Of a DNA stretch of 36,250 nucleotides, positions 1-36,250 are shown in pieces. The notes beneath the pieces were generated by a model. That model did not search any database. It saw only the letters and a program-made list of their open reading frames with translations, and was not told the DNA's origin. How positions within the stretch are numbered: position 1 is the stretch's first letter; every line of letters begins with the position of its first letter. Made by a program: the position numbers and the translations under genes. This DNA is from a virus: the IMG/VR virus record IMGVR_UViG_3300018481_000046, positions 1 to 36,250 of that record; one strand, 5' to 3'.

Positions 1-2
1 AC

Positions 3-200
3 GCGGACGCTAAGGGCCACAGCATGCAGGATGCGGCGACGCTGCTCACCGATATGTTCACCGGGACCCAGCTTCTCGCGGCGGCGATCGCCTACTACAA
101 CAAAGCGACCGGGACGACGTGGGGCGAGAAGTTCTTCGGCGAGTACACGAGCAAGCGACTGGCCGACTACATCGTCCTTCAGGTCTACGTGAAATTCTAA
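3..200 (+). CDS. C-terminal end of an unidentified protein (partial)
   Basis: An open frame enters from the left edge and ends at TAA 198-200, giving the last 65 residues of a protein whose start lies outside the window. The visible part is mixed alpha/beta-like, with a hydrophobic stretch (LLAAAIAYYNKATG) and a C-terminus ending VLQVYVKF. The next gene starts on the last base of this stop codon (TAATG), the tight coupling seen throughout this arm. I do not recognise the family. Confidence 0.6.
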   Translation, partial: ADAKGHSMQDAATLLTDMFTGTQLLAAAIAYYNKATGTTWGEKFFGEYTSKRLADYIVLQVYVKF

Positions 201-388
201 TGGCACACGAATGGGAACCAGTCAGTTGGCGAGAGCCGCCGATCTCCACGCAGCCGCGACGGCGATGCAGGAAGTGCGGCAAGCAGCAGACGAGGGAAGC
301 CAGCCACCTCTGGATGCGGGTCACCGGGTATTCGTGGCAACCGAAAGCTGGCAGATGCCGGGGAGATAAAAAGAGCGAGACCGCTTGA
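200..388 (+). CDS. Small Cys-containing phage protein, 62 aa
   Basis: The ATG at 200 overlaps the upstream stop. The protein is very basic and has a CRKCGK knuckle near residue 23 and a later Cys near residue 54, compatible with a half zinc-ribbon or metal-binding protein. Many small phage proteins of this kind are of unknown function. Its TGA stop lies inside the -35 hexamer of the next promoter, so promoter and gene end are packed together. No function can be assigned. Confidence 0.6.
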   Translation: MAHEWEPVSWREPPISTQPRRRCRKCGKQQTREASHLWMRVTGYSWQPKAGRCRGDKKSETA

Positions 389-413
389 CAGCACAAACCC
401 CATACTGTAGTAT
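385..413 (+). promoter_or_regulatory. Sigma70-type promoter, copy 1 of 6
   Basis: TTGACA (385-390), 17 bp spacer, TAGTAT (408-413). Five further promoters in the first 8 kb share the same -35, spacer length and TAGTAT/TAGTCT -10. It should start transcription near 420, just ahead of the GGAG ribosome-binding site at 421-424 and the ATG at 436. Confidence 0.85.
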
Positions 414-435
414 TGGTAATGGAGAGTGAATTGAT

Positions 436-825
436 ATGAACAGAGATAAAGAATTCGAACAATTATATAACCGGGCGTGGGCTGCAGGCGTTGCAGCGGC
501 CACGGCCACGAGGCCTGCAACCATGGTGATCGGAACGCCGACCGCGCCTTTCGGCAACGAGATCGATTACGCAAAGCAGATCTTCGTCGAGACCGAGGGC
601 TGTTGCGGGTTCGCTTGGGTCAAGATCCGGCCTGCTGGCAGTGCGTTCGGTCGGTGGTTGAAGCGGACCGGGAAAGTCCGAGGGGTTGCCTACACGGGCG
701 GGTACGATATCTGGATCCACGATTACAACCAGAGCTTGGCCCGGAAGGAAGCTCACGCCGATGCGATGGCCAAGGTTTTCACTGAGGCCGGGATCACAGC
801 CTACGGGCAGGGACGGATGGACTAA
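436..825 (+). CDS. Unidentified phage protein, 129 aa
   Basis: First gene of the promoter-1 unit. The N-terminus is Ala/Thr-rich (AAGVAAATATRP). The conserved-looking core is GFAWVKIRPAGSAFGRWLK followed by a YTGGYDIWIHDYNQS segment and a helix of acidic and basic residues. This aromatic core resembles phage hypothetical proteins I have seen that share a W-x-K-I-x-P and YNQS pattern, but I know no function. It overlaps the next gene by one base (TAATGA), so the two are probably translationally coupled. Confidence 0.8.
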   Translation: MNRDKEFEQLYNRAWAAGVAAATATRPATMVIGTPTAPFGNEIDYAKQIFVETEGCCGFAWVKIRPAGSAFGRWLKRTGKVRGVAYTGGYDIWIHDYNQSLARKEAHADAMAKVFTEAGITAYGQGRMD

Positions 826-1031
826 TGAGAGAAACGGAATACATTTACTGGGCACGGGCCAAGGGTGATCCGGAATGGAAGCAGACGGTCGTTCTCGAAA
901 TGGAGCGACCGCTCACTGAGGAAGAGCAGGCGAGGCTGATCGAGGCCTTGGCCGAGCGGGACATGGAGTTCGTCCATGTGAGCGAATTCAAAGGCGAGGC
1001 TCCTGACTTCGCGGGGACGGTGAGGATATGA
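825..1031 (+). CDS. Unidentified small acidic protein, 68 aa
   Basis: The ATG shares a base with the upstream stop. The sequence alternates short beta-like segments with a helix (EEEQARLIEALAERD). A single compact alpha/beta domain is likely; no Cys pair, membrane span or known motif is visible. It is the second gene of the promoter-1 unit and overlaps the next gene by four bases (ATGA). Confidence 0.7.
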   Translation: MRETEYIYWARAKGDPEWKQTVVLEMERPLTEEEQARLIEALAERDMEFVHVSEFKGEAPDFAGTVRI

Positions 1032-1228
1032 AACTGAAGAAGGGCGACACCTACTACATCATCCGCAGCCAGATCGCTCCGACGTCGATCCTCTGCACGA
1101 CGAACGAGTATCACTATGAGAAGAACTGCGGTCCGCTCGGATGGGCCGCGAAGATCTACAAGACCCGGGCCGGGGCCGAAAGGGCCGCAGAGAAATTCAC
1201 GGGCACGGTTCACGAGGAGAAAAGATAA
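1028..1228 (+). CDS. Unidentified small basic protein, 66 aa
   Basis: It begins with an ATGA overlap with the preceding gene and ends sharing one base with the next start. The first half looks beta-rich (GDTYYIIRS) and the C-terminal half is a charged helix (RAGAERAAEKF). The function is unknown. Its position inside a chain of overlapping genes supports it as a real member of the early operon. Confidence 0.7.
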   Translation: MKLKKGDTYYIIRSQIAPTSILCTTNEYHYEKNCGPLGWAAKIYKTRAGAERAAEKFTGTVHEEKR

Positions 1229-1482
1229 TGGGATGGAGTTGCAGCCGCGAGGCTGGGAAGACGATGGATCGGTGGGCGGATGCCTGCTTCAAACAGACGG
1301 GTTCGAGCAACACGTATCTTCACAAAGGCCAGAAGCGATTCTGGGAACAGAGCCGGACCGAGCATGCGGACGGAGCGATCACCGGACAGATCTATGAGTT
1401 CGTCGGCGAGACGAGTGCGAAGCACGTCGGATCGTTCCGGATCGAAGGGAACGGCGACGTCACGAGGGGGCCGAAATTATGA
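1228..1482 (+). CDS. Unidentified small protein, 84 aa
   Basis: I chose the start at 1228, whose A is the last base of the upstream TAA; starts further upstream would overlap the previous gene deeply. The protein reads MGWSCSREAG near its start, is polar, and has two Cys in the first 25 residues and a beta-like C-terminus. No family is recognised. It ends four bases into the next gene. Confidence 0.6.
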   Translation: MGWSCSREAGKTMDRWADACFKQTGSSNTYLHKGQKRFWEQSRTEHADGAITGQIYEFVGETSAKHVGSFRIEGNGDVTRGPKL

Positions 1483-1775
1483 TGACCCAGACCGAATACG
1501 AAAATAAGCCGTCAGGCGATCCGCCGAAACGCGAGCCGATCGGCAGCGTCGTGATCGAACACTTCCACATGTGGAGCATGAAGATCATGATCGACGGAAG
1601 GCTCACCGAGGTCCGGACGTACCAGATCACGCTCTGGGGTAAGCCGTACGGACCCTACCGGACGAACCCGAAATACCCCGAGTCGAAGACGCTGTATACG
1701 ACCGACGATCACGGCAACATCGATCAGCCGTCGTGCTTTCGTGAGCCTGACGAGTTGACAGCAGGAACGCCATAG
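1479..1775 (+). CDS. Unidentified protein, 98 aa
   Basis: Last gene of the promoter-1 unit. Two consecutive ATG codons (1479 and 1482) are possible starts. It is rich in aromatic residues and Pro (LWGKPYGPYRTNPKYP), with a His-containing strand HFHMWSMKIMID. The stop codon lies within the spacer of the next promoter (1755-1783), so the two units abut. The function is unknown. Confidence 0.7.
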   Translation: MMTQTEYENKPSGDPPKREPIGSVVIEHFHMWSMKIMIDGRLTEVRTYQITLWGKPYGPYRTNPKYPESKTLYTTDDHGNIDQPSCFREPDELTAGTP

Positions 1776-1783
1776 TGTAGTAT
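1755..1783 (+). promoter_or_regulatory. Sigma70-type promoter, copy 2 of 6
   Basis: TTGACA (1755-1760), 17 bp spacer, TAGTAT (1778-1783). The spacer begins GCAGGAACG, as in the copy at 7150. It drives the unit starting at 1802. Confidence 0.85.
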
Positions 1784-1801
1784 TATCTATTGGAGGCAAT
1801 T

Positions 1802-2041
1802 ATGAACACAAGCGAAAGAACAAAACAGTGGGCGGCTCAACAGTTCGGCATTAAGCCGGAAGAGGTCGCATGGTACAACAGCGGATCCTGCTACGACCGG
1901 ATCGGCGTCACCACGAAGGAGGCGGCTGAGAAAGTGCAGGAAGCCGTCAAGGGCGAGACAGCCAACGGCGGGATGCTCGACGGCATGCCGCTCGGCGGAT
2001 TCACCCAAGGGAAGGATGGGATCTTCGACGTTTACTGCTAG
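1802..2041 (+). CDS. Unidentified small protein, 79 aa
   Basis: A strong GGAGG at 1792-1796 sets the ATG at 1802 as the start. The sequence has an N-terminal helix (SERTKQWAAQQFGI), a short strand region, a KEAAEKVQEAVKG helix and a glycine-rich C-terminal half. It is compact and soluble, with two isolated Cys. I do not recognise the family. It is first in the promoter-2 unit. Confidence 0.75.
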   Translation: MNTSERTKQWAAQQFGIKPEEVAWYNSGSCYDRIGVTTKEAAEKVQEAVKGETANGGMLDGMPLGGFTQGKDGIFDVYC

Positions 2042-2049
2042 GAGGCATG

Positions 2050-2211
2050 ATGAAAACAATTTGGACAGACGATCGAATCAGGGCAGCGGCCCGAGACCAC
2101 GTAGGTTACGGCTGGACCCGCAACCCCAGTGGCAACTGGACCCCCGAGCAGGTCGACATCTACAACGCCGAGTACCAGAAGGCGATCGAGGAGAAGAGGC
2201 GCGATGCTTAA
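2050..2211 (+). CDS. Small unidentified protein, 53 aa
   Basis: This short gene lies between the 79-aa and 86-aa genes, preceded by GGAGG at 2041-2045. ATG 2047 is an alternative in-frame start one codon earlier. It encodes MKTIWTDDRIRAAARDH at the N-terminus, a Trp-containing middle (GYGWTRNPSGNWTPEQ) and a charged C-terminal helix. It overlaps the next gene by eight bases. The function is unknown; the strong ribosome-binding site and exact fit to the gap support it. Confidence 0.65.
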   Translation: MKTIWTDDRIRAAARDHVGYGWTRNPSGNWTPEQVDIYNAEYQKAIEEKRRDA

Positions 2212-2464
2212 GACATTTTCAGATCTGGAATTCAAACCACACGCGGTCGCTCGACGGGCGTCCTACCAATCGCCCGGAGCCGAGATAGCCCAGCTTCGTT
2301 TTGAGAACGGGAACAAGGTCTCAGTCATACGCGGCTGCGATCAGTTCCAGTGTGGTGCGGCAACCTACGAGGTCGCTGCTTACCGGGGCAAGAATCCTGC
2401 GGAGGTCCACGGCTATCAGGACGCTCACGCGATAACGAAATTGATGGAGGGTTTGCAGCGGTGA
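2204..2464 (+). CDS. Unidentified protein, 86 aa
   Basis: The ATG at 2204 overlaps the end of the 53-aa gene. The protein begins MLKTFSDLEFKPH, then has a beta-rich core (AQLRFENGNKVSVIRG) and a helical end. The pattern suits a small beta-sandwich or barrel with one face exposed; no catalytic motif is visible. The stop TGA overlaps the GTG start of the next gene. Confidence 0.65.
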   Translation: MLKTFSDLEFKPHAVARRASYQSPGAEIAQLRFENGNKVSVIRGCDQFQCGAATYEVAAYRGKNPAEVHGYQDAHAITKLMEGLQR

Positions 2465-3081
2465 ATACCCGCACCACGATCATCCGCAAGGCCCTCGCGG
2501 CCTCAGACGAATTCTGGAAAGCTTGGCACCGTCCCGACGTATGCGTCGCGGCCTGCCGAGCTTTACACGTTGCGATGCGCGAGGTCGGGATCAACCTTGA
2601 GCCGATGGTCGCCCGGGCACGGTTTCTGAACCAGTTGATGTTCGACGCGTTCGACAACGGGCTGCTTGACACGTTTACGCCGGAGCAGCGAGCCGCGTGG
2701 ATGGAAGAGACCGGAGCGTGGGGCGTCGGTCTCGGGTATCTGGATCCGAAGATCCAACTCGGGTTCGAACCGATGGCTCCGAATTCGTGGGGCAAGCATC
2801 TCGCCCTGATCGATCGCACCGGAGGGCTTCTCATCGATCCGAGTGCGGGTCAGGCGTCGCGACCGCAGAAGAAGATCGTGGTACCGCAGACGGTAGTGAT
2901 CCAGAACACCCCGGCAGAATTCCTCGCAGGCCGGAGCGAGGGAAGTATCCAGCTAGGGGCCACCGTGGCCTCGTACAGGCTGTTTCCCGCCGAAGACGGC
3001 TCATGGTCCGCGTCGCCCGACTGGCGGGATCCTAAGCGGTTTAAGGGCCTCGTAAAAAAGATCATAAAAGCTGTCAGATAA
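2461..3081 (+). CDS. Putative Cys-His-Asp (transglutaminase/papain-like fold) protein, 206 aa
   Basis: The GTG start at 2461 overlaps the previous stop (GTGA); frames opening upstream would run over that gene. The N-terminal region has CVAACRALHVAMREVG (from about residue 24), a Cys at the head of a helix. A WGKHLALID strand follows in the middle, then LLIDPSAGQASRP. This Cys, His, Asp order resembles a transglutaminase-like or papain-like fold, which I infer rather than prove. It is the last protein gene before the RNA locus. Peptidase, deamidase or transferase activity are all possible. Confidence 0.6.
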   Translation: MNTRTTIIRKALAASDEFWKAWHRPDVCVAACRALHVAMREVGINLEPMVARARFLNQLMFDAFDNGLLDTFTPEQRAAWMEETGAWGVGLGYLDPKIQLGFEPMAPNSWGKHLALIDRTGGLLIDPSAGQASRPQKKIVVPQTVVIQNTPAEFLAGRSEGSIQLGATVASYRLFPAEDGSWSASPDWRDPKRFKGLVKKIIKAVR

Positions 3082-3094
3082 TCTCTCACCACGC

Positions 3095-3123
3095 TTGACA
3101 ACACATACGGGTTTCTGTAGTAT
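3095..3123 (+). promoter_or_regulatory. Sigma70-type promoter, copy 3 of 6, driving structured RNAs
   Basis: TTGACA (3095-3100), 17 bp spacer, TAGTAT (3118-3123). The expected start near 3130 coincides with the first base of the conserved leader of the first folded RNA. The first likely protein start downstream is at 3477, so this promoter appears dedicated to RNA products. Confidence 0.85.
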
Positions 3124-3130
3124 TGATATT

Positions 3131-3297
3131 GGAGATGATCTTTGAATGCTTAGACGGTGACACATGACCCCTTCCTCCATCAGTTGACGCTGATGCAGGC
3201 GAGGACGGCAACACTACTAAAGCGGCTCGTCAAGGCCGGGGCGGTAGGCTGGCAGGTTCGAATCCTGTAGGGGTCAGCCACTCTCCAAGCATTCAAA
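3131..3297 (+). ncRNA. Structured RNA 1 with tRNA-like domain
   Basis: An 11-bp perfect inverted repeat (3141-3151 with 3287-3297) closes a domain that contains a tRNA-like core at 3165-3280. There is no convincing coding frame. The 27-nt leader (3131-3157) recurs at 3305-3331 with one difference, so two related RNAs lie in tandem behind one promoter. The closing stem could be an RNase III-type processing site that releases the core. It may be a decoy or regulator of translation, or a heavily modified tRNA; the function is inferred only. Confidence 0.7.
3165..3280 (+). tRNA. tRNA-like element (acceptor, T-arm and CCA), no clear anticodon arm
   Basis: The 8-bp acceptor is TGACCCCT (3165-3172) with AGGGGTCA (3269-3276), followed by G and an encoded CCA (3277-3280). 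The T-arm is GCAGG, loop TTCGAAT, CCTGT (3252-3268), close to consensus. An 8+5 bp arrangement with G at the discriminator position is the geometry of bacterial tRNA-Sec. However, the D-region is an unusual 6-bp hairpin (3178-3183 with 3190-3195), and I cannot form a standard five-base-pair anticodon stem with a seven-base loop in 3196-3251. At 116 nt it is longer than a normal tRNA, so I give no isotype and treat it as tRNA-like. Confidence 0.45.
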
Positions 3298-3304
3298 TTT
3301 AGAT

Positions 3305-3463
3305 GGAGATGATCTTTGAATGTTTAGACGGGGTAAGCGGGGCCACTTCTCAGATGCTGAGTCAGAGGGCCTGAGAAACCGGAGACGACGCATGTGGTGG
3401 CGACGATAAGTCATGGGGAGCGGAACCCAGCCAGCAATCCCGTTACGCCCTCTAAACATTCAA
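3305..3463 (+). ncRNA. Structured RNA 2, sister of RNA 1
   Basis: It starts with a nearly identical copy of the RNA 1 leader. It is closed by a perfect 13-bp inverted repeat (3316-3328 with 3451-3463), extended inward by GTAA/TTAC and CGGG/CCCG pairs with small mismatches. Inside, TTCTCAG (3347-3353) pairs with CTGAGAA (3371-3377), and a GGG-AGCGGAA-CCC hairpin lies near 3416-3428. It lacks the consensus T-loop and CCA of RNA 1, so the two share leader and closing stem but not core. The function is unknown. Confidence 0.65.
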
Positions 3464-3476
3464 CGATAAGAACGAC

Positions 3477-3674
3477 ATGAGAAACCAAAAGAAAACAGCA
3501 CAGGAAGTGGCCAACGAGATCTACGAAGGCCGAAAGGAATACATGGCGACCTTTTACGATGACGTCTTTCGAAGAGTGAAAGCAGTTCATCCGAACAATC
3601 AGCAGAAACGCAGCCGGATGTTTGACGAGGTCATCGCGGAATTGAAACAGAAGGGTTTTCGAGTTCATAGCTAG
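3477..3674 (+). CDS. Unidentified small basic protein, 65 aa
   Basis: It begins just beyond the second structured RNA and has only a weak ribosome-binding site, so its translation may depend on the folded leader. Almost the whole protein is predicted helical (QEVANEIYEGRKEYMATFYDD and FDEVIAELKQKG), rich in Lys and Arg. It could bind nucleic acid, but no specific motif is visible. It may be read from the same promoter as the RNAs. Confidence 0.7.
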   Translation: MRNQKKTAQEVANEIYEGRKEYMATFYDDVFRRVKAVHPNNQQKRSRMFDEVIAELKQKGFRVHS

Positions 3675-3684
3675 GGAGATCGAA

Positions 3685-3891
3685 ATGAATTTACGAGAAA
3701 CAGTTGAATACAAAGCAATGACGCCTTACGAGGCGACCGGGTACGCCGAGGGCTTCGAGGAAGCCGAGAGCGAGACCCAGATCTTGGCCGCGTGGCAGTA
3801 CCTGCACGACACCCGGATCGGCTACCAGTTGCAGGGACACTTCGGTCGGACGATAACCGACTTGATCGAAGAGGGACATATCGAAGCTTAG
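3685..3891 (+). CDS. Unidentified small acidic protein, 68 aa
   Basis: GGGAG sits about 8 bases upstream of the ATG at 3685. The protein is acidic and helical: TPYEATGYAEGFEEAESETQ is the central feature, followed by helices with aromatic residues. Phages often encode similar short acidic helical proteins, some of them inhibitors or DNA mimics, but nothing here shows that role. It is followed closely by the gene at 3900. Confidence 0.7.
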   Translation: MNLRETVEYKAMTPYEATGYAEGFEEAESETQILAAWQYLHDTRIGYQLQGHFGRTITDLIEEGHIEA

Positions 3892-3899
3892 GAGCAATT

Positions 3900-4217
3900 A
3901 TGAGATTCATGAACGGATACGACGTTGAGAACGCTGTCGAGCGTTATAAGAACCACCCGATCCTCGGGCCTGCGACCCGGAACCTCGATCGGCTGGTCGA
4001 GTGGACGAACGAGAACAGCGACGGCTGGGCCTACTGGCCGAAGCCTGCCCGGGCTGCTGCGAAGTTGATGGAGTTGATCGAGCGTGACGGCACGAACCGT
4101 TACTACGGCGACCGCGATCGCGAGGATGTGACGATCGGCGAATACCGCAAGGCTCTCGCACCCATCAAGGCATTTCGCACCAAACAGGGTGCCGACTTCA
4201 AGATCGAGGAGATATGA
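3900..4217 (+). CDS. Unidentified protein, 105 aa
   Basis: The start at ATG 3900 follows GGAG at 3892-3895. It reads MRFMNGYDVENAVERYKN, then a VEWTNENSDGWAYWPKP segment and two further helices. The middle has several Trp and Tyr residues likely to form a core. Similar proteins are common in phage genomes as hypotheticals. It overlaps the next gene by four bases. Confidence 0.75.
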   Translation: MRFMNGYDVENAVERYKNHPILGPATRNLDRLVEWTNENSDGWAYWPKPARAAAKLMELIERDGTNRYYGDRDREDVTIGEYRKALAPIKAFRTKQGADFKIEEI

Positions 4218-4582
4218 AAAGACAATTCCCTTTGAGAGTTTTAACCACGTATCAGGCGGTGTCGATCGTTGTGAAGCACGGCTTCCAAAAGATCCGATCG
4301 CTCCGCACGCAGGACGGCCAGTATCGGTACCAGTTGAAAGACATGACCGAAAAGGAATGGCTGATCTATGAGGAGCCGGAAACGGTCGACGGTATTTTGC
4401 CACGGTTTTCGTCGGAGCAGATCGAGGACCTTATCGAACCGGGCGGCTGGATCCTGCTCGACAGCTTTACGGCCAGCGCGATCAAGCAGGTCTACGAAGC
4501 CCTGTCCGCTGAAAACCAGAAGAGCTTCGATCGGAAGCCGCTGATCAACCTCGCGAAGTTCGCATTCGCCCACTGCAAATAA
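4214..4582 (+). CDS. Unidentified protein, 122 aa
   Basis: Coupled to the preceding gene by an ATGA overlap. The N-terminus is basic with a VLTTYQAVSIVVKHGFQK helix, followed by a short beta region, an acidic middle (EEPETVDGIL) and a C-terminal helix pair. A TASAIKQVYEALSAENQ segment resembles generic helical bundles. The length and mixed structure suggest a globular soluble protein; no family is recognised. Confidence 0.75.
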   Translation: MKRQFPLRVLTTYQAVSIVVKHGFQKIRSLRTQDGQYRYQLKDMTEKEWLIYEEPETVDGILPRFSSEQIEDLIEPGGWILLDSFTASAIKQVYEALSAENQKSFDRKPLINLAKFAFAHCK

Positions 4583-4583
4583 T

Positions 4584-4859
4584 ATGAACCACGAAGAACC
4601 CCTTAGCATCACCCGCACCCCGGACGTCCAACAACTGCCGCCCGGGTTCATGAACCCCTACAGGCCGAGCGGTGTCGGCTTTCGCTGCCCCTTCTGCCAG
4701 TCAGGTGCTGGCGTTATTCACACATCCAAGACGTCGCAGGCCGGGTGGGTCATGGTGATCCTCCTGCTCCTCGTCCTCTGTCTGCCGCTGTTCTGGCTCG
4801 GTTTTCTGATGCGCGAGAACTATACGATCTGCCGCAACTGCGGAATGAAAATATCTTGA
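4584..4859 (+). CDS. LITAF-like membrane-associated zinc-ribbon protein, 91 aa
   Basis: Two Cys pairs, CPFC (around residues 35-38) and CRNCG near the C-terminus, bracket a very hydrophobic stretch (WVMVILLLLVLCLPLFWLGFL). Zinc knuckles on either side of a hydrophobic helix is the hallmark of LITAF-type domains, which insert monotopically in membranes. I infer that fold and a location at the inner membrane; the cellular role is unknown. It is the last gene before promoter 4. Confidence 0.65.
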   Translation: MNHEEPLSITRTPDVQQLPPGFMNPYRPSGVGFRCPFCQSGAGVIHTSKTSQAGWVMVILLLLVLCLPLFWLGFLMRENYTICRNCGMKIS

Positions 4860-4866
4860 TCTGCAC

Positions 4867-4895
4867 TTGACAACACCATCCGGCTACTGTAGTAT
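4867..4895 (+). promoter_or_regulatory. Sigma70-type promoter, copy 4 of 6
   Basis: TTGACA (4867-4872), 17 bp spacer, TAGTAT (4890-4895). It drives the unit beginning with the 37-aa membrane peptide at 4914, leaving a very short leader. Confidence 0.85.
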
Positions 4896-4913
4896 TTAGT
4901 TTGGATGGTTGAT

Positions 4914-5027
4914 ATGGACACTTTAACGATAATGAGTTTGGTTGCGGCTTTCATAATAGCGTTCTTTTTCGCGGTCGCAGCGTGGGCAGATAAGACAGCA
5001 GAAGTTCAGTTGAGGAGAGCATTTTAA
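4914..5027 (+). CDS. Single-span membrane microprotein, 37 aa
   Basis: A short frame directly behind promoter 4 encodes MDTLTIMSLVAAFIIAFF, a strongly hydrophobic N-terminal helix, and a short polar tail ending LRRAF. Its stop codon shares a base with the ATG of the next gene. Size and hydropathy suit a one-span membrane microprotein, for example one altering host membrane functions during early infection. That role is inference; the coupling and hydropathy are what support a real gene. Confidence 0.65.
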   Translation: MDTLTIMSLVAAFIIAFFFAVAAWADKTAEVQLRRAF

Positions 5028-5350
5028 TGAGAACGAATACAGCAAAAGAGAATTTGGCAAAGTTGCCCGAGCAGTGCTTCGGGATCTTGCCCAGCACTGG
5101 CGAGGCGATCGGGATCGTCGCCGGGGACAACGGGTACCGACCGCAGTGGGACGGGTTCACCGCACACTTGATCCAGATCGAAGGAGCGAAGACCGCCGAC
5201 GAGGCCGTCGACTCTATCAACGCGAGCATGGGCGTCAACAAGGCCCAGCGGAAAGCGATGGAAAACGGCAGCATGTTTGGCTGGCACACGAAAGCTGCGG
5301 ACCCGGACTTCTGGGCCGCTCAGGAGAAAGCGAAAAATGAAAAAAATTGA
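5027..5350 (+). CDS. Unidentified protein, 107 aa
   Basis: The ATG overlaps the upstream stop (TAATG). The core GEAIGIVAGDNGYRPQWDG is compact and glycine-rich and is followed by helices (KTADEAVDSINASMGVNKA) that may form a small two-helix unit. Proteins with a related opening occur in many phages without assigned function. It overlaps the next gene by 14 bases. Confidence 0.75.
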   Translation: MRTNTAKENLAKLPEQCFGILPSTGEAIGIVAGDNGYRPQWDGFTAHLIQIEGAKTADEAVDSINASMGVNKAQRKAMENGSMFGWHTKAADPDFWAAQEKAKNEKN

Positions 5351-5534
5351 GATCACACTGACCGTCGAGATCGACGAGGCCGAGTGGGCGAAGACCTACG
5401 GCATGGACGAATGCAGGGCGGCTTCCGACGCGAGGCAGATGTACGGCGAGCTTGCCGCACGACGGATCGAGGAGCATCCCGAGAACAAGGGCGTCGTTGC
5501 CATCAACGGCAAGACGACAGGAGCGGCCCGATGA
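5337..5534 (+). CDS. Unidentified small protein, 65 aa
   Basis: The start chosen is ATG 5337, inside the end of the preceding gene. The protein opens with a beta strand (KKIEITLTVEID), continues with a helix containing EWAKTYGMDECRAASDARQ, and ends with a strand and basic tail. This strand-helix-strand order could be a small regulator fold but has no diagnostic signature. Confidence 0.65.
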   Translation: MKKIEITLTVEIDEAEWAKTYGMDECRAASDARQMYGELAARRIEEHPENKGVVAINGKTTGAAR

Positions 5535-5914
5535 ATTTATTTGAAACCCGAAACGTATTTCAGCGGATCGACGACGCCCCGGCTCCGCTCAAGATCGAGG
5601 AAGAGGATTATTACGAGGCACTCGAAGTGGTGCCGCCGATCTACCTGAAGGGGGCGTCGTGGTTCGCGATGGGCGAGGTCAAGAGCCACCGGGGCGACGG
5701 CGAGCCGATCTATTACTGCTTCGCCCGGATCGCCGGAGAATTCTTCGGCATGACCGGGACCCGCAGCGAGGCCGAGGCCGAGTTCACAAAGATGGCGGAG
5801 AAAGAAAAGGCCCGAATCAAAAAGCTGTACGACGGCCTGACCGACAACGTCGAGTACTGCCCCGACTGCGACTCGCCCGGGGCGGAGTTCCTCGGGTGCG
5901 CGGAACACATCTAG
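5531..5914 (+). CDS. Protein resembling DUF1419-type phage/plasmid proteins, 127 aa
   Basis: It starts at ATG 5531 with a four-base overlap. The segment YYEALEVVPPIYLKGASWF followed by a GEVKSHRGDGEPIYYCF strand resembles the core of a small family found on plasmids and phages (DUF1419-like, from memory). The C-terminus adds CPDCDSPGAEFLGC, a possible zinc site. Its role is unknown. I hold the family link loosely because it rests on one motif. Confidence 0.6.
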   Translation: MNLFETRNVFQRIDDAPAPLKIEEEDYYEALEVVPPIYLKGASWFAMGEVKSHRGDGEPIYYCFARIAGEFFGMTGTRSEAEAEFTKMAEKEKARIKKLYDGLTDNVEYCPDCDSPGAEFLGCAEHI

Positions 5915-5921
5915 GAGTGAA

Positions 5922-6344
5922 ATGAGCAGAGATATCAAAAGCATCGCGGCGACGGTCCGCGAAACCCTGAAAAAGGAATTCCCGGCCTGCAGTTGGTCGG
6001 TCACGATCGAGCGGTTCTCGATGGGGCAGGCGATGAACGTCTACCTGATGAAGGCTCCGTTCGATCCGTTCGCGTCTGATCAGGACATCAACGGCAACGT
6101 CCGCGATCGTGGATACGCCCAGCTTAACGAGTACCAGTTGCGCGACGAGTACGCCCGGGAGCGAGCGATCAGCAACGGCAACTTCCTGACGATCGAGGCG
6201 TGGGACACGATGAAGCGTGCAGCCGAGATCATGAACGGCGAGAACTGGGATAACTCGAATTCCCAGATCGACTACTTCGACGTCAACTACTACACCCACA
6301 TCCAGATCGGAAAGTGGAACAAGCCATTCGAGGTGACAGCATGA
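5922..6344 (+). CDS. LPD29-like protein, 140 aa
   Basis: The N-terminal half, with SIAATVRETLKKEFPACSWS followed by strands and an aromatic, Asp-rich C-terminal half, resembles large-polyvalent-protein-associated domain 29, which also begins with a helix before FPG-x-x-FSV. Standing alone it may be a small phage protein of that fold. The C-terminus has several Asp and Tyr residues (QIDYFDVNYYTHIQIG). The match is from memory and weak. It overlaps the next gene by four bases. Confidence 0.6.
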   Translation: MSRDIKSIAATVRETLKKEFPACSWSVTIERFSMGQAMNVYLMKAPFDPFASDQDINGNVRDRGYAQLNEYQLRDEYARERAISNGNFLTIEAWDTMKRAAEIMNGENWDNSNSQIDYFDVNYYTHIQIGKWNKPFEVTA

Positions 6345-6628
6345 CGATGACCGTTGAACATTTCTACCGCAGCAGTCTCGTGGCCGGACACCCGGCAACC
6401 GACTATCTTGCGGTCCGGGGAGACACTGGCGCCGGACTGACCGGGAGGTATGCGGTCAGCGTGACCGAGAACGCCTATCGCGGGATCTGGTGCGAAGACT
6501 GCAAGAAGGATGAATGCCGCCACATAGACGCCGTCAGGGAAGCCCGGGCGGCGGGAGCGATACCTGAGCTTGATCCGATCACGGACGCTCACTGGAGGTT
6601 GAAGGATGACGCAGAAAAGTCCATATGA
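6341..6628 (+). CDS. Unidentified protein with Cys/His cluster, 95 aa
   Basis: ATG 6341 overlaps the preceding TGA. Residues in CEDCKKDECRHIDAVREA (about 51-68) form a CxxC-x4-CxH cluster that could bind zinc or an iron-sulfur centre. The first half is beta-rich and the last part helical. It overlaps the following gene by 23 bases. The function is unknown. Confidence 0.7.
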   Translation: MTMTVEHFYRSSLVAGHPATDYLAVRGDTGAGLTGRYAVSVTENAYRGIWCEDCKKDECRHIDAVREARAAGAIPELDPITDAHWRLKDDAEKSI

Positions 6629-6812
6629 ATTGCTTCGTGAGGGCGACGTGACGGAACTGATCCGTCGCCAACTTAAAACGAAGGATCTTGTCAAGGTCCA
6701 CGCTCGGTATATCGCCGCCGCCCATGACCTAGTCGCTCGCGGCGAAGCGGTCCTTGTGGAAAGCACCGATGTCCAGACGATACTAAAACGCCCGGAGGGT
6801 GTGATAATCTAG
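6606..6812 (+). CDS. Unidentified small helical protein, 68 aa
   Basis: It begins within the end of the 95-aa gene. It is helical throughout (YELLREGDVTELIRRQLKTK, then VHARYIAAAHDLVARGE) with no Cys. The length and amphipathic helices suggest a small helical bundle, possibly a dimer. No family is recognised. Confidence 0.65.
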   Translation: MTQKSPYELLREGDVTELIRRQLKTKDLVKVHARYIAAAHDLVARGEAVLVESTDVQTILKRPEGVII

Positions 6813-6821
6813 GAGGGAATT

Positions 6822-7100
6822 ATGTCAACCAAAGAAAACAAATTGATGCAGTGTACGCGGTGCGGCTATCTCAAGAATGGCCTCGTATCGCTCAAGGAAT
6901 GCCCGAGCGGCAAGCACGTATTCCGATCGCTGCCAGCGACGATGCTGGCCAAGGCCCTCGGGTCGTTCGGCGGCAGTCCGCCAAGGTACGAGACCCCCGA
7001 GGCCCGGAGAGCGGCGAGGAACTGGTCCCACGCGAAGCAGAACGCGATCCGCAGGGGGAAGCCGATCCCGCCCCGGCCACCCGGGCTTGCAGCCGAATAA
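6822..7100 (+). CDS. Small zinc-knuckle protein, 92 aa
   Basis: GGAGG at 6812-6816 precedes ATG 6822. The N-terminal domain has CTRCGYLKNGLVSLKECPSG, three Cys plus a downstream His that could ligate zinc. The C-terminus is basic and ends with many Pro residues (GKPIPPRPPG). It is the last gene of the promoter-4 unit and is followed directly by a terminator. A nucleic-acid-binding role is plausible but not shown. Confidence 0.7.
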   Translation: MSTKENKLMQCTRCGYLKNGLVSLKECPSGKHVFRSLPATMLAKALGSFGGSPPRYETPEARRAARNWSHAKQNAIRRGKPIPPRPPGLAAE

Positions 7101-7111
7101 CCGATCACGAG

Positions 7112-7138
7112 AGCCGTCAGGAAGCTGGCGGCTTTTTT
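7112..7138 (+). terminator. Rho-independent terminator
   Basis: Nine base pairs, AGCCGTCAG (7112-7120) with CTGGCGGCT (7125-7133) including one wobble pair, loop GAAG, then TTTTTT. It closes the unit ahead of promoter 5. Confidence 0.9.
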
Positions 7139-7149
7139 GTGTTCTGCAG

Positions 7150-7178
7150 TTGACAGCAGGAACGGGTTCTGGTAGTCT
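7150..7178 (+). promoter_or_regulatory. Sigma70-type promoter, copy 5 of 6
   Basis: TTGACA (7150-7155), 17 bp spacer, TAGTCT (7173-7178). The -10 differs from copies 1-4 by one base. It lies directly after the terminator at 7112. Confidence 0.85.
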
Positions 7179-7196
7179 TATTACTTGGGAGACACA

Positions 7197-7709
7197 ATGA
7201 ACACGAAATTGATCACAACTTTGAAAGCCGAGACCGAGACCTTGCGGGTCCAGTACTTGGCGTTGACGGCTGAATGGGCGGCTGGCGAGTTCGAGCGGGT
7301 CCGGGAGATCGCTGCGAGGCCCCATCCTAACTACGACGACTTTGCGACGCCCGGGTTTGTTCCGAACCCGAAGGCCCTCTTCGGAAAGATCGACTACGCG
7401 AAGGGCAAGAATTACCGGAAGGCCTGCGACAGGATCCACGCGGCCAAGAACGTCATCGAGAAGGGAATCGAGGCGTGGACCGCGAAGTGGGAAAAGCACG
7501 CGAACGATCATTACGAAGGCAGCATCGCGAAGCTCGCCGCCCGGATCGAGAAGAAGGGCTTGGACCAGAACGCGATCACGGTCAAGACCGCCCACGTCGG
7601 CGTGAACATCGAGACGACCTTGACGGACGGCGAGAAGACGGTCAGGGCCTTCACGATCATCGCGAGCGGACCGATCATCCGACCGCACTACAGATACTTG
7701 GTTAAATAG
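7197..7709 (+). CDS. Unidentified helical protein, 170 aa
   Basis: The start at ATG 7197 follows GGGAG at 7187-7191. The N-terminal half is a long helix (TLKAETETLRVQYLALTAEW) with coiled-coil character. A PNPKALFGKIDYAKGKNYRK segment and more basic helices follow, then a C-terminal beta-rich region. It is one of the largest proteins in the left arm. The function is unknown; a nucleic-acid-binding or inhibitor role could fit but is not shown. Confidence 0.8.
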   Translation: MNTKLITTLKAETETLRVQYLALTAEWAAGEFERVREIAARPHPNYDDFATPGFVPNPKALFGKIDYAKGKNYRKACDRIHAAKNVIEKGIEAWTAKWEKHANDHYEGSIAKLAARIEKKGLDQNAITVKTAHVGVNIETTLTDGEKTVRAFTIIASGPIIRPHYRYLVK

Positions 7710-7720
7710 GAGAACCGAAA

Positions 7721-7960
7721 ATGAAGATCTACGTCAAAATAATTTCCTGCTCAAAGGCCACCTACTGGTACGCCAAGCTTTTCAACGAGAAGCCGTGGTA
7801 CCGCAACCGCGTGTTTGTGATCGACGCCGAGACCGGGCAGTTGGAGGGGCAGCGGGGCTTCTTCGATCTGGCCGACTGCCGCCGATGCGACGAGTACGGC
7901 AAGCCAATCCCCGCAGCACGCCGGGACGCAAAAAGTCCTGTTGGCTACTTGACAACATAA
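7721..7960 (+). CDS. Unidentified small protein, 79 aa
   Basis: It starts with KIYVKIISCSKATYWYAKLF and has a central VFVIDAETGQ strand, then a DCRRCDEYGKP Cys pair. Two Cys in CRRC and one near residue 10 may be metal ligands. The gene end overlaps the next promoter by a few bases. No family is known to me. Confidence 0.7.
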   Translation: MKIYVKIISCSKATYWYAKLFNEKPWYRNRVFVIDAETGQLEGQRGFFDLADCRRCDEYGKPIPAARRDAKSPVGYLTT

Positions 7961-7977
7961 ACGGGCTGCTGTAGTCT
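7949..7977 (+). promoter_or_regulatory. Sigma70-type promoter, copy 6 of 6
   Basis: TTGACA (7949-7954), 17 bp spacer, TAGTCT (7972-7977). The -35 overlaps the end of the 79-aa gene. It drives the last three rightward genes before the terminator at 8872. Confidence 0.85.
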
Positions 7978-8000
7978 TGAGTTTGGTCAGGAGAAACGAA

Positions 8001-8231
8001 ATGAGAAACATGAACGCGGCAGGTTGGGAAAAGATCAAGAACGTCGAGGTCGAGCAGTTCTTCGAGGGCGACAAAATCGACTACGAGGTGATCTGGATCA
8101 AGACGGTAGCTGGCGATATCTTGGCGGACACGCCGACGCACGGCGAGACGGCGGAGGGTCGAGCGGCTCTCCTTCGCGAGCGGGGCTATACGGACGCCCG
8201 GTGCTGCTTGTTCACTGGAGGAGCGAAATAA
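8001..8231 (+). CDS. Unidentified protein, 76 aa
   Basis: AGGAG at 7989-7993 sets ATG 8001. The sequence contains a VEVEQFFEGDKIDYEVIWIK beta-rich half and a helix (AEGRAALLRERGY), ending with a CC pair. It is soluble and mixed in structure. The stop codon shares its last base with the next start. The function is unknown. Confidence 0.7.
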   Translation: MRNMNAAGWEKIKNVEVEQFFEGDKIDYEVIWIKTVAGDILADTPTHGETAEGRAALLRERGYTDARCCLFTGGAK

Positions 8232-8527
8232 TGAAAAACGAGAAAGACATTTGGCAGGCCGTCGAGGCCGAGGCCCAGCGGATCGCCAGCGAGGTCATCT
8301 GCAACATCAGGATCTACGCCGGGGCGGAGAACGTCCGGACAGCCGAAGAGTTTTACCTCTTCATGAAGCGTCGCGGCGGGTACAGCGAGTTCATCCGGAC
8401 AGGCCTCGGGCCAGCGCCGCCCCACGCAGAGAATCGGTGGTGGATCTGGAACACGCTTGGGGCCAACGGCATGATCCGCGAGAAGGTCCAGATCGCCCTG
8501 AGCGGCGACTTTGCGGAGGCAAAATGA
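8231..8527 (+). CDS. Unidentified protein, 98 aa
   Basis: ATG 8231 overlaps the previous TAA. It is predominantly helical (KDIWQAVEAEAQRIASEVI), with a Trp/Pro-rich segment (GPAPPHAENRWWIWN) in the second half that suggests a packed hydrophobic core. It overlaps the next start by four bases. No family is recognised. Confidence 0.7.
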   Translation: MKNEKDIWQAVEAEAQRIASEVICNIRIYAGAENVRTAEEFYLFMKRRGGYSEFIRTGLGPAPPHAENRWWIWNTLGANGMIREKVQIALSGDFAEAK

Positions 8528-8829
8528 ACATTCAAGAATTAGAACATTACGACCACGTCGCGGGATCCGCGAGCGAGTGCCAGAATCTTCTGGCTCAGTA
8601 CAAGGCGGAGAATCCGCCAGAGCGGGTGAACAAGAATTACGTCAACTGGCTTTCTTCGATCGGCTTTTATGTCGTCATCGGTCACATGGAAAAGTTTTGC
8701 ATCTGGACCGATGCTCACGCCGGAGTCGACAGCTTCATCATCAAGATCACGCGATCAGCAGCCGAGGCCGAGGACGCCGCAGCCGATGAGGAGTTTATGC
8801 CTGAGATTATATTTCCGGAGCAATTATAA
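8524..8829 (+). CDS. Unidentified acidic protein, 101 aa
   Basis: Last rightward gene before the switch region. A helix-rich N-terminus leads to a hydrophobic strand (SIGFYVVIGHMEKFCIW), with an acidic C-terminal tail (AEAEDAAADEEF). A terminator lies about 40 bases past the stop, inside the end of the convergent gene. The function is unknown. Confidence 0.7.
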   Translation: MNIQELEHYDHVAGSASECQNLLAQYKAENPPERVNKNYVNWLSSIGFYVVIGHMEKFCIWTDAHAGVDSFIIKITRSAAEAEDAAADEEFMPEIIFPEQL

Positions 8830-8871
8830 GTTTGTCCGGGGACTTAGGGATGAGGATCCTCGGGCGAAGGG

Positions 8872-8909
8872 ATGTCGGGATGCTACGGGCGTCCCGACAT
8901 TTTCATTTT
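8872..8909 (+). terminator. Rho-independent terminator at convergent gene ends
   Basis: A perfect nine-base stem, ATGTCGGGA (8872-8880) with TCCCGACAT (8892-8900), is followed by TTTCATTTT. It ends rightward transcription and lies across the 3-prime end of the leftward gene at 8883-9260. Reading leftward there is no T-run, so it serves only the rightward strand. Confidence 0.85.
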
Positions 8910-9260
8910 ACCTACCTCGGACCAAGATCGGAAGACCGGGGCGTCCATGTCAAGCTGATCGGGATCGTAGAGATCGAAGCGTTCGGCGATCTGCATGCAC
9001 TGGTTCGGCTGGCGGATGTGTTCGAGGAAGATCATCAGTCCGGCGCAGTGCTGCGAGGATCCATCCTCCCGGCCAGTGAAGCCTGATCGCTCCCATACTT
9101 CGTCATCGTCGCCGTCTGGCTCGTTGTAGATCCCGGTCTGATGGCAGATGAAGGCAGGGCTTTCCGCGAACTCCCTGAGCCGCTCAGGATCGACGTATAG
9201 CCTTCCCTCGTCCGATCTGAATGGGCAGAGACCGCACGGGCCTCGCATTTCAAATTTCAT
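8883..9260 (-). CDS. Cys-rich phage protein resembling DUF6283, 125 aa
   Basis: The N-terminus PCGLCPFRSDEG, a FICHQTG segment around residue 40, and a later HCAGLMIFLEH around residue 71 give the C-x2-CPFR, F-x-CH, CAG pattern of a small phage and plasmid family I recall as DUF6283-like, of unknown role. The Cys and His positions suggest a metal site. It is the last gene of the leftward operon, overlapping the upstream gene by four bases, and its 3-prime end lies within the opposing terminator. Confidence 0.75.
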   Translation of the reverse strand: MKFEMRGPCGLCPFRSDEGRLYVDPERLREFAESPAFICHQTGIYNEPDGDDDEVWERSGFTGREDGSSQHCAGLMIFLEHIRQPNQCMQIAERFDLYDPDQLDMDAPVFRSWSEVGKMKMSGRP

Positions 9261-9487
9261 ATGTGGGTCGCGTCCTCGTCGGCGGAGTCAGCCTCGCCGC
9301 ACTTGGGACAGTAGAACATCGTGTGCGGGAAAAAGATGACGGTCTTGAGGATCTCCCTTGGGACCCAGATATCGGTCCCGCACTGTGTGCATTGGGTGAT
9401 CACGGATTCTTCTTCGGACGATTCGAGGTGGATGACGATCTTTATGCTCTCCGCCTTCTTCCCGTTCATGCGTTCAGGTCTAGTCAC
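9257..9487 (-). CDS. Small zinc-ribbon protein, 76 aa
   Basis: I chose GTG at 9487 because a GGAGGGA motif lies a suitable distance upstream; GTG 9502 and ATG 9469 are alternatives. The protein has CTQCG around residues 37-41 and a C-terminal YCPKCG, a classic four-Cys zinc ribbon, with an acidic tail. It could act as a nucleic-acid-binding or protein-interaction module. It overlaps the next leftward gene by four bases. Confidence 0.7.
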   Translation of the reverse strand: MTRPERMNGKKAESIKIVIHLESSEEESVITQCTQCGTDIWVPREILKTVIFFPHTMFYCPKCGEADSADEDATHI

Positions 9488-9543
9488 TTGCACTCCCTCC
9501 ACGTTCGTGAATATAATGCACCGGACATCGTTTGAAAGAACAC

Positions 9544-9837
9544 TTAAGGCCGGAGGTCGCTCCGGCCATTTTTTATTTCGGTGAGGATCTTGTCCCGGGC
9601 TTCATTGAACAGCGGCATGCAGCAGCCTGCGCCGAACGCCGGGTTCCACTCGGATCCCGGAGCGTCGACGATCTGGTCGAAAATGCCGCACTGGTATCGA
9701 CCATCGTCGCCCGTCTCCAAAAACTTGCACTGCTGCCGATCGGCATCCCACGCGCCGAACTGGCACGGTCCACGCTTACAGCAAAAACCACTCCGGACGC
9801 ATGGCTGAGATCCCGGATATAATTGTAGCAATGGCAT
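9544..9837 (-). CDS. Cys-rich protein of the YkgJ (CxxxGxCC) type, 97 aa
   Basis: It carries CVRSGFCCKRGPC near residue 13, close to the C-x-x-C-G-C-C signature of the YkgJ zinc/iron-chelating family, plus further Cys (QQCKF, YQCGI, GAGCCMPL). A metal-bound small domain is therefore likely. It begins inside the end of the upstream gene (62-base overlap), and the last codons (NGRSDLRP) are encoded by the hairpin of the terminator at 9548. Exact metal and role are unknown. Confidence 0.7.
   Translation of the reverse strand: MPLLQLYPGSQPCVRSGFCCKRGPCQFGAWDADRQQCKFLETGDDGRYQCGIFDQIVDAPGSEWNPAFGAGCCMPLFNEARDKILTEIKNGRSDLRP
9548..9577 (+). terminator. Terminator-like hairpin overlapping a leftward gene end
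   Basis: A perfect eight-base stem, GGCCGGAG (9548-9555) with CTCCGGCC (9560-9567), loop GTCG, then ATTTTTTATTT in the rightward direction. It would stop rightward read-through. The same bases encode the C-terminus of the 97-aa leftward protein. Confidence 0.6.
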
Positions 9838-10228
9838 AGGCCGCTCCCCTCCAATAGTTGGACCCGTCGCGCTCCCGGTTCACGATCCTTCCGACGACGC
9901 CGAGGATCTCGACCACGCCCTCTTCGGCGACAAGGTCGATCTGCCTCGTGTTGGCATTCCGAAGCTTGATCGTCCGCCTGCTCCTGCTGACCTCCGCGAG
10001 CCGGATCACCACCGCCCCGCTCTCGACGATCAGGATAGTGCAGGCGTCGCCGCTCTTTACTTCGTGCCATCCGGGCGTGGTGGGGGTCATCTCGTACGTG
10101 TCGCCCTCGGACAGGCCGAGAGCCTCGCCGCCAGCATCCCTGCTGAGGATCGTGTAGTGGTCATACGTTCCACTCACCACTGATGCGACGTCATCCGGTT
10201 CGACCCGGATGGTTATTTTCCCGCTCAC
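9776..10228 (-). CDS. Possible S24/LexA-type fold regulator without protease residues, 150 aa
   Basis: The middle and C-terminal part (GDACTILIVESGAVVIRL, then TIKLRNANTRQIDLVAEEG and VEILGVVGRIV) is laid out like the beta-fold of S24 peptidases at the C-terminus of LexA/CI repressors. The catalytic GDSM serine appears as GDTYEM and the lysine position reads R (VVIRL), so self-cleavage is not expected. No HTH is visible N-terminally. It sits directly downstream of the RHH gene in the same leftward unit. The fold assignment is tentative. Confidence 0.6.
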   Translation of the reverse strand: MSGKITIRVEPDDVASVVSGTYDHYTILSRDAGGEALGLSEGDTYEMTPTTPGWHEVKSGDACTILIVESGAVVIRLAEVSRSRRTIKLRNANTRQIDLVAEEGVVEILGVVGRIVNRERDGSNYWRGAAYAIATIISGISAMRPEWFLL

Positions 10229-10293
10229 CCGACTGGGAAATTGAGCTACGTTACGCTTTCCGTCGCCTGCCGTGGGAGCAGCCTGCCTTGACC

Positions 10294-10611
10294 TTACGCC
10301 CTTTTTCTCGTTTTCGCCGCTCGTGCGGTTTTACCTCCAACAGCTTTTGTCTCGACCGCCATCGGGACGAGTTTCGTCTCGACCACAGCCGATCTAGTGG
10401 GTAGGTTGCCAGTGAGAATGAATTCGATCTCCGTGGGGGACAGAGCTTTCGGCGGACGGGTCAACCCGAAAACTTCTCTTGCCACGTCAGTCTTACTAAC
10501 GTAGGGCGAGCGAGCCATCGCGTCGTCCATCACCTGCAAAAAGCGTTCAGCTTCGGAGCGAGTCAGTCTTACCGAGATTATTGTGTTTGATGTGTCTCGT
10601 TCCTTTCTCAT
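10294..10611 (-). CDS. Ribbon-helix-helix type regulator, 105 aa
   Basis: I took ATG 10611 as the start; a longer frame to 10707 would run through the promoter. Residues 9-50 (TIISVRLTRSEAERFLQVMD, then SKTDVAREVFGL) look like a strand plus two helices of a MetJ/Arc/CopG fold. The C-terminus is very basic (GGKTARAAKTRKRA). As the first leftward gene behind a GTATAC-bearing promoter, it is a candidate repressor of the switch and of its own operon. The fold is inferred from pattern only. Confidence 0.7.
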   Translation of the reverse strand: MRKERDTSNTIISVRLTRSEAERFLQVMDDAMARSPYVSKTDVAREVFGLTRPPKALSPTEIEFILTGNLPTRSAVVETKLVPMAVETKAVGGKTARAAKTRKRA

Positions 10612-10626
10612 AGTCAGGCCACCATT

Positions 10627-10653
10627 ATTGTATACGGGTTTGCTTGTTGTCAA
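10627..10653 (-). promoter_or_regulatory. Leftward promoter with GTATAC operator-like site
   Basis: On the minus strand TTGACA (10653-10648) is followed after 15 bp by TACAAT (10632-10627). Between them lies GCAAACCCGTATAC, which matches GCAAACGCGTATAC (reverse strand of 10734-10747, in the facing promoter) at 13 of 14 bases. A regulator bound there would cover the -10. Confidence 0.65.
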
Positions 10654-10726
10654 GCCTAAAATGCAGGGTCTCACCGGATAGAGTGTAGACGGGATACGGG
10701 GCACCACAAAAAGTTGTGCTTAAGAG

Positions 10727-10756
10727 TTGACACGTATACGCGTTTGCGTTTATACT
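10727..10756 (+). promoter_or_regulatory. Rightward promoter with CGTATACG operator-like site, probable leaderless start
   Basis: TTGACA (10727-10732), 17-18 bp spacer, TATACT (10751-10756). The palindrome CGTATACG (10733-10740) lies against the -35. The expected start is only about 1-2 bases before ATG 10765, so the mRNA may be leaderless, as for lambda cI from PRM. Confidence 0.65.
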
Positions 10757-10764
10757 GCCCGACC

Positions 10765-10980
10765 ATGGGAAGAAAGCGAACAGGACCCTCGACGGAGGTG
10801 ATCAGTTTCCGGGTTAAGAAAGGGCTGGCGAAACAGATCGATCGGCAGGCGAAGCTGGTGAAGAAGTACCGGGCCGAGTTTGTGAAGTCTCTCTTCATCC
10901 CGACCTTCGAAGCACTCGTCGAGGTCACGAAGAACAACGGCGGGGCACCACCGAAGAAGTCCGCCGCTCGCGCCCGATAG
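10765..10980 (+). CDS. Ribbon-helix-helix (CopG-like) regulator, 71 aa
   Basis: ATG 10765 lies at the predicted transcription start. EVISFRVKKGLAKQIDRQAK (residues 11-30) is a strand plus helix typical of CopG-type RHH proteins, followed by a second helix and a basic, Pro/Lys-rich tail. RHH proteins bind short palindromes as dimers or tetramers, so the GTATAC sites around it are natural operators for this protein or for the facing one. A terminator follows at once, so it is a one-gene unit. Confidence 0.75.
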   Translation: MGRKRTGPSTEVISFRVKKGLAKQIDRQAKLVKKYRAEFVKSLFIPTFEALVEVTKNNGGAPPKKSAARAR

Positions 10981-10984
10981 ATCC

Positions 10985-11020
10985 GGGGCGAATCCCGTAA
11001 AAAGGTTCGCCCCTTCTTTT
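10985..11020 (+). terminator. Rho-independent terminator after the RHH gene
   Basis: A perfect eight-base stem, GGGGCGAA (10985-10992) with TTCGCCCC (11006-11013), then TTCTTTT. It separates the regulator gene from the recombination operon. Confidence 0.9.
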
Positions 11021-11025
11021 GCGGC

Positions 11026-11071
11026 TTGCATGTATACAAGCAAACGGGTAAGCTAGTCATAGTCGTATACG
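11026..11071 (+). promoter_or_regulatory. Promoter of the recombination operon with two GTATAC sites
   Basis: TTGCAT (11026-11031), 17 bp spacer, TAAGCT (11049-11054). GTATAC occurs in the spacer (11032-11037) and again as CGTATACG (11064-11071) near the predicted start. The spacer also holds AAGCAAAC, as in the leftward switch promoter. Both suggest control by the regulators encoded next to it. Confidence 0.6.
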
Positions 11072-11080
11072 ACATTAAAG

Positions 11081-11305
11081 ATGAACACGCAAAAACAGCA
11101 AAGACATCCGCGTAGCCCGTACCAATCGGCGTTCGATAACACGACCGCGATCATCGAGTACGCCGCACGCTACCTTCGCCACGGGTACATGAACGAGACG
11201 GTCGACGAAGCCGCCGAGCAATGCTCACTCGATCTTATGGACCGATCGGCGAAGAGCAAATTCAAACGGGAAGTCCAAAAACTTCAGACGGAGACACAAA
11301 ACTAA
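11081..11305 (+). CDS. Unidentified small protein, 74 aa
   Basis: First gene of the recombination operon. It is helical, with an AFDNTTAIIEYAARYLRHGYM segment and a charged C-terminal helix. The next start follows the TAA directly, so the genes are coupled. It might assist the recombinase pair, but I see no signature. Confidence 0.7.
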   Translation: MNTQKQQRHPRSPYQSAFDNTTAIIEYAARYLRHGYMNETVDEAAEQCSLDLMDRSAKSKFKREVQKLQTETQN

Positions 11306-12172
11306 ATGCCAATCACAGCAGTACAGCTTGAGCGACGAAGGTCGCATCTCGGATCGTCGGACATGGCCGCGATCCTCGGCCTATCACCATATAACACAGG
11401 ATACGATATCTGGCTCGACAAAACCGGACGCCTGCCGGAGCAAGAGCCTAGCCCCGCAATGATCGCGGGTAATCATTTTGAGGACGGGATCCTCGCCCAC
11501 GCCGAAGACCGACTCGGCAAACTTCAACGCAATCAATACAGGTCAGTAAAGAACGCCGGGATCCCGCTCGGTGCAAACATCGATGCGATCGTACTCGCGA
11601 GCGGCGAGCCTGTCGAAGCGAAGGCCGTCAATTTCTTTGGCTTCACGAAGGAACTGTGGGGAGCCGAGGGAACGGACGAAGTTCCCGATCGCGTGATCGT
11701 GCAGGCCACGGTCCACATGCTCTGCACCGAGATGGATCTCTGTCACATCGCCGCGTTCATCGCAGGTCGCGGGTTCGTTCCATACATCGTCAGACGCGAC
11801 GACGAGGTCGTCAAGATCATCACCGACACGGCGGTCGACTTTTGGCAAAAGTTCGTGCTGACGAACACGCCGCCCGACAACTCGCTGCCGACCGCGAAGA
11901 CGATCGCGAAGATGCACCGGACACCCGCGAGCGTCGTGCCGATCGACTCGGAACTGATCGTGAAATGGAACGAGGCAAAGGCGATCGAGAGCGAGGCGAA
12001 GAAAGCCGCCGAGGCCGCGAAGGTCGAAGTGCTGGCCGCACTCGGTGACGCCGAAGCAGGCGAGTGCGATCTCGGGCTGCTCACATATTACGAGCAGACG
12101 CGTAAGGAGCATCTGGTTAAGGAGTCGACCTTCAGGGTCGCCCGGTTCAAAGCAATCAAAGGAGCAATCTAG
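11306..12172 (+). CDS. YqaJ-like viral recombinase/exonuclease, 288 aa
   Basis: The N-terminus RSHLGSSDMAAILGLSPYNTG (residues 12-32) is the YqaJ family start, in which a GxSD segment precedes the nuclease core. The PD-(D/E)XK active site is visible as NIDAI (D93) and EAK (E104, K106), with E59 and Q133 as likely partners. The family resects double-strand DNA 5-prime ends to give the 3-prime single strands used by annealing proteins. The C-terminus is a helical arm. It forms a pair with the RecT gene four bases downstream and is likely used in phage recombination and replication-end repair. Confidence 0.9.
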   Translation: MPITAVQLERRRSHLGSSDMAAILGLSPYNTGYDIWLDKTGRLPEQEPSPAMIAGNHFEDGILAHAEDRLGKLQRNQYRSVKNAGIPLGANIDAIVLASGEPVEAKAVNFFGFTKELWGAEGTDEVPDRVIVQATVHMLCTEMDLCHIAAFIAGRGFVPYIVRRDDEVVKIITDTAVDFWQKFVLTNTPPDNSLPTAKTIAKMHRTPASVVPIDSELIVKWNEAKAIESEAKKAAEAAKVEVLAALGDAEAGECDLGLLTYYEQTRKEHLVKESTFRVARFKAIKGAI

Positions 12173-12175
12173 AAT

Positions 12176-13330
12176 ATGACGCAGGCCATTCAGCAGCAAC
12201 GAAACCAAAGCCCACTCGCCCAGCCTGTCGCCGATAAGGCCACGCTGGAAGGGCTGATCTCCGGACCGAATTTTCAAGAGGCAGTTAAGACCATCCTGCC
12301 ATCGCATCTTAAACCCGAGCGGGTGATGAAGATGGCACTGGTCGCCGCGTCGCGCCAGCCGCTGCTTTATAAATGCACGCAGGCGTCGATCGTGCAGGCC
12401 CTGATGCGATCGGCTGAGCTTGGTCTCGACTGCTCGGGCACGCTTGGCCTCGGCTACTTGGTCCCCTACTACAACTCGGGCATCAACGGCTATGAAGCAC
12501 AGTTCATCCCCGGGTATCGCGGGATCATCGAACTCGCAAAGCGAGCGAACAAGCAGCTACAGATCGAGGCCCGGGTCGTTCATGAAAACGACGTCTTCGA
12601 ATTCGAGTACGGGCTGCACCCGATCCTTGTTCACAAACCCACGATGGGCGAGGCCGGGGAGATCACATACTTTTACGCGATCTCACGCGAGCCGGGACTG
12701 CAGCCGGAGTTCACGGTGATGACCCGCTCGGAAGTCGATGCGATCAAGCTCCGATCGAAGAGCCGCAACAAGCAGGGCCAGTTGGTCGGGCCATGGGTCT
12801 CGGACTATTCCGAGATGGGCCGCAAGACGATCACCAAACGTCACTCGAAATATCTCAGCTTGAGCGTCGAGGTTCAGGAAGCCGTCAACTACGACGACGA
12901 ACAATACCGCACCGGGCACGGTCTCGCACTCGCGAACGAAGTGTCGGCCAACGTCGGGCTGTCGGCCATGAAGGAACGGATGGCCTTGGTCCGCGAGACC
13001 GAAGATCTTCCCGAGGCGATCGAAGAGGAAAACCTGCCGGACGTGTCGAACCTTGAAGAGGTGATCGACGCGGACGACGCCGCAGAGCGTGAGGCGATCG
13101 AGACCGAGGCTGTCGACGTGGTCAACGAATCGGTCGACGAGATGACCGACGAAGAGAAGGCCGAGTTCGAATTGTACGAGCTTCGCAAGTCGGCGACCGA
13201 GATGTACCGCGACCTCGCCAAGAGCAACCCACCCGAACACCTTGCTGCGACGAAATGGCTGGGGACATCGTCGATCACCCACCTCGACAGGAAAAAGCTT
13301 GTCGAGTTTCTCAAGAAATTCTCTGGTTAA
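12176..13330 (+). CDS. recT: RecT-family single-strand annealing protein, 384 aa
   Basis: The core at about residues 30-230 includes QASIVQALMRSAELGLDCSG and FIPGYRGIIELAKRA, the well-known RecT motifs. RecT binds single strands left by the partner exonuclease (here the YqaJ-like protein) and anneals them. The C-terminal 130 residues are very acidic (for example ADDAAEREAIETEAVD), longer than in short RecT proteins, and may mimic DNA or contact a host partner. Located right after the exonuclease, it completes a RecE/RecT-like pair. Confidence 0.92.
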   Translation: MTQAIQQQRNQSPLAQPVADKATLEGLISGPNFQEAVKTILPSHLKPERVMKMALVAASRQPLLYKCTQASIVQALMRSAELGLDCSGTLGLGYLVPYYNSGINGYEAQFIPGYRGIIELAKRANKQLQIEARVVHENDVFEFEYGLHPILVHKPTMGEAGEITYFYAISREPGLQPEFTVMTRSEVDAIKLRSKSRNKQGQLVGPWVSDYSEMGRKTITKRHSKYLSLSVEVQEAVNYDDEQYRTGHGLALANEVSANVGLSAMKERMALVRETEDLPEAIEEENLPDVSNLEEVIDADDAAEREAIETEAVDVVNESVDEMTDEEKAEFELYELRKSATEMYRDLAKSNPPEHLAATKWLGTSSITHLDRKKLVEFLKKFSG

Positions 13331-13490
13331 AGCTTCGCCCCCGTGGGTCCCGGTCGCTGTTCGCGGGGGCGTCGTACAGGCAAATTAAAGCGGCCATTTT
13401 TGTGTCAACCGAATGCGGATCCTCAGTCCTTGGGGGTCCGCAAACTCTCCGAGGGAATGACGCAGGCCGACGAACAATTGTAACTATTGG
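13331..13490 (+). other. Intergenic segment with two hairpins
   Basis: Two stems are visible: CGCCCCCG (13336-13343) with CGGGGGCG (13364-13371), and GCGGATCC (13415-13422) with GGGTCCGC (about 13434-13441; one wobble). Neither has a downstream T-run. They could protect mRNA ends or be a small RNA. No convincing gene is present. Confidence 0.5.
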
Positions 13491-13491
13491 C

Positions 13492-13516
13492 AACCCGCTA
13501 TTGGTGCGGGTTTTTT
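13492..13516 (+). terminator. Rho-independent terminator
   Basis: AACCCGC (13492-13498) pairs with GCGGGTT (13506-13512) around the loop TATTGGT, followed by a run of T to 13516. It ends the recombination operon before the gene at 13537. Confidence 0.9.
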
Positions 13517-13536
13517 CGTCTGTGACGGAGGAGTTC

Positions 13537-13965
13537 ATGGGCATTCTAAATTACACGACATCGATCTCGGTCGAGAAAACGGTCGGCGAGATCTATTCGA
13601 TCCTCGCGAGGGCCGGGGCAAAAGAGATCGCGTACGAGCAGAACAACGGGCGCGTGGTCGCGGTCAAGTTTCAGATCGTCCACGCCGACAGGCCGCTTTG
13701 GTTCCGGATGGCTCCAAGACCGGACGGTGTCCTTCGATCGATGAACGACAACAAGGTCGAGCGGCGGTACCGGACCGCGAAGCAGGCCGAGCGGACCGCG
13801 TGGCGAATCATGAAGGACGCGGTCGAGGCCCAGATGGCGATCTTTGAAACGCAGCAGGGCGACATCGCGGAAGTGTTCCTGCCGTACGCCCTCGACTCGG
13901 TCGGCGAGAGCTTTTACAAAGCGTTCACGGCTCAACGCACGAAGGCTCTGGCGGAGGTGAACTGA
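13537..13965 (+). CDS. Unidentified protein, 142 aa
   Basis: GGAGGAG upstream sets ATG 13537; the frame is open far upstream, but those codons cover the terminator. The protein begins MGILNYTTSISVEKTVGEIYS, has a strand-rich core (RVVAVKFQIV), then a long helix with Arg/Lys residues and a C-terminal helix. Proteins like this recur in phages between recombination and replication genes. I recall no function. Confidence 0.75.
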   Translation: MGILNYTTSISVEKTVGEIYSILARAGAKEIAYEQNNGRVVAVKFQIVHADRPLWFRMAPRPDGVLRSMNDNKVERRYRTAKQAERTAWRIMKDAVEAQMAIFETQQGDIAEVFLPYALDSVGESFYKAFTAQRTKALAEVN

Positions 13966-13978
13966 TCGGAGGCAGACG

Positions 13979-14275
13979 ATGGCGGATCGATGCCGGAACT
14001 GCGGGGCGAGGGTTCACTGGCTGAGGCAGGCTGACATTTTCTGGAAGCAGCGGATCGGTGCAAAGGCGAACCCGATCGACGTTGACCCGAACGCGAAGAT
14101 CGGCAGGCTGATCCTGAATGTCGACAAGGGCCTCTACCGTTTCGCCACGGGCAACGAAAAGCAGATGCATGAGTTGTACGGCAAGCCGCCACTCTTCATC
14201 TCGCATTTCGAAACGTGCCCGGAGATGAGGGGCCGCAAGAACGCCGAGCGGCACCCGCTCTTTCGAGATGACTAG
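13979..14275 (+). CDS. Zinc-ribbon phage protein, 98 aa
   Basis: It starts MADRCRNCGARVHWLRQAD with a CxxC knuckle; a NPIDVDPNAKIGRLIL segment and a C-terminal HFETCPEM supply another Cys/His set. The CRNCG...NPID...SHFxTCP layout is common in phage small proteins of unknown function, probably zinc-bound. It overlaps the next gene by eight bases. Confidence 0.75.
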   Translation: MADRCRNCGARVHWLRQADIFWKQRIGAKANPIDVDPNAKIGRLILNVDKGLYRFATGNEKQMHELYGKPPLFISHFETCPEMRGRKNAERHPLFRDD

Positions 14276-14495
14276 GACGCCCGAGCAGGAGGAGGAGCAT
14301 CGGCTGCACCAGAAGGAGCTACGCCGTTTGAAAAAGCAGAAGGGCCTTTGTGCGTGGCCCGGGTGTCAGATGAAGGTCGGCAGGAGGCTCATGACCGGGG
14401 CACCGTTCACGCACTGCAACTATCACCGGAAATATTTCCGGGAACACCAGCGACATTACGCAAAGGAGGAACGACATGGCAACAGCAAAACCTGA
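14268..14495 (+). CDS. Small Cys/His protein, 75 aa
   Basis: Highly charged, with a basic N-terminal helix and CAWPGCQMKV (around residue 28) followed by HCNYHRKYFREHQRHY, giving a C-x4-C...C-x2-H pattern that could hold one zinc ion. It resembles single-zinc nucleic-acid-binding modules, though without the catalytic HNH order. It overlaps the next gene by 20 bases. The role is unknown. Confidence 0.65.
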   Translation: MTRTPEQEEEHRLHQKELRRLKKQKGLCAWPGCQMKVGRRLMTGAPFTHCNYHRKYFREHQRHYAKEERHGNSKT

Positions 14496-14922
14496 GATCT
14501 TAATGGACCGCAAAACTTTTCCGCACCCGGTCGAGATGGAATTGACCAAGGACGAACTGCTCGCGTACGGATCCGAGGCCGCAGATCTCGCCAGCGAGGA
14601 GGTGCAGGTCGGCAACCGACACCAGAGCGAGAAGGGACGATTCAAGGCCGACATGGAAAAGATCGCCGGACGTCGGTCGGTCGTCCTCGATCGGATCCGG
14701 ACAAAGCGTGAATTTCGCGATGTCGAGTGCTATGCGGAGTACGACTATTTTTCCGGGATGGCCGAGATCAAACGCGTCGACACCGACGAGCTTGTGATGA
14801 CGCGAAAGATGACCGTCGAGGAATTCAAGGGTGAGCGTCTGCCGTTTCAGGATCCTGACGAGGAAGAGATCGACATCAACAACGGCAGCGACGAGATCCT
14901 GACCGACGATGAGGATGCCTAG
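14476..14922 (+). CDS. Unidentified protein, 148 aa
   Basis: Helical N-terminal half (AYGSEAADLASEEVQVGNRH) with a charged stretch around RRSVVLDRIRTKREFRDVEC, and a strongly acidic tail (DPDEEEIDINNGSDEILTDD). The placement before RusA and the helix with spaced Arg residues suggest a nucleic-acid-related role, but nothing is diagnostic. It ends directly before the RusA start. Confidence 0.75.
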   Translation: MATAKPEILMDRKTFPHPVEMELTKDELLAYGSEAADLASEEVQVGNRHQSEKGRFKADMEKIAGRRSVVLDRIRTKREFRDVECYAEYDYFSGMAEIKRVDTDELVMTRKMTVEEFKGERLPFQDPDEEEIDINNGSDEILTDDEDA

Positions 14923-15387
14923 ATGGAGATCAGGTTCACAGTGCCAGCAGTCCCGGTCGCACAGCCAAGGATGCGAGCGTCAGCCGTCGAGCGGGGCGGT
15001 CACACTCATGTTCACATGCACACGCCGACGTCCATCAAGCAGGCCGATGGCTCGCGTAAGCCGCATCCGATCGTCGCGTTCAAGGGTACGTGCCGGATCG
15101 CGTTCGAGGCGACCTACAAGGGGCCACCATTTCGCGGACCGCTGCGTTGTGATCTGACGTTCGTGATGCCGAGGCCGAAGAGCATGATCTGGAAAACGAA
15201 GCCGATGCCGCGCGTGTACCACACCGGGAAACTCGATCGCGACAATTTGGATAAGGCGGTGCTGGATGCTCTCACGGGTCACGCGTGGGTCGATGACGGT
15301 CAGGTGTGTTCGGGTTTTATTTTGAAGGTGATCGCAAGCGGGGACGAGCAGCCTCGCGTGCTGATCAGGATCATGGAGTTGGAGTGA
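14923..15387 (+). CDS. rusA: RusA-family Holliday-junction resolvase, 154 aa
   Basis: PAVPVAQPRMRAS (residues 8-20) is the N-terminal RusA signature. KLDRDNLDKAVLDALTG (103-119) and WVDDGQV (122-128) carry the acidic residues (D105, D107, D124/D125) and Lys (K111) that form the metal site. RusA dimers cut four-way DNA junctions symmetrically. Here it would resolve junctions made by the YqaJ/RecT pathway or in packaging concatemers. The full length is typical of the family. The stop overlaps the next start. Confidence 0.92.
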   Translation: MEIRFTVPAVPVAQPRMRASAVERGGHTHVHMHTPTSIKQADGSRKPHPIVAFKGTCRIAFEATYKGPPFRGPLRCDLTFVMPRPKSMIWKTKPMPRVYHTGKLDRDNLDKAVLDALTGHAWVDDGQVCSGFILKVIASGDEQPRVLIRIMELE

Positions 15388-15884
15388 TGGGTACGAAGCT
15401 GCGAGCCAGAGTCGCTCTCACGCCGGAGGAAGTTTACCAGACGGTGTGGGCTGCGGTCTGCCGGACCGTTCAGGCGAGCGTCGACGATCGGGGCACGCGG
15501 TACGGGCATCCATCGAACCGCTGGCAGGCGGACATCGTCGGAGCTTTGGGCGAGATGGTCGTCGCCAAGTGGCTCGGTCTTCCGTTTGATTTTCAGATCG
15601 GGAGGACGGATAGATCGGACGTCGGGCCATTCGAAGTGCGATCGACGAATTACCCGGACGGCAAGCTGCTGCTGCACGAGGGTGAAAGGGGACCGTACAT
15701 TCTCGTCAATCCTACGCGATCGGTGCTGGAGTATTGCGTGTGTGGATGGATCAACGCCGACGACTCGCAGGTCGTCCAGTATCGCGAGAGATCGATGGAG
15801 CGTCACGGGACCAAGGTGTACGCGGTACCGGAGCATGCATTACGGGACCCGTTCGAGTTACAGATCTGGGAGAAGGTTACGTGA
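15387..15884 (+). CDS. Putative PD-(D/E)XK-like protein, 165 aa
   Basis: ATG 15387 overlaps the previous TGA. The segment GALGEMVVAKWLGLPF (about 52-67) followed by RTDRSDVGPFEVRST resembles a nuclease-fold core: an initial E in a GALGE helix, then D and E-x-R in place of the usual E-x-K. A related group of phage proteins has the same GxxGE...EVR pattern. The variant R makes activity uncertain. It stands next to RusA in the same operon. Confidence 0.65.
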   Translation: MGTKLRARVALTPEEVYQTVWAAVCRTVQASVDDRGTRYGHPSNRWQADIVGALGEMVVAKWLGLPFDFQIGRTDRSDVGPFEVRSTNYPDGKLLLHEGERGPYILVNPTRSVLEYCVCGWINADDSQVVQYRERSMERHGTKVYAVPEHALRDPFELQIWEKVT

Positions 15885-16333
15885 GCATTCGCGATCGCAT
15901 AGTTGAATTGGCCGGGGGCGATGATCCTAACGATCCTCTGCTCTTTCTGGACCCGCCGCCAGAGAACGCGGACGAATGCATCGTAGGCGTCGCCCGTCGC
16001 TGCGGGATGGCTCCTGTGGCCGCGTATGACCAGCGTAAGGTCCTTGACGAGCTTGCCAATGAGTTCGCCGAAGATGCCGAGGACGGCATGCAGGACGCGA
16101 TTGAGTGGTTCGAGTACAACACGATCGGTGCGTGGGTCGGTGACCGGACGCCGATCTTTATCGAGTTTTTGGAGGACACGGATATGGGGATGACGGATCC
16201 GAAAACGGTCGAGCAGGTGATGGCCGAGTATCGCCGCAATCTGCGGGAATTGATGGAGGACTTTTTTGAGGAGATGCTCGAAGCCGTCGAGGCCGAGCGG
16301 AAGAAAGCAAGGGAGGATGAAAATGATAGCTGA
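15881..16333 (+). CDS. Unidentified acidic helical protein, 150 aa
   Basis: GTG 15881 overlaps the previous stop (GTGA). The N-terminus VSIRDRIVELAGGDD is followed by several acidic helices and a very charged C-terminal helix (FEEMLEAVEAERKKAREDE) that could form a coiled coil. No Cys cluster or nuclease signature is visible. It overlaps the next gene by 11 bases. Confidence 0.65.
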   Translation: MSIRDRIVELAGGDDPNDPLLFLDPPPENADECIVGVARRCGMAPVAAYDQRKVLDELANEFAEDAEDGMQDAIEWFEYNTIGAWVGDRTPIFIEFLEDTDMGMTDPKTVEQVMAEYRRNLRELMEDFFEEMLEAVEAERKKAREDENDS

Positions 16334-16481
16334 ACAAAATGCAGTCGTTATAACGCCGGAGCTTGAGCAGAATCTCGTCGAGACCGTGATCGACGCATTG
16401 CCCGAGGACACCGAATCGATCGTTCGTGGAGTGATCGCAAGGACGATCCGCGAGTGGTTCCAAAAGCAGGAAAAGAAATGA
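16323..16481 (+). CDS. Small helical protein, 52 aa
   Basis: It starts at ATG 16323 within the end of the upstream gene. MIAEQNAVVITPELEQNLVE opens a two-helix protein that ends in a basic tail (WFQKQEKK). It overlaps the next start by four bases. It looks like one link in a chain of small coupled genes; the function is unknown. Confidence 0.6.
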   Translation: MIAEQNAVVITPELEQNLVETVIDALPEDTESIVRGVIARTIREWFQKQEKK

Positions 16482-16687
16482 AGAAGCCGCAGAAGAAGCT
16501 CGGGCTGACGAAGGCGGAGGTCGAGAGCGTGGTCCATTACGTCTGGCAGCACTCCCGGTCATCGCCGGACGGCAAGGCTCACAAGGTCTGGCTCAAGATG
16601 TTCCAGTTCCTGAATGATGACCCCGGGGATCATAACGTCTTTTCGCTTAGTAAAAAGCTGGAGGATAAAACAAATGTTGCGGCCTGA
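16478..16687 (+). CDS. Small basic protein, 69 aa
   Basis: Coupled by ATGA overlap. The N-terminus KKPQKKLGLTKAEVESVVHY is basic with an HTH-like helix pair, and the middle includes YVWQHSRSSPDGKAHKVW. It might bind nucleic acid, though the pattern is short. It overlaps the next gene by 14 bases. Confidence 0.6.
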   Translation: MKKPQKKLGLTKAEVESVVHYVWQHSRSSPDGKAHKVWLKMFQFLNDDPGDHNVFSLSKKLEDKTNVAA

Positions 16688-16907
16688 TATCAAGTACGTC
16701 GAGGGATCCGACGAGGTGCTGGAGTTCGCGATCGAGTGGGTCCAGCGGCCAGCGGACGGGTCGGACCTCGGTCTCGATACCGTTCAGTGGTTCAACCAGA
16801 TCCTTGCGGCCTTCCATCAGTTTTGTGAGGACCGCCAGATCAGGATCGAGGACCTTTGGGAACGCGAGCGGATCCGGCGCCAGTACATCCTGACCGGACG
16901 GAGATGA
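16674..16907 (+). CDS. Unidentified small protein, 77 aa
   Basis: It starts at ATG 16674, reading MLRPDIKYVEGSDEVLEF. Helical, with a GLDTVQWFNQILAAFHQF helix and a charged C-terminal helix. It is the last of the small coupled genes before the replication protein, so a helper role in replication is possible but unsupported. Confidence 0.6.
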   Translation: MLRPDIKYVEGSDEVLEFAIEWVQRPADGSDLGLDTVQWFNQILAAFHQFCEDRQIRIEDLWERERIRRQYILTGRR

Positions 16908-16917
16908 GCGAGAAAGG

Positions 16918-17763
16918 ATGCCGAAAAATTGGTGGTTCAAATTTGACTTCAGGACGTGGCGGACTGACTCCAGTTTACGCCGCTGCTCGCTTGAGACTCG
17001 CGGCTTCTGGATGGAGATCCTCTGCTCGATGTACGAATCCGGCACGTTCGAGGTCACTGGAACTTGGGAGGAATTGGGGTGGCTCGCTGGCTGTCCGCCT
17101 GCCGTGGCCGACCGCTGCGTGAGGGAGCTACAGCGAACGAACACGGCAGATGTAACGCTCGGTAGCGATACGGTAACGCTCAAGTCACGCAGGCTGGAGA
17201 GAGAAGCTATCTCACGCGAACAGACACGCTTACGTGTTGAGAAGTTTCGCAGAAACGGTCCTGTAACGGACCCGTACGAAACGCCCCTTACTTCAGTAAT
17301 AAGTAATAAGAAAGAAGTAAGAGAGGAAGAAGAAAGAGAAGAAGCAAATTTTGACAAAAACGAGACCCCGCCTCCAGCACCAAAACCCAAGCGAGGATCA
17401 CGCCTCTCCGATGACTTCGAACTGACCCCGGAAATGATCGATTGGGCCATCCAGAAAAGACCCGGCGTCGATCTCGCCGAGGAGACCGAAAAGTTCTCAA
17501 ACTATTTCCAGTCGGCACCCGGATCGAAGGGCCTCAAGCTCGACTGGATCAAAACGTGGAGGAACTGGATCCTGACCGCGAAGGAGAAATATTCCCATGA
17601 GCGAAAATTATCGGAACGAGAACGGAGGGCGATCAATGATCACAACACAATCGAACGCGTTAGAGACCGCGTCGCAGAACGAGATCGACAGCTATCAGGA
17701 CAGGATGTTGACAATAGTCAACGACTCATTGGAGGCCTCATCGCAGATGGCGACCCTTCCTGA
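16918..17763 (+). CDS. Replication-initiator/DnaT-like protein, 281 aa
   Basis: The N-terminus KNWWFKFDFRTWRTDSSLRR then a GFWMEILCSMYESG helix matches the opening of phage replication-organiser (DUF1376/O-like) proteins, a winged-helix domain. After a charged linker (about 130-160), the part around LDWIKTWRNWI (about 215) resembles the C-terminal motif of DnaT/loader-interacting proteins. Such proteins bind the origin and recruit helicase and primase. The adjacent non-coding region at 18210 could be that origin. A 128-base overlap with the next gene is unusual. Confidence 0.75.
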   Translation: MPKNWWFKFDFRTWRTDSSLRRCSLETRGFWMEILCSMYESGTFEVTGTWEELGWLAGCPPAVADRCVRELQRTNTADVTLGSDTVTLKSRRLEREAISREQTRLRVEKFRRNGPVTDPYETPLTSVISNKKEVREEEEREEANFDKNETPPPAPKPKRGSRLSDDFELTPEMIDWAIQKRPGVDLAEETEKFSNYFQSAPGSKGLKLDWIKTWRNWILTAKEKYSHERKLSERERRAINDHNTIERVRDRVAERDRQLSGQDVDNSQRLIGGLIADGDPS

Positions 17764-18013
17764 AAAGCTCTCACGGGCCAAGGCTTGGTCCCGGCTGCTA
17801 TTTGGCATCATCCCCGAGCAGGATCTCAGGGCCGTCTTCGAAGCCGCTTTCGTAAACCACACGGGCACATTCCCGATCAACGCCTACGATCTCAAGGATG
17901 CTTGGGAAGAGTTCGATGAGCAGCGCCGCTCCCGACTCGATCATGAGGCTTGGGAACGCAGGCAGCAGGAGATCTGGGATAAGGAATTTGGTGAGGGCCG
18001 CGATGATCATTAA
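17636..18013 (+). CDS. Unidentified protein overlapping the replication gene, 125 aa
   Basis: GGAGG at 17624-17628 supports ATG 17636; ATG 17705 is an alternative that shortens the overlap with the upstream frame. The sequence is helical (KLSRAKAWSRLLFGIIPEQD) with an acidic end that includes aromatic residues. The helical make-up and position next to the replication initiator resemble helicase-loader or replication accessory proteins, which I infer only. Confidence 0.65.
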   Translation: MITTQSNALETASQNEIDSYQDRMLTIVNDSLEASSQMATLPEKLSRAKAWSRLLFGIIPEQDLRAVFEAAFVNHTGTFPINAYDLKDAWEEFDEQRRSRLDHEAWERRQQEIWDKEFGEGRDDH

Positions 18014-18209
18014 CGCCGATCCGCCAATGAAGTTTGACGAGAACTATCGTGAATGCCCGATGTGCTTTAACTGCGGCTGGGTACAGACCACGCGGCACGA
18101 TGCGATCGGTCGACAGTATCGCGGAGTCGTCAAGTGCAGGTCCTGCGATTATTGGCCTAGGCGAAGTTCGGAGGTGGCTGAGAAGGTTGCGGCTGGGAAG
18201 AGAATATGA
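18003..18209 (+). CDS. Zinc-ribbon protein, 68 aa
   Basis: It starts at ATG 18003 within the end of the previous gene. CPMCFNCGW (around residue 18) and CRSCDYW (around residue 45) provide the four Cys of a zinc ribbon, with a basic Arg/Lys-rich tail after them. Replication modules of phages often contain such single zinc-ribbon proteins. It is the last clear gene before the long poorly coding region. Confidence 0.7.
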   Translation: MIINADPPMKFDENYRECPMCFNCGWVQTTRHDAIGRQYRGVVKCRSCDYWPRRSSEVAEKVAAGKRI

Positions 18210-18841
18210 GCGAGAAAGCAGCCCCGTCCCCCGACCGCTTCTTGCGTGTGTGCGGGAAGTTATGATGGGCGGCGTTTGATAACTTTGGCGTGCGGCCTTG
18301 GTGGCGGCGAAAACTGGTCAGACCGATCAGCAAATGTCAAGCCGTGAGGCCCGGAATCGGGCCGAATCGGCGGGTAGTTCGGGTTTTGCTGCTGCAGGAG
18401 GCCAAAATGGAGGGGTTGACCTGTATACCCGTTATGTGCTAGAACTCAATGAATTACTATCGCGGAGCGAATAACGTGTCTACAATTGGTGTTACCAATA
18501 GCCCCCTGTTTCATGAGATCCCGATTCGGCGTTTCACGCCCATATCCCCCCAACCCACACGCACACAACGACTTACAATGGTCCGACCATTCGGCCATTA
18601 CATAATAGCGATTATCAGACGCCAGCCCATTGGCACAGCGTACCATGCATGCAACAGCCCATATGGGACACATGCGGCCAAATTAATAGAGGCAAACGAA
18701 AGCCAAAGCCCGACCTCCGACCGACAGCCGATGGTGACCGGGGGAGGCGCCCAACCAGCGATGACCGGGGGGCGGAGGAGAGACTGTTTCACATCTCCCC
18801 CATCCCCACCTCAAATTTTTCAAAATTTTTTCCAGCAATTT
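18210..18841 (+). other. Poorly coding 630-bp region, candidate origin or regulatory region
   Basis: A frame is open here (from 18449) but its predicted protein looks non-coding in composition. I see GGCCCG-GAAT-CGGGCC, dyads AATGGT-CCG-ACCATT near 18578 and ATAAT-AGCG-ATTAT near 18604, a duplicated GACCGGGGG block near 18736 and 18764, and an A/T tract around 18812. The composition is less GC-rich than neighbours. Located between replication-initiator and ParB-like genes, it suits an origin or complex control region, by inference. Confidence 0.45.
18416..18444 (+). promoter_or_regulatory. Weak promoter with GTATAC operator-like site
   Basis: TTGACC (18416-18421), 17 bp, CTAGAA. GTATAC (18423-18428) follows the -35 by one base, the arrangement seen in the switch promoters, so it may belong to the same regulon. 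The -10 is poor, so activity is uncertain. Confidence 0.4.
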
Positions 18842-19084
18842 ATGAAACGCATAATCCGAGATCGGCGGCTCACCCCAGAGGAAGCGGAAAAGCTCCGGGC
18901 GGTCAGGCGTGCGATCGAGAAAGAATTTCCAAAGTGTCCAAGGCCCGTGCAGACGTCAGAAAAAACCAAAGGAGTAAAACCAGATGGAAGCAACCGGAAA
19001 AGCAAGAACGGTCAAGCAGTTCATCGACCGTGGCCGCAAAGCCCAGTCCGAGGTGAACAAAATCATGGCAAAGAACGGCGATAA
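18842..19084 (+). CDS. Possible small basic protein, 80 aa
   Basis: From ATG 18842 a frame encodes MKRIIRDRRLTPEEAEKLRA, a credible helix, before entering a low-complexity basic stretch that overlaps the next gene by about 100 bases in another frame. The first half looks coding, the second half like an accidental frame. It could be a real short gene with a dispensable tail, or not a gene. I keep it at low confidence. Confidence 0.35.
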   Translation: MKRIIRDRRLTPEEAEKLRAVRRAIEKEFPKCPRPVQTSEKTKGVKPDGSNRKSKNGQAVHRPWPQSPVRGEQNHGKERR

Positions 19085-20093
19085 ACCAGCAGCAAAGAAA
19101 CCCGCAGAAAAGACGGCGAAGGTCCCAAAGGTCTTCGCACCCGTCGAGGTTGATTCGATCATCCGGACGACTTACGAGTATTCGAAGTTCAAGCGGATGC
19201 CCGGGAACAGGCCGATAAAGCCGCATCACGTCGAGGAAGTGAAAAAGAAGATCATGGAGAAGGATCTCCGCACTCCGATCGTGATAAATTCCCAGTGGCA
19301 GGTGATAGACGGCCAGCACAGCCTAGAGGCGAGGGAGCAGCTTGGGCTTGACGTGCCGTACCGCTTCGGCTCGAAACTTGACCTGCACGACGTCCAGACG
19401 CTGAACTCGACTTCCCTGCCGTGGACCAATGACGATTATGCCCACAGCTATATCGAGCAGGGCAACACCCACTACAAAACCTATCGAGCGTTCAGGAATA
19501 AATACGGGCTGCAGCATGAGGCTGCTATGATGCTGCTCTCCGGAAGGGACATGACGGCGATGCGGAAGGTTTTCCGGTCGGGGCAGTTCCGGGTTGCGAA
19601 TCTTGCGGATGCGGAGCATAAGGCGGGGATGTTTGCCGAGTTGCAGGAGTTTATCGGGCAGCACAGACCGGATGTTTTCCTGAAGGCTTTCCTGATCGCT
19701 CTCAACCGTGTCGGGTTCACTTTCGAGCGGTTCCTCGAACGGGCGAAGGAGAATCGGCGGATGTTCCAGTACTGGCCGACGATCGACGAGAATCTGCTCA
19801 TGATCGAGGAAGTCTTCAATTCCGGGGCCGGGAAAAAGGTTGCGATCCGGTACGGAGAGAGAGCGGACAAGCCAGTGAGATCCGGGGCGAAGAAGAAAAC
19901 GGCGGATCTTCGCGGCTGGTCGAAAGAGGACAAGATCGAGAAGACGGCGGATATCGAGCAGCTTGTTGATGGCGGTCTTCCGGTCGTGCAGGCGTGCGAG
20001 CGGGAAGGTTTGGCTCAGGCGACTTTCTACGCGTGGCGGGTGAAGTTCGGCAAGGATGTGAAGGCGTTGCTCAAGAAGAGGGCGGCGGCTTAA
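18984..20093 (+). CDS. ParB/Srx-like domain protein with transposase-type HTH tail, 369 aa
   Basis: GGAG precedes ATG 18984. After a basic N-terminal arm, residues 54-128 form a ParB-N (sulfiredoxin-like) domain: VDSIIR, then PIKPHHVEEVKKKI, then VIDGQHSLEAREQLG, with DGQHSLEAR (109-117) marking the nucleotide-binding loop. The middle is helical. The C-terminus (about 322-355) reads LVDGGLPVVQACEREGLAQ then TFYAWRVKFG, a helix-turn-helix of the IS3/OrfA (HTH_Tnp) type. A ParB-like fold fused to that HTH suggests a site-specific DNA-binding regulator or partition/nicking factor. Next to the putative origin it could act there. Confidence 0.8.
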   Translation: MEATGKARTVKQFIDRGRKAQSEVNKIMAKNGDKPAAKKPAEKTAKVPKVFAPVEVDSIIRTTYEYSKFKRMPGNRPIKPHHVEEVKKKIMEKDLRTPIVINSQWQVIDGQHSLEAREQLGLDVPYRFGSKLDLHDVQTLNSTSLPWTNDDYAHSYIEQGNTHYKTYRAFRNKYGLQHEAAMMLLSGRDMTAMRKVFRSGQFRVANLADAEHKAGMFAELQEFIGQHRPDVFLKAFLIALNRVGFTFERFLERAKENRRMFQYWPTIDENLLMIEEVFNSGAGKKVAIRYGERADKPVRSGAKKKTADLRGWSKEDKIEKTADIEQLVDGGLPVVQACEREGLAQATFYAWRVKFGKDVKALLKKRAAA

Positions 20094-20367
20094 GGAATTC
20101 GGTTCGCCCCCGGTCCCCAAAACCGATGACGACCGAACAGGGGCAGGTCTTGTGGGAGATACCTGCCCCGTAATTTTCCCGAAATTCGGTCCGGGCATTC
20201 GCCGTCCCGGGCTGATAAGGCGGGGCCGGATCCCTTGAGAAGAGTCCCGGTCCCGCAAGTTTGACATTCGCCTGACCGCTGGTCGCCAGATCGGTAGGCA
20301 GACGATAGAGGGGCGGGAGGTCCTATGGGAGTGGGTTCCTGCCCTTCGTATTCGAAGTTATAAATTT
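20094..20367 (+). ncRNA. Intergenic region with twin conserved hairpins
   Basis: Two hairpins share a loop motif. GGGGCAGGT (20140-20148) pairs with ACCTGCCCC (20161-20169), and GGGCGGGA (20311-20318) pairs with TCCTGCCC (20337-20344). Both carry GGTC-Y-T-R-TGGGAG (20146-20158 and 20319-20331), 11 of 13 identical. Between them are further G/C-rich dyads. No gene is evident in 270 bp. It may be a structured RNA or paired protein-binding elements. Confidence 0.5.
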
Positions 20368-20553
20368 ATGGGAATCATAATCAACAACAACGGCGACGAT
20401 GACGAGGAATGCGAGATCATTCTCTCCGATCCCGAGCAGGTCGAACTTTCCGAGCGGATACTTCGCGAGGCGGGAGTCATTCGGGACGCGACGCTGGAGG
20501 AGCAGATTAACGCCCTAGTGGAGCATGCCGAGAAGAAGTGGGGGAACGGGTGA
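20368..20553 (+). CDS. Unidentified acidic protein, 61 aa
   Basis: MGIIINNNGDDDEECEI opens an acidic, helical protein (SDPEQVELSERILREAGVI). It is short, with an acidic N-terminal patch and a longer helix. It is the first gene after the twin hairpins; its leader may be the structured region. The function is unknown. Confidence 0.65.
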   Translation: MGIIINNNGDDDEECEIILSDPEQVELSERILREAGVIRDATLEEQINALVEHAEKKWGNG

Positions 20554-20777
20554 GATATCTGCCGATAGTGCTGGGCGTCGTCATCGGGATCGCGATCTTC
20601 CCGCTCTCGGCGTATGCGGCGATCCGGCTGCTGCGGTGGGATCTCGGTCGGCGCGGCTGGGAACGGATCCGGACAAACGCCGGGAGTTTTCACAACCCGG
20701 TGCCGGAGACATTTTACGAGAAGGACGGCGAGCGGATGAAGTTATTTTGGGCGGCGGTGAGGGAGTATGGAAAATGA
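20550..20777 (+). CDS. Single-span membrane protein, 75 aa
   Basis: GTG 20550 overlaps the preceding stop (GTGA). VRYLPIVLGVVIGIAIFPLS is a clear N-terminal membrane helix, followed by a basic, Trp-containing cytoplasmic-type domain (RRGWERIRTNAG). It is probably anchored in the inner membrane with the tail inside. The role is unknown. It overlaps the next gene by 11 bases. Confidence 0.65.
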   Translation: MRYLPIVLGVVIGIAIFPLSAYAAIRLLRWDLGRRGWERIRTNAGSFHNPVPETFYEKDGERMKLFWAAVREYGK

Positions 20778-20862
20778 ATTTCACTGGGAGTTGATGCCGC
20801 TCACCTTCGGTCGATTGCGGATCGTTTGGACGGACGGAATGGTCGTCCTCCGAGGTTACTGA
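20767..20862 (+). CDS. Microprotein, 31 aa
   Basis: A 31-codon frame from ATG 20767 encodes MENEFHWELMPLTFGRLRIV and a short beta-like end with Trp and Gly. Short phage proteins with a W-x-L-x-P-L-T-F-G-R pattern recur in my memory, which favours a real gene despite its length. It overlaps the membrane protein gene by 11 bases. Confidence 0.5.
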   Translation: MENEFHWELMPLTFGRLRIVWTDGMVVLRGY

Positions 20863-20874
20863 TACAAGAACATC

Positions 20875-21078
20875 ATGCTCGCCGGGAGCGAGTTTGCGAG
20901 ACTGAAGTATATGAGAGACGAGCAGAAATTCCATCTTAGGATCTGCAATGAGAACGGATGCAAGAGTCCGGCACATCCGAAGGAGCCGGAAGGCTGGGTT
21001 CGGGCGTTCGAGTTTGGGAAGCCGATGCGTCGGCGGGAAGGTGGGGACAAAACCAAGGAGACGGTCGATGTCAAATGA
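20875..21078 (+). CDS. Unidentified small basic protein, 67 aa
   Basis: A small frame starting MLAGSEFARLKYMRDEQKF, then CNENGCKSPAHPKEP (two Cys and a His) and a basic, charged tail. The Cys-x4-Cys-x4-H arrangement could bind a metal. It overlaps the next gene by 11 bases. Confidence 0.6.
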   Translation: MLAGSEFARLKYMRDEQKFHLRICNENGCKSPAHPKEPEGWVRAFEFGKPMRRREGGDKTKETVDVK

Positions 21079-21247
21079 CGAATTATTAGCGGCGGCGAAG
21101 AAGGCGGTGATGGAGTTATTTTCGGACACGTCGGTGGATCCGGAGACGGCTCGGGAGAATTTGGAAGAGGTGGCGTCGGATATCGAGGGATATTCGGACA
21201 CGCTGCCGGAGGGTGACGATGATGAGTCAGATGTCATTCATCATTAA
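21068..21247 (+). CDS. Small acidic protein, 59 aa
   Basis: ATG 21068 begins MSNDELLAAAKKAVMELF. The C-terminal half is very acidic (DTLPEGDDDESDVIHH). It is helical with an acidic end, similar in style to other short acidic phage proteins. The function is unknown. The next gene starts four bases after its stop. Confidence 0.6.
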   Translation: MSNDELLAAAKKAVMELFSDTSVDPETARENLEEVASDIEGYSDTLPEGDDDESDVIHH

Positions 21248-21250
21248 CGG

Positions 21251-21505
21251 ATGACTATGAGCCAGACGACAACAGAAACGCCTACCTGTGCGTGTGGAAA
21301 GCCGCTTCATTATCGCGATCCGGAGCTTCGGCGGCAGGTTCAACGGCTGGTGGACGAACTCGGTCCGGAAATTGAGGTCGTTCATCTTGGGCGGCGGTAT
21401 TTGGTTCAGCGGCACTATCTCGCGTTGCACGGGCTGGCGGGAGATAGGCTGGAGTTGCTGGCTGACCAAAAGGTCGTGCGACGGTTTTGGGAGCGGGTCG
21501 GATGA
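21251..21505 (+). CDS. Unidentified protein, 84 aa
   Basis: MTMSQTTTETPTCACGKPLH gives a CAC-G-K-P-L-H start with two Cys and His, which may bind a metal. The remainder is helical with a GRRYLVQRHYLALHGLAG segment. Similar CxCGKPLHY proteins appear in phages of several hosts. It overlaps the next start by four bases. Confidence 0.7.
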   Translation: MTMSQTTTETPTCACGKPLHYRDPELRRQVQRLVDELGPEIEVVHLGRRYLVQRHYLALHGLAGDRLELLADQKVVRRFWERVG

Positions 21506-21930
21506 GCCAGACGCAATTTTACATTGGGATGGGGACGTTCGAGGACCTGCTCGGGCTGTCGACGTCGTCGGTTCAGGTTTTTATCGAGTTGGCGGTCGAG
21601 GAAGTTCGCGACCTAAAATTCCCGGAGATCAAGTACGTGAAATTCGTACTGAACGCGTCGCGGGTCGACACGGACTTCGGGTTGTTATATTACTGGCGGT
21701 CGTCGAGCCGCACGGTTCAGGACTGGGGTTTGATCGGCGACAAGGATGAACTTGAGCGGGTGCAGGCCCGGGCGGAAAAGGCTCGGGACAAGCTTATCGC
21801 TTACGCCTCGGTGCATTCGTGGCTGGTCGTTCGAGCGATCGTGGCGATGCCGAAAGACCTGATGCTGTTCGAAGGGAAGACGAAGATTTTGGAGGAAGCA
21901 AAAAATGGAGGAGAGAAAATATCGCAGTGA
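21502..21930 (+). CDS. Unidentified protein, 142 aa
   Basis: Starting at ATG 21502, MSQTQFYIGMGTFEDLLGLS leads to a predominantly helical protein with a KFVLNASRVDTDFGLLYYW core and charged helices later. No catalytic signature is seen. It overlaps the next gene by 26 bases. The function is unknown. Confidence 0.7.
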   Translation: MSQTQFYIGMGTFEDLLGLSTSSVQVFIELAVEEVRDLKFPEIKYVKFVLNASRVDTDFGLLYYWRSSSRTVQDWGLIGDKDELERVQARAEKARDKLIAYASVHSWLVVRAIVAMPKDLMLFEGKTKILEEAKNGGEKISQ

Positions 21931-22633
21931 TCTTCCAGAGGTGCCGGAGCGGCTGCGGTCGCGACCGATCGTACGGGGATATCCGGTGCCGTGGTTCGTT
22001 GACGATCTGGACAAGCATGGCGGCGGTGAGCCGGACTTTCGGATCGCGGACGGACGGAAATTGATCAAGGCGTTGGAGCAGAATTTGTGCTGGGTCTGCG
22101 GCGAGAAGCTGGGCGTGACAAAGTGCTTTACGATCGGGCCGATGTGTGCGATCCAGCGGGTGAATTCGGAGCCGCCTTCGCACAAGGAGTGTGCGGTCTT
22201 TTCGGCGATCGCGTGCCCGTTCCTGAACCAGCGGGAGAAGGATTATCGCGACGGCGGAAAGGTCGATGAGTTGAAGGACCAGTTCGTCGGCGAGACCGGA
22301 TGTTTGATCAAGCGACAGCCGGGAGCGGTTGGTGTGTGGGTGACGAAAAAGTTCAAGCTGGTGAAGCAGCCGAACGGGACCGGGTTCCTGTTCAGTCTCG
22401 GGAAGCCCGACGAAGTTTTGTGGTTTGCCCATGGGCGACCTGCACCGAGGGCAGAGGTGGCCGCGTCGATCGAAAGCGGCCTGCCTCTGTTGCAGGAGAA
22501 TGTCGACAAGCAGGGCTGGGTCGAGCAGCGGAAGTTCGAGGAACAACTGAAAGCGGTTTATGCATTACTGCCCCCGGTGGAACCTGACAACAGGAGGCGG
22601 TTGCCGTTCGGATCGGCTGCGAGGGCGAGATGA
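21905..22633 (+). CDS. Phage protein with Cys/His metal-binding core, 242 aa
   Basis: GGAGG lies in the preceding gene's last codons. RSRPIVRGYPVPWFVDDLD (about 18-36) and CWVCGEKLGV then GPMCAIQRVNSEPPSHKECA and CPFLNQRE (about 65-110) make a Cys/His-rich centre compatible with two metal sites. The VRGYPVPWFV...CWVCG...EPPSHxxC layout recurs in many phages with no known function. The size and strong conservation of this pattern suggest a real enzyme or structural role. It overlaps the next gene by four bases. Confidence 0.75.
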   Translation: MEERKYRSDLPEVPERLRSRPIVRGYPVPWFVDDLDKHGGGEPDFRIADGRKLIKALEQNLCWVCGEKLGVTKCFTIGPMCAIQRVNSEPPSHKECAVFSAIACPFLNQREKDYRDGGKVDELKDQFVGETGCLIKRQPGAVGVWVTKKFKLVKQPNGTGFLFSLGKPDEVLWFAHGRPAPRAEVAASIESGLPLLQENVDKQGWVEQRKFEEQLKAVYALLPPVEPDNRRRLPFGSAARAR

Positions 22634-22851
22634 CAAAAGCGGAAATAAAAAAGCGGTACACGCAAATTAAGCACATTAGCGGCAAGCGGTACATCGTCGA
22701 CTTCAAGGTTCAGAACCAATATTTTCACGTCGCCGAAACCGACGAAGGCAAGGAGCATGCCCTCTGGTTCCAGAAGCAGCTTGTGACGGCGATCGAGCGG
22801 CTGATCGCGGAGGCGGTCGTCGATACTTTGGATGAGTTGGGGGTCGAATAA
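22630..22851 (+). CDS. Unidentified protein, 73 aa
   Basis: Begins MTKAEIKKRYTQIKHISGKR with a basic helix, then beta strands (IVDFKVQNQYFHVA) and a helical tail (AIERLIAEAVVDTLDEL). It is mixed alpha/beta and may be a small globular protein. It is coupled to the following gene by one base (TAATG). Confidence 0.65.
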   Translation: MTKAEIKKRYTQIKHISGKRYIVDFKVQNQYFHVAETDEGKEHALWFQKQLVTAIERLIAEAVVDTLDELGVE

Positions 22852-23165
22852 TGGCGCTGGCAAAACGTAAAGAAGACGCTGGGATGATCGAGATCGTGAA
22901 CATCGTTTCGGGTTCGACGTTCGAGCCGCTTGTACAGATCAAATGGGGCGATAAGGAAGGGCAGTTGTCGGTCTACGAGGCAAGACAACATGCGGCTCGG
23001 GTCCTTGAGGTCGCCGAAGCCGCCGAGTCGGACGCTTTCGTCTTCCACTGGCTGACCCGCGACATCATCGGCACCGCCGAGGACCAGAAGGGAAACTGGG
23101 AACAGGTCATTGCGGAGTTCGTGAAGTTCCGGGCGGCTCGGACGAAGATCTTAGGAGGCGAATGA
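22851..23165 (+). CDS. Unidentified protein, 104 aa
   Basis: The start overlaps the previous TAA. A strand-rich start (EIVNIVSGSTFEPLVQIKWG) and helices in the second half suggest a globular domain. The VYEARQHAARVLEVAEAAES helix is amphipathic. No recognised motif. It overlaps the next gene by four bases. Confidence 0.7.
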   Translation: MALAKRKEDAGMIEIVNIVSGSTFEPLVQIKWGDKEGQLSVYEARQHAARVLEVAEAAESDAFVFHWLTRDIIGTAEDQKGNWEQVIAEFVKFRAARTKILGGE

Positions 23166-23461
23166 TCTGGCTGGCTCAATATCTTTGCCCCGATCGGCAC
23201 TGCGTCATCGGGATGGCCTACGACCCGGACAACCACTCGCGGGAGGCGATCGAGCAGATGCTTGACTCGGTCTTCACGGTCGGGGCGGTGAACCGCTGGT
23301 GCGGCCTTTGCGGATCGAAGAAGCTGGCCGTCGAGCATGCGGCGACGCCCTTTCGGACAATGGATGAGGCCGAGCCTGTGCTGGAGAAAGAGCAAGGAAA
23401 ACAGATGGCGACCCGGGCGGCGGCGAACGCCGTCAGGAGGTGGCAGGCGAGGAATAATTAG
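23162..23461 (+). CDS. Unidentified protein with Cys knuckles, 99 aa
   Basis: MIWLAQYLCPDRHCVIGMAY near the start and WCGLCGSKKLAVEH around residue 46 form CPxxHC and CGLCG knuckles, likely zinc ligands. A charged helix ends the protein. Similar two-knuckle proteins occur widely in phages. It ends two bases before the next start. Confidence 0.7.
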   Translation: MIWLAQYLCPDRHCVIGMAYDPDNHSREAIEQMLDSVFTVGAVNRWCGLCGSKKLAVEHAATPFRTMDEAEPVLEKEQGKQMATRAAANAVRRWQARNN

Positions 23462-23463
23462 CG

Positions 23464-23673
23464 ATGTGCGAACTACCGAACAATTTGCGGATCGATTCGA
23501 AGGGGAAGCTTTACTGCGAGGACGGTCGCCGGATCGGGAAGTACATCCGCGATTCGCCGCTCGGCCAGAAGTGCGAATTTCCGATCGAGGTCGTGGTTCT
23601 GAGCCGGGAAGATTTTTTCAAACTGTGCGATCTGGCGACCTTCGTCCAGACGCAGATCATACAGGCGGCATGA
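23464..23673 (+). CDS. Unidentified small protein, 69 aa
   Basis: MCELPNNLRIDSKGKLYCED then a basic helix and VVVLSREDFFKLCDLATFV, all short. Several Cys may bind a metal, though the order is unlike a ribbon. It overlaps the next gene by four bases. Confidence 0.65.
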   Translation: MCELPNNLRIDSKGKLYCEDGRRIGKYIRDSPLGQKCEFPIEVVVLSREDFFKLCDLATFVQTQIIQAA

Positions 23674-24137
23674 AGAGAGAAATTCCTGAAGTACGGATCC
23701 GGACGAACCACTGCAGCAGGTGCGGCGCCCGGATGGATTGCGCGAGCAACCCGCTAACGCCAAAGGTGGTCCCGCGCGAGGGCGACGTTTCGGTCTGCCT
23801 GATGTGCGGCCACATTACGCGGTTCGCCCGGGACATGAAGCTGATCGAGATCTCGCCGGACGAGCGGCGGCAGATCCTGCTTTCGAACCCGAAGATCGGG
23901 GCACTGCTCAAAACCCGCGAGCATGTCGTCGGCGGTTCGAAGATGTCGGGGTTCGATATCTTTCCGATGGGCTTTTTGAACGATCTGTACGACAAGGTGA
24001 AGGCGGCGGGTCCGGAGGGTTTACCGCTTGAGGATCTCGACGAGGAGGAGATGCTCGGAGCCGGATATTTGACGGGGATGAAGAAGTTCGAGGTGGATCT
24101 GGACGGCCCGGTTCCGCAGCGGATACGAGCCATATGA
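23670..24137 (+). CDS. Zinc-knuckle protein ending in the first array repeat, 155 aa
   Basis: NHCSRCGARMDCASNPLTPK (residues 13-32) and SVCLMCGHITRFA (about 41-53) give two CxxC sets, a zinc finger. The rest is helical with a DLDEEEMLGAGYLTG acidic stretch. The last codons, RIRAI then TGA, are read from the first unit of the repeat array (CGAGCC begins at 24126), so gene end and array overlap. It is the last gene of the rightward run before the array. The function is unknown. Confidence 0.7.
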   Translation: MKREIPEVRIRTNHCSRCGARMDCASNPLTPKVVPREGDVSVCLMCGHITRFARDMKLIEISPDERRQILLSNPKIGALLKTREHVVGGSKMSGFDIFPMGFLNDLYDKVKAAGPEGLPLEDLDEEEMLGAGYLTGMKKFEVDLDGPVPQRIRAI

Positions 24138-24371
24138 ACAGAGCTTCAAATTCGAAGAGCGAGCCATATTCTTCGACTTTCATGACAAACGGGCGAGCCA
24201 AATATCGCGAGTTTCACACAGAAGGGAGCGAGCCATCACACCTGAGTTTCATCGAGAGGGAGCGAGCCATTAATTGAGACTTTCATAGATCGGAAGCGAG
24301 CCATTATCAGTGATCGTCATCTCAAGAGAGCGAGCCATTGAACTCGACCTTCACGCTATATGAGCGAGCCA
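24126..24371. repeat. Interleaved repeat array, block 1 (8 units)
   Basis: Eight copies of a 34-35 bp unit, with CGAGCC at 24126, 24160, 24194, 24229, 24263, 24297, 24331 and 24365. Each unit reads GAGCGAGCCA, 8-9 variable bases, GANTTTCA, 8-9 variable bases. All variable segments differ. The first copy contains the stop of the preceding gene and the last contains the start of the next (ATGAGCGAGCCA). Confidence 0.9.
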
Positions 24372-24779
24372 TCGAAAGAAGAACTTGACGAGATCCAGAC
24401 CCGCTGGCAGGGCTGGCGGGAAAACTTTCAGGAGTTTCTCAAAGTCGTGGGACACGGCCACTACATTCTCGAAGGAACGGAACCGAAAGAGGTTTCGCTC
24501 ATCGAGGCGGCGGAGTGGATGGAGGCCAATAACGAGAAGCGCCAGATCGCCCGTGACGAGCGGGGCGGCGTGACGGTCTCGACGGTGTTTCTCTGTTTCG
24601 ACCACAACTTCGGTCCCGGTCCGCCCGTGCTGTTCGAGACGATGGTCTTCGGCGGCGAGCATGACGGCGAGATGGAGCGGTACACGACGTACGCCGACGC
24701 TCTGGTCGGTCACGACGAGATGCTGGTGCGGGTCTGGGGACCGGAGGCACATGTTTTGGAGGCGGAGTTTATTTCATAG
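24360..24779 (+). CDS. Unidentified phage protein embedded in the array, 139 aa
   Basis: The ATG at 24360 runs directly into a repeat copy, which encodes residues SEP, and the stop TAG (24777-24779) is formed by a degenerate copy (ATAGCC, 24776). The protein is otherwise ordinary: helical first half (IQTRWQGWRENFQEFLKVVG), then STVFLCFDHNFGPGPPVLFE and a GHDEMLVRVWG end, a pattern I recall from phage hypotheticals. No Shine-Dalgarno site is evident, so translation may depend on array context. It lies between blocks 1 and 2. Confidence 0.75.
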   Translation: MSEPSKEELDEIQTRWQGWRENFQEFLKVVGHGHYILEGTEPKEVSLIEAAEWMEANNEKRQIARDERGGVTVSTVFLCFDHNFGPGPPVLFETMVFGGEHDGEMERYTTYADALVGHDEMLVRVWGPEAHVLEAEFIS

Positions 24780-25417
24780 CCAACAGGAAGCGACTTTCAT
24801 ACTGTTTGAGCGAGCCACGATCGCCGAGTTTCAACCTTAATGAGCGAGCCAACAGAATTAGATTTTCAATGAGATAGTGCGAGCCATTTGTAATTGAGTT
24901 TCATGTTTACGGAGCGAGCCGGAAAACGCGATCTTCATGGACGCTGTGCGAGCCGTAAGGCGGGAGTTTCATCATCATCGAGCGAGCCATTAGGTATGAC
25001 TTTCAGAATCTAAGGAGCGAGCCAGCAACGCCGATTTTCATATTGTGAGTGCGAGCCACTGGGTTTGGAATTTCACACACCGGGAGCGAGCCACAACACC
25101 TGATGTTCATTATGAAAAGTGCGAGCCACAGGCTGTGATATTCAGCAATTGCGAGCGAGCCAGAATTCGTGAATTTCGCGTGAATGGAGCGAGCCAAGCT
25201 AGTACGACTTTCAAGGTCTTCGTGCGAGCCACATTAGTGGATTTTCAAAATGTAGGTGCGAGCCATGCCCACCGACTTTCATGAGGAAGATGCGAGCCAC
25301 AACCAAAGACTTTCACAACCAAGGAGCGAGCCGAATTGTATGAGTTCCATGCTGAATGAGCGAGCCAAGACATACAATTTCCATACCAAAGGAGCGAACC
25401 AAAAACTATGAGTTTCA
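24776..25417. repeat. Interleaved repeat array, block 2 (19 units)
   Basis: Units start (CGAGCC) at 24776 (degenerate ATAGCC), 24811, 24845, 24880, 24915, 24949, 24983, 25018, 25052, 25087, 25122, 25156, 25190, 25225, 25259, 25293, 25327, 25361 and 25395 (CGAACC). Spacing is always 34 or 35. The two fixed blocks are evenly interleaved about 17 bp apart. The variable 8-9-mers are all different and visibly richer in A/T than the surrounding genes. The last copy's second block forms the start of the next gene (ATGAGTTTCA). Confidence 0.93.
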
Positions 25418-26268
25418 AAGCAGCAGTCGAGATCATCGACCCGGAAAATATCGAAGCGACCGCGCTGAAAAAGCTGACCCGCGATCTGCGCGAGGCGGCG
25501 AGGACCATGACCGCGACGGAAGTCCGCTTCCTCGTTGATAGCTATTATGAGATGCAGGAGAACCGCATCCGAGCCGCGAACCGTCTTCGGGCGGCGTCGG
25601 TCGATCGGGAGCCGCACCAGACCATTGTGTGGCTGCTCGACAACACTCGGGTTTTGGAGACGCGGGTCAGGACGGCGTTGCAAGCGTACGCCGAGAACGA
25701 CTTCGTCGGTTCGTGGTCGATGTCGATCGTCGGCATCGGTCCGGTCATCGCGGCGGGGCTGCTCGCTCACATCGATATCGAGAAGGCTCCGCACGTCGGT
25801 CACCTTTACGGTTTTGCGGGTCTGACGACCAAGGCGAAGGAGTCGTGGACCAAGGGAACCAAGCGACCGTACAACGCGACGCTGGCGACGCTGTGCTGGA
25901 AGATCGGCGAGTCGTTCGTCAAACAGCAGAACCGCGAGAACGACTTTTACGGAAAATATTACGTAAAATTTAAGACGAAAGAGATCGAGAAAAACGAGTC
26001 GGGAAAAAACAAGGAAGCCGCCGAGAAGAAGCTGGCGACGACCAAGATCGGAAAAGAAACCGAAGCCTACAAGGCCTACATCACGGGCAAGCTGCCGGAC
26101 GCCCATGTACATGCCCGGGCGAAGAGGAAGGCGGTGAAGCTTTTCCTTTCGCACTGGTTTGAAGTGTCGTTCAAGGCGCGATACCCTGAACGCGAATGTC
26201 CGCGCCACTATGCGTTTCAGGAGCTTGGACATCAAGAAATTATCTCGGTGCCGAACGATCCGTTTTAG
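25408..26268 (+). CDS. IS110-family-like recombinase C-terminal protein lacking the RuvC-like domain, 286 aa
   Basis: Residues 105-165 (SMSIVGIGPVIAAGLLAHID, then LYGFAGLTTKAKESWTKGT and KRPYNATLATL) match the Transposase_20 domain of IS110/IS1111/IS902 enzymes: a helix-hairpin-helix IVGIGPVIAAGL (107-118), then GLT..ES (S146 near the place of the catalytic serine) and K/R. Residues 1-104 are helical, coiled-coil-like. No DEDD RuvC-like domain, normally N-terminal in IS110, is visible. Residues 185-225 are Lys/Glu-rich. Both ends lie in repeat copies: start ATGAGTTTCA, stop TAG within TTTTAGCC. A guided recombinase or an array-binding protein are both possible. Confidence 0.85.
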   Translation: MSFKAAVEIIDPENIEATALKKLTRDLREAARTMTATEVRFLVDSYYEMQENRIRAANRLRAASVDREPHQTIVWLLDNTRVLETRVRTALQAYAENDFVGSWSMSIVGIGPVIAAGLLAHIDIEKAPHVGHLYGFAGLTTKAKESWTKGTKRPYNATLATLCWKIGESFVKQQNRENDFYGKYYVKFKTKEIEKNESGKNKEAAEKKLATTKIGKETEAYKAYITGKLPDAHVHARAKRKAVKLFLSHWFEVSFKARYPERECPRHYAFQELGHQEIISVPNDPF

Positions 26269-26442
26269 CCATGAATTTCGATTTTCATACTACGTGAGCG
26301 AGCCAATAATCCTCGAATTTCGTGACAATGGAGCGAGCCAATATACGTGACCTTCGAAATAGAAGAGCGAGCCATGACGTCCGATTGACAGAGTACCAGT
26401 GCGAGCCACGCCCAGTGATTTTCATGCCGTCCGAGCGAGCCG
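26265..26442. repeat. Interleaved repeat array, block 3 (6 units)
   Basis: Units at 26265 (degenerate TTAGCC, holding the upstream stop), 26299, 26334, 26368, 26402 and 26436, with the same 34-35 bp spacing as blocks 1 and 2. Block B is less well kept here (GACCTTCG, GATTGACA). The last copies lie inside the 3-prime end of the leftward nuclease gene, whose stop TGA reads TTTCA backwards. Confidence 0.85.
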
Positions 26443-26889
26443 GAACATTTTCAAAACGTCCTCGGGCTTGGCCCCATGTTCGAACCGGGCGGCACGGGCA
26501 GCAGCGGCGCCCATAGCCATCCGATCCGGAGCGGCGAGGTCGAGTGCAACGATCCCGCCGCCCGGAAGACAGCAAGGATATTCTCTCACCTCGGGCGAGC
26601 CGACGACCATGAAAACTTCGCATCCGGTCGCTGCGGCCAGTTCCCGGCACTTCCGGATCTCGTCCGGGTAAAAGTCGGTCGGCTTCACTTCGATCCACAT
26701 CCGCAGCCCCGGCAGGTAGAAGTCCGGCAAATACCAACCTGCCCCAAGCGCAAAACCCTCCAGTTCGTACTCCCGCTTAAACCCAAGCACTTCGAGACAG
26801 ATCGCCCATCGGGCCTCGGTCCGCGATCGGTGAAGCACGCCCATAAACCACGTCGGGATCGGCTTCCAGTCTGGGTTGCGGTCATGCAT
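26422..26889 (-). CDS. PD-(D/E)XK endonuclease-like protein, 155 aa
   Basis: SRTEARWAICLEVLGF (22-37), then GWYLPDFYLPGLRMWIEVK (51-69), has the fold signature E...D..(E)xK: E26, D56 and E67-V-K69 are the likely metal ligands. A helix beyond residue 75 and a VFMVVG strand complete a small nuclease core. It may be a homing or resolvase-type endonuclease. It is the only leftward gene in this region, and its last codons and stop are encoded by the array. It could cut within or next to the array, or act in junction or terminal processing. Confidence 0.75.
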   Translation of the reverse strand: MHDRNPDWKPIPTWFMGVLHRSRTEARWAICLEVLGFKREYELEGFALGAGWYLPDFYLPGLRMWIEVKPTDFYPDEIRKCRELAAATGCEVFMVVGSPEVREYPCCLPGGGIVALDLAAPDRMAMGAAAARAARFEHGAKPEDVLKMFRLARTA

Positions 26890-26905
26890 ACCAATTTCGA
26901 GGCTA

Positions 26906-26948
26906 TTGACAGGCTCGCCCGATTGCGACTATTGTACACATGTTTACA
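26906..26948 (+). promoter_or_regulatory. Promoter of the packaging unit with overlapping dyad
   Basis: TTGACA (26906-26911), 18 bp, TATTGT (26930-26935). A 16-bp imperfect dyad TGTACACATGTTTACA (26933-26948; 14 of 16 positions symmetric) covers the -10 and start, so a regulator bound there would block RNA polymerase. It precedes the first gene of the packaging and morphogenesis unit. Confidence 0.6.
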
Positions 26949-26981
26949 AACCCCCGTTTTCCGGACCGACCGCCGAGACAT

Positions 26982-27119
26982 ATGAGATCGATCAACCACC
27001 CATTTCTCTGGCTCGCAAACATTCTCGGCTGGATCCAACTTCACCCGGCGTCGTCGGCGCTGATCGTCTTTGGCTGGATCGTTCTTTTGTACGCGATCTA
27101 CGTGATCGCAGGCTGGTAG
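26982..27119 (+). CDS. Small two-segment membrane protein, 45 aa
   Basis: From ATG 26982: MRSINHPFLWLANILGWIQL with a second hydrophobic stretch (SALIVFGWIVLLYAIYVIAG). It is Trp/Leu/Ile-rich and likely spans the inner membrane once or twice. It is the first gene of the packaging unit. Membrane protein pairs here could be holin-like but no feature confirms it. The next gene follows after a GGAGG site. Confidence 0.55.
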   Translation: MRSINHPFLWLANILGWIQLHPASSALIVFGWIVLLYAIYVIAGW

Positions 27120-27128
27120 GAGGAAACC

Positions 27129-27290
27129 GTGAACATTGGCATTTGGTTCTGGATCATCTTCGTTATCGCCCTTTTGTTTTTTGGTTACTGGTCGTGGAAT
27201 CGCCGGGACCAGTTCTCGCCGCCCGACCTGATCTGGTGGATCCTGATGTTCCTTGTCGGGCTGCAGGTCTTTGGCAATCCGGTGAAGTGA
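27129..27290 (+). CDS. Two-span membrane protein, 53 aa
   Basis: GGAGG (27119-27123) sets GTG 27129. IGIWFWIIFVIALLFFGYW is one span; LIWWILMFLVGLQVFG is a second, with a charged RRD loop between. Two short spans resemble class II holins or antiholins, an inference supported by the presence of a GH25 endolysin 4 kb downstream. It is separated from the next gene by one base. Confidence 0.6.
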   Translation: MNIGIWFWIIFVIALLFFGYWSWNRRDQFSPPDLIWWILMFLVGLQVFGNPVK

Positions 27291-27291
27291 G

Positions 27292-27447
27292 ATGGAGACG
27301 CCGGAAGACATCGGTCCGGTCGAGGAAGCGACGGTGCTGTTCTCGAACCCGGTCAACCGTCAACTGATCATCACGGCGATCGACAATCACAACCGACCGC
27401 CGCGAACGATCATTGAGATCGAGGAGATCGAATGTCGCGAGATGTGA
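27292..27447 (+). CDS. Small acidic protein, 51 aa
   Basis: METPEDIGPVEEATVLFSNP begins a short acidic protein ending EIEEIECREM. It is beta/helix mixed, with no signature. It fits the gap exactly and overlaps the next gene by 16 bases. The function is unknown. Confidence 0.5.
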   Translation: METPEDIGPVEEATVLFSNPVNRQLIITAIDNHNRPPRTIIEIEEIECREM

Positions 27448-27659
27448 TGACGATCGACGGCGTGTCGTTCCACTGGGGACGCTGCGAGAACTGCGATCTC
27501 CACGGGCTGCTGCGGAAAAAGTTCATGGTGCAACTGACGGATCTCGCCGACACCGTGTACGACCGGGACGACCCGATGGCGGAATTCAAGGTTTGCATCA
27601 CCTGCTTCGAGACGCCAGCCGGATGCAAGAGCGAGAATCTGGTGAAGAGGAAAGCATGA
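27432..27659 (+). CDS. Small zinc-knuckle protein, 75 aa
   Basis: CENCDLHGLLRKKF (about 18-31) and FKVCITCFETPAGC supply CxxC knuckles of a zinc ribbon. The ATG at 27432 overlaps the previous gene; ATG 27447 is a further in-frame possibility. Close coupling to its neighbours suggests a part in the packaging or assembly unit. The role is unknown. Confidence 0.65.
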   Translation: MSRDVMTIDGVSFHWGRCENCDLHGLLRKKFMVQLTDLADTVYDRDDPMAEFKVCITCFETPAGCKSENLVKRKA

Positions 27660-27958
27660 CCGGAGACCCTTTCCGAAATACGAGTGGTCGGCGAAACGTC
27701 GACCTGTCGATGATCTTCAAGAACCCGAAGAGGCAGCAGGACCTGTCGCTCGGGGCAAACCAGATCACGCCGCCCGAGATGAATTACCCGGGAGCGACGC
27801 AGCCCGGAGCGGCACTGCCAGCGATCGGCGGCGTCGGCGGCACGGATCCCGGCCAAGACGACAACCCGTACACGAGACTGATAGCTGCGATCTCCGGCAC
27901 GGACGTCGGGTCGAGCAAGGCAAAGAAACCCGCATGGATGGAACTAGTGACGAGATGA
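27656..27958 (+). CDS. Unidentified Pro/Gly-rich protein, 100 aa
   Basis: ATG 27656 with overlap. It is low in secondary-structure tendency: NPKRQQDLSLGANQITPPEM and a Gly-rich stretch (GAALPAIGGVGGTDPG), which suggests a disordered structural or linker protein. It overlaps the next gene by four bases. Confidence 0.65.
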   Translation: MTGDPFRNTSGRRNVDLSMIFKNPKRQQDLSLGANQITPPEMNYPGATQPGAALPAIGGVGGTDPGQDDNPYTRLIAAISGTDVGSSKAKKPAWMELVTR

Positions 27959-28194
27959 GTTTGATGCGGCCAACGCTGATGGAGCTCGTGCGGATCGAGA
28001 AAGAGACCGTAGGCTACAAATGCGACTGGTGCGGAAAGCGGTACGGAGCGTTCCTGTCGGCGACGCTTTGCTGCCTGAAGCTCAAGGCGGAAGATCCGCC
28101 GCAGCGGAAGGTTTTCGATCGGCACGTGATGGGTCGGTTCGTCCCGGCCCACTGGGCGGTCTTCCCGGCACTGGAACTGGAGGTCGAAGCATGA
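27955..28194 (+). CDS. Small Cys-containing protein, 79 aa
   Basis: ATG 27955 overlaps the stop of the previous gene. CDWCGKRYGAFLSATLCCLK (about 22-41) is a zinc-finger-like knuckle and hydrophobic helix. The remaining part is basic with aromatic residues. It overlaps the next gene by four bases. It could assist the terminase, but there is no direct evidence. Confidence 0.6.
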   Translation: MSLMRPTLMELVRIEKETVGYKCDWCGKRYGAFLSATLCCLKLKAEDPPQRKVFDRHVMGRFVPAHWAVFPALELEVEA

Positions 28195-28952
28195 GCGAGA
28201 AACCGAGATCGAGACCGGACCGAGAACTTAAGGTCGTAAACAAGTGCGGCATTTGCTGGCACCCCGAGGCCGACCGGATCAGCGAACTCTTGGGCGAGGG
28301 CCGGAGTTTTCGCGACATCGGGACCGACTACGGGTTCTCTTTCACAACGGTCAGCCGCCACTACAGGTGCTGCCTGAAGATCGAGTACGCGAAACTGGCG
28401 GCGGCGAAGAAGGCGTGGAGTTCGTTCCATTTCGGGGCCGAGATCCTGCGGCGGTACAAAGAATGCACCAAGATGGTCGACGCCCTCAAGAAGTGGCTCG
28501 CCGACGCCGATAACCCGGACGAGTTCGACATCGGTCCGAGGGACGACGAGATCCTCGTCACGTATCTCGAATGGCGCGAGAAGGGAAAGTACGGCAGGCC
28601 GACACGGAAAAAGGCAACGCTGCGCTCGCTGCTGCGGCGGATCGAGCGCGGCGGGACGATCAAGGCGATGGTCGTACAGTCGACGGCGGTCGACAACCGG
28701 AAGCTCTACCTCGATTCGTTCCGGACCTTGGGCGAACTGCTCGGCCACATCGCGAAATTCCTAAGCGTCCCGGAAAAGGCGAAACCGACGCCAGCGACGG
28801 AAGAAGCGGAACGCCTGCGGCTGCTGATCGAGGCTCGGGCGAACGAAAAAGGCATTCCTTTTGTCGCCGAACTAAAAAATTACCTTGACCACTACTCCGC
28901 AGCGGCCCCGCCCGAGGTGAAGGAAGTGCTTATCAGCCAGCTTGAGCAGTAA
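28191..28952 (+). CDS. Terminase small subunit-like protein, 253 aa
   Basis: It lies directly upstream of the large subunit. After a CGICWHPEADRISELL knuckle (about 19-34), the sequence RSFRDIGTDYGFSFTTVSRH (about 38-57) is a helix-turn-helix typical of terminase small subunits, which recognise the packaging site. The rest is helical, suitable for the oligomerisation domain. The position, HTH and length agree with a small terminase. The array lies 1.8-4 kb upstream and might contain or adjoin the packaging site, which is speculation. Confidence 0.75.
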   Translation: MSEKPRSRPDRELKVVNKCGICWHPEADRISELLGEGRSFRDIGTDYGFSFTTVSRHYRCCLKIEYAKLAAAKKAWSSFHFGAEILRRYKECTKMVDALKKWLADADNPDEFDIGPRDDEILVTYLEWREKGKYGRPTRKKATLRSLLRRIERGGTIKAMVVQSTAVDNRKLYLDSFRTLGELLGHIAKFLSVPEKAKPTPATEEAERLRLLIEARANEKGIPFVAELKNYLDHYSAAAPPEVKEVLISQLEQ

Positions 28953-28953
28953 A

Positions 28954-30903
28954 ATGGCCTTTCAGATCCCAGACGACGACTTTTACGCAGGTGCCCACCG
29001 CTATGCGAGCGGCGAGACGGCGAACCCGACCACCGAAGAGCGCCACAAGTGGGCAAAACATTACTTTCCCGCCCAATTTACCCGCGATTTCGCAAAATAT
29101 CAGGAAGAATTCTGGGAATGGGGCTGGGCGATCGAGCCGGACGAAAAATACCGCCCGAGAGTCGAATGTGAGCCGCGCGGAGTCGGAAAATCGACAAACG
29201 CGGAAGCCCTTGTCGCCGCTCTAATCGCCCGGAAAAAGCGAAAAATGATCGGCTACGTCTCGCTTGAGGAAGACAAGGCCGGGAAGCACTTCGATTCGAT
29301 CAAGTCGCTGCTTGAGACGCCCGAACTGCTCAAAGATTATCCGCACTGCAGGCCGAAGGTGCAGACGCTGCGGAACGTCGCGGCCCAGTGGTCGCGCGAA
29401 GCTCTCGTAACGCAGTCCGACGCCATGATCGTGCCGCTTTCCCTTCAGGGTAGCTCCCGTGGCTGGAAGTCGCCCGTGTCCGCTCGCTTTGACATGTTCG
29501 TTCTCGACGATATCGACAAGCTCGGCATGTCGATACAGTTCGTGCGAAAGCTGTTGGAGCTTCTGAAGGGGGAGATCTTGGCCGCAGGGACCGACAAGAC
29601 GGTGATCCTGTTCGCCCAGAACCTTGTTTACCGCGATTCGATCTGCTCGATGGTTTTCGACCACCGGGCCGACATACTTTCCGACCGGATCTTTTGCGGC
29701 CCGTACCCGATCCTGCTTGACTACGACGCCGAGAAGATCGACATCGAAGGCGACACGAACAACGCGAAACAGTGGAAGGTCACGCAGGGCCGACCGTTCG
29801 ATCCGGCGATCCCGATCGAGTACGCCGAGAGCCTGCTCAACCAGTTTGGCAAGGCGACCTTCGATCGCGAGTGCCAGCAGGACGTTCACAAAGTGGAAGA
29901 CGACAAGGACTTCCGAGAATGGTCCGAGCCGTATCACGTCATCACATTTTCGGAATTCGTCGACTTTTTCGCCCGACACAAGGTCGACGTCTGGAGTACT
30001 TCTCGGCGGCACCCGATAATTCCGCCCAACTGGAACGTCGGACTGGGGCTGGACTGGGGTACGACGCTCGGTCACCCGACCGCAGCGGTTGGAGTCGCGC
30101 GACCGCCCGAGAGCGCTCCCCTGAATAATTCGTTTTTCGTTTTCATGGAAGTCGTGCTGCCGAAGTTTCCGCACCTCGCCGGGGAGGATCCGGAACTCGT
30201 CAGCCCGGGCCGCGTTGCTAAAGGCCTTCATGACGCCCTGAAAGAGTGGGGTGTGTCGTGGACGCAGGTCAGGCAGCACCTGATGTCACATGAAGCCAGC
30301 GCCGCCCTGAACACGATGCGGATGGATCTGACCGAAGAGCTAAAACTGTTCTTCAACAAGTGGAAACCGAAGCGCGGATCCGGCGTGCCGCAGGTCCAGC
30401 AGTTGATGGAGATCGATCACAACTTCATGCACCCGTTCCGCGAAGAACTGCAGGGCAGGCCGAGGCTGTTTTTCGTCGTCCCGGACGATCAGGGCGAACT
30501 GATCTACGGAGATCTCGGCAAGATGACCTGTGCCCAACCTGTCGACGCTCGCGGCTTTGCCCGGGCACGCTACGAGATCCCGCTCTACTCGCATTTCAAC
30601 TCCGGCCAGAACAAGATCGACGACGATTTTGTCGACGCCCTGCTCGGCCTCGCGAACGTGTTCATGGTCGTTTCGGAGTTGATGTCAGCCCCGGAGAGAC
30701 GTGAGTTGGCCCTGCCCGACAATCTCAAGATGGAACACGTCGAAGAGATGATCGCGGCGGGAGCCATCCAGACCGCCGAGCGTTCCATGCTCGCCCGAAC
30801 GATCGAGTTCGGCAAGATGGACAAGCGTGAGGAAGAGCGGCGGGTCGCTCTCTCGAAGTATCGACCGAACGTGCCGCGAATGGGCAGACCGGGGGGAAGA
30901 TGA
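28954..30903 (+). CDS. terL: Terminase large subunit, 649 aa
   Basis: ATG 28954 begins after TAAA. The ATPase domain has CEPRGVGKSTNAE (Walker A 74-81), a FDMFVLDDIDK Walker B (about 179-189) and a SLQGSSRGWK turn. The nuclease domain begins GLDWGT (about 365), and NKIDDDFVDALL near 580 supplies further acidic residues of the RNase H-like metal centre. The protein translocates DNA into proheads and cuts the concatemer. Its length is normal. It overlaps the small subunit gene closely and the following gene by four bases. Confidence 0.92.
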   Translation: MAFQIPDDDFYAGAHRYASGETANPTTEERHKWAKHYFPAQFTRDFAKYQEEFWEWGWAIEPDEKYRPRVECEPRGVGKSTNAEALVAALIARKKRKMIGYVSLEEDKAGKHFDSIKSLLETPELLKDYPHCRPKVQTLRNVAAQWSREALVTQSDAMIVPLSLQGSSRGWKSPVSARFDMFVLDDIDKLGMSIQFVRKLLELLKGEILAAGTDKTVILFAQNLVYRDSICSMVFDHRADILSDRIFCGPYPILLDYDAEKIDIEGDTNNAKQWKVTQGRPFDPAIPIEYAESLLNQFGKATFDRECQQDVHKVEDDKDFREWSEPYHVITFSEFVDFFARHKVDVWSTSRRHPIIPPNWNVGLGLDWGTTLGHPTAAVGVARPPESAPLNNSFFVFMEVVLPKFPHLAGEDPELVSPGRVAKGLHDALKEWGVSWTQVRQHLMSHEASAALNTMRMDLTEELKLFFNKWKPKRGSGVPQVQQLMEIDHNFMHPFREELQGRPRLFFVVPDDQGELIYGDLGKMTCAQPVDARGFARARYEIPLYSHFNSGQNKIDDDFVDALLGLANVFMVVSELMSAPERRELALPDNLKMEHVEEMIAAGAIQTAERSMLARTIEFGKMDKREEERRVALSKYRPNVPRMGRPGGR

Positions 30904-31301
30904 TGGAAGACGAAGGCGTAGCATTGGTCGAGCATATGTGGTTTCCGCCCGAGATGGTGCCGATCAGCCTCCTGAGCTTTTTTCCGCACGGCGTCGCCGT
31001 CGTGTTCGCCGAAGAAGACGACGGCGGGATGATGTTCACGGCAGCGATACCCGCCGCCCAGAATGAAGCTATGCGGCTCGCCGACCTGTTCGAGCAGGGA
31101 GCCGTCGACGGAAACCTTGCGGCGTATTTCCGGATGAGGGACTTCCTCTGCCGCCCGAATCACTACCACGCTCTGTCGATCATGTACAAGGCCGGGATCG
31201 ACAAGCTGATCGAGGAGGAGGAGCGTCAGGGACGCGGCGGGATAAAAGCTCTCTTAGCGTCGGCGGCAAAATTCCTGCCGAGGCGGTTTAGCAGCAACTG
31301 A
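30900..31301 (+). CDS. Unidentified protein, 133 aa
   Basis: ATG 30900 or 30903 overlap the terminase stop. Aromatic N-terminal half (HMWFPPEMVPISLLSFFPHG), acidic loop, then a helical C-terminal part with a basic tail (AAKFLPRRFSSN). No function is recognised. It follows the terminase directly, where phages often keep small head-related proteins. Confidence 0.65.
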   Translation: MMEDEGVALVEHMWFPPEMVPISLLSFFPHGVAVVFAEEDDGGMMFTAAIPAAQNEAMRLADLFEQGAVDGNLAAYFRMRDFLCRPNHYHALSIMYKAGIDKLIEEEERQGRGGIKALLASAAKFLPRRFSSN

Positions 31302-31498
31302 TGGACGACAGCGCGAACAACCTCGTGGTCAGGACGCTTGCGAAAGGGGCGACCGCCCAACTGCGCGAAGTACTGGAACACGCCGACCGGGACACGGCTC
31401 GACCGATCTATCAGGAACTCCTGCGGATCGCTCATCACCTCGCATGCAAACATGACTTTGCCCTGCGCGGGAAGAAAGAGGTCGCGGCCCAGCACTGA
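31301..31498 (+). CDS. Small helical protein, 65 aa
   Basis: Begins MDDSANNLVVRTLAKGATAQ; two helices (LREVLEHADRDTARPIYQEL) dominate. It overlaps the previous gene by one base. It is soluble, without Cys motifs apart from one isolated Cys. It could be a scaffold or assembly factor, but nothing is specific. Confidence 0.6.
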   Translation: MDDSANNLVVRTLAKGATAQLREVLEHADRDTARPIYQELLRIAHHLACKHDFALRGKKEVAAQH

Positions 31499-31519
31499 AA
31501 TTTTAGAAAAGGAGAAAAA

Positions 31520-32326
31520 ATGCCAAGCACCAAAGTAATCACTCTATCGAAAGACAACAAAGTCCCGGAGAATCTCAAAGCCGCCCGGAATCAGGGCGTG
31601 ATCGGAATGGTCCACAAGACGACCTCCGGCATCGACGGCGTCGACGAAAAGGCCGAAGCTCGCGTCTATCTGGCCAAGGAGGCCGGGATGTTGATCGGCC
31701 TGTCGCACTGCATCACAAAGGACGGCAGCGCGAACGAACAGGTCAAGCATTTCATCGACACCGCCAAGAAGCTCGGGCTTGAGGACAACTGGCTGCTCGC
31801 GGTCGAGTATGAGGACGAAAAGGTCGAACCGGACAAGGTCGCCGACTTCCTCGAAGCCGTCGAATCGAAGACGAAACGGGCACCCGTCCTGTTTGGCGGT
31901 CCGGTCCTCAAGGACAAGCTCCAGAAGATCGAGCGGCGGCTGATCCGCTTTCGCCTCTGGTTGCTGCAGCATGAACACATCGCCGATTTTCCGCTCGGGT
32001 GGAAGACCTATTTCCTTTGGCAGTATACTGACGACGGCACCGTCACGGGCGTGACTCCGCCGACCGCCTGCAGCGACTACGTCGGGTCGGATGAACAGCT
32101 TGCGAGCGAGTGGTCGGAGTTCAAGGGCAAGACCGACACCAGCCTTCCAAAGGCCGCTCCGATCGAGCAGGGTGAACCCGAGTCCGGTACCGCTCCGGTT
32201 GAGGAAGCCGCCGCCCCGGTCATAACGGAAGAAGGCGAACTCGACAAGCCTGCGGATCCCGACGCCGGGGGAGCCAACGAAGAAGAAGCCGAAGCACCGC
32301 CGCCCGGGACCGCGACGCAGCTATGA
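31520..32326 (+). CDS. GH25-family endolysin (lysozyme-like), 268 aa
   Basis: GGAG precedes ATG 31520. GVIGMVHKTTSGID (26-39), GMLIGLSHCIT (56-66), LAVEYED (93-99) and a WQYTDDG turn (about 180) follow the order of GH25 muramidases: K-x-T-x-G, G-x-Y/S-H-F, D/E-x-E catalytic strand, W-Q-Y. The E at 96/98 pattern corresponds to the catalytic acidic cluster, though the first Asp is changed (AVEYE). The C-terminal 60 residues are acidic and Pro-rich without a wall-binding repeat. It would cleave peptidoglycan at lysis or injection. Confidence 0.8.
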   Translation: MPSTKVITLSKDNKVPENLKAARNQGVIGMVHKTTSGIDGVDEKAEARVYLAKEAGMLIGLSHCITKDGSANEQVKHFIDTAKKLGLEDNWLLAVEYEDEKVEPDKVADFLEAVESKTKRAPVLFGGPVLKDKLQKIERRLIRFRLWLLQHEHIADFPLGWKTYFLWQYTDDGTVTGVTPPTACSDYVGSDEQLASEWSEFKGKTDTSLPKAAPIEQGEPESGTAPVEEAAAPVITEEGELDKPADPDAGGANEEEAEAPPPGTATQL

Positions 32327-32529
32327 GCATAATCGACGAAGCCGCATGGCCCGAGGGTGCCGCCAAGGACGACATCAGGGCACTCAGAGATTCGCACCAG
32401 CGACTCTTGCATGCGGCTCGAAAGGTCCGCGAGTTCATGGAAAACCGGAAGGGGTATGAGAACTTCAAGCTAACGCTTGAGACCGCGATCGGCGAGGCGG
32501 AGAAGCTGACGGGCGATGGCGGATTCTGA
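32323..32529 (+). CDS. Small helical protein, 68 aa
   Basis: Coupled by ATGA to the endolysin. MSIIDEAAWPEGAAKDDIRA opens a helical protein with a RLLHAARKVREFMENRKGYE segment and an acidic end. It might be an antiholin, spanin or structural protein, but there is no membrane span. The overlap indicates co-translation with the endolysin. Confidence 0.55.
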   Translation: MSIIDEAAWPEGAAKDDIRALRDSHQRLLHAARKVREFMENRKGYENFKLTLETAIGEAEKLTGDGGF

Positions 32530-32713
32530 GATCTCATTACGCGTCGTGGGCAAGGATTTCTGTGCCCACGCAGTTTTTCGCAAAGAGAAAGGCGAGTGGA
32601 AAATGGTCCACTGTGCCCCGCTTCTCGCGAAGATCATTGGCGTCACCCCCGTGCCTGAGATCGGAAAACTTTTGACGATGAAGGGGTGCCGCTGGCACTG
32701 GTTGAAAAAATGA
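32516..32713 (+). CDS. Unidentified small protein, 65 aa
   Basis: ATG 32516 overlaps the upstream gene by 14 bases. MADSEISLRVVGKDFCAHAV and beta-like strands, a Cys in the first part and a basic KGCRWHWLKK end. It may be a small beta-rich protein. The function is unknown. Confidence 0.55.
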   Translation: MADSEISLRVVGKDFCAHAVFRKEKGEWKMVHCAPLLAKIIGVTPVPEIGKLLTMKGCRWHWLKK

Positions 32714-32720
32714 GCCATTG

Positions 32721-32738
32721 CGGAATATATATATTCCG
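32721..32738. repeat. Perfect 18-bp A/T-rich palindrome
   Basis: CGGAATATATATATTCCG reads the same on both strands. It begins eight bases after a gene stop, in a 170-bp gap that also holds a CCCC-CTGT-CGGGG-type hairpin and ends with a terminator. It may be an operator or a helix-melting site. Confidence 0.75.
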
Positions 32739-32845
32739 TGATAGGTTCTTGATGCATAGCCCCCTGTCGGGGAATTTCCTGAAAACTAAAAGGTCATAAG
32801 CTGTACACCGTTGCAGCTTTCCGCCGCCTAATTCGAAGTGATCTA

Positions 32846-32875
32846 AAAAACCGCTTCCTACGAGGCGGCTTTTTT
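32846..32875 (+). terminator. Rho-independent terminator
   Basis: AAAAA-CCGCTTC (32851-32857) pairs with GAGGCGG (32862-32868) around CTAC, then a T-run to 32875. The A-run before and T-run after the stem allow it to act on either strand. It separates the lysis segment from the head genes. Confidence 0.85.
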
Positions 32876-32885
32876 GTGCTTTGAA

Positions 32886-33272
32886 ATGCTGACTCTCGCC
32901 ATCGCTTTGGTTCTCGTGACCGCGTACGCGGTGGCTGTCAGCGTCTTCGCCGCCGTCCTGTCCGGGCAGCAAAAAATGATGAACAAGATGGCGGTCGAGT
33001 CGCGGCGCCGGGAGCGGCGCGAGACCCGCCAATCGAGGCTCTACCTCGACGCACTGATGCAGAAGACCGGAGTGCAGCTATTCCGGCGAACGCACCAGAA
33101 CCCGGACGAACGGCCCCGACCGTCACGAACGATCTATCCGCCGTCGCAACTCGTCGACCGTCAGCGCCGGGAAGATTCCGGCGTCTCGTCGATACCACCG
33201 ATCGAGCAGGTGCCGCCTGCGATCGCCGAACAATTTTTGAAGGACGCGGCCAAAGGTAACGGTGCCGCCTAA
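32886..33272 (+). CDS. Membrane-anchored protein, 128 aa
   Basis: ATG 32886. LTLAIALVLVTAYAVAVSVF (2-21) is an N-terminal membrane span; then a strongly basic region (ESRRRERRETRQSRLYLDAL) and a Pro-rich, soluble C-terminus (SSIPPIEQVPPAI). One-span, basic-linker architecture may anchor it at the inner membrane, as for spanin-like or assembly proteins. No lipobox or spanin signature is certain. The next gene starts 13 bases after its stop. Confidence 0.65.
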   Translation: MLTLAIALVLVTAYAVAVSVFAAVLSGQQKMMNKMAVESRRRERRETRQSRLYLDALMQKTGVQLFRRTHQNPDERPRPSRTIYPPSQLVDRQRREDSGVSSIPPIEQVPPAIAEQFLKDAAKGNGAA

Positions 33273-33285
33273 AAGGGAGAACAAC

Positions 33286-34092
33286 ATGCCAGAGAAAGAA
33301 ACCACCGACCCGAAAGCCCAGAAAGAGGCCGACGACCAGAAGTCGCGAGCGAAGGACGACCCCACAAAGAACCCGGCAACCTCGGCGGTCTCGACCGATC
33401 TGCCTTCACAACAGGAGGAGCCGCCGCCGTACGTCGAAAAGGACCCGCTCGTCGCCTCAGGCCTCGGGCTGATCAAGGTCATGGGCATCGACAAGAGATA
33501 TGTCGGAATGCCGCCATCGCTTGACGAGTTCAACGAACTGCCGAGCGGCCTGAAGGTCACGACCAACAACTCGACATTTCAGGGCCTTAACCAGATCCCG
33601 TTCGACCGGAGCATCGAGGTCAAGGATCCGACGACGGGTGAATTTTATTACCCGGACGAAAGCTGCACGAGTTGGGCGATGTGCGAACACAACGGCGTGA
33701 AGCTCGTTCCGCCACTTCCTGAGGCCCCTCCCGAAGGGAACGGGGGAGACGGCGGAGCCTCGGAAGGACCCGAGCAGCGAAGCTTTGCGGGTGACGGCAC
33801 GGTTGACCTGACGATCGACGAGGTGTCGGACATCGGGTCCGTTAGTGCGGTCGCGATCGAAGGCGACGCCTACCCGGCCCCCGCGTACGAAGTCGCCGAC
33901 ACAACCACGCTCCATTCGACGGACGGTGTCACGCCGTGGCAGGCGGGAGTCAACGTCCTCGTTACCGCGATCTACGCCGGAGGAGTAGCGGCGACCGGAC
34001 GAAAGAAGGAAGAGGACGACGCCCGGAAAAAGAAGGACGACGACCGTCGTAAGAAGGAAGAAGAAGAGAAGGCGAAGGCCAAGAAACGATAA
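33286..34092 (+). CDS. Unidentified charged protein, 268 aa
   Basis: AGGGAG upstream favours ATG 33286 over GTG 33262. The N-terminal 60 residues are polar (KETTDPKAQKEADDQKSRAK), the middle has an ordered part (GIDKRYVGMPPSLDEFNELP and IPFDRSIEVKDPTTGEFYY), then an acidic linker, a TPWQAGVNVLVTAIYAGGVA hydrophobic stretch and a Lys/Glu-rich end (KKKDDDRRKKEEEEKAKAKK). A scaffolding, head-decoration or ejection-linked protein would fit but cannot be proven. It is followed by a terminator. Confidence 0.7.
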   Translation: MPEKETTDPKAQKEADDQKSRAKDDPTKNPATSAVSTDLPSQQEEPPPYVEKDPLVASGLGLIKVMGIDKRYVGMPPSLDEFNELPSGLKVTTNNSTFQGLNQIPFDRSIEVKDPTTGEFYYPDESCTSWAMCEHNGVKLVPPLPEAPPEGNGGDGGASEGPEQRSFAGDGTVDLTIDEVSDIGSVSAVAIEGDAYPAPAYEVADTTTLHSTDGVTPWQAGVNVLVTAIYAGGVAATGRKKEEDDARKKKDDDRRKKEEEEKAKAKKR

Positions 34093-34111
34093 CGCTTTCC
34101 CTCCTTTGCAC

Positions 34112-34148
34112 GGGGCGGCGTTTCTCTGCTTTCGCCGCCCCACTTTTT
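34112..34148 (+). terminator. Rho-independent terminator
   Basis: Perfect nine-base stem, GGGGCGGCG (34112-34120) with CGCCGCCCC (34133-34141), then ACTTTTT. It ends the unit before the portal-like gene. Confidence 0.9.
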
Positions 34149-34153
34149 GATCC

Positions 34154-36250
34154 ATGCAAAACACAGGCCTAGCTTCAGCCTATAGTGCGACCCTTCCGGC
34201 ACACCCGGCAGGGTCTATGCCGCTGGACGAGGAAAATAAACGGCGGATCGATCAGGCGAAGCGGGAATTCAAACAGAAAAAGGTCGGCGAGAAGCTTACC
34301 AAGTTTTTGCTTCGCCTCTCCGCCGAGATCGACGACCTCGATCGCGAGCGGCGGCTGCGGCTTTTCCGTAGTCAGATCAAAGCACACCAGTACATGGACG
34401 GGAACTTTCTCGGCTATGTCGACTCCAGTTTGGAGTGGCGGCATGTCGAGCGGAGAGAGGGCGAGACGTGGTACGTCGACAACCAACTCTATCCGTACTG
34501 GCGGACGGCCCTGATGGAGCTTTCGCGATCGCAGACCGAGGTGCTGGTCAACGCTCCGCCCGGGGCGGATGACGAACTGGTCGCGGCGGCAAAGTTCGCC
34601 AAGTCCAGAGTCGACGCCAACCGAGACAGAACCTTCAACGCACGTCTAAAGCAAACCGAAAATTCTTACGCATTACTAAACGGGATCACCTATCGGTACA
34701 CGTTCCCGCAATGGGACAGCCCGTCGCAGCGGAAGGAAAAAGTTCCGGTCATCGAGCGGCGGGACGTGTCCGAGGAGACGAGCCGGATCTGTTCGAACTG
34801 TGCCAAGCCCGAACTTGAGACGCCCGAGATCCCCGGGATCCAGACGCCGGAAGGAACCAAGTGCCTGAACTGCGGATCGGACGCCTTCATCGAGATCTCG
34901 ACGGGCGGACAGCCCGACATGGTCGTCGGCTACGAGGACATCCCGATCTGCGAGAACGCGTGGATCGTCCCGAACCCGATCGGCATCACCGTCTCGCTGC
35001 AGGCAAGCTGCATCGAAGAGACCCCGTTCCTGAAATGGAAGCTGATGGTCCTTCGGTCGGTGCTTCAGGAAAAGTTCAAAAAGATCAAGCTGCCGTCGAC
35101 CGGGACGGAATCGACCGAGCTTCGCTATATCACAAACCAGCAGAAGGCGACACCAGCCAACCGCCGCGAAGATCTCTATGAATCGAGCATCACGGGCGAG
35201 GGCGGAGTCGACTCTCAGGAAGGTGACGACGAGCTTGAGCTTCTCGAATTCCATCAGATCTGGCTCGACTACCCGGTCTATTGCAACAAGACATTCGACG
35301 AGGATATGCCGCTCGGCAACGGCAAGACACTTAAGGCCGGGAAACCGCTCGGGTCGGCGTACCATGGCGGTCTCTATTACGCGACCTGCGGCGATCTGGT
35401 CGTCGATCTGTGGGACGAGGACAAGAACAAGAAATGGACATCTTCGCCGTACGGGATGCGGCCCGGATCGATGTACGGATCCGGATCCAGTCAGGCCCTC
35501 TCCGATCAGGAACTCTTGAACGACCTCAAGGCCCTGACGATGGCGAACGCATGGTCGAACGCCGTTCCGCGCGAGTTCGTGGATCCGTCGATGATCAAGG
35601 AACTCTCAGCCGACCCGCAAATACCGACAAACGTCACACGCGAATCGGGAGCGGCGGACTTCGGTTACCAAGCCGTTCCCGGCATGACGCTTTCGGCTGA
35701 GATCTACGGGCTGGCCGAGGAACACAAAGCGTCGATGCAAAACAAGATCGGGGCGATGTCGGGAGCCGGGGCAGGCGGTCTGGCCGATGCCCAGAAATGG
35801 GGAGACACCGCGACCGCGATCTCGATCAAACGCGATCTGGCCGTTGGAAGATTCTCGCCGGATCTCGAACTGATGGCCGACCAGCTTGACCGCATGCAGG
35901 CGATCCAGTTCCTCGAAAACGAGCAGAAATATTTTACGCCCGAACAGTGGGAGCGGCAGAAGGGCGATCACGGCACCGACGCCCTGAAAGCGTTTCTCGA
36001 TTGCGATATCCGCCACGACCTGATCATCACGATCTCGCCCGGGAGCTACATGCCGAAGTCGGACGCCCAGATGCAGGCGAAGATCATCGCGTTCGCTCAA
36101 CTACTCCCGGTCCTCGCCCAGACGCAGAACCCGGAGATCATCGCATTCGCGACCGAGGTGTTCGGGATCCCGGAATACGTCGGCGGATGGAATTCCGATC
36201 GCGCTCATGCCGGACGCGTGGTTAAGCGATTTCAGGCACTGACCGAACTC
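34154..36250 (+). CDS. Portal-like protein with a zinc-ribbon insert (runs off the window), 699+ aa
   Basis: The frame is open from ATG 34154 to the right edge. Helical N-terminal region (KKVGEKLTKFLLRLSAEIDD), then YVDSSLEWRHVER, strands, and later ALSDQELLNDLKALTMANAW, SGAGAGGLADAQKWGDTATA and LELMADQLDRMQAIQF, the long-helix pattern of podovirus-type portal proteins. Two knuckles, CSNC (213-216) and CLNC (237-240), form a zinc ribbon not usual in portals. Portals are dodecameric rings through which DNA is packaged and ejected. Fold support is by order and location after the terminase; the 3-prime end is missing. Confidence 0.8.
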   Translation, partial: MQNTGLASAYSATLPAHPAGSMPLDEENKRRIDQAKREFKQKKVGEKLTKFLLRLSAEIDDLDRERRLRLFRSQIKAHQYMDGNFLGYVDSSLEWRHVERREGETWYVDNQLYPYWRTALMELSRSQTEVLVNAPPGADDELVAAAKFAKSRVDANRDRTFNARLKQTENSYALLNGITYRYTFPQWDSPSQRKEKVPVIERRDVSEETSRICSNCAKPELETPEIPGIQTPEGTKCLNCGSDAFIEISTGGQPDMVVGYEDIPICENAWIVPNPIGITVSLQASCIEETPFLKWKLMVLRSVLQEKFKKIKLPSTGTESTELRYITNQQKATPANRREDLYESSITGEGGVDSQEGDDELELLEFHQIWLDYPVYCNKTFDEDMPLGNGKTLKAGKPLGSAYHGGLYYATCGDLVVDLWDEDKNKKWTSSPYGMRPGSMYGSGSSQALSDQELLNDLKALTMANAWSNAVPREFVDPSMIKELSADPQIPTNVTRESGAADFGYQAVPGMTLSAEIYGLAEEHKASMQNKIGAMSGAGAGGLADAQKWGDTATAISIKRDLAVGRFSPDLELMADQLDRMQAIQFLENEQKYFTPEQWERQKGDHGTDALKAFLDCDIRHDLIITISPGSYMPKSDAQMQAKIIAFAQLLPVLAQTQNPEIIAFATEVFGIPEYVGGWNSDRAHAGRVVKRFQALTEL

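What the first reader, a model, noticed from the sequence alone, without database searches (positions are those of the whole stretch)
24126..26442. Interleaved two-motif array with paired variable 8-9 bp segments
I count 33 units (29 with exact GCGAGCC, four degenerate) at a constant 34-35 bp step. Each has two different conserved blocks, A = GAGCGAGCCA and B = GANTTTCA, and two variable segments, V1 and V2, of 8-9 bp. No V1 or V2 was seen twice. This is not a classic CRISPR (one repeat, longer spacers) nor a simple iteron, because the sequence between fixed blocks is diverse while its length is fixed. I did not recognise a described element of this form. Possibilities: a source of paired short guides, an array of sites for a dimeric or two-domain protein, or a partition, packaging or origin locus.
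Basis: seen in the sequence. Interest (0 to 1): 0.97.

Follow-up and report, generated by a model that had tools for sequence, protein, structure and literature searches.

The report
Phage TIGR guide-RNA array with TasA
The repeats are a known type of phage-encoded guide-RNA array (TIGR) that flanks the gene for its RNA-binding partner protein TasA, so this is a clear new example of an RNA-guided DNA-binding system first described in 2025 and not an unknown element.

Summary
The array is real. It has 29 exact and 4 degenerate or truncated GCGAGCC blocks, forming 30 edge–spacer A–loop–spacer B units with a 34–35 bp step. It matches NCBIfam TIGR_Tas (200.7 bits, cut-off 100), the sequences of TasR and TasH, and their folds (Z 18–19). 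It has no nuclease domain, so it is a TasA. The array architecture matches the published TIGR dual-repeat array. The edge repeat is nearly the one next to the experimentally tested SpTasH of Salicola phage CGphi29. Hundreds of IMG/VR contigs encode relatives, and 72 of 80 examined carry such an array. Spacer pairs showed no target above permuted controls in this phage or related contigs. Arrays of near-identical phages gain, lose and reorder whole A+B units, so the segments do turn over. What TasA does in nature remains unknown. New member of a known kind.

The parts
24123..24371 (+). TIGR sub-array 1: 7 units; first edge repeat is 5'-degenerate (ATACGAGCCA); last edge repeat (24362-24371) overlaps the start of ORF 24360-24779
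24360..24779 (+). 139-aa ORF of unknown function between sub-arrays 1 and 2; start codon lies in an edge repeat (ATGAGCGAGCCA); no Pfam, PHROG or NCBIfam match; one distant homologue in related contig G014 (39%)
24780..25417 (+). TIGR sub-array 2: 18 units; [quoted passage not shown] last edge repeat (GAGCGAACCA) and last loop-like block overlap the ribosome-binding region and start codon of tasA
25408..26268 (+). tasA: 286-aa solo-Nop-domain Tas protein (start ATGAGTTTCA)
26269..26442 (+). TIGR sub-array 3: 5 units; starts with truncated CCA right after the tasA stop codon; ends in edge repeat GAGCGAGCCG

Best explanation
This is a phage-borne TIGR-TasA locus. The array is transcribed on the + strand and cut within the edge repeats (GAGCGAGCCA) into about 30 short RNAs of roughly 34-35 nt. 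Each carries spacer A, a loop repeat (GANTTTCA) and spacer B. A dimer of the solo-Nop protein TasA (25408-26268) binds one such RNA, one protomer holding the edge repeat and the other the loop repeat. The complex opens and bends a DNA site in which spacer A pairs with one strand and spacer B with the other. Written on one strand, the site is A followed by the reverse complement of B, with a gap of 0-2 nt (my derivation from the published C-5 cut rule). Because TasA lacks HNH and RuvC domains it should bind without cutting, probably blocking or modulating transcription or replication of the target element. Shown here: array anatomy, membership of the protein, lack of a nuclease domain, same-strand linkage, and the same kind of array beside tas genes in many phages. 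Inferred from the published relatives: transcription, processing, RNA binding, DNA binding. Unknown: the targets and the biological role.
For: NCBIfam NF052498 TIGR_Tas: E 2.7e-59, 200.7 bits against a curated cut-off of 100. phmmer: TasR 9mty 3.2e-12, TasH 21kl 4.8e-11, IS621 only 0.02. Profile of 22 family members: 9mty 3.4e-25, 21kl 1.6e-13. AlphaFold2 model pLDDT 82.5, pTM 0.80. Best folds are TasH and TasR, Z 17.8-19.3; IS110 recombinases Z 12.9. Residues 32-286 of the model cover TasH 64-309 and TasR 111-322, so the N-terminal nuclease part has no counterpart. The tblastn hit in phages is Salicola phage CGphi29, the SpTasH locus of the paper. That locus has an AAGCGAGCCA / AAGACAACCA array. 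Array anatomy agrees with PMC12045711: 8-12 nt alternating repeats, 8-9 nt spacers, arrays up- and downstream of tas, 5'-truncated first edge repeat. Relatives: 338 viral contigs; periodic arrays at 72 of the 80 best of them against 3 of 118 unrelated loci.
Against: No RNA data exist for this phage, so transcription and processing are inferred. No spacer pair has a target above permuted controls in this phage, in 28 related contigs, or in all loci held. No intrinsic terminator was found after the array, although TIGR arrays typically have one. The unit is 34-35 nt, not 36, because the loop repeat is 8 nt. Edge and loop box C differ (CCA against TCA), whereas the paper reports that the box motifs almost always covary; other TasA arrays here do the same.
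Confidence: 0.93

Rival explanations
1. The blocks are double-stranded DNA sites for a replication or partition protein (iteron or parS-like), and the variable segments are neutral spacers.
For: Fixed spacing, intergenic position, and a ParB-like protein encoded at 18984-20090 (phrog_12305, 1.9e-25).
Against: The only gene conserved next to such arrays is tasA; ParB has no homologue in 28 related contigs. Variable segments arrive, leave and reorder as A+B units in close relatives, which neutral linkers between sites would not be expected to do. The linked protein belongs to a family whose RNA-guided action is solved.
Confidence: 0.03
2. TIGR-TasA locus in which a separate nuclease cuts the bound target, for example the PD-(D/E)XK-like protein encoded on the other strand at 26422-26889.
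For: The gene overlaps the end of sub-array 3 and has Holliday-junction-resolvase/endonuclease-like PHROG matches.
Against: It is transcribed in the opposite direction and has no homologue in any of the 28 related tas contigs. Such nucleases are common in phages (general knowledge).
Confidence: 0.05
3. The locus is an IS110-type element using a bridge RNA for recombination.
For: Pfam Transposase_20 match 5.6e-05; PHROG 4285 is labelled transposase.
Against: NCBIfam IS110 model 26.6 bits against a cut-off of 140. No N-terminal DEDD domain: the model aligns to IS621 only from its residue 125. A many-unit array is not a bridge RNA.
Confidence: 0.01

Closest known systems
TIGR-TasA dual-repeat systems (Faure et al. 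2025, PMC12045711, e.g. FpTIGR)
   Same: Solo Nop protein; alternating edge and loop repeats; two short spacers per unit; arrays on both sides of tas; truncated first edge repeat; found in phages.
   Different: Edge and loop sequences are this locus's own; about 30 units (published typical 5-15); loop of 8 nt and unit of 34-35 nt instead of 36; a 139-aa ORF inside the array; no terminator seen.
SpTIGR-TasH of Salicola phage CGphi29
   Same: Nearly the same edge repeat (AAGCGAGCCA), 8-nt spacers; the only phage hit by tblastn in the annotated collection.
   Different: 26.8% protein identity over 64% of the query; TasH carries an N-terminal HNH nuclease that the window protein lacks; loop AAGACAACCA.
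IMG/VR contig 3300037153_000663 (L127/G001)
   Same: TasA 47% identical; identical edge repeat GAGCGAGCCA; 41 exact edge blocks directly after tasA.
   Different: Loop GAGAGTACCA, unit of 36 nt, otherwise almost unrelated phage (one other shared gene).
IS110 family recombinases (IS621, ISCro4)
   Same: Nop-like RNA-binding part, Z 12.9.
   Different: Have a DEDD domain and a single bridge RNA; no array.

Membership tests
TIGR-Tas (TasA subtype) | Tas protein with Nop domain | tested here: met
   NF052498 200.7 bits, cut-off 100; 9mty/21kl by sequence and fold
TIGR-Tas (TasA subtype) | Two distinct alternating 8-12 nt repeats separated by short (8-9 nt) unique spacers | tested here: met
   10-nt edge, 8-nt loop, 28/28 distinct A and B spacers
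[quoted passage not shown]
   Blocks directly before and after 25408-26268; CCA starts at 24780 and 26269
TIGR-Tas (TasA subtype) | No HNH or RuvC domain (TasA rather than TasH/TasR) | tested here: met
   Model aligns to TasH from its residue 64 and to TasR from 111; almost entirely helical
TIGR-Tas (TasA subtype) | Box D and box C motifs matched between edge and loop | tested here: inconclusive
   Box D GA in both; box C is CCA in the edge, TCA in the loop; the same kind of mismatch is seen in other family arrays
TIGR-Tas (TasA subtype) | Rho-independent terminator after the last edge repeat (typical, not defining) | tested here: not met
   None near 26442 on + in a consensus scan; the paper calls it typical, so this does not exclude membership
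TIGR-Tas (TasA subtype) | Processing to tigRNAs and tandem-spacer DNA targeting | not testable with these tools
   Needs RNA sequencing and binding assays
CRISPR-Cas | One 25-36 nt repeat, longer spacers, Cas proteins | tested here: not met
   Two short repeats; no Cas-type match for the proteins next to the array
IS110 transposon | DEDD catalytic domain and full-length IS110 transposase | tested here: not met
   26.6 bits against cut-off 140; IS621 aligned only from residue 125
Iteron or parS partition site | Cognate replication or ParB protein conserved with the array | tested here: not met
   ParB-like ORF 18984-20090 has no homologue in 28 related array contigs

The most novel reading that the evidence does not exclude
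The phage carries a large, fast-evolving set of two-part guides with which a nuclease-free TasA silences rival elements. Whole A+B units are traded between phages, and the last edge repeat, which forms the ribosome-binding region of tasA, lets TasA-RNA regulate its own synthesis.
Probability: 0.1. Interest if true: 0.65.

Novelty: new member of a known kind. Interest (0 to 1): 0.3.

Why it matters
The function of TasA and the origin of TIGR spacers are stated open questions in the founding paper. This locus adds a long array, and the relatives gathered here show how such arrays change: by whole units, without end polarity, much faster than the flanking DNA. Groups of near-identical phages with different arrays are the material in which real targets could be sought.

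Tried and rejected
(1) Target search with the published geometry (A, 0-2 nt, reverse complement of B), 421 distinct pairs from 27 arrays against 28 contigs with arrays masked: counts at 0-3 mismatches equal those of permuted pairs and of wrong geometries; repeated for 30 window pairs against all loci held, again no excess. (2) Similarity or complementarity between A and B of a unit: none. (3) Spacers under stronger constraint than tasA: no excess conservation in 8 of 10 pairs of related arrays; lower divergence in two comparisons that share L245, which could be recent exchange. (4) TerL and TasA single-sequence searches of viral contigs found nothing; the profile search did. (5) First AlphaFold2 run with two sequences failed (pLDDT 40.7). 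(6) Alignment A2 had three proteins in a wrong frame and was replaced by A3. (7) No Rfam match. (8) Whole-collection scans for single 16-nt targets were not run: by my estimate chance matches would swamp them.

Full report
Observation. The array is present and far beyond chance. GCGAGCC occurs 29 times exactly between 24159 and 26441, with two one-base variants (24125, 25394) and two truncated copies (24780, 26269). The strict A-B pattern occurs 14 times and never in 200 shuffled windows. It should be added that the array is in three blocks, separated by a 139-aa ORF (24360-24779) and a 286-aa ORF (25408-26268), and that complete units number 30. All 28 pairs scored by the chain finder are different.

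Identification. Pfam and PHROGs call it IS110-type transposase. NCBIfam assigns it to TIGR_Tas at twice the curated cut-off and rejects IS110. Its nearest solved relatives by sequence are TasR (9mty) and TasH (21kl). A good model (pLDDT 82.5), built from 22 family members, has the TasH and TasR fold at Z 18-19, clearly above IS110 at 12.9. The alignment starts after the HNH domain of TasH and after the RuvC domain of TasR, so the window protein is the nuclease-free form, TasA. The NCBIfam description 'endonuclease' should not be carried over.

Array against the published kind. The TIGR paper (PMC12045711) describes alternating 8-12 nt edge and loop repeats with about 9-nt spacers (8 nt in SpTIGR), placed up- and downstream of tas, beginning with a truncated edge repeat. 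All of this is met. The edge repeat GAGCGAGCCA is nearly that of SpTIGR in Salicola phage CGphi29, AAGCGAGCCA. That phage is also the only phage hit by tblastn among 50,697 phage records. Differences are small: a 34-35 nt unit, an 8-nt loop, more units than usual, box C CCA in the edge but TCA in the loop, and no terminator found.

Relatives. A pattern scan found one contig with the same edge, a different loop, 41 exact edge blocks, and a TasA 47% identical directly upstream. Profile scans found 27 and then 338 viral contigs with relatives, and ten well-matching genome loci from Acidobacteria, Halomonas and others. Periodic arrays lie at 72 of the 80 best viral loci, against 3 of 118 unrelated loci. 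Almost no other window protein is shared with the 28 contigs compared, so the conserved module is tas plus array.

Do the variable segments turn over? The window has no close relative in the collections searched, so this was tested in related TIGR phages. Five phages with 93-96% identical DNA across tasA share only some of their 6-11 units. A and B usually travel together. Order can be reversed: units 5, 7, 8 of G004 are units 6, 5, 4 of G017. One unit of G008 joins spacer A of one unit to loop and spacer B of another. Further pairs show the same gains, losses and rearrangements along the whole array, with no preferred end; one group shows repeated sharing of B with a different A. In retained units the spacers change at about the rate of tasA.

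Targets. From the published cut rule (8-nt 3' overhangs, C-5 rule) I derived the site as A, 0-2 nt, reverse complement of B. Neither this phage nor related contigs hold such sites above permuted controls. The spacers in the window are AT-rich (42% GC) relative to the record (58%), and most other arrays show the same sign. This fits targets elsewhere, or AT-rich sites that open easily; it is not decisive.

Mechanism. The most likely mechanism is RNA-guided, non-cutting DNA binding by a TasA dimer. Steps after the DNA anatomy are inferred from solved relatives. The natural role is open in the literature as well. A small additional clue is that the last edge repeat of sub-array 2 (9 of 10 matches) lies in the ribosome-binding region of tasA; similar overlap occurs in several but not all relatives.

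Verdict. A well-supported new member of a known kind.

Noticed in passing
window 25391-25417: The terminal edge repeat of sub-array 2 overlaps the ribosome-binding region of tasA (9/10 matches; about 1% of other ORFs in the window match as well); similar overlap in several relatives (G012, G016, G019, G022) but not in others. Possible self-regulation.
   Followed up: partly
window 24123-26442 and related arrays: Spacer GC is below record GC in nearly all arrays (window 42% against 58%), correlated with record GC (r 0.64, with near-duplicate arrays included).
   Followed up: partly
L131-L139, L146 (G003-G011, G017): Near-identical phages (93-96%) carry TIGR arrays that share only part of their units, in changed order, with one chimeric unit: material for studying array evolution.
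   Followed up: yes
L239, L240, L242, L244: In this group many units share spacer B exactly but have different spacer A, as if crossovers occurred in the loop repeats; L240 has about 46 units.
   Followed up: partly
window 18984-20090: ParB-like protein with a C-terminal transposase-type HTH; not adjacent to tasA, unlike the published tasParB operons.
   Followed up: partly
window 26422-26889, - strand: Possible PD-(D/E)XK-like nuclease (weak resolvase/endonuclease PHROG matches) convergent with, and overlapping, the end of the array.
   Followed up: partly
window 11306-13330: YqaJ-type exonuclease followed by a RecT annealing protein: a phage recombination pair.
   Followed up: no
databases (PHROG 4285, PF02371, NF052498): Family annotations mislead: PHROG 4285 and Pfam call TasA a transposase, and NCBIfam NF052498 calls it an endonuclease although this subtype lacks a nuclease domain.
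   Followed up: yes
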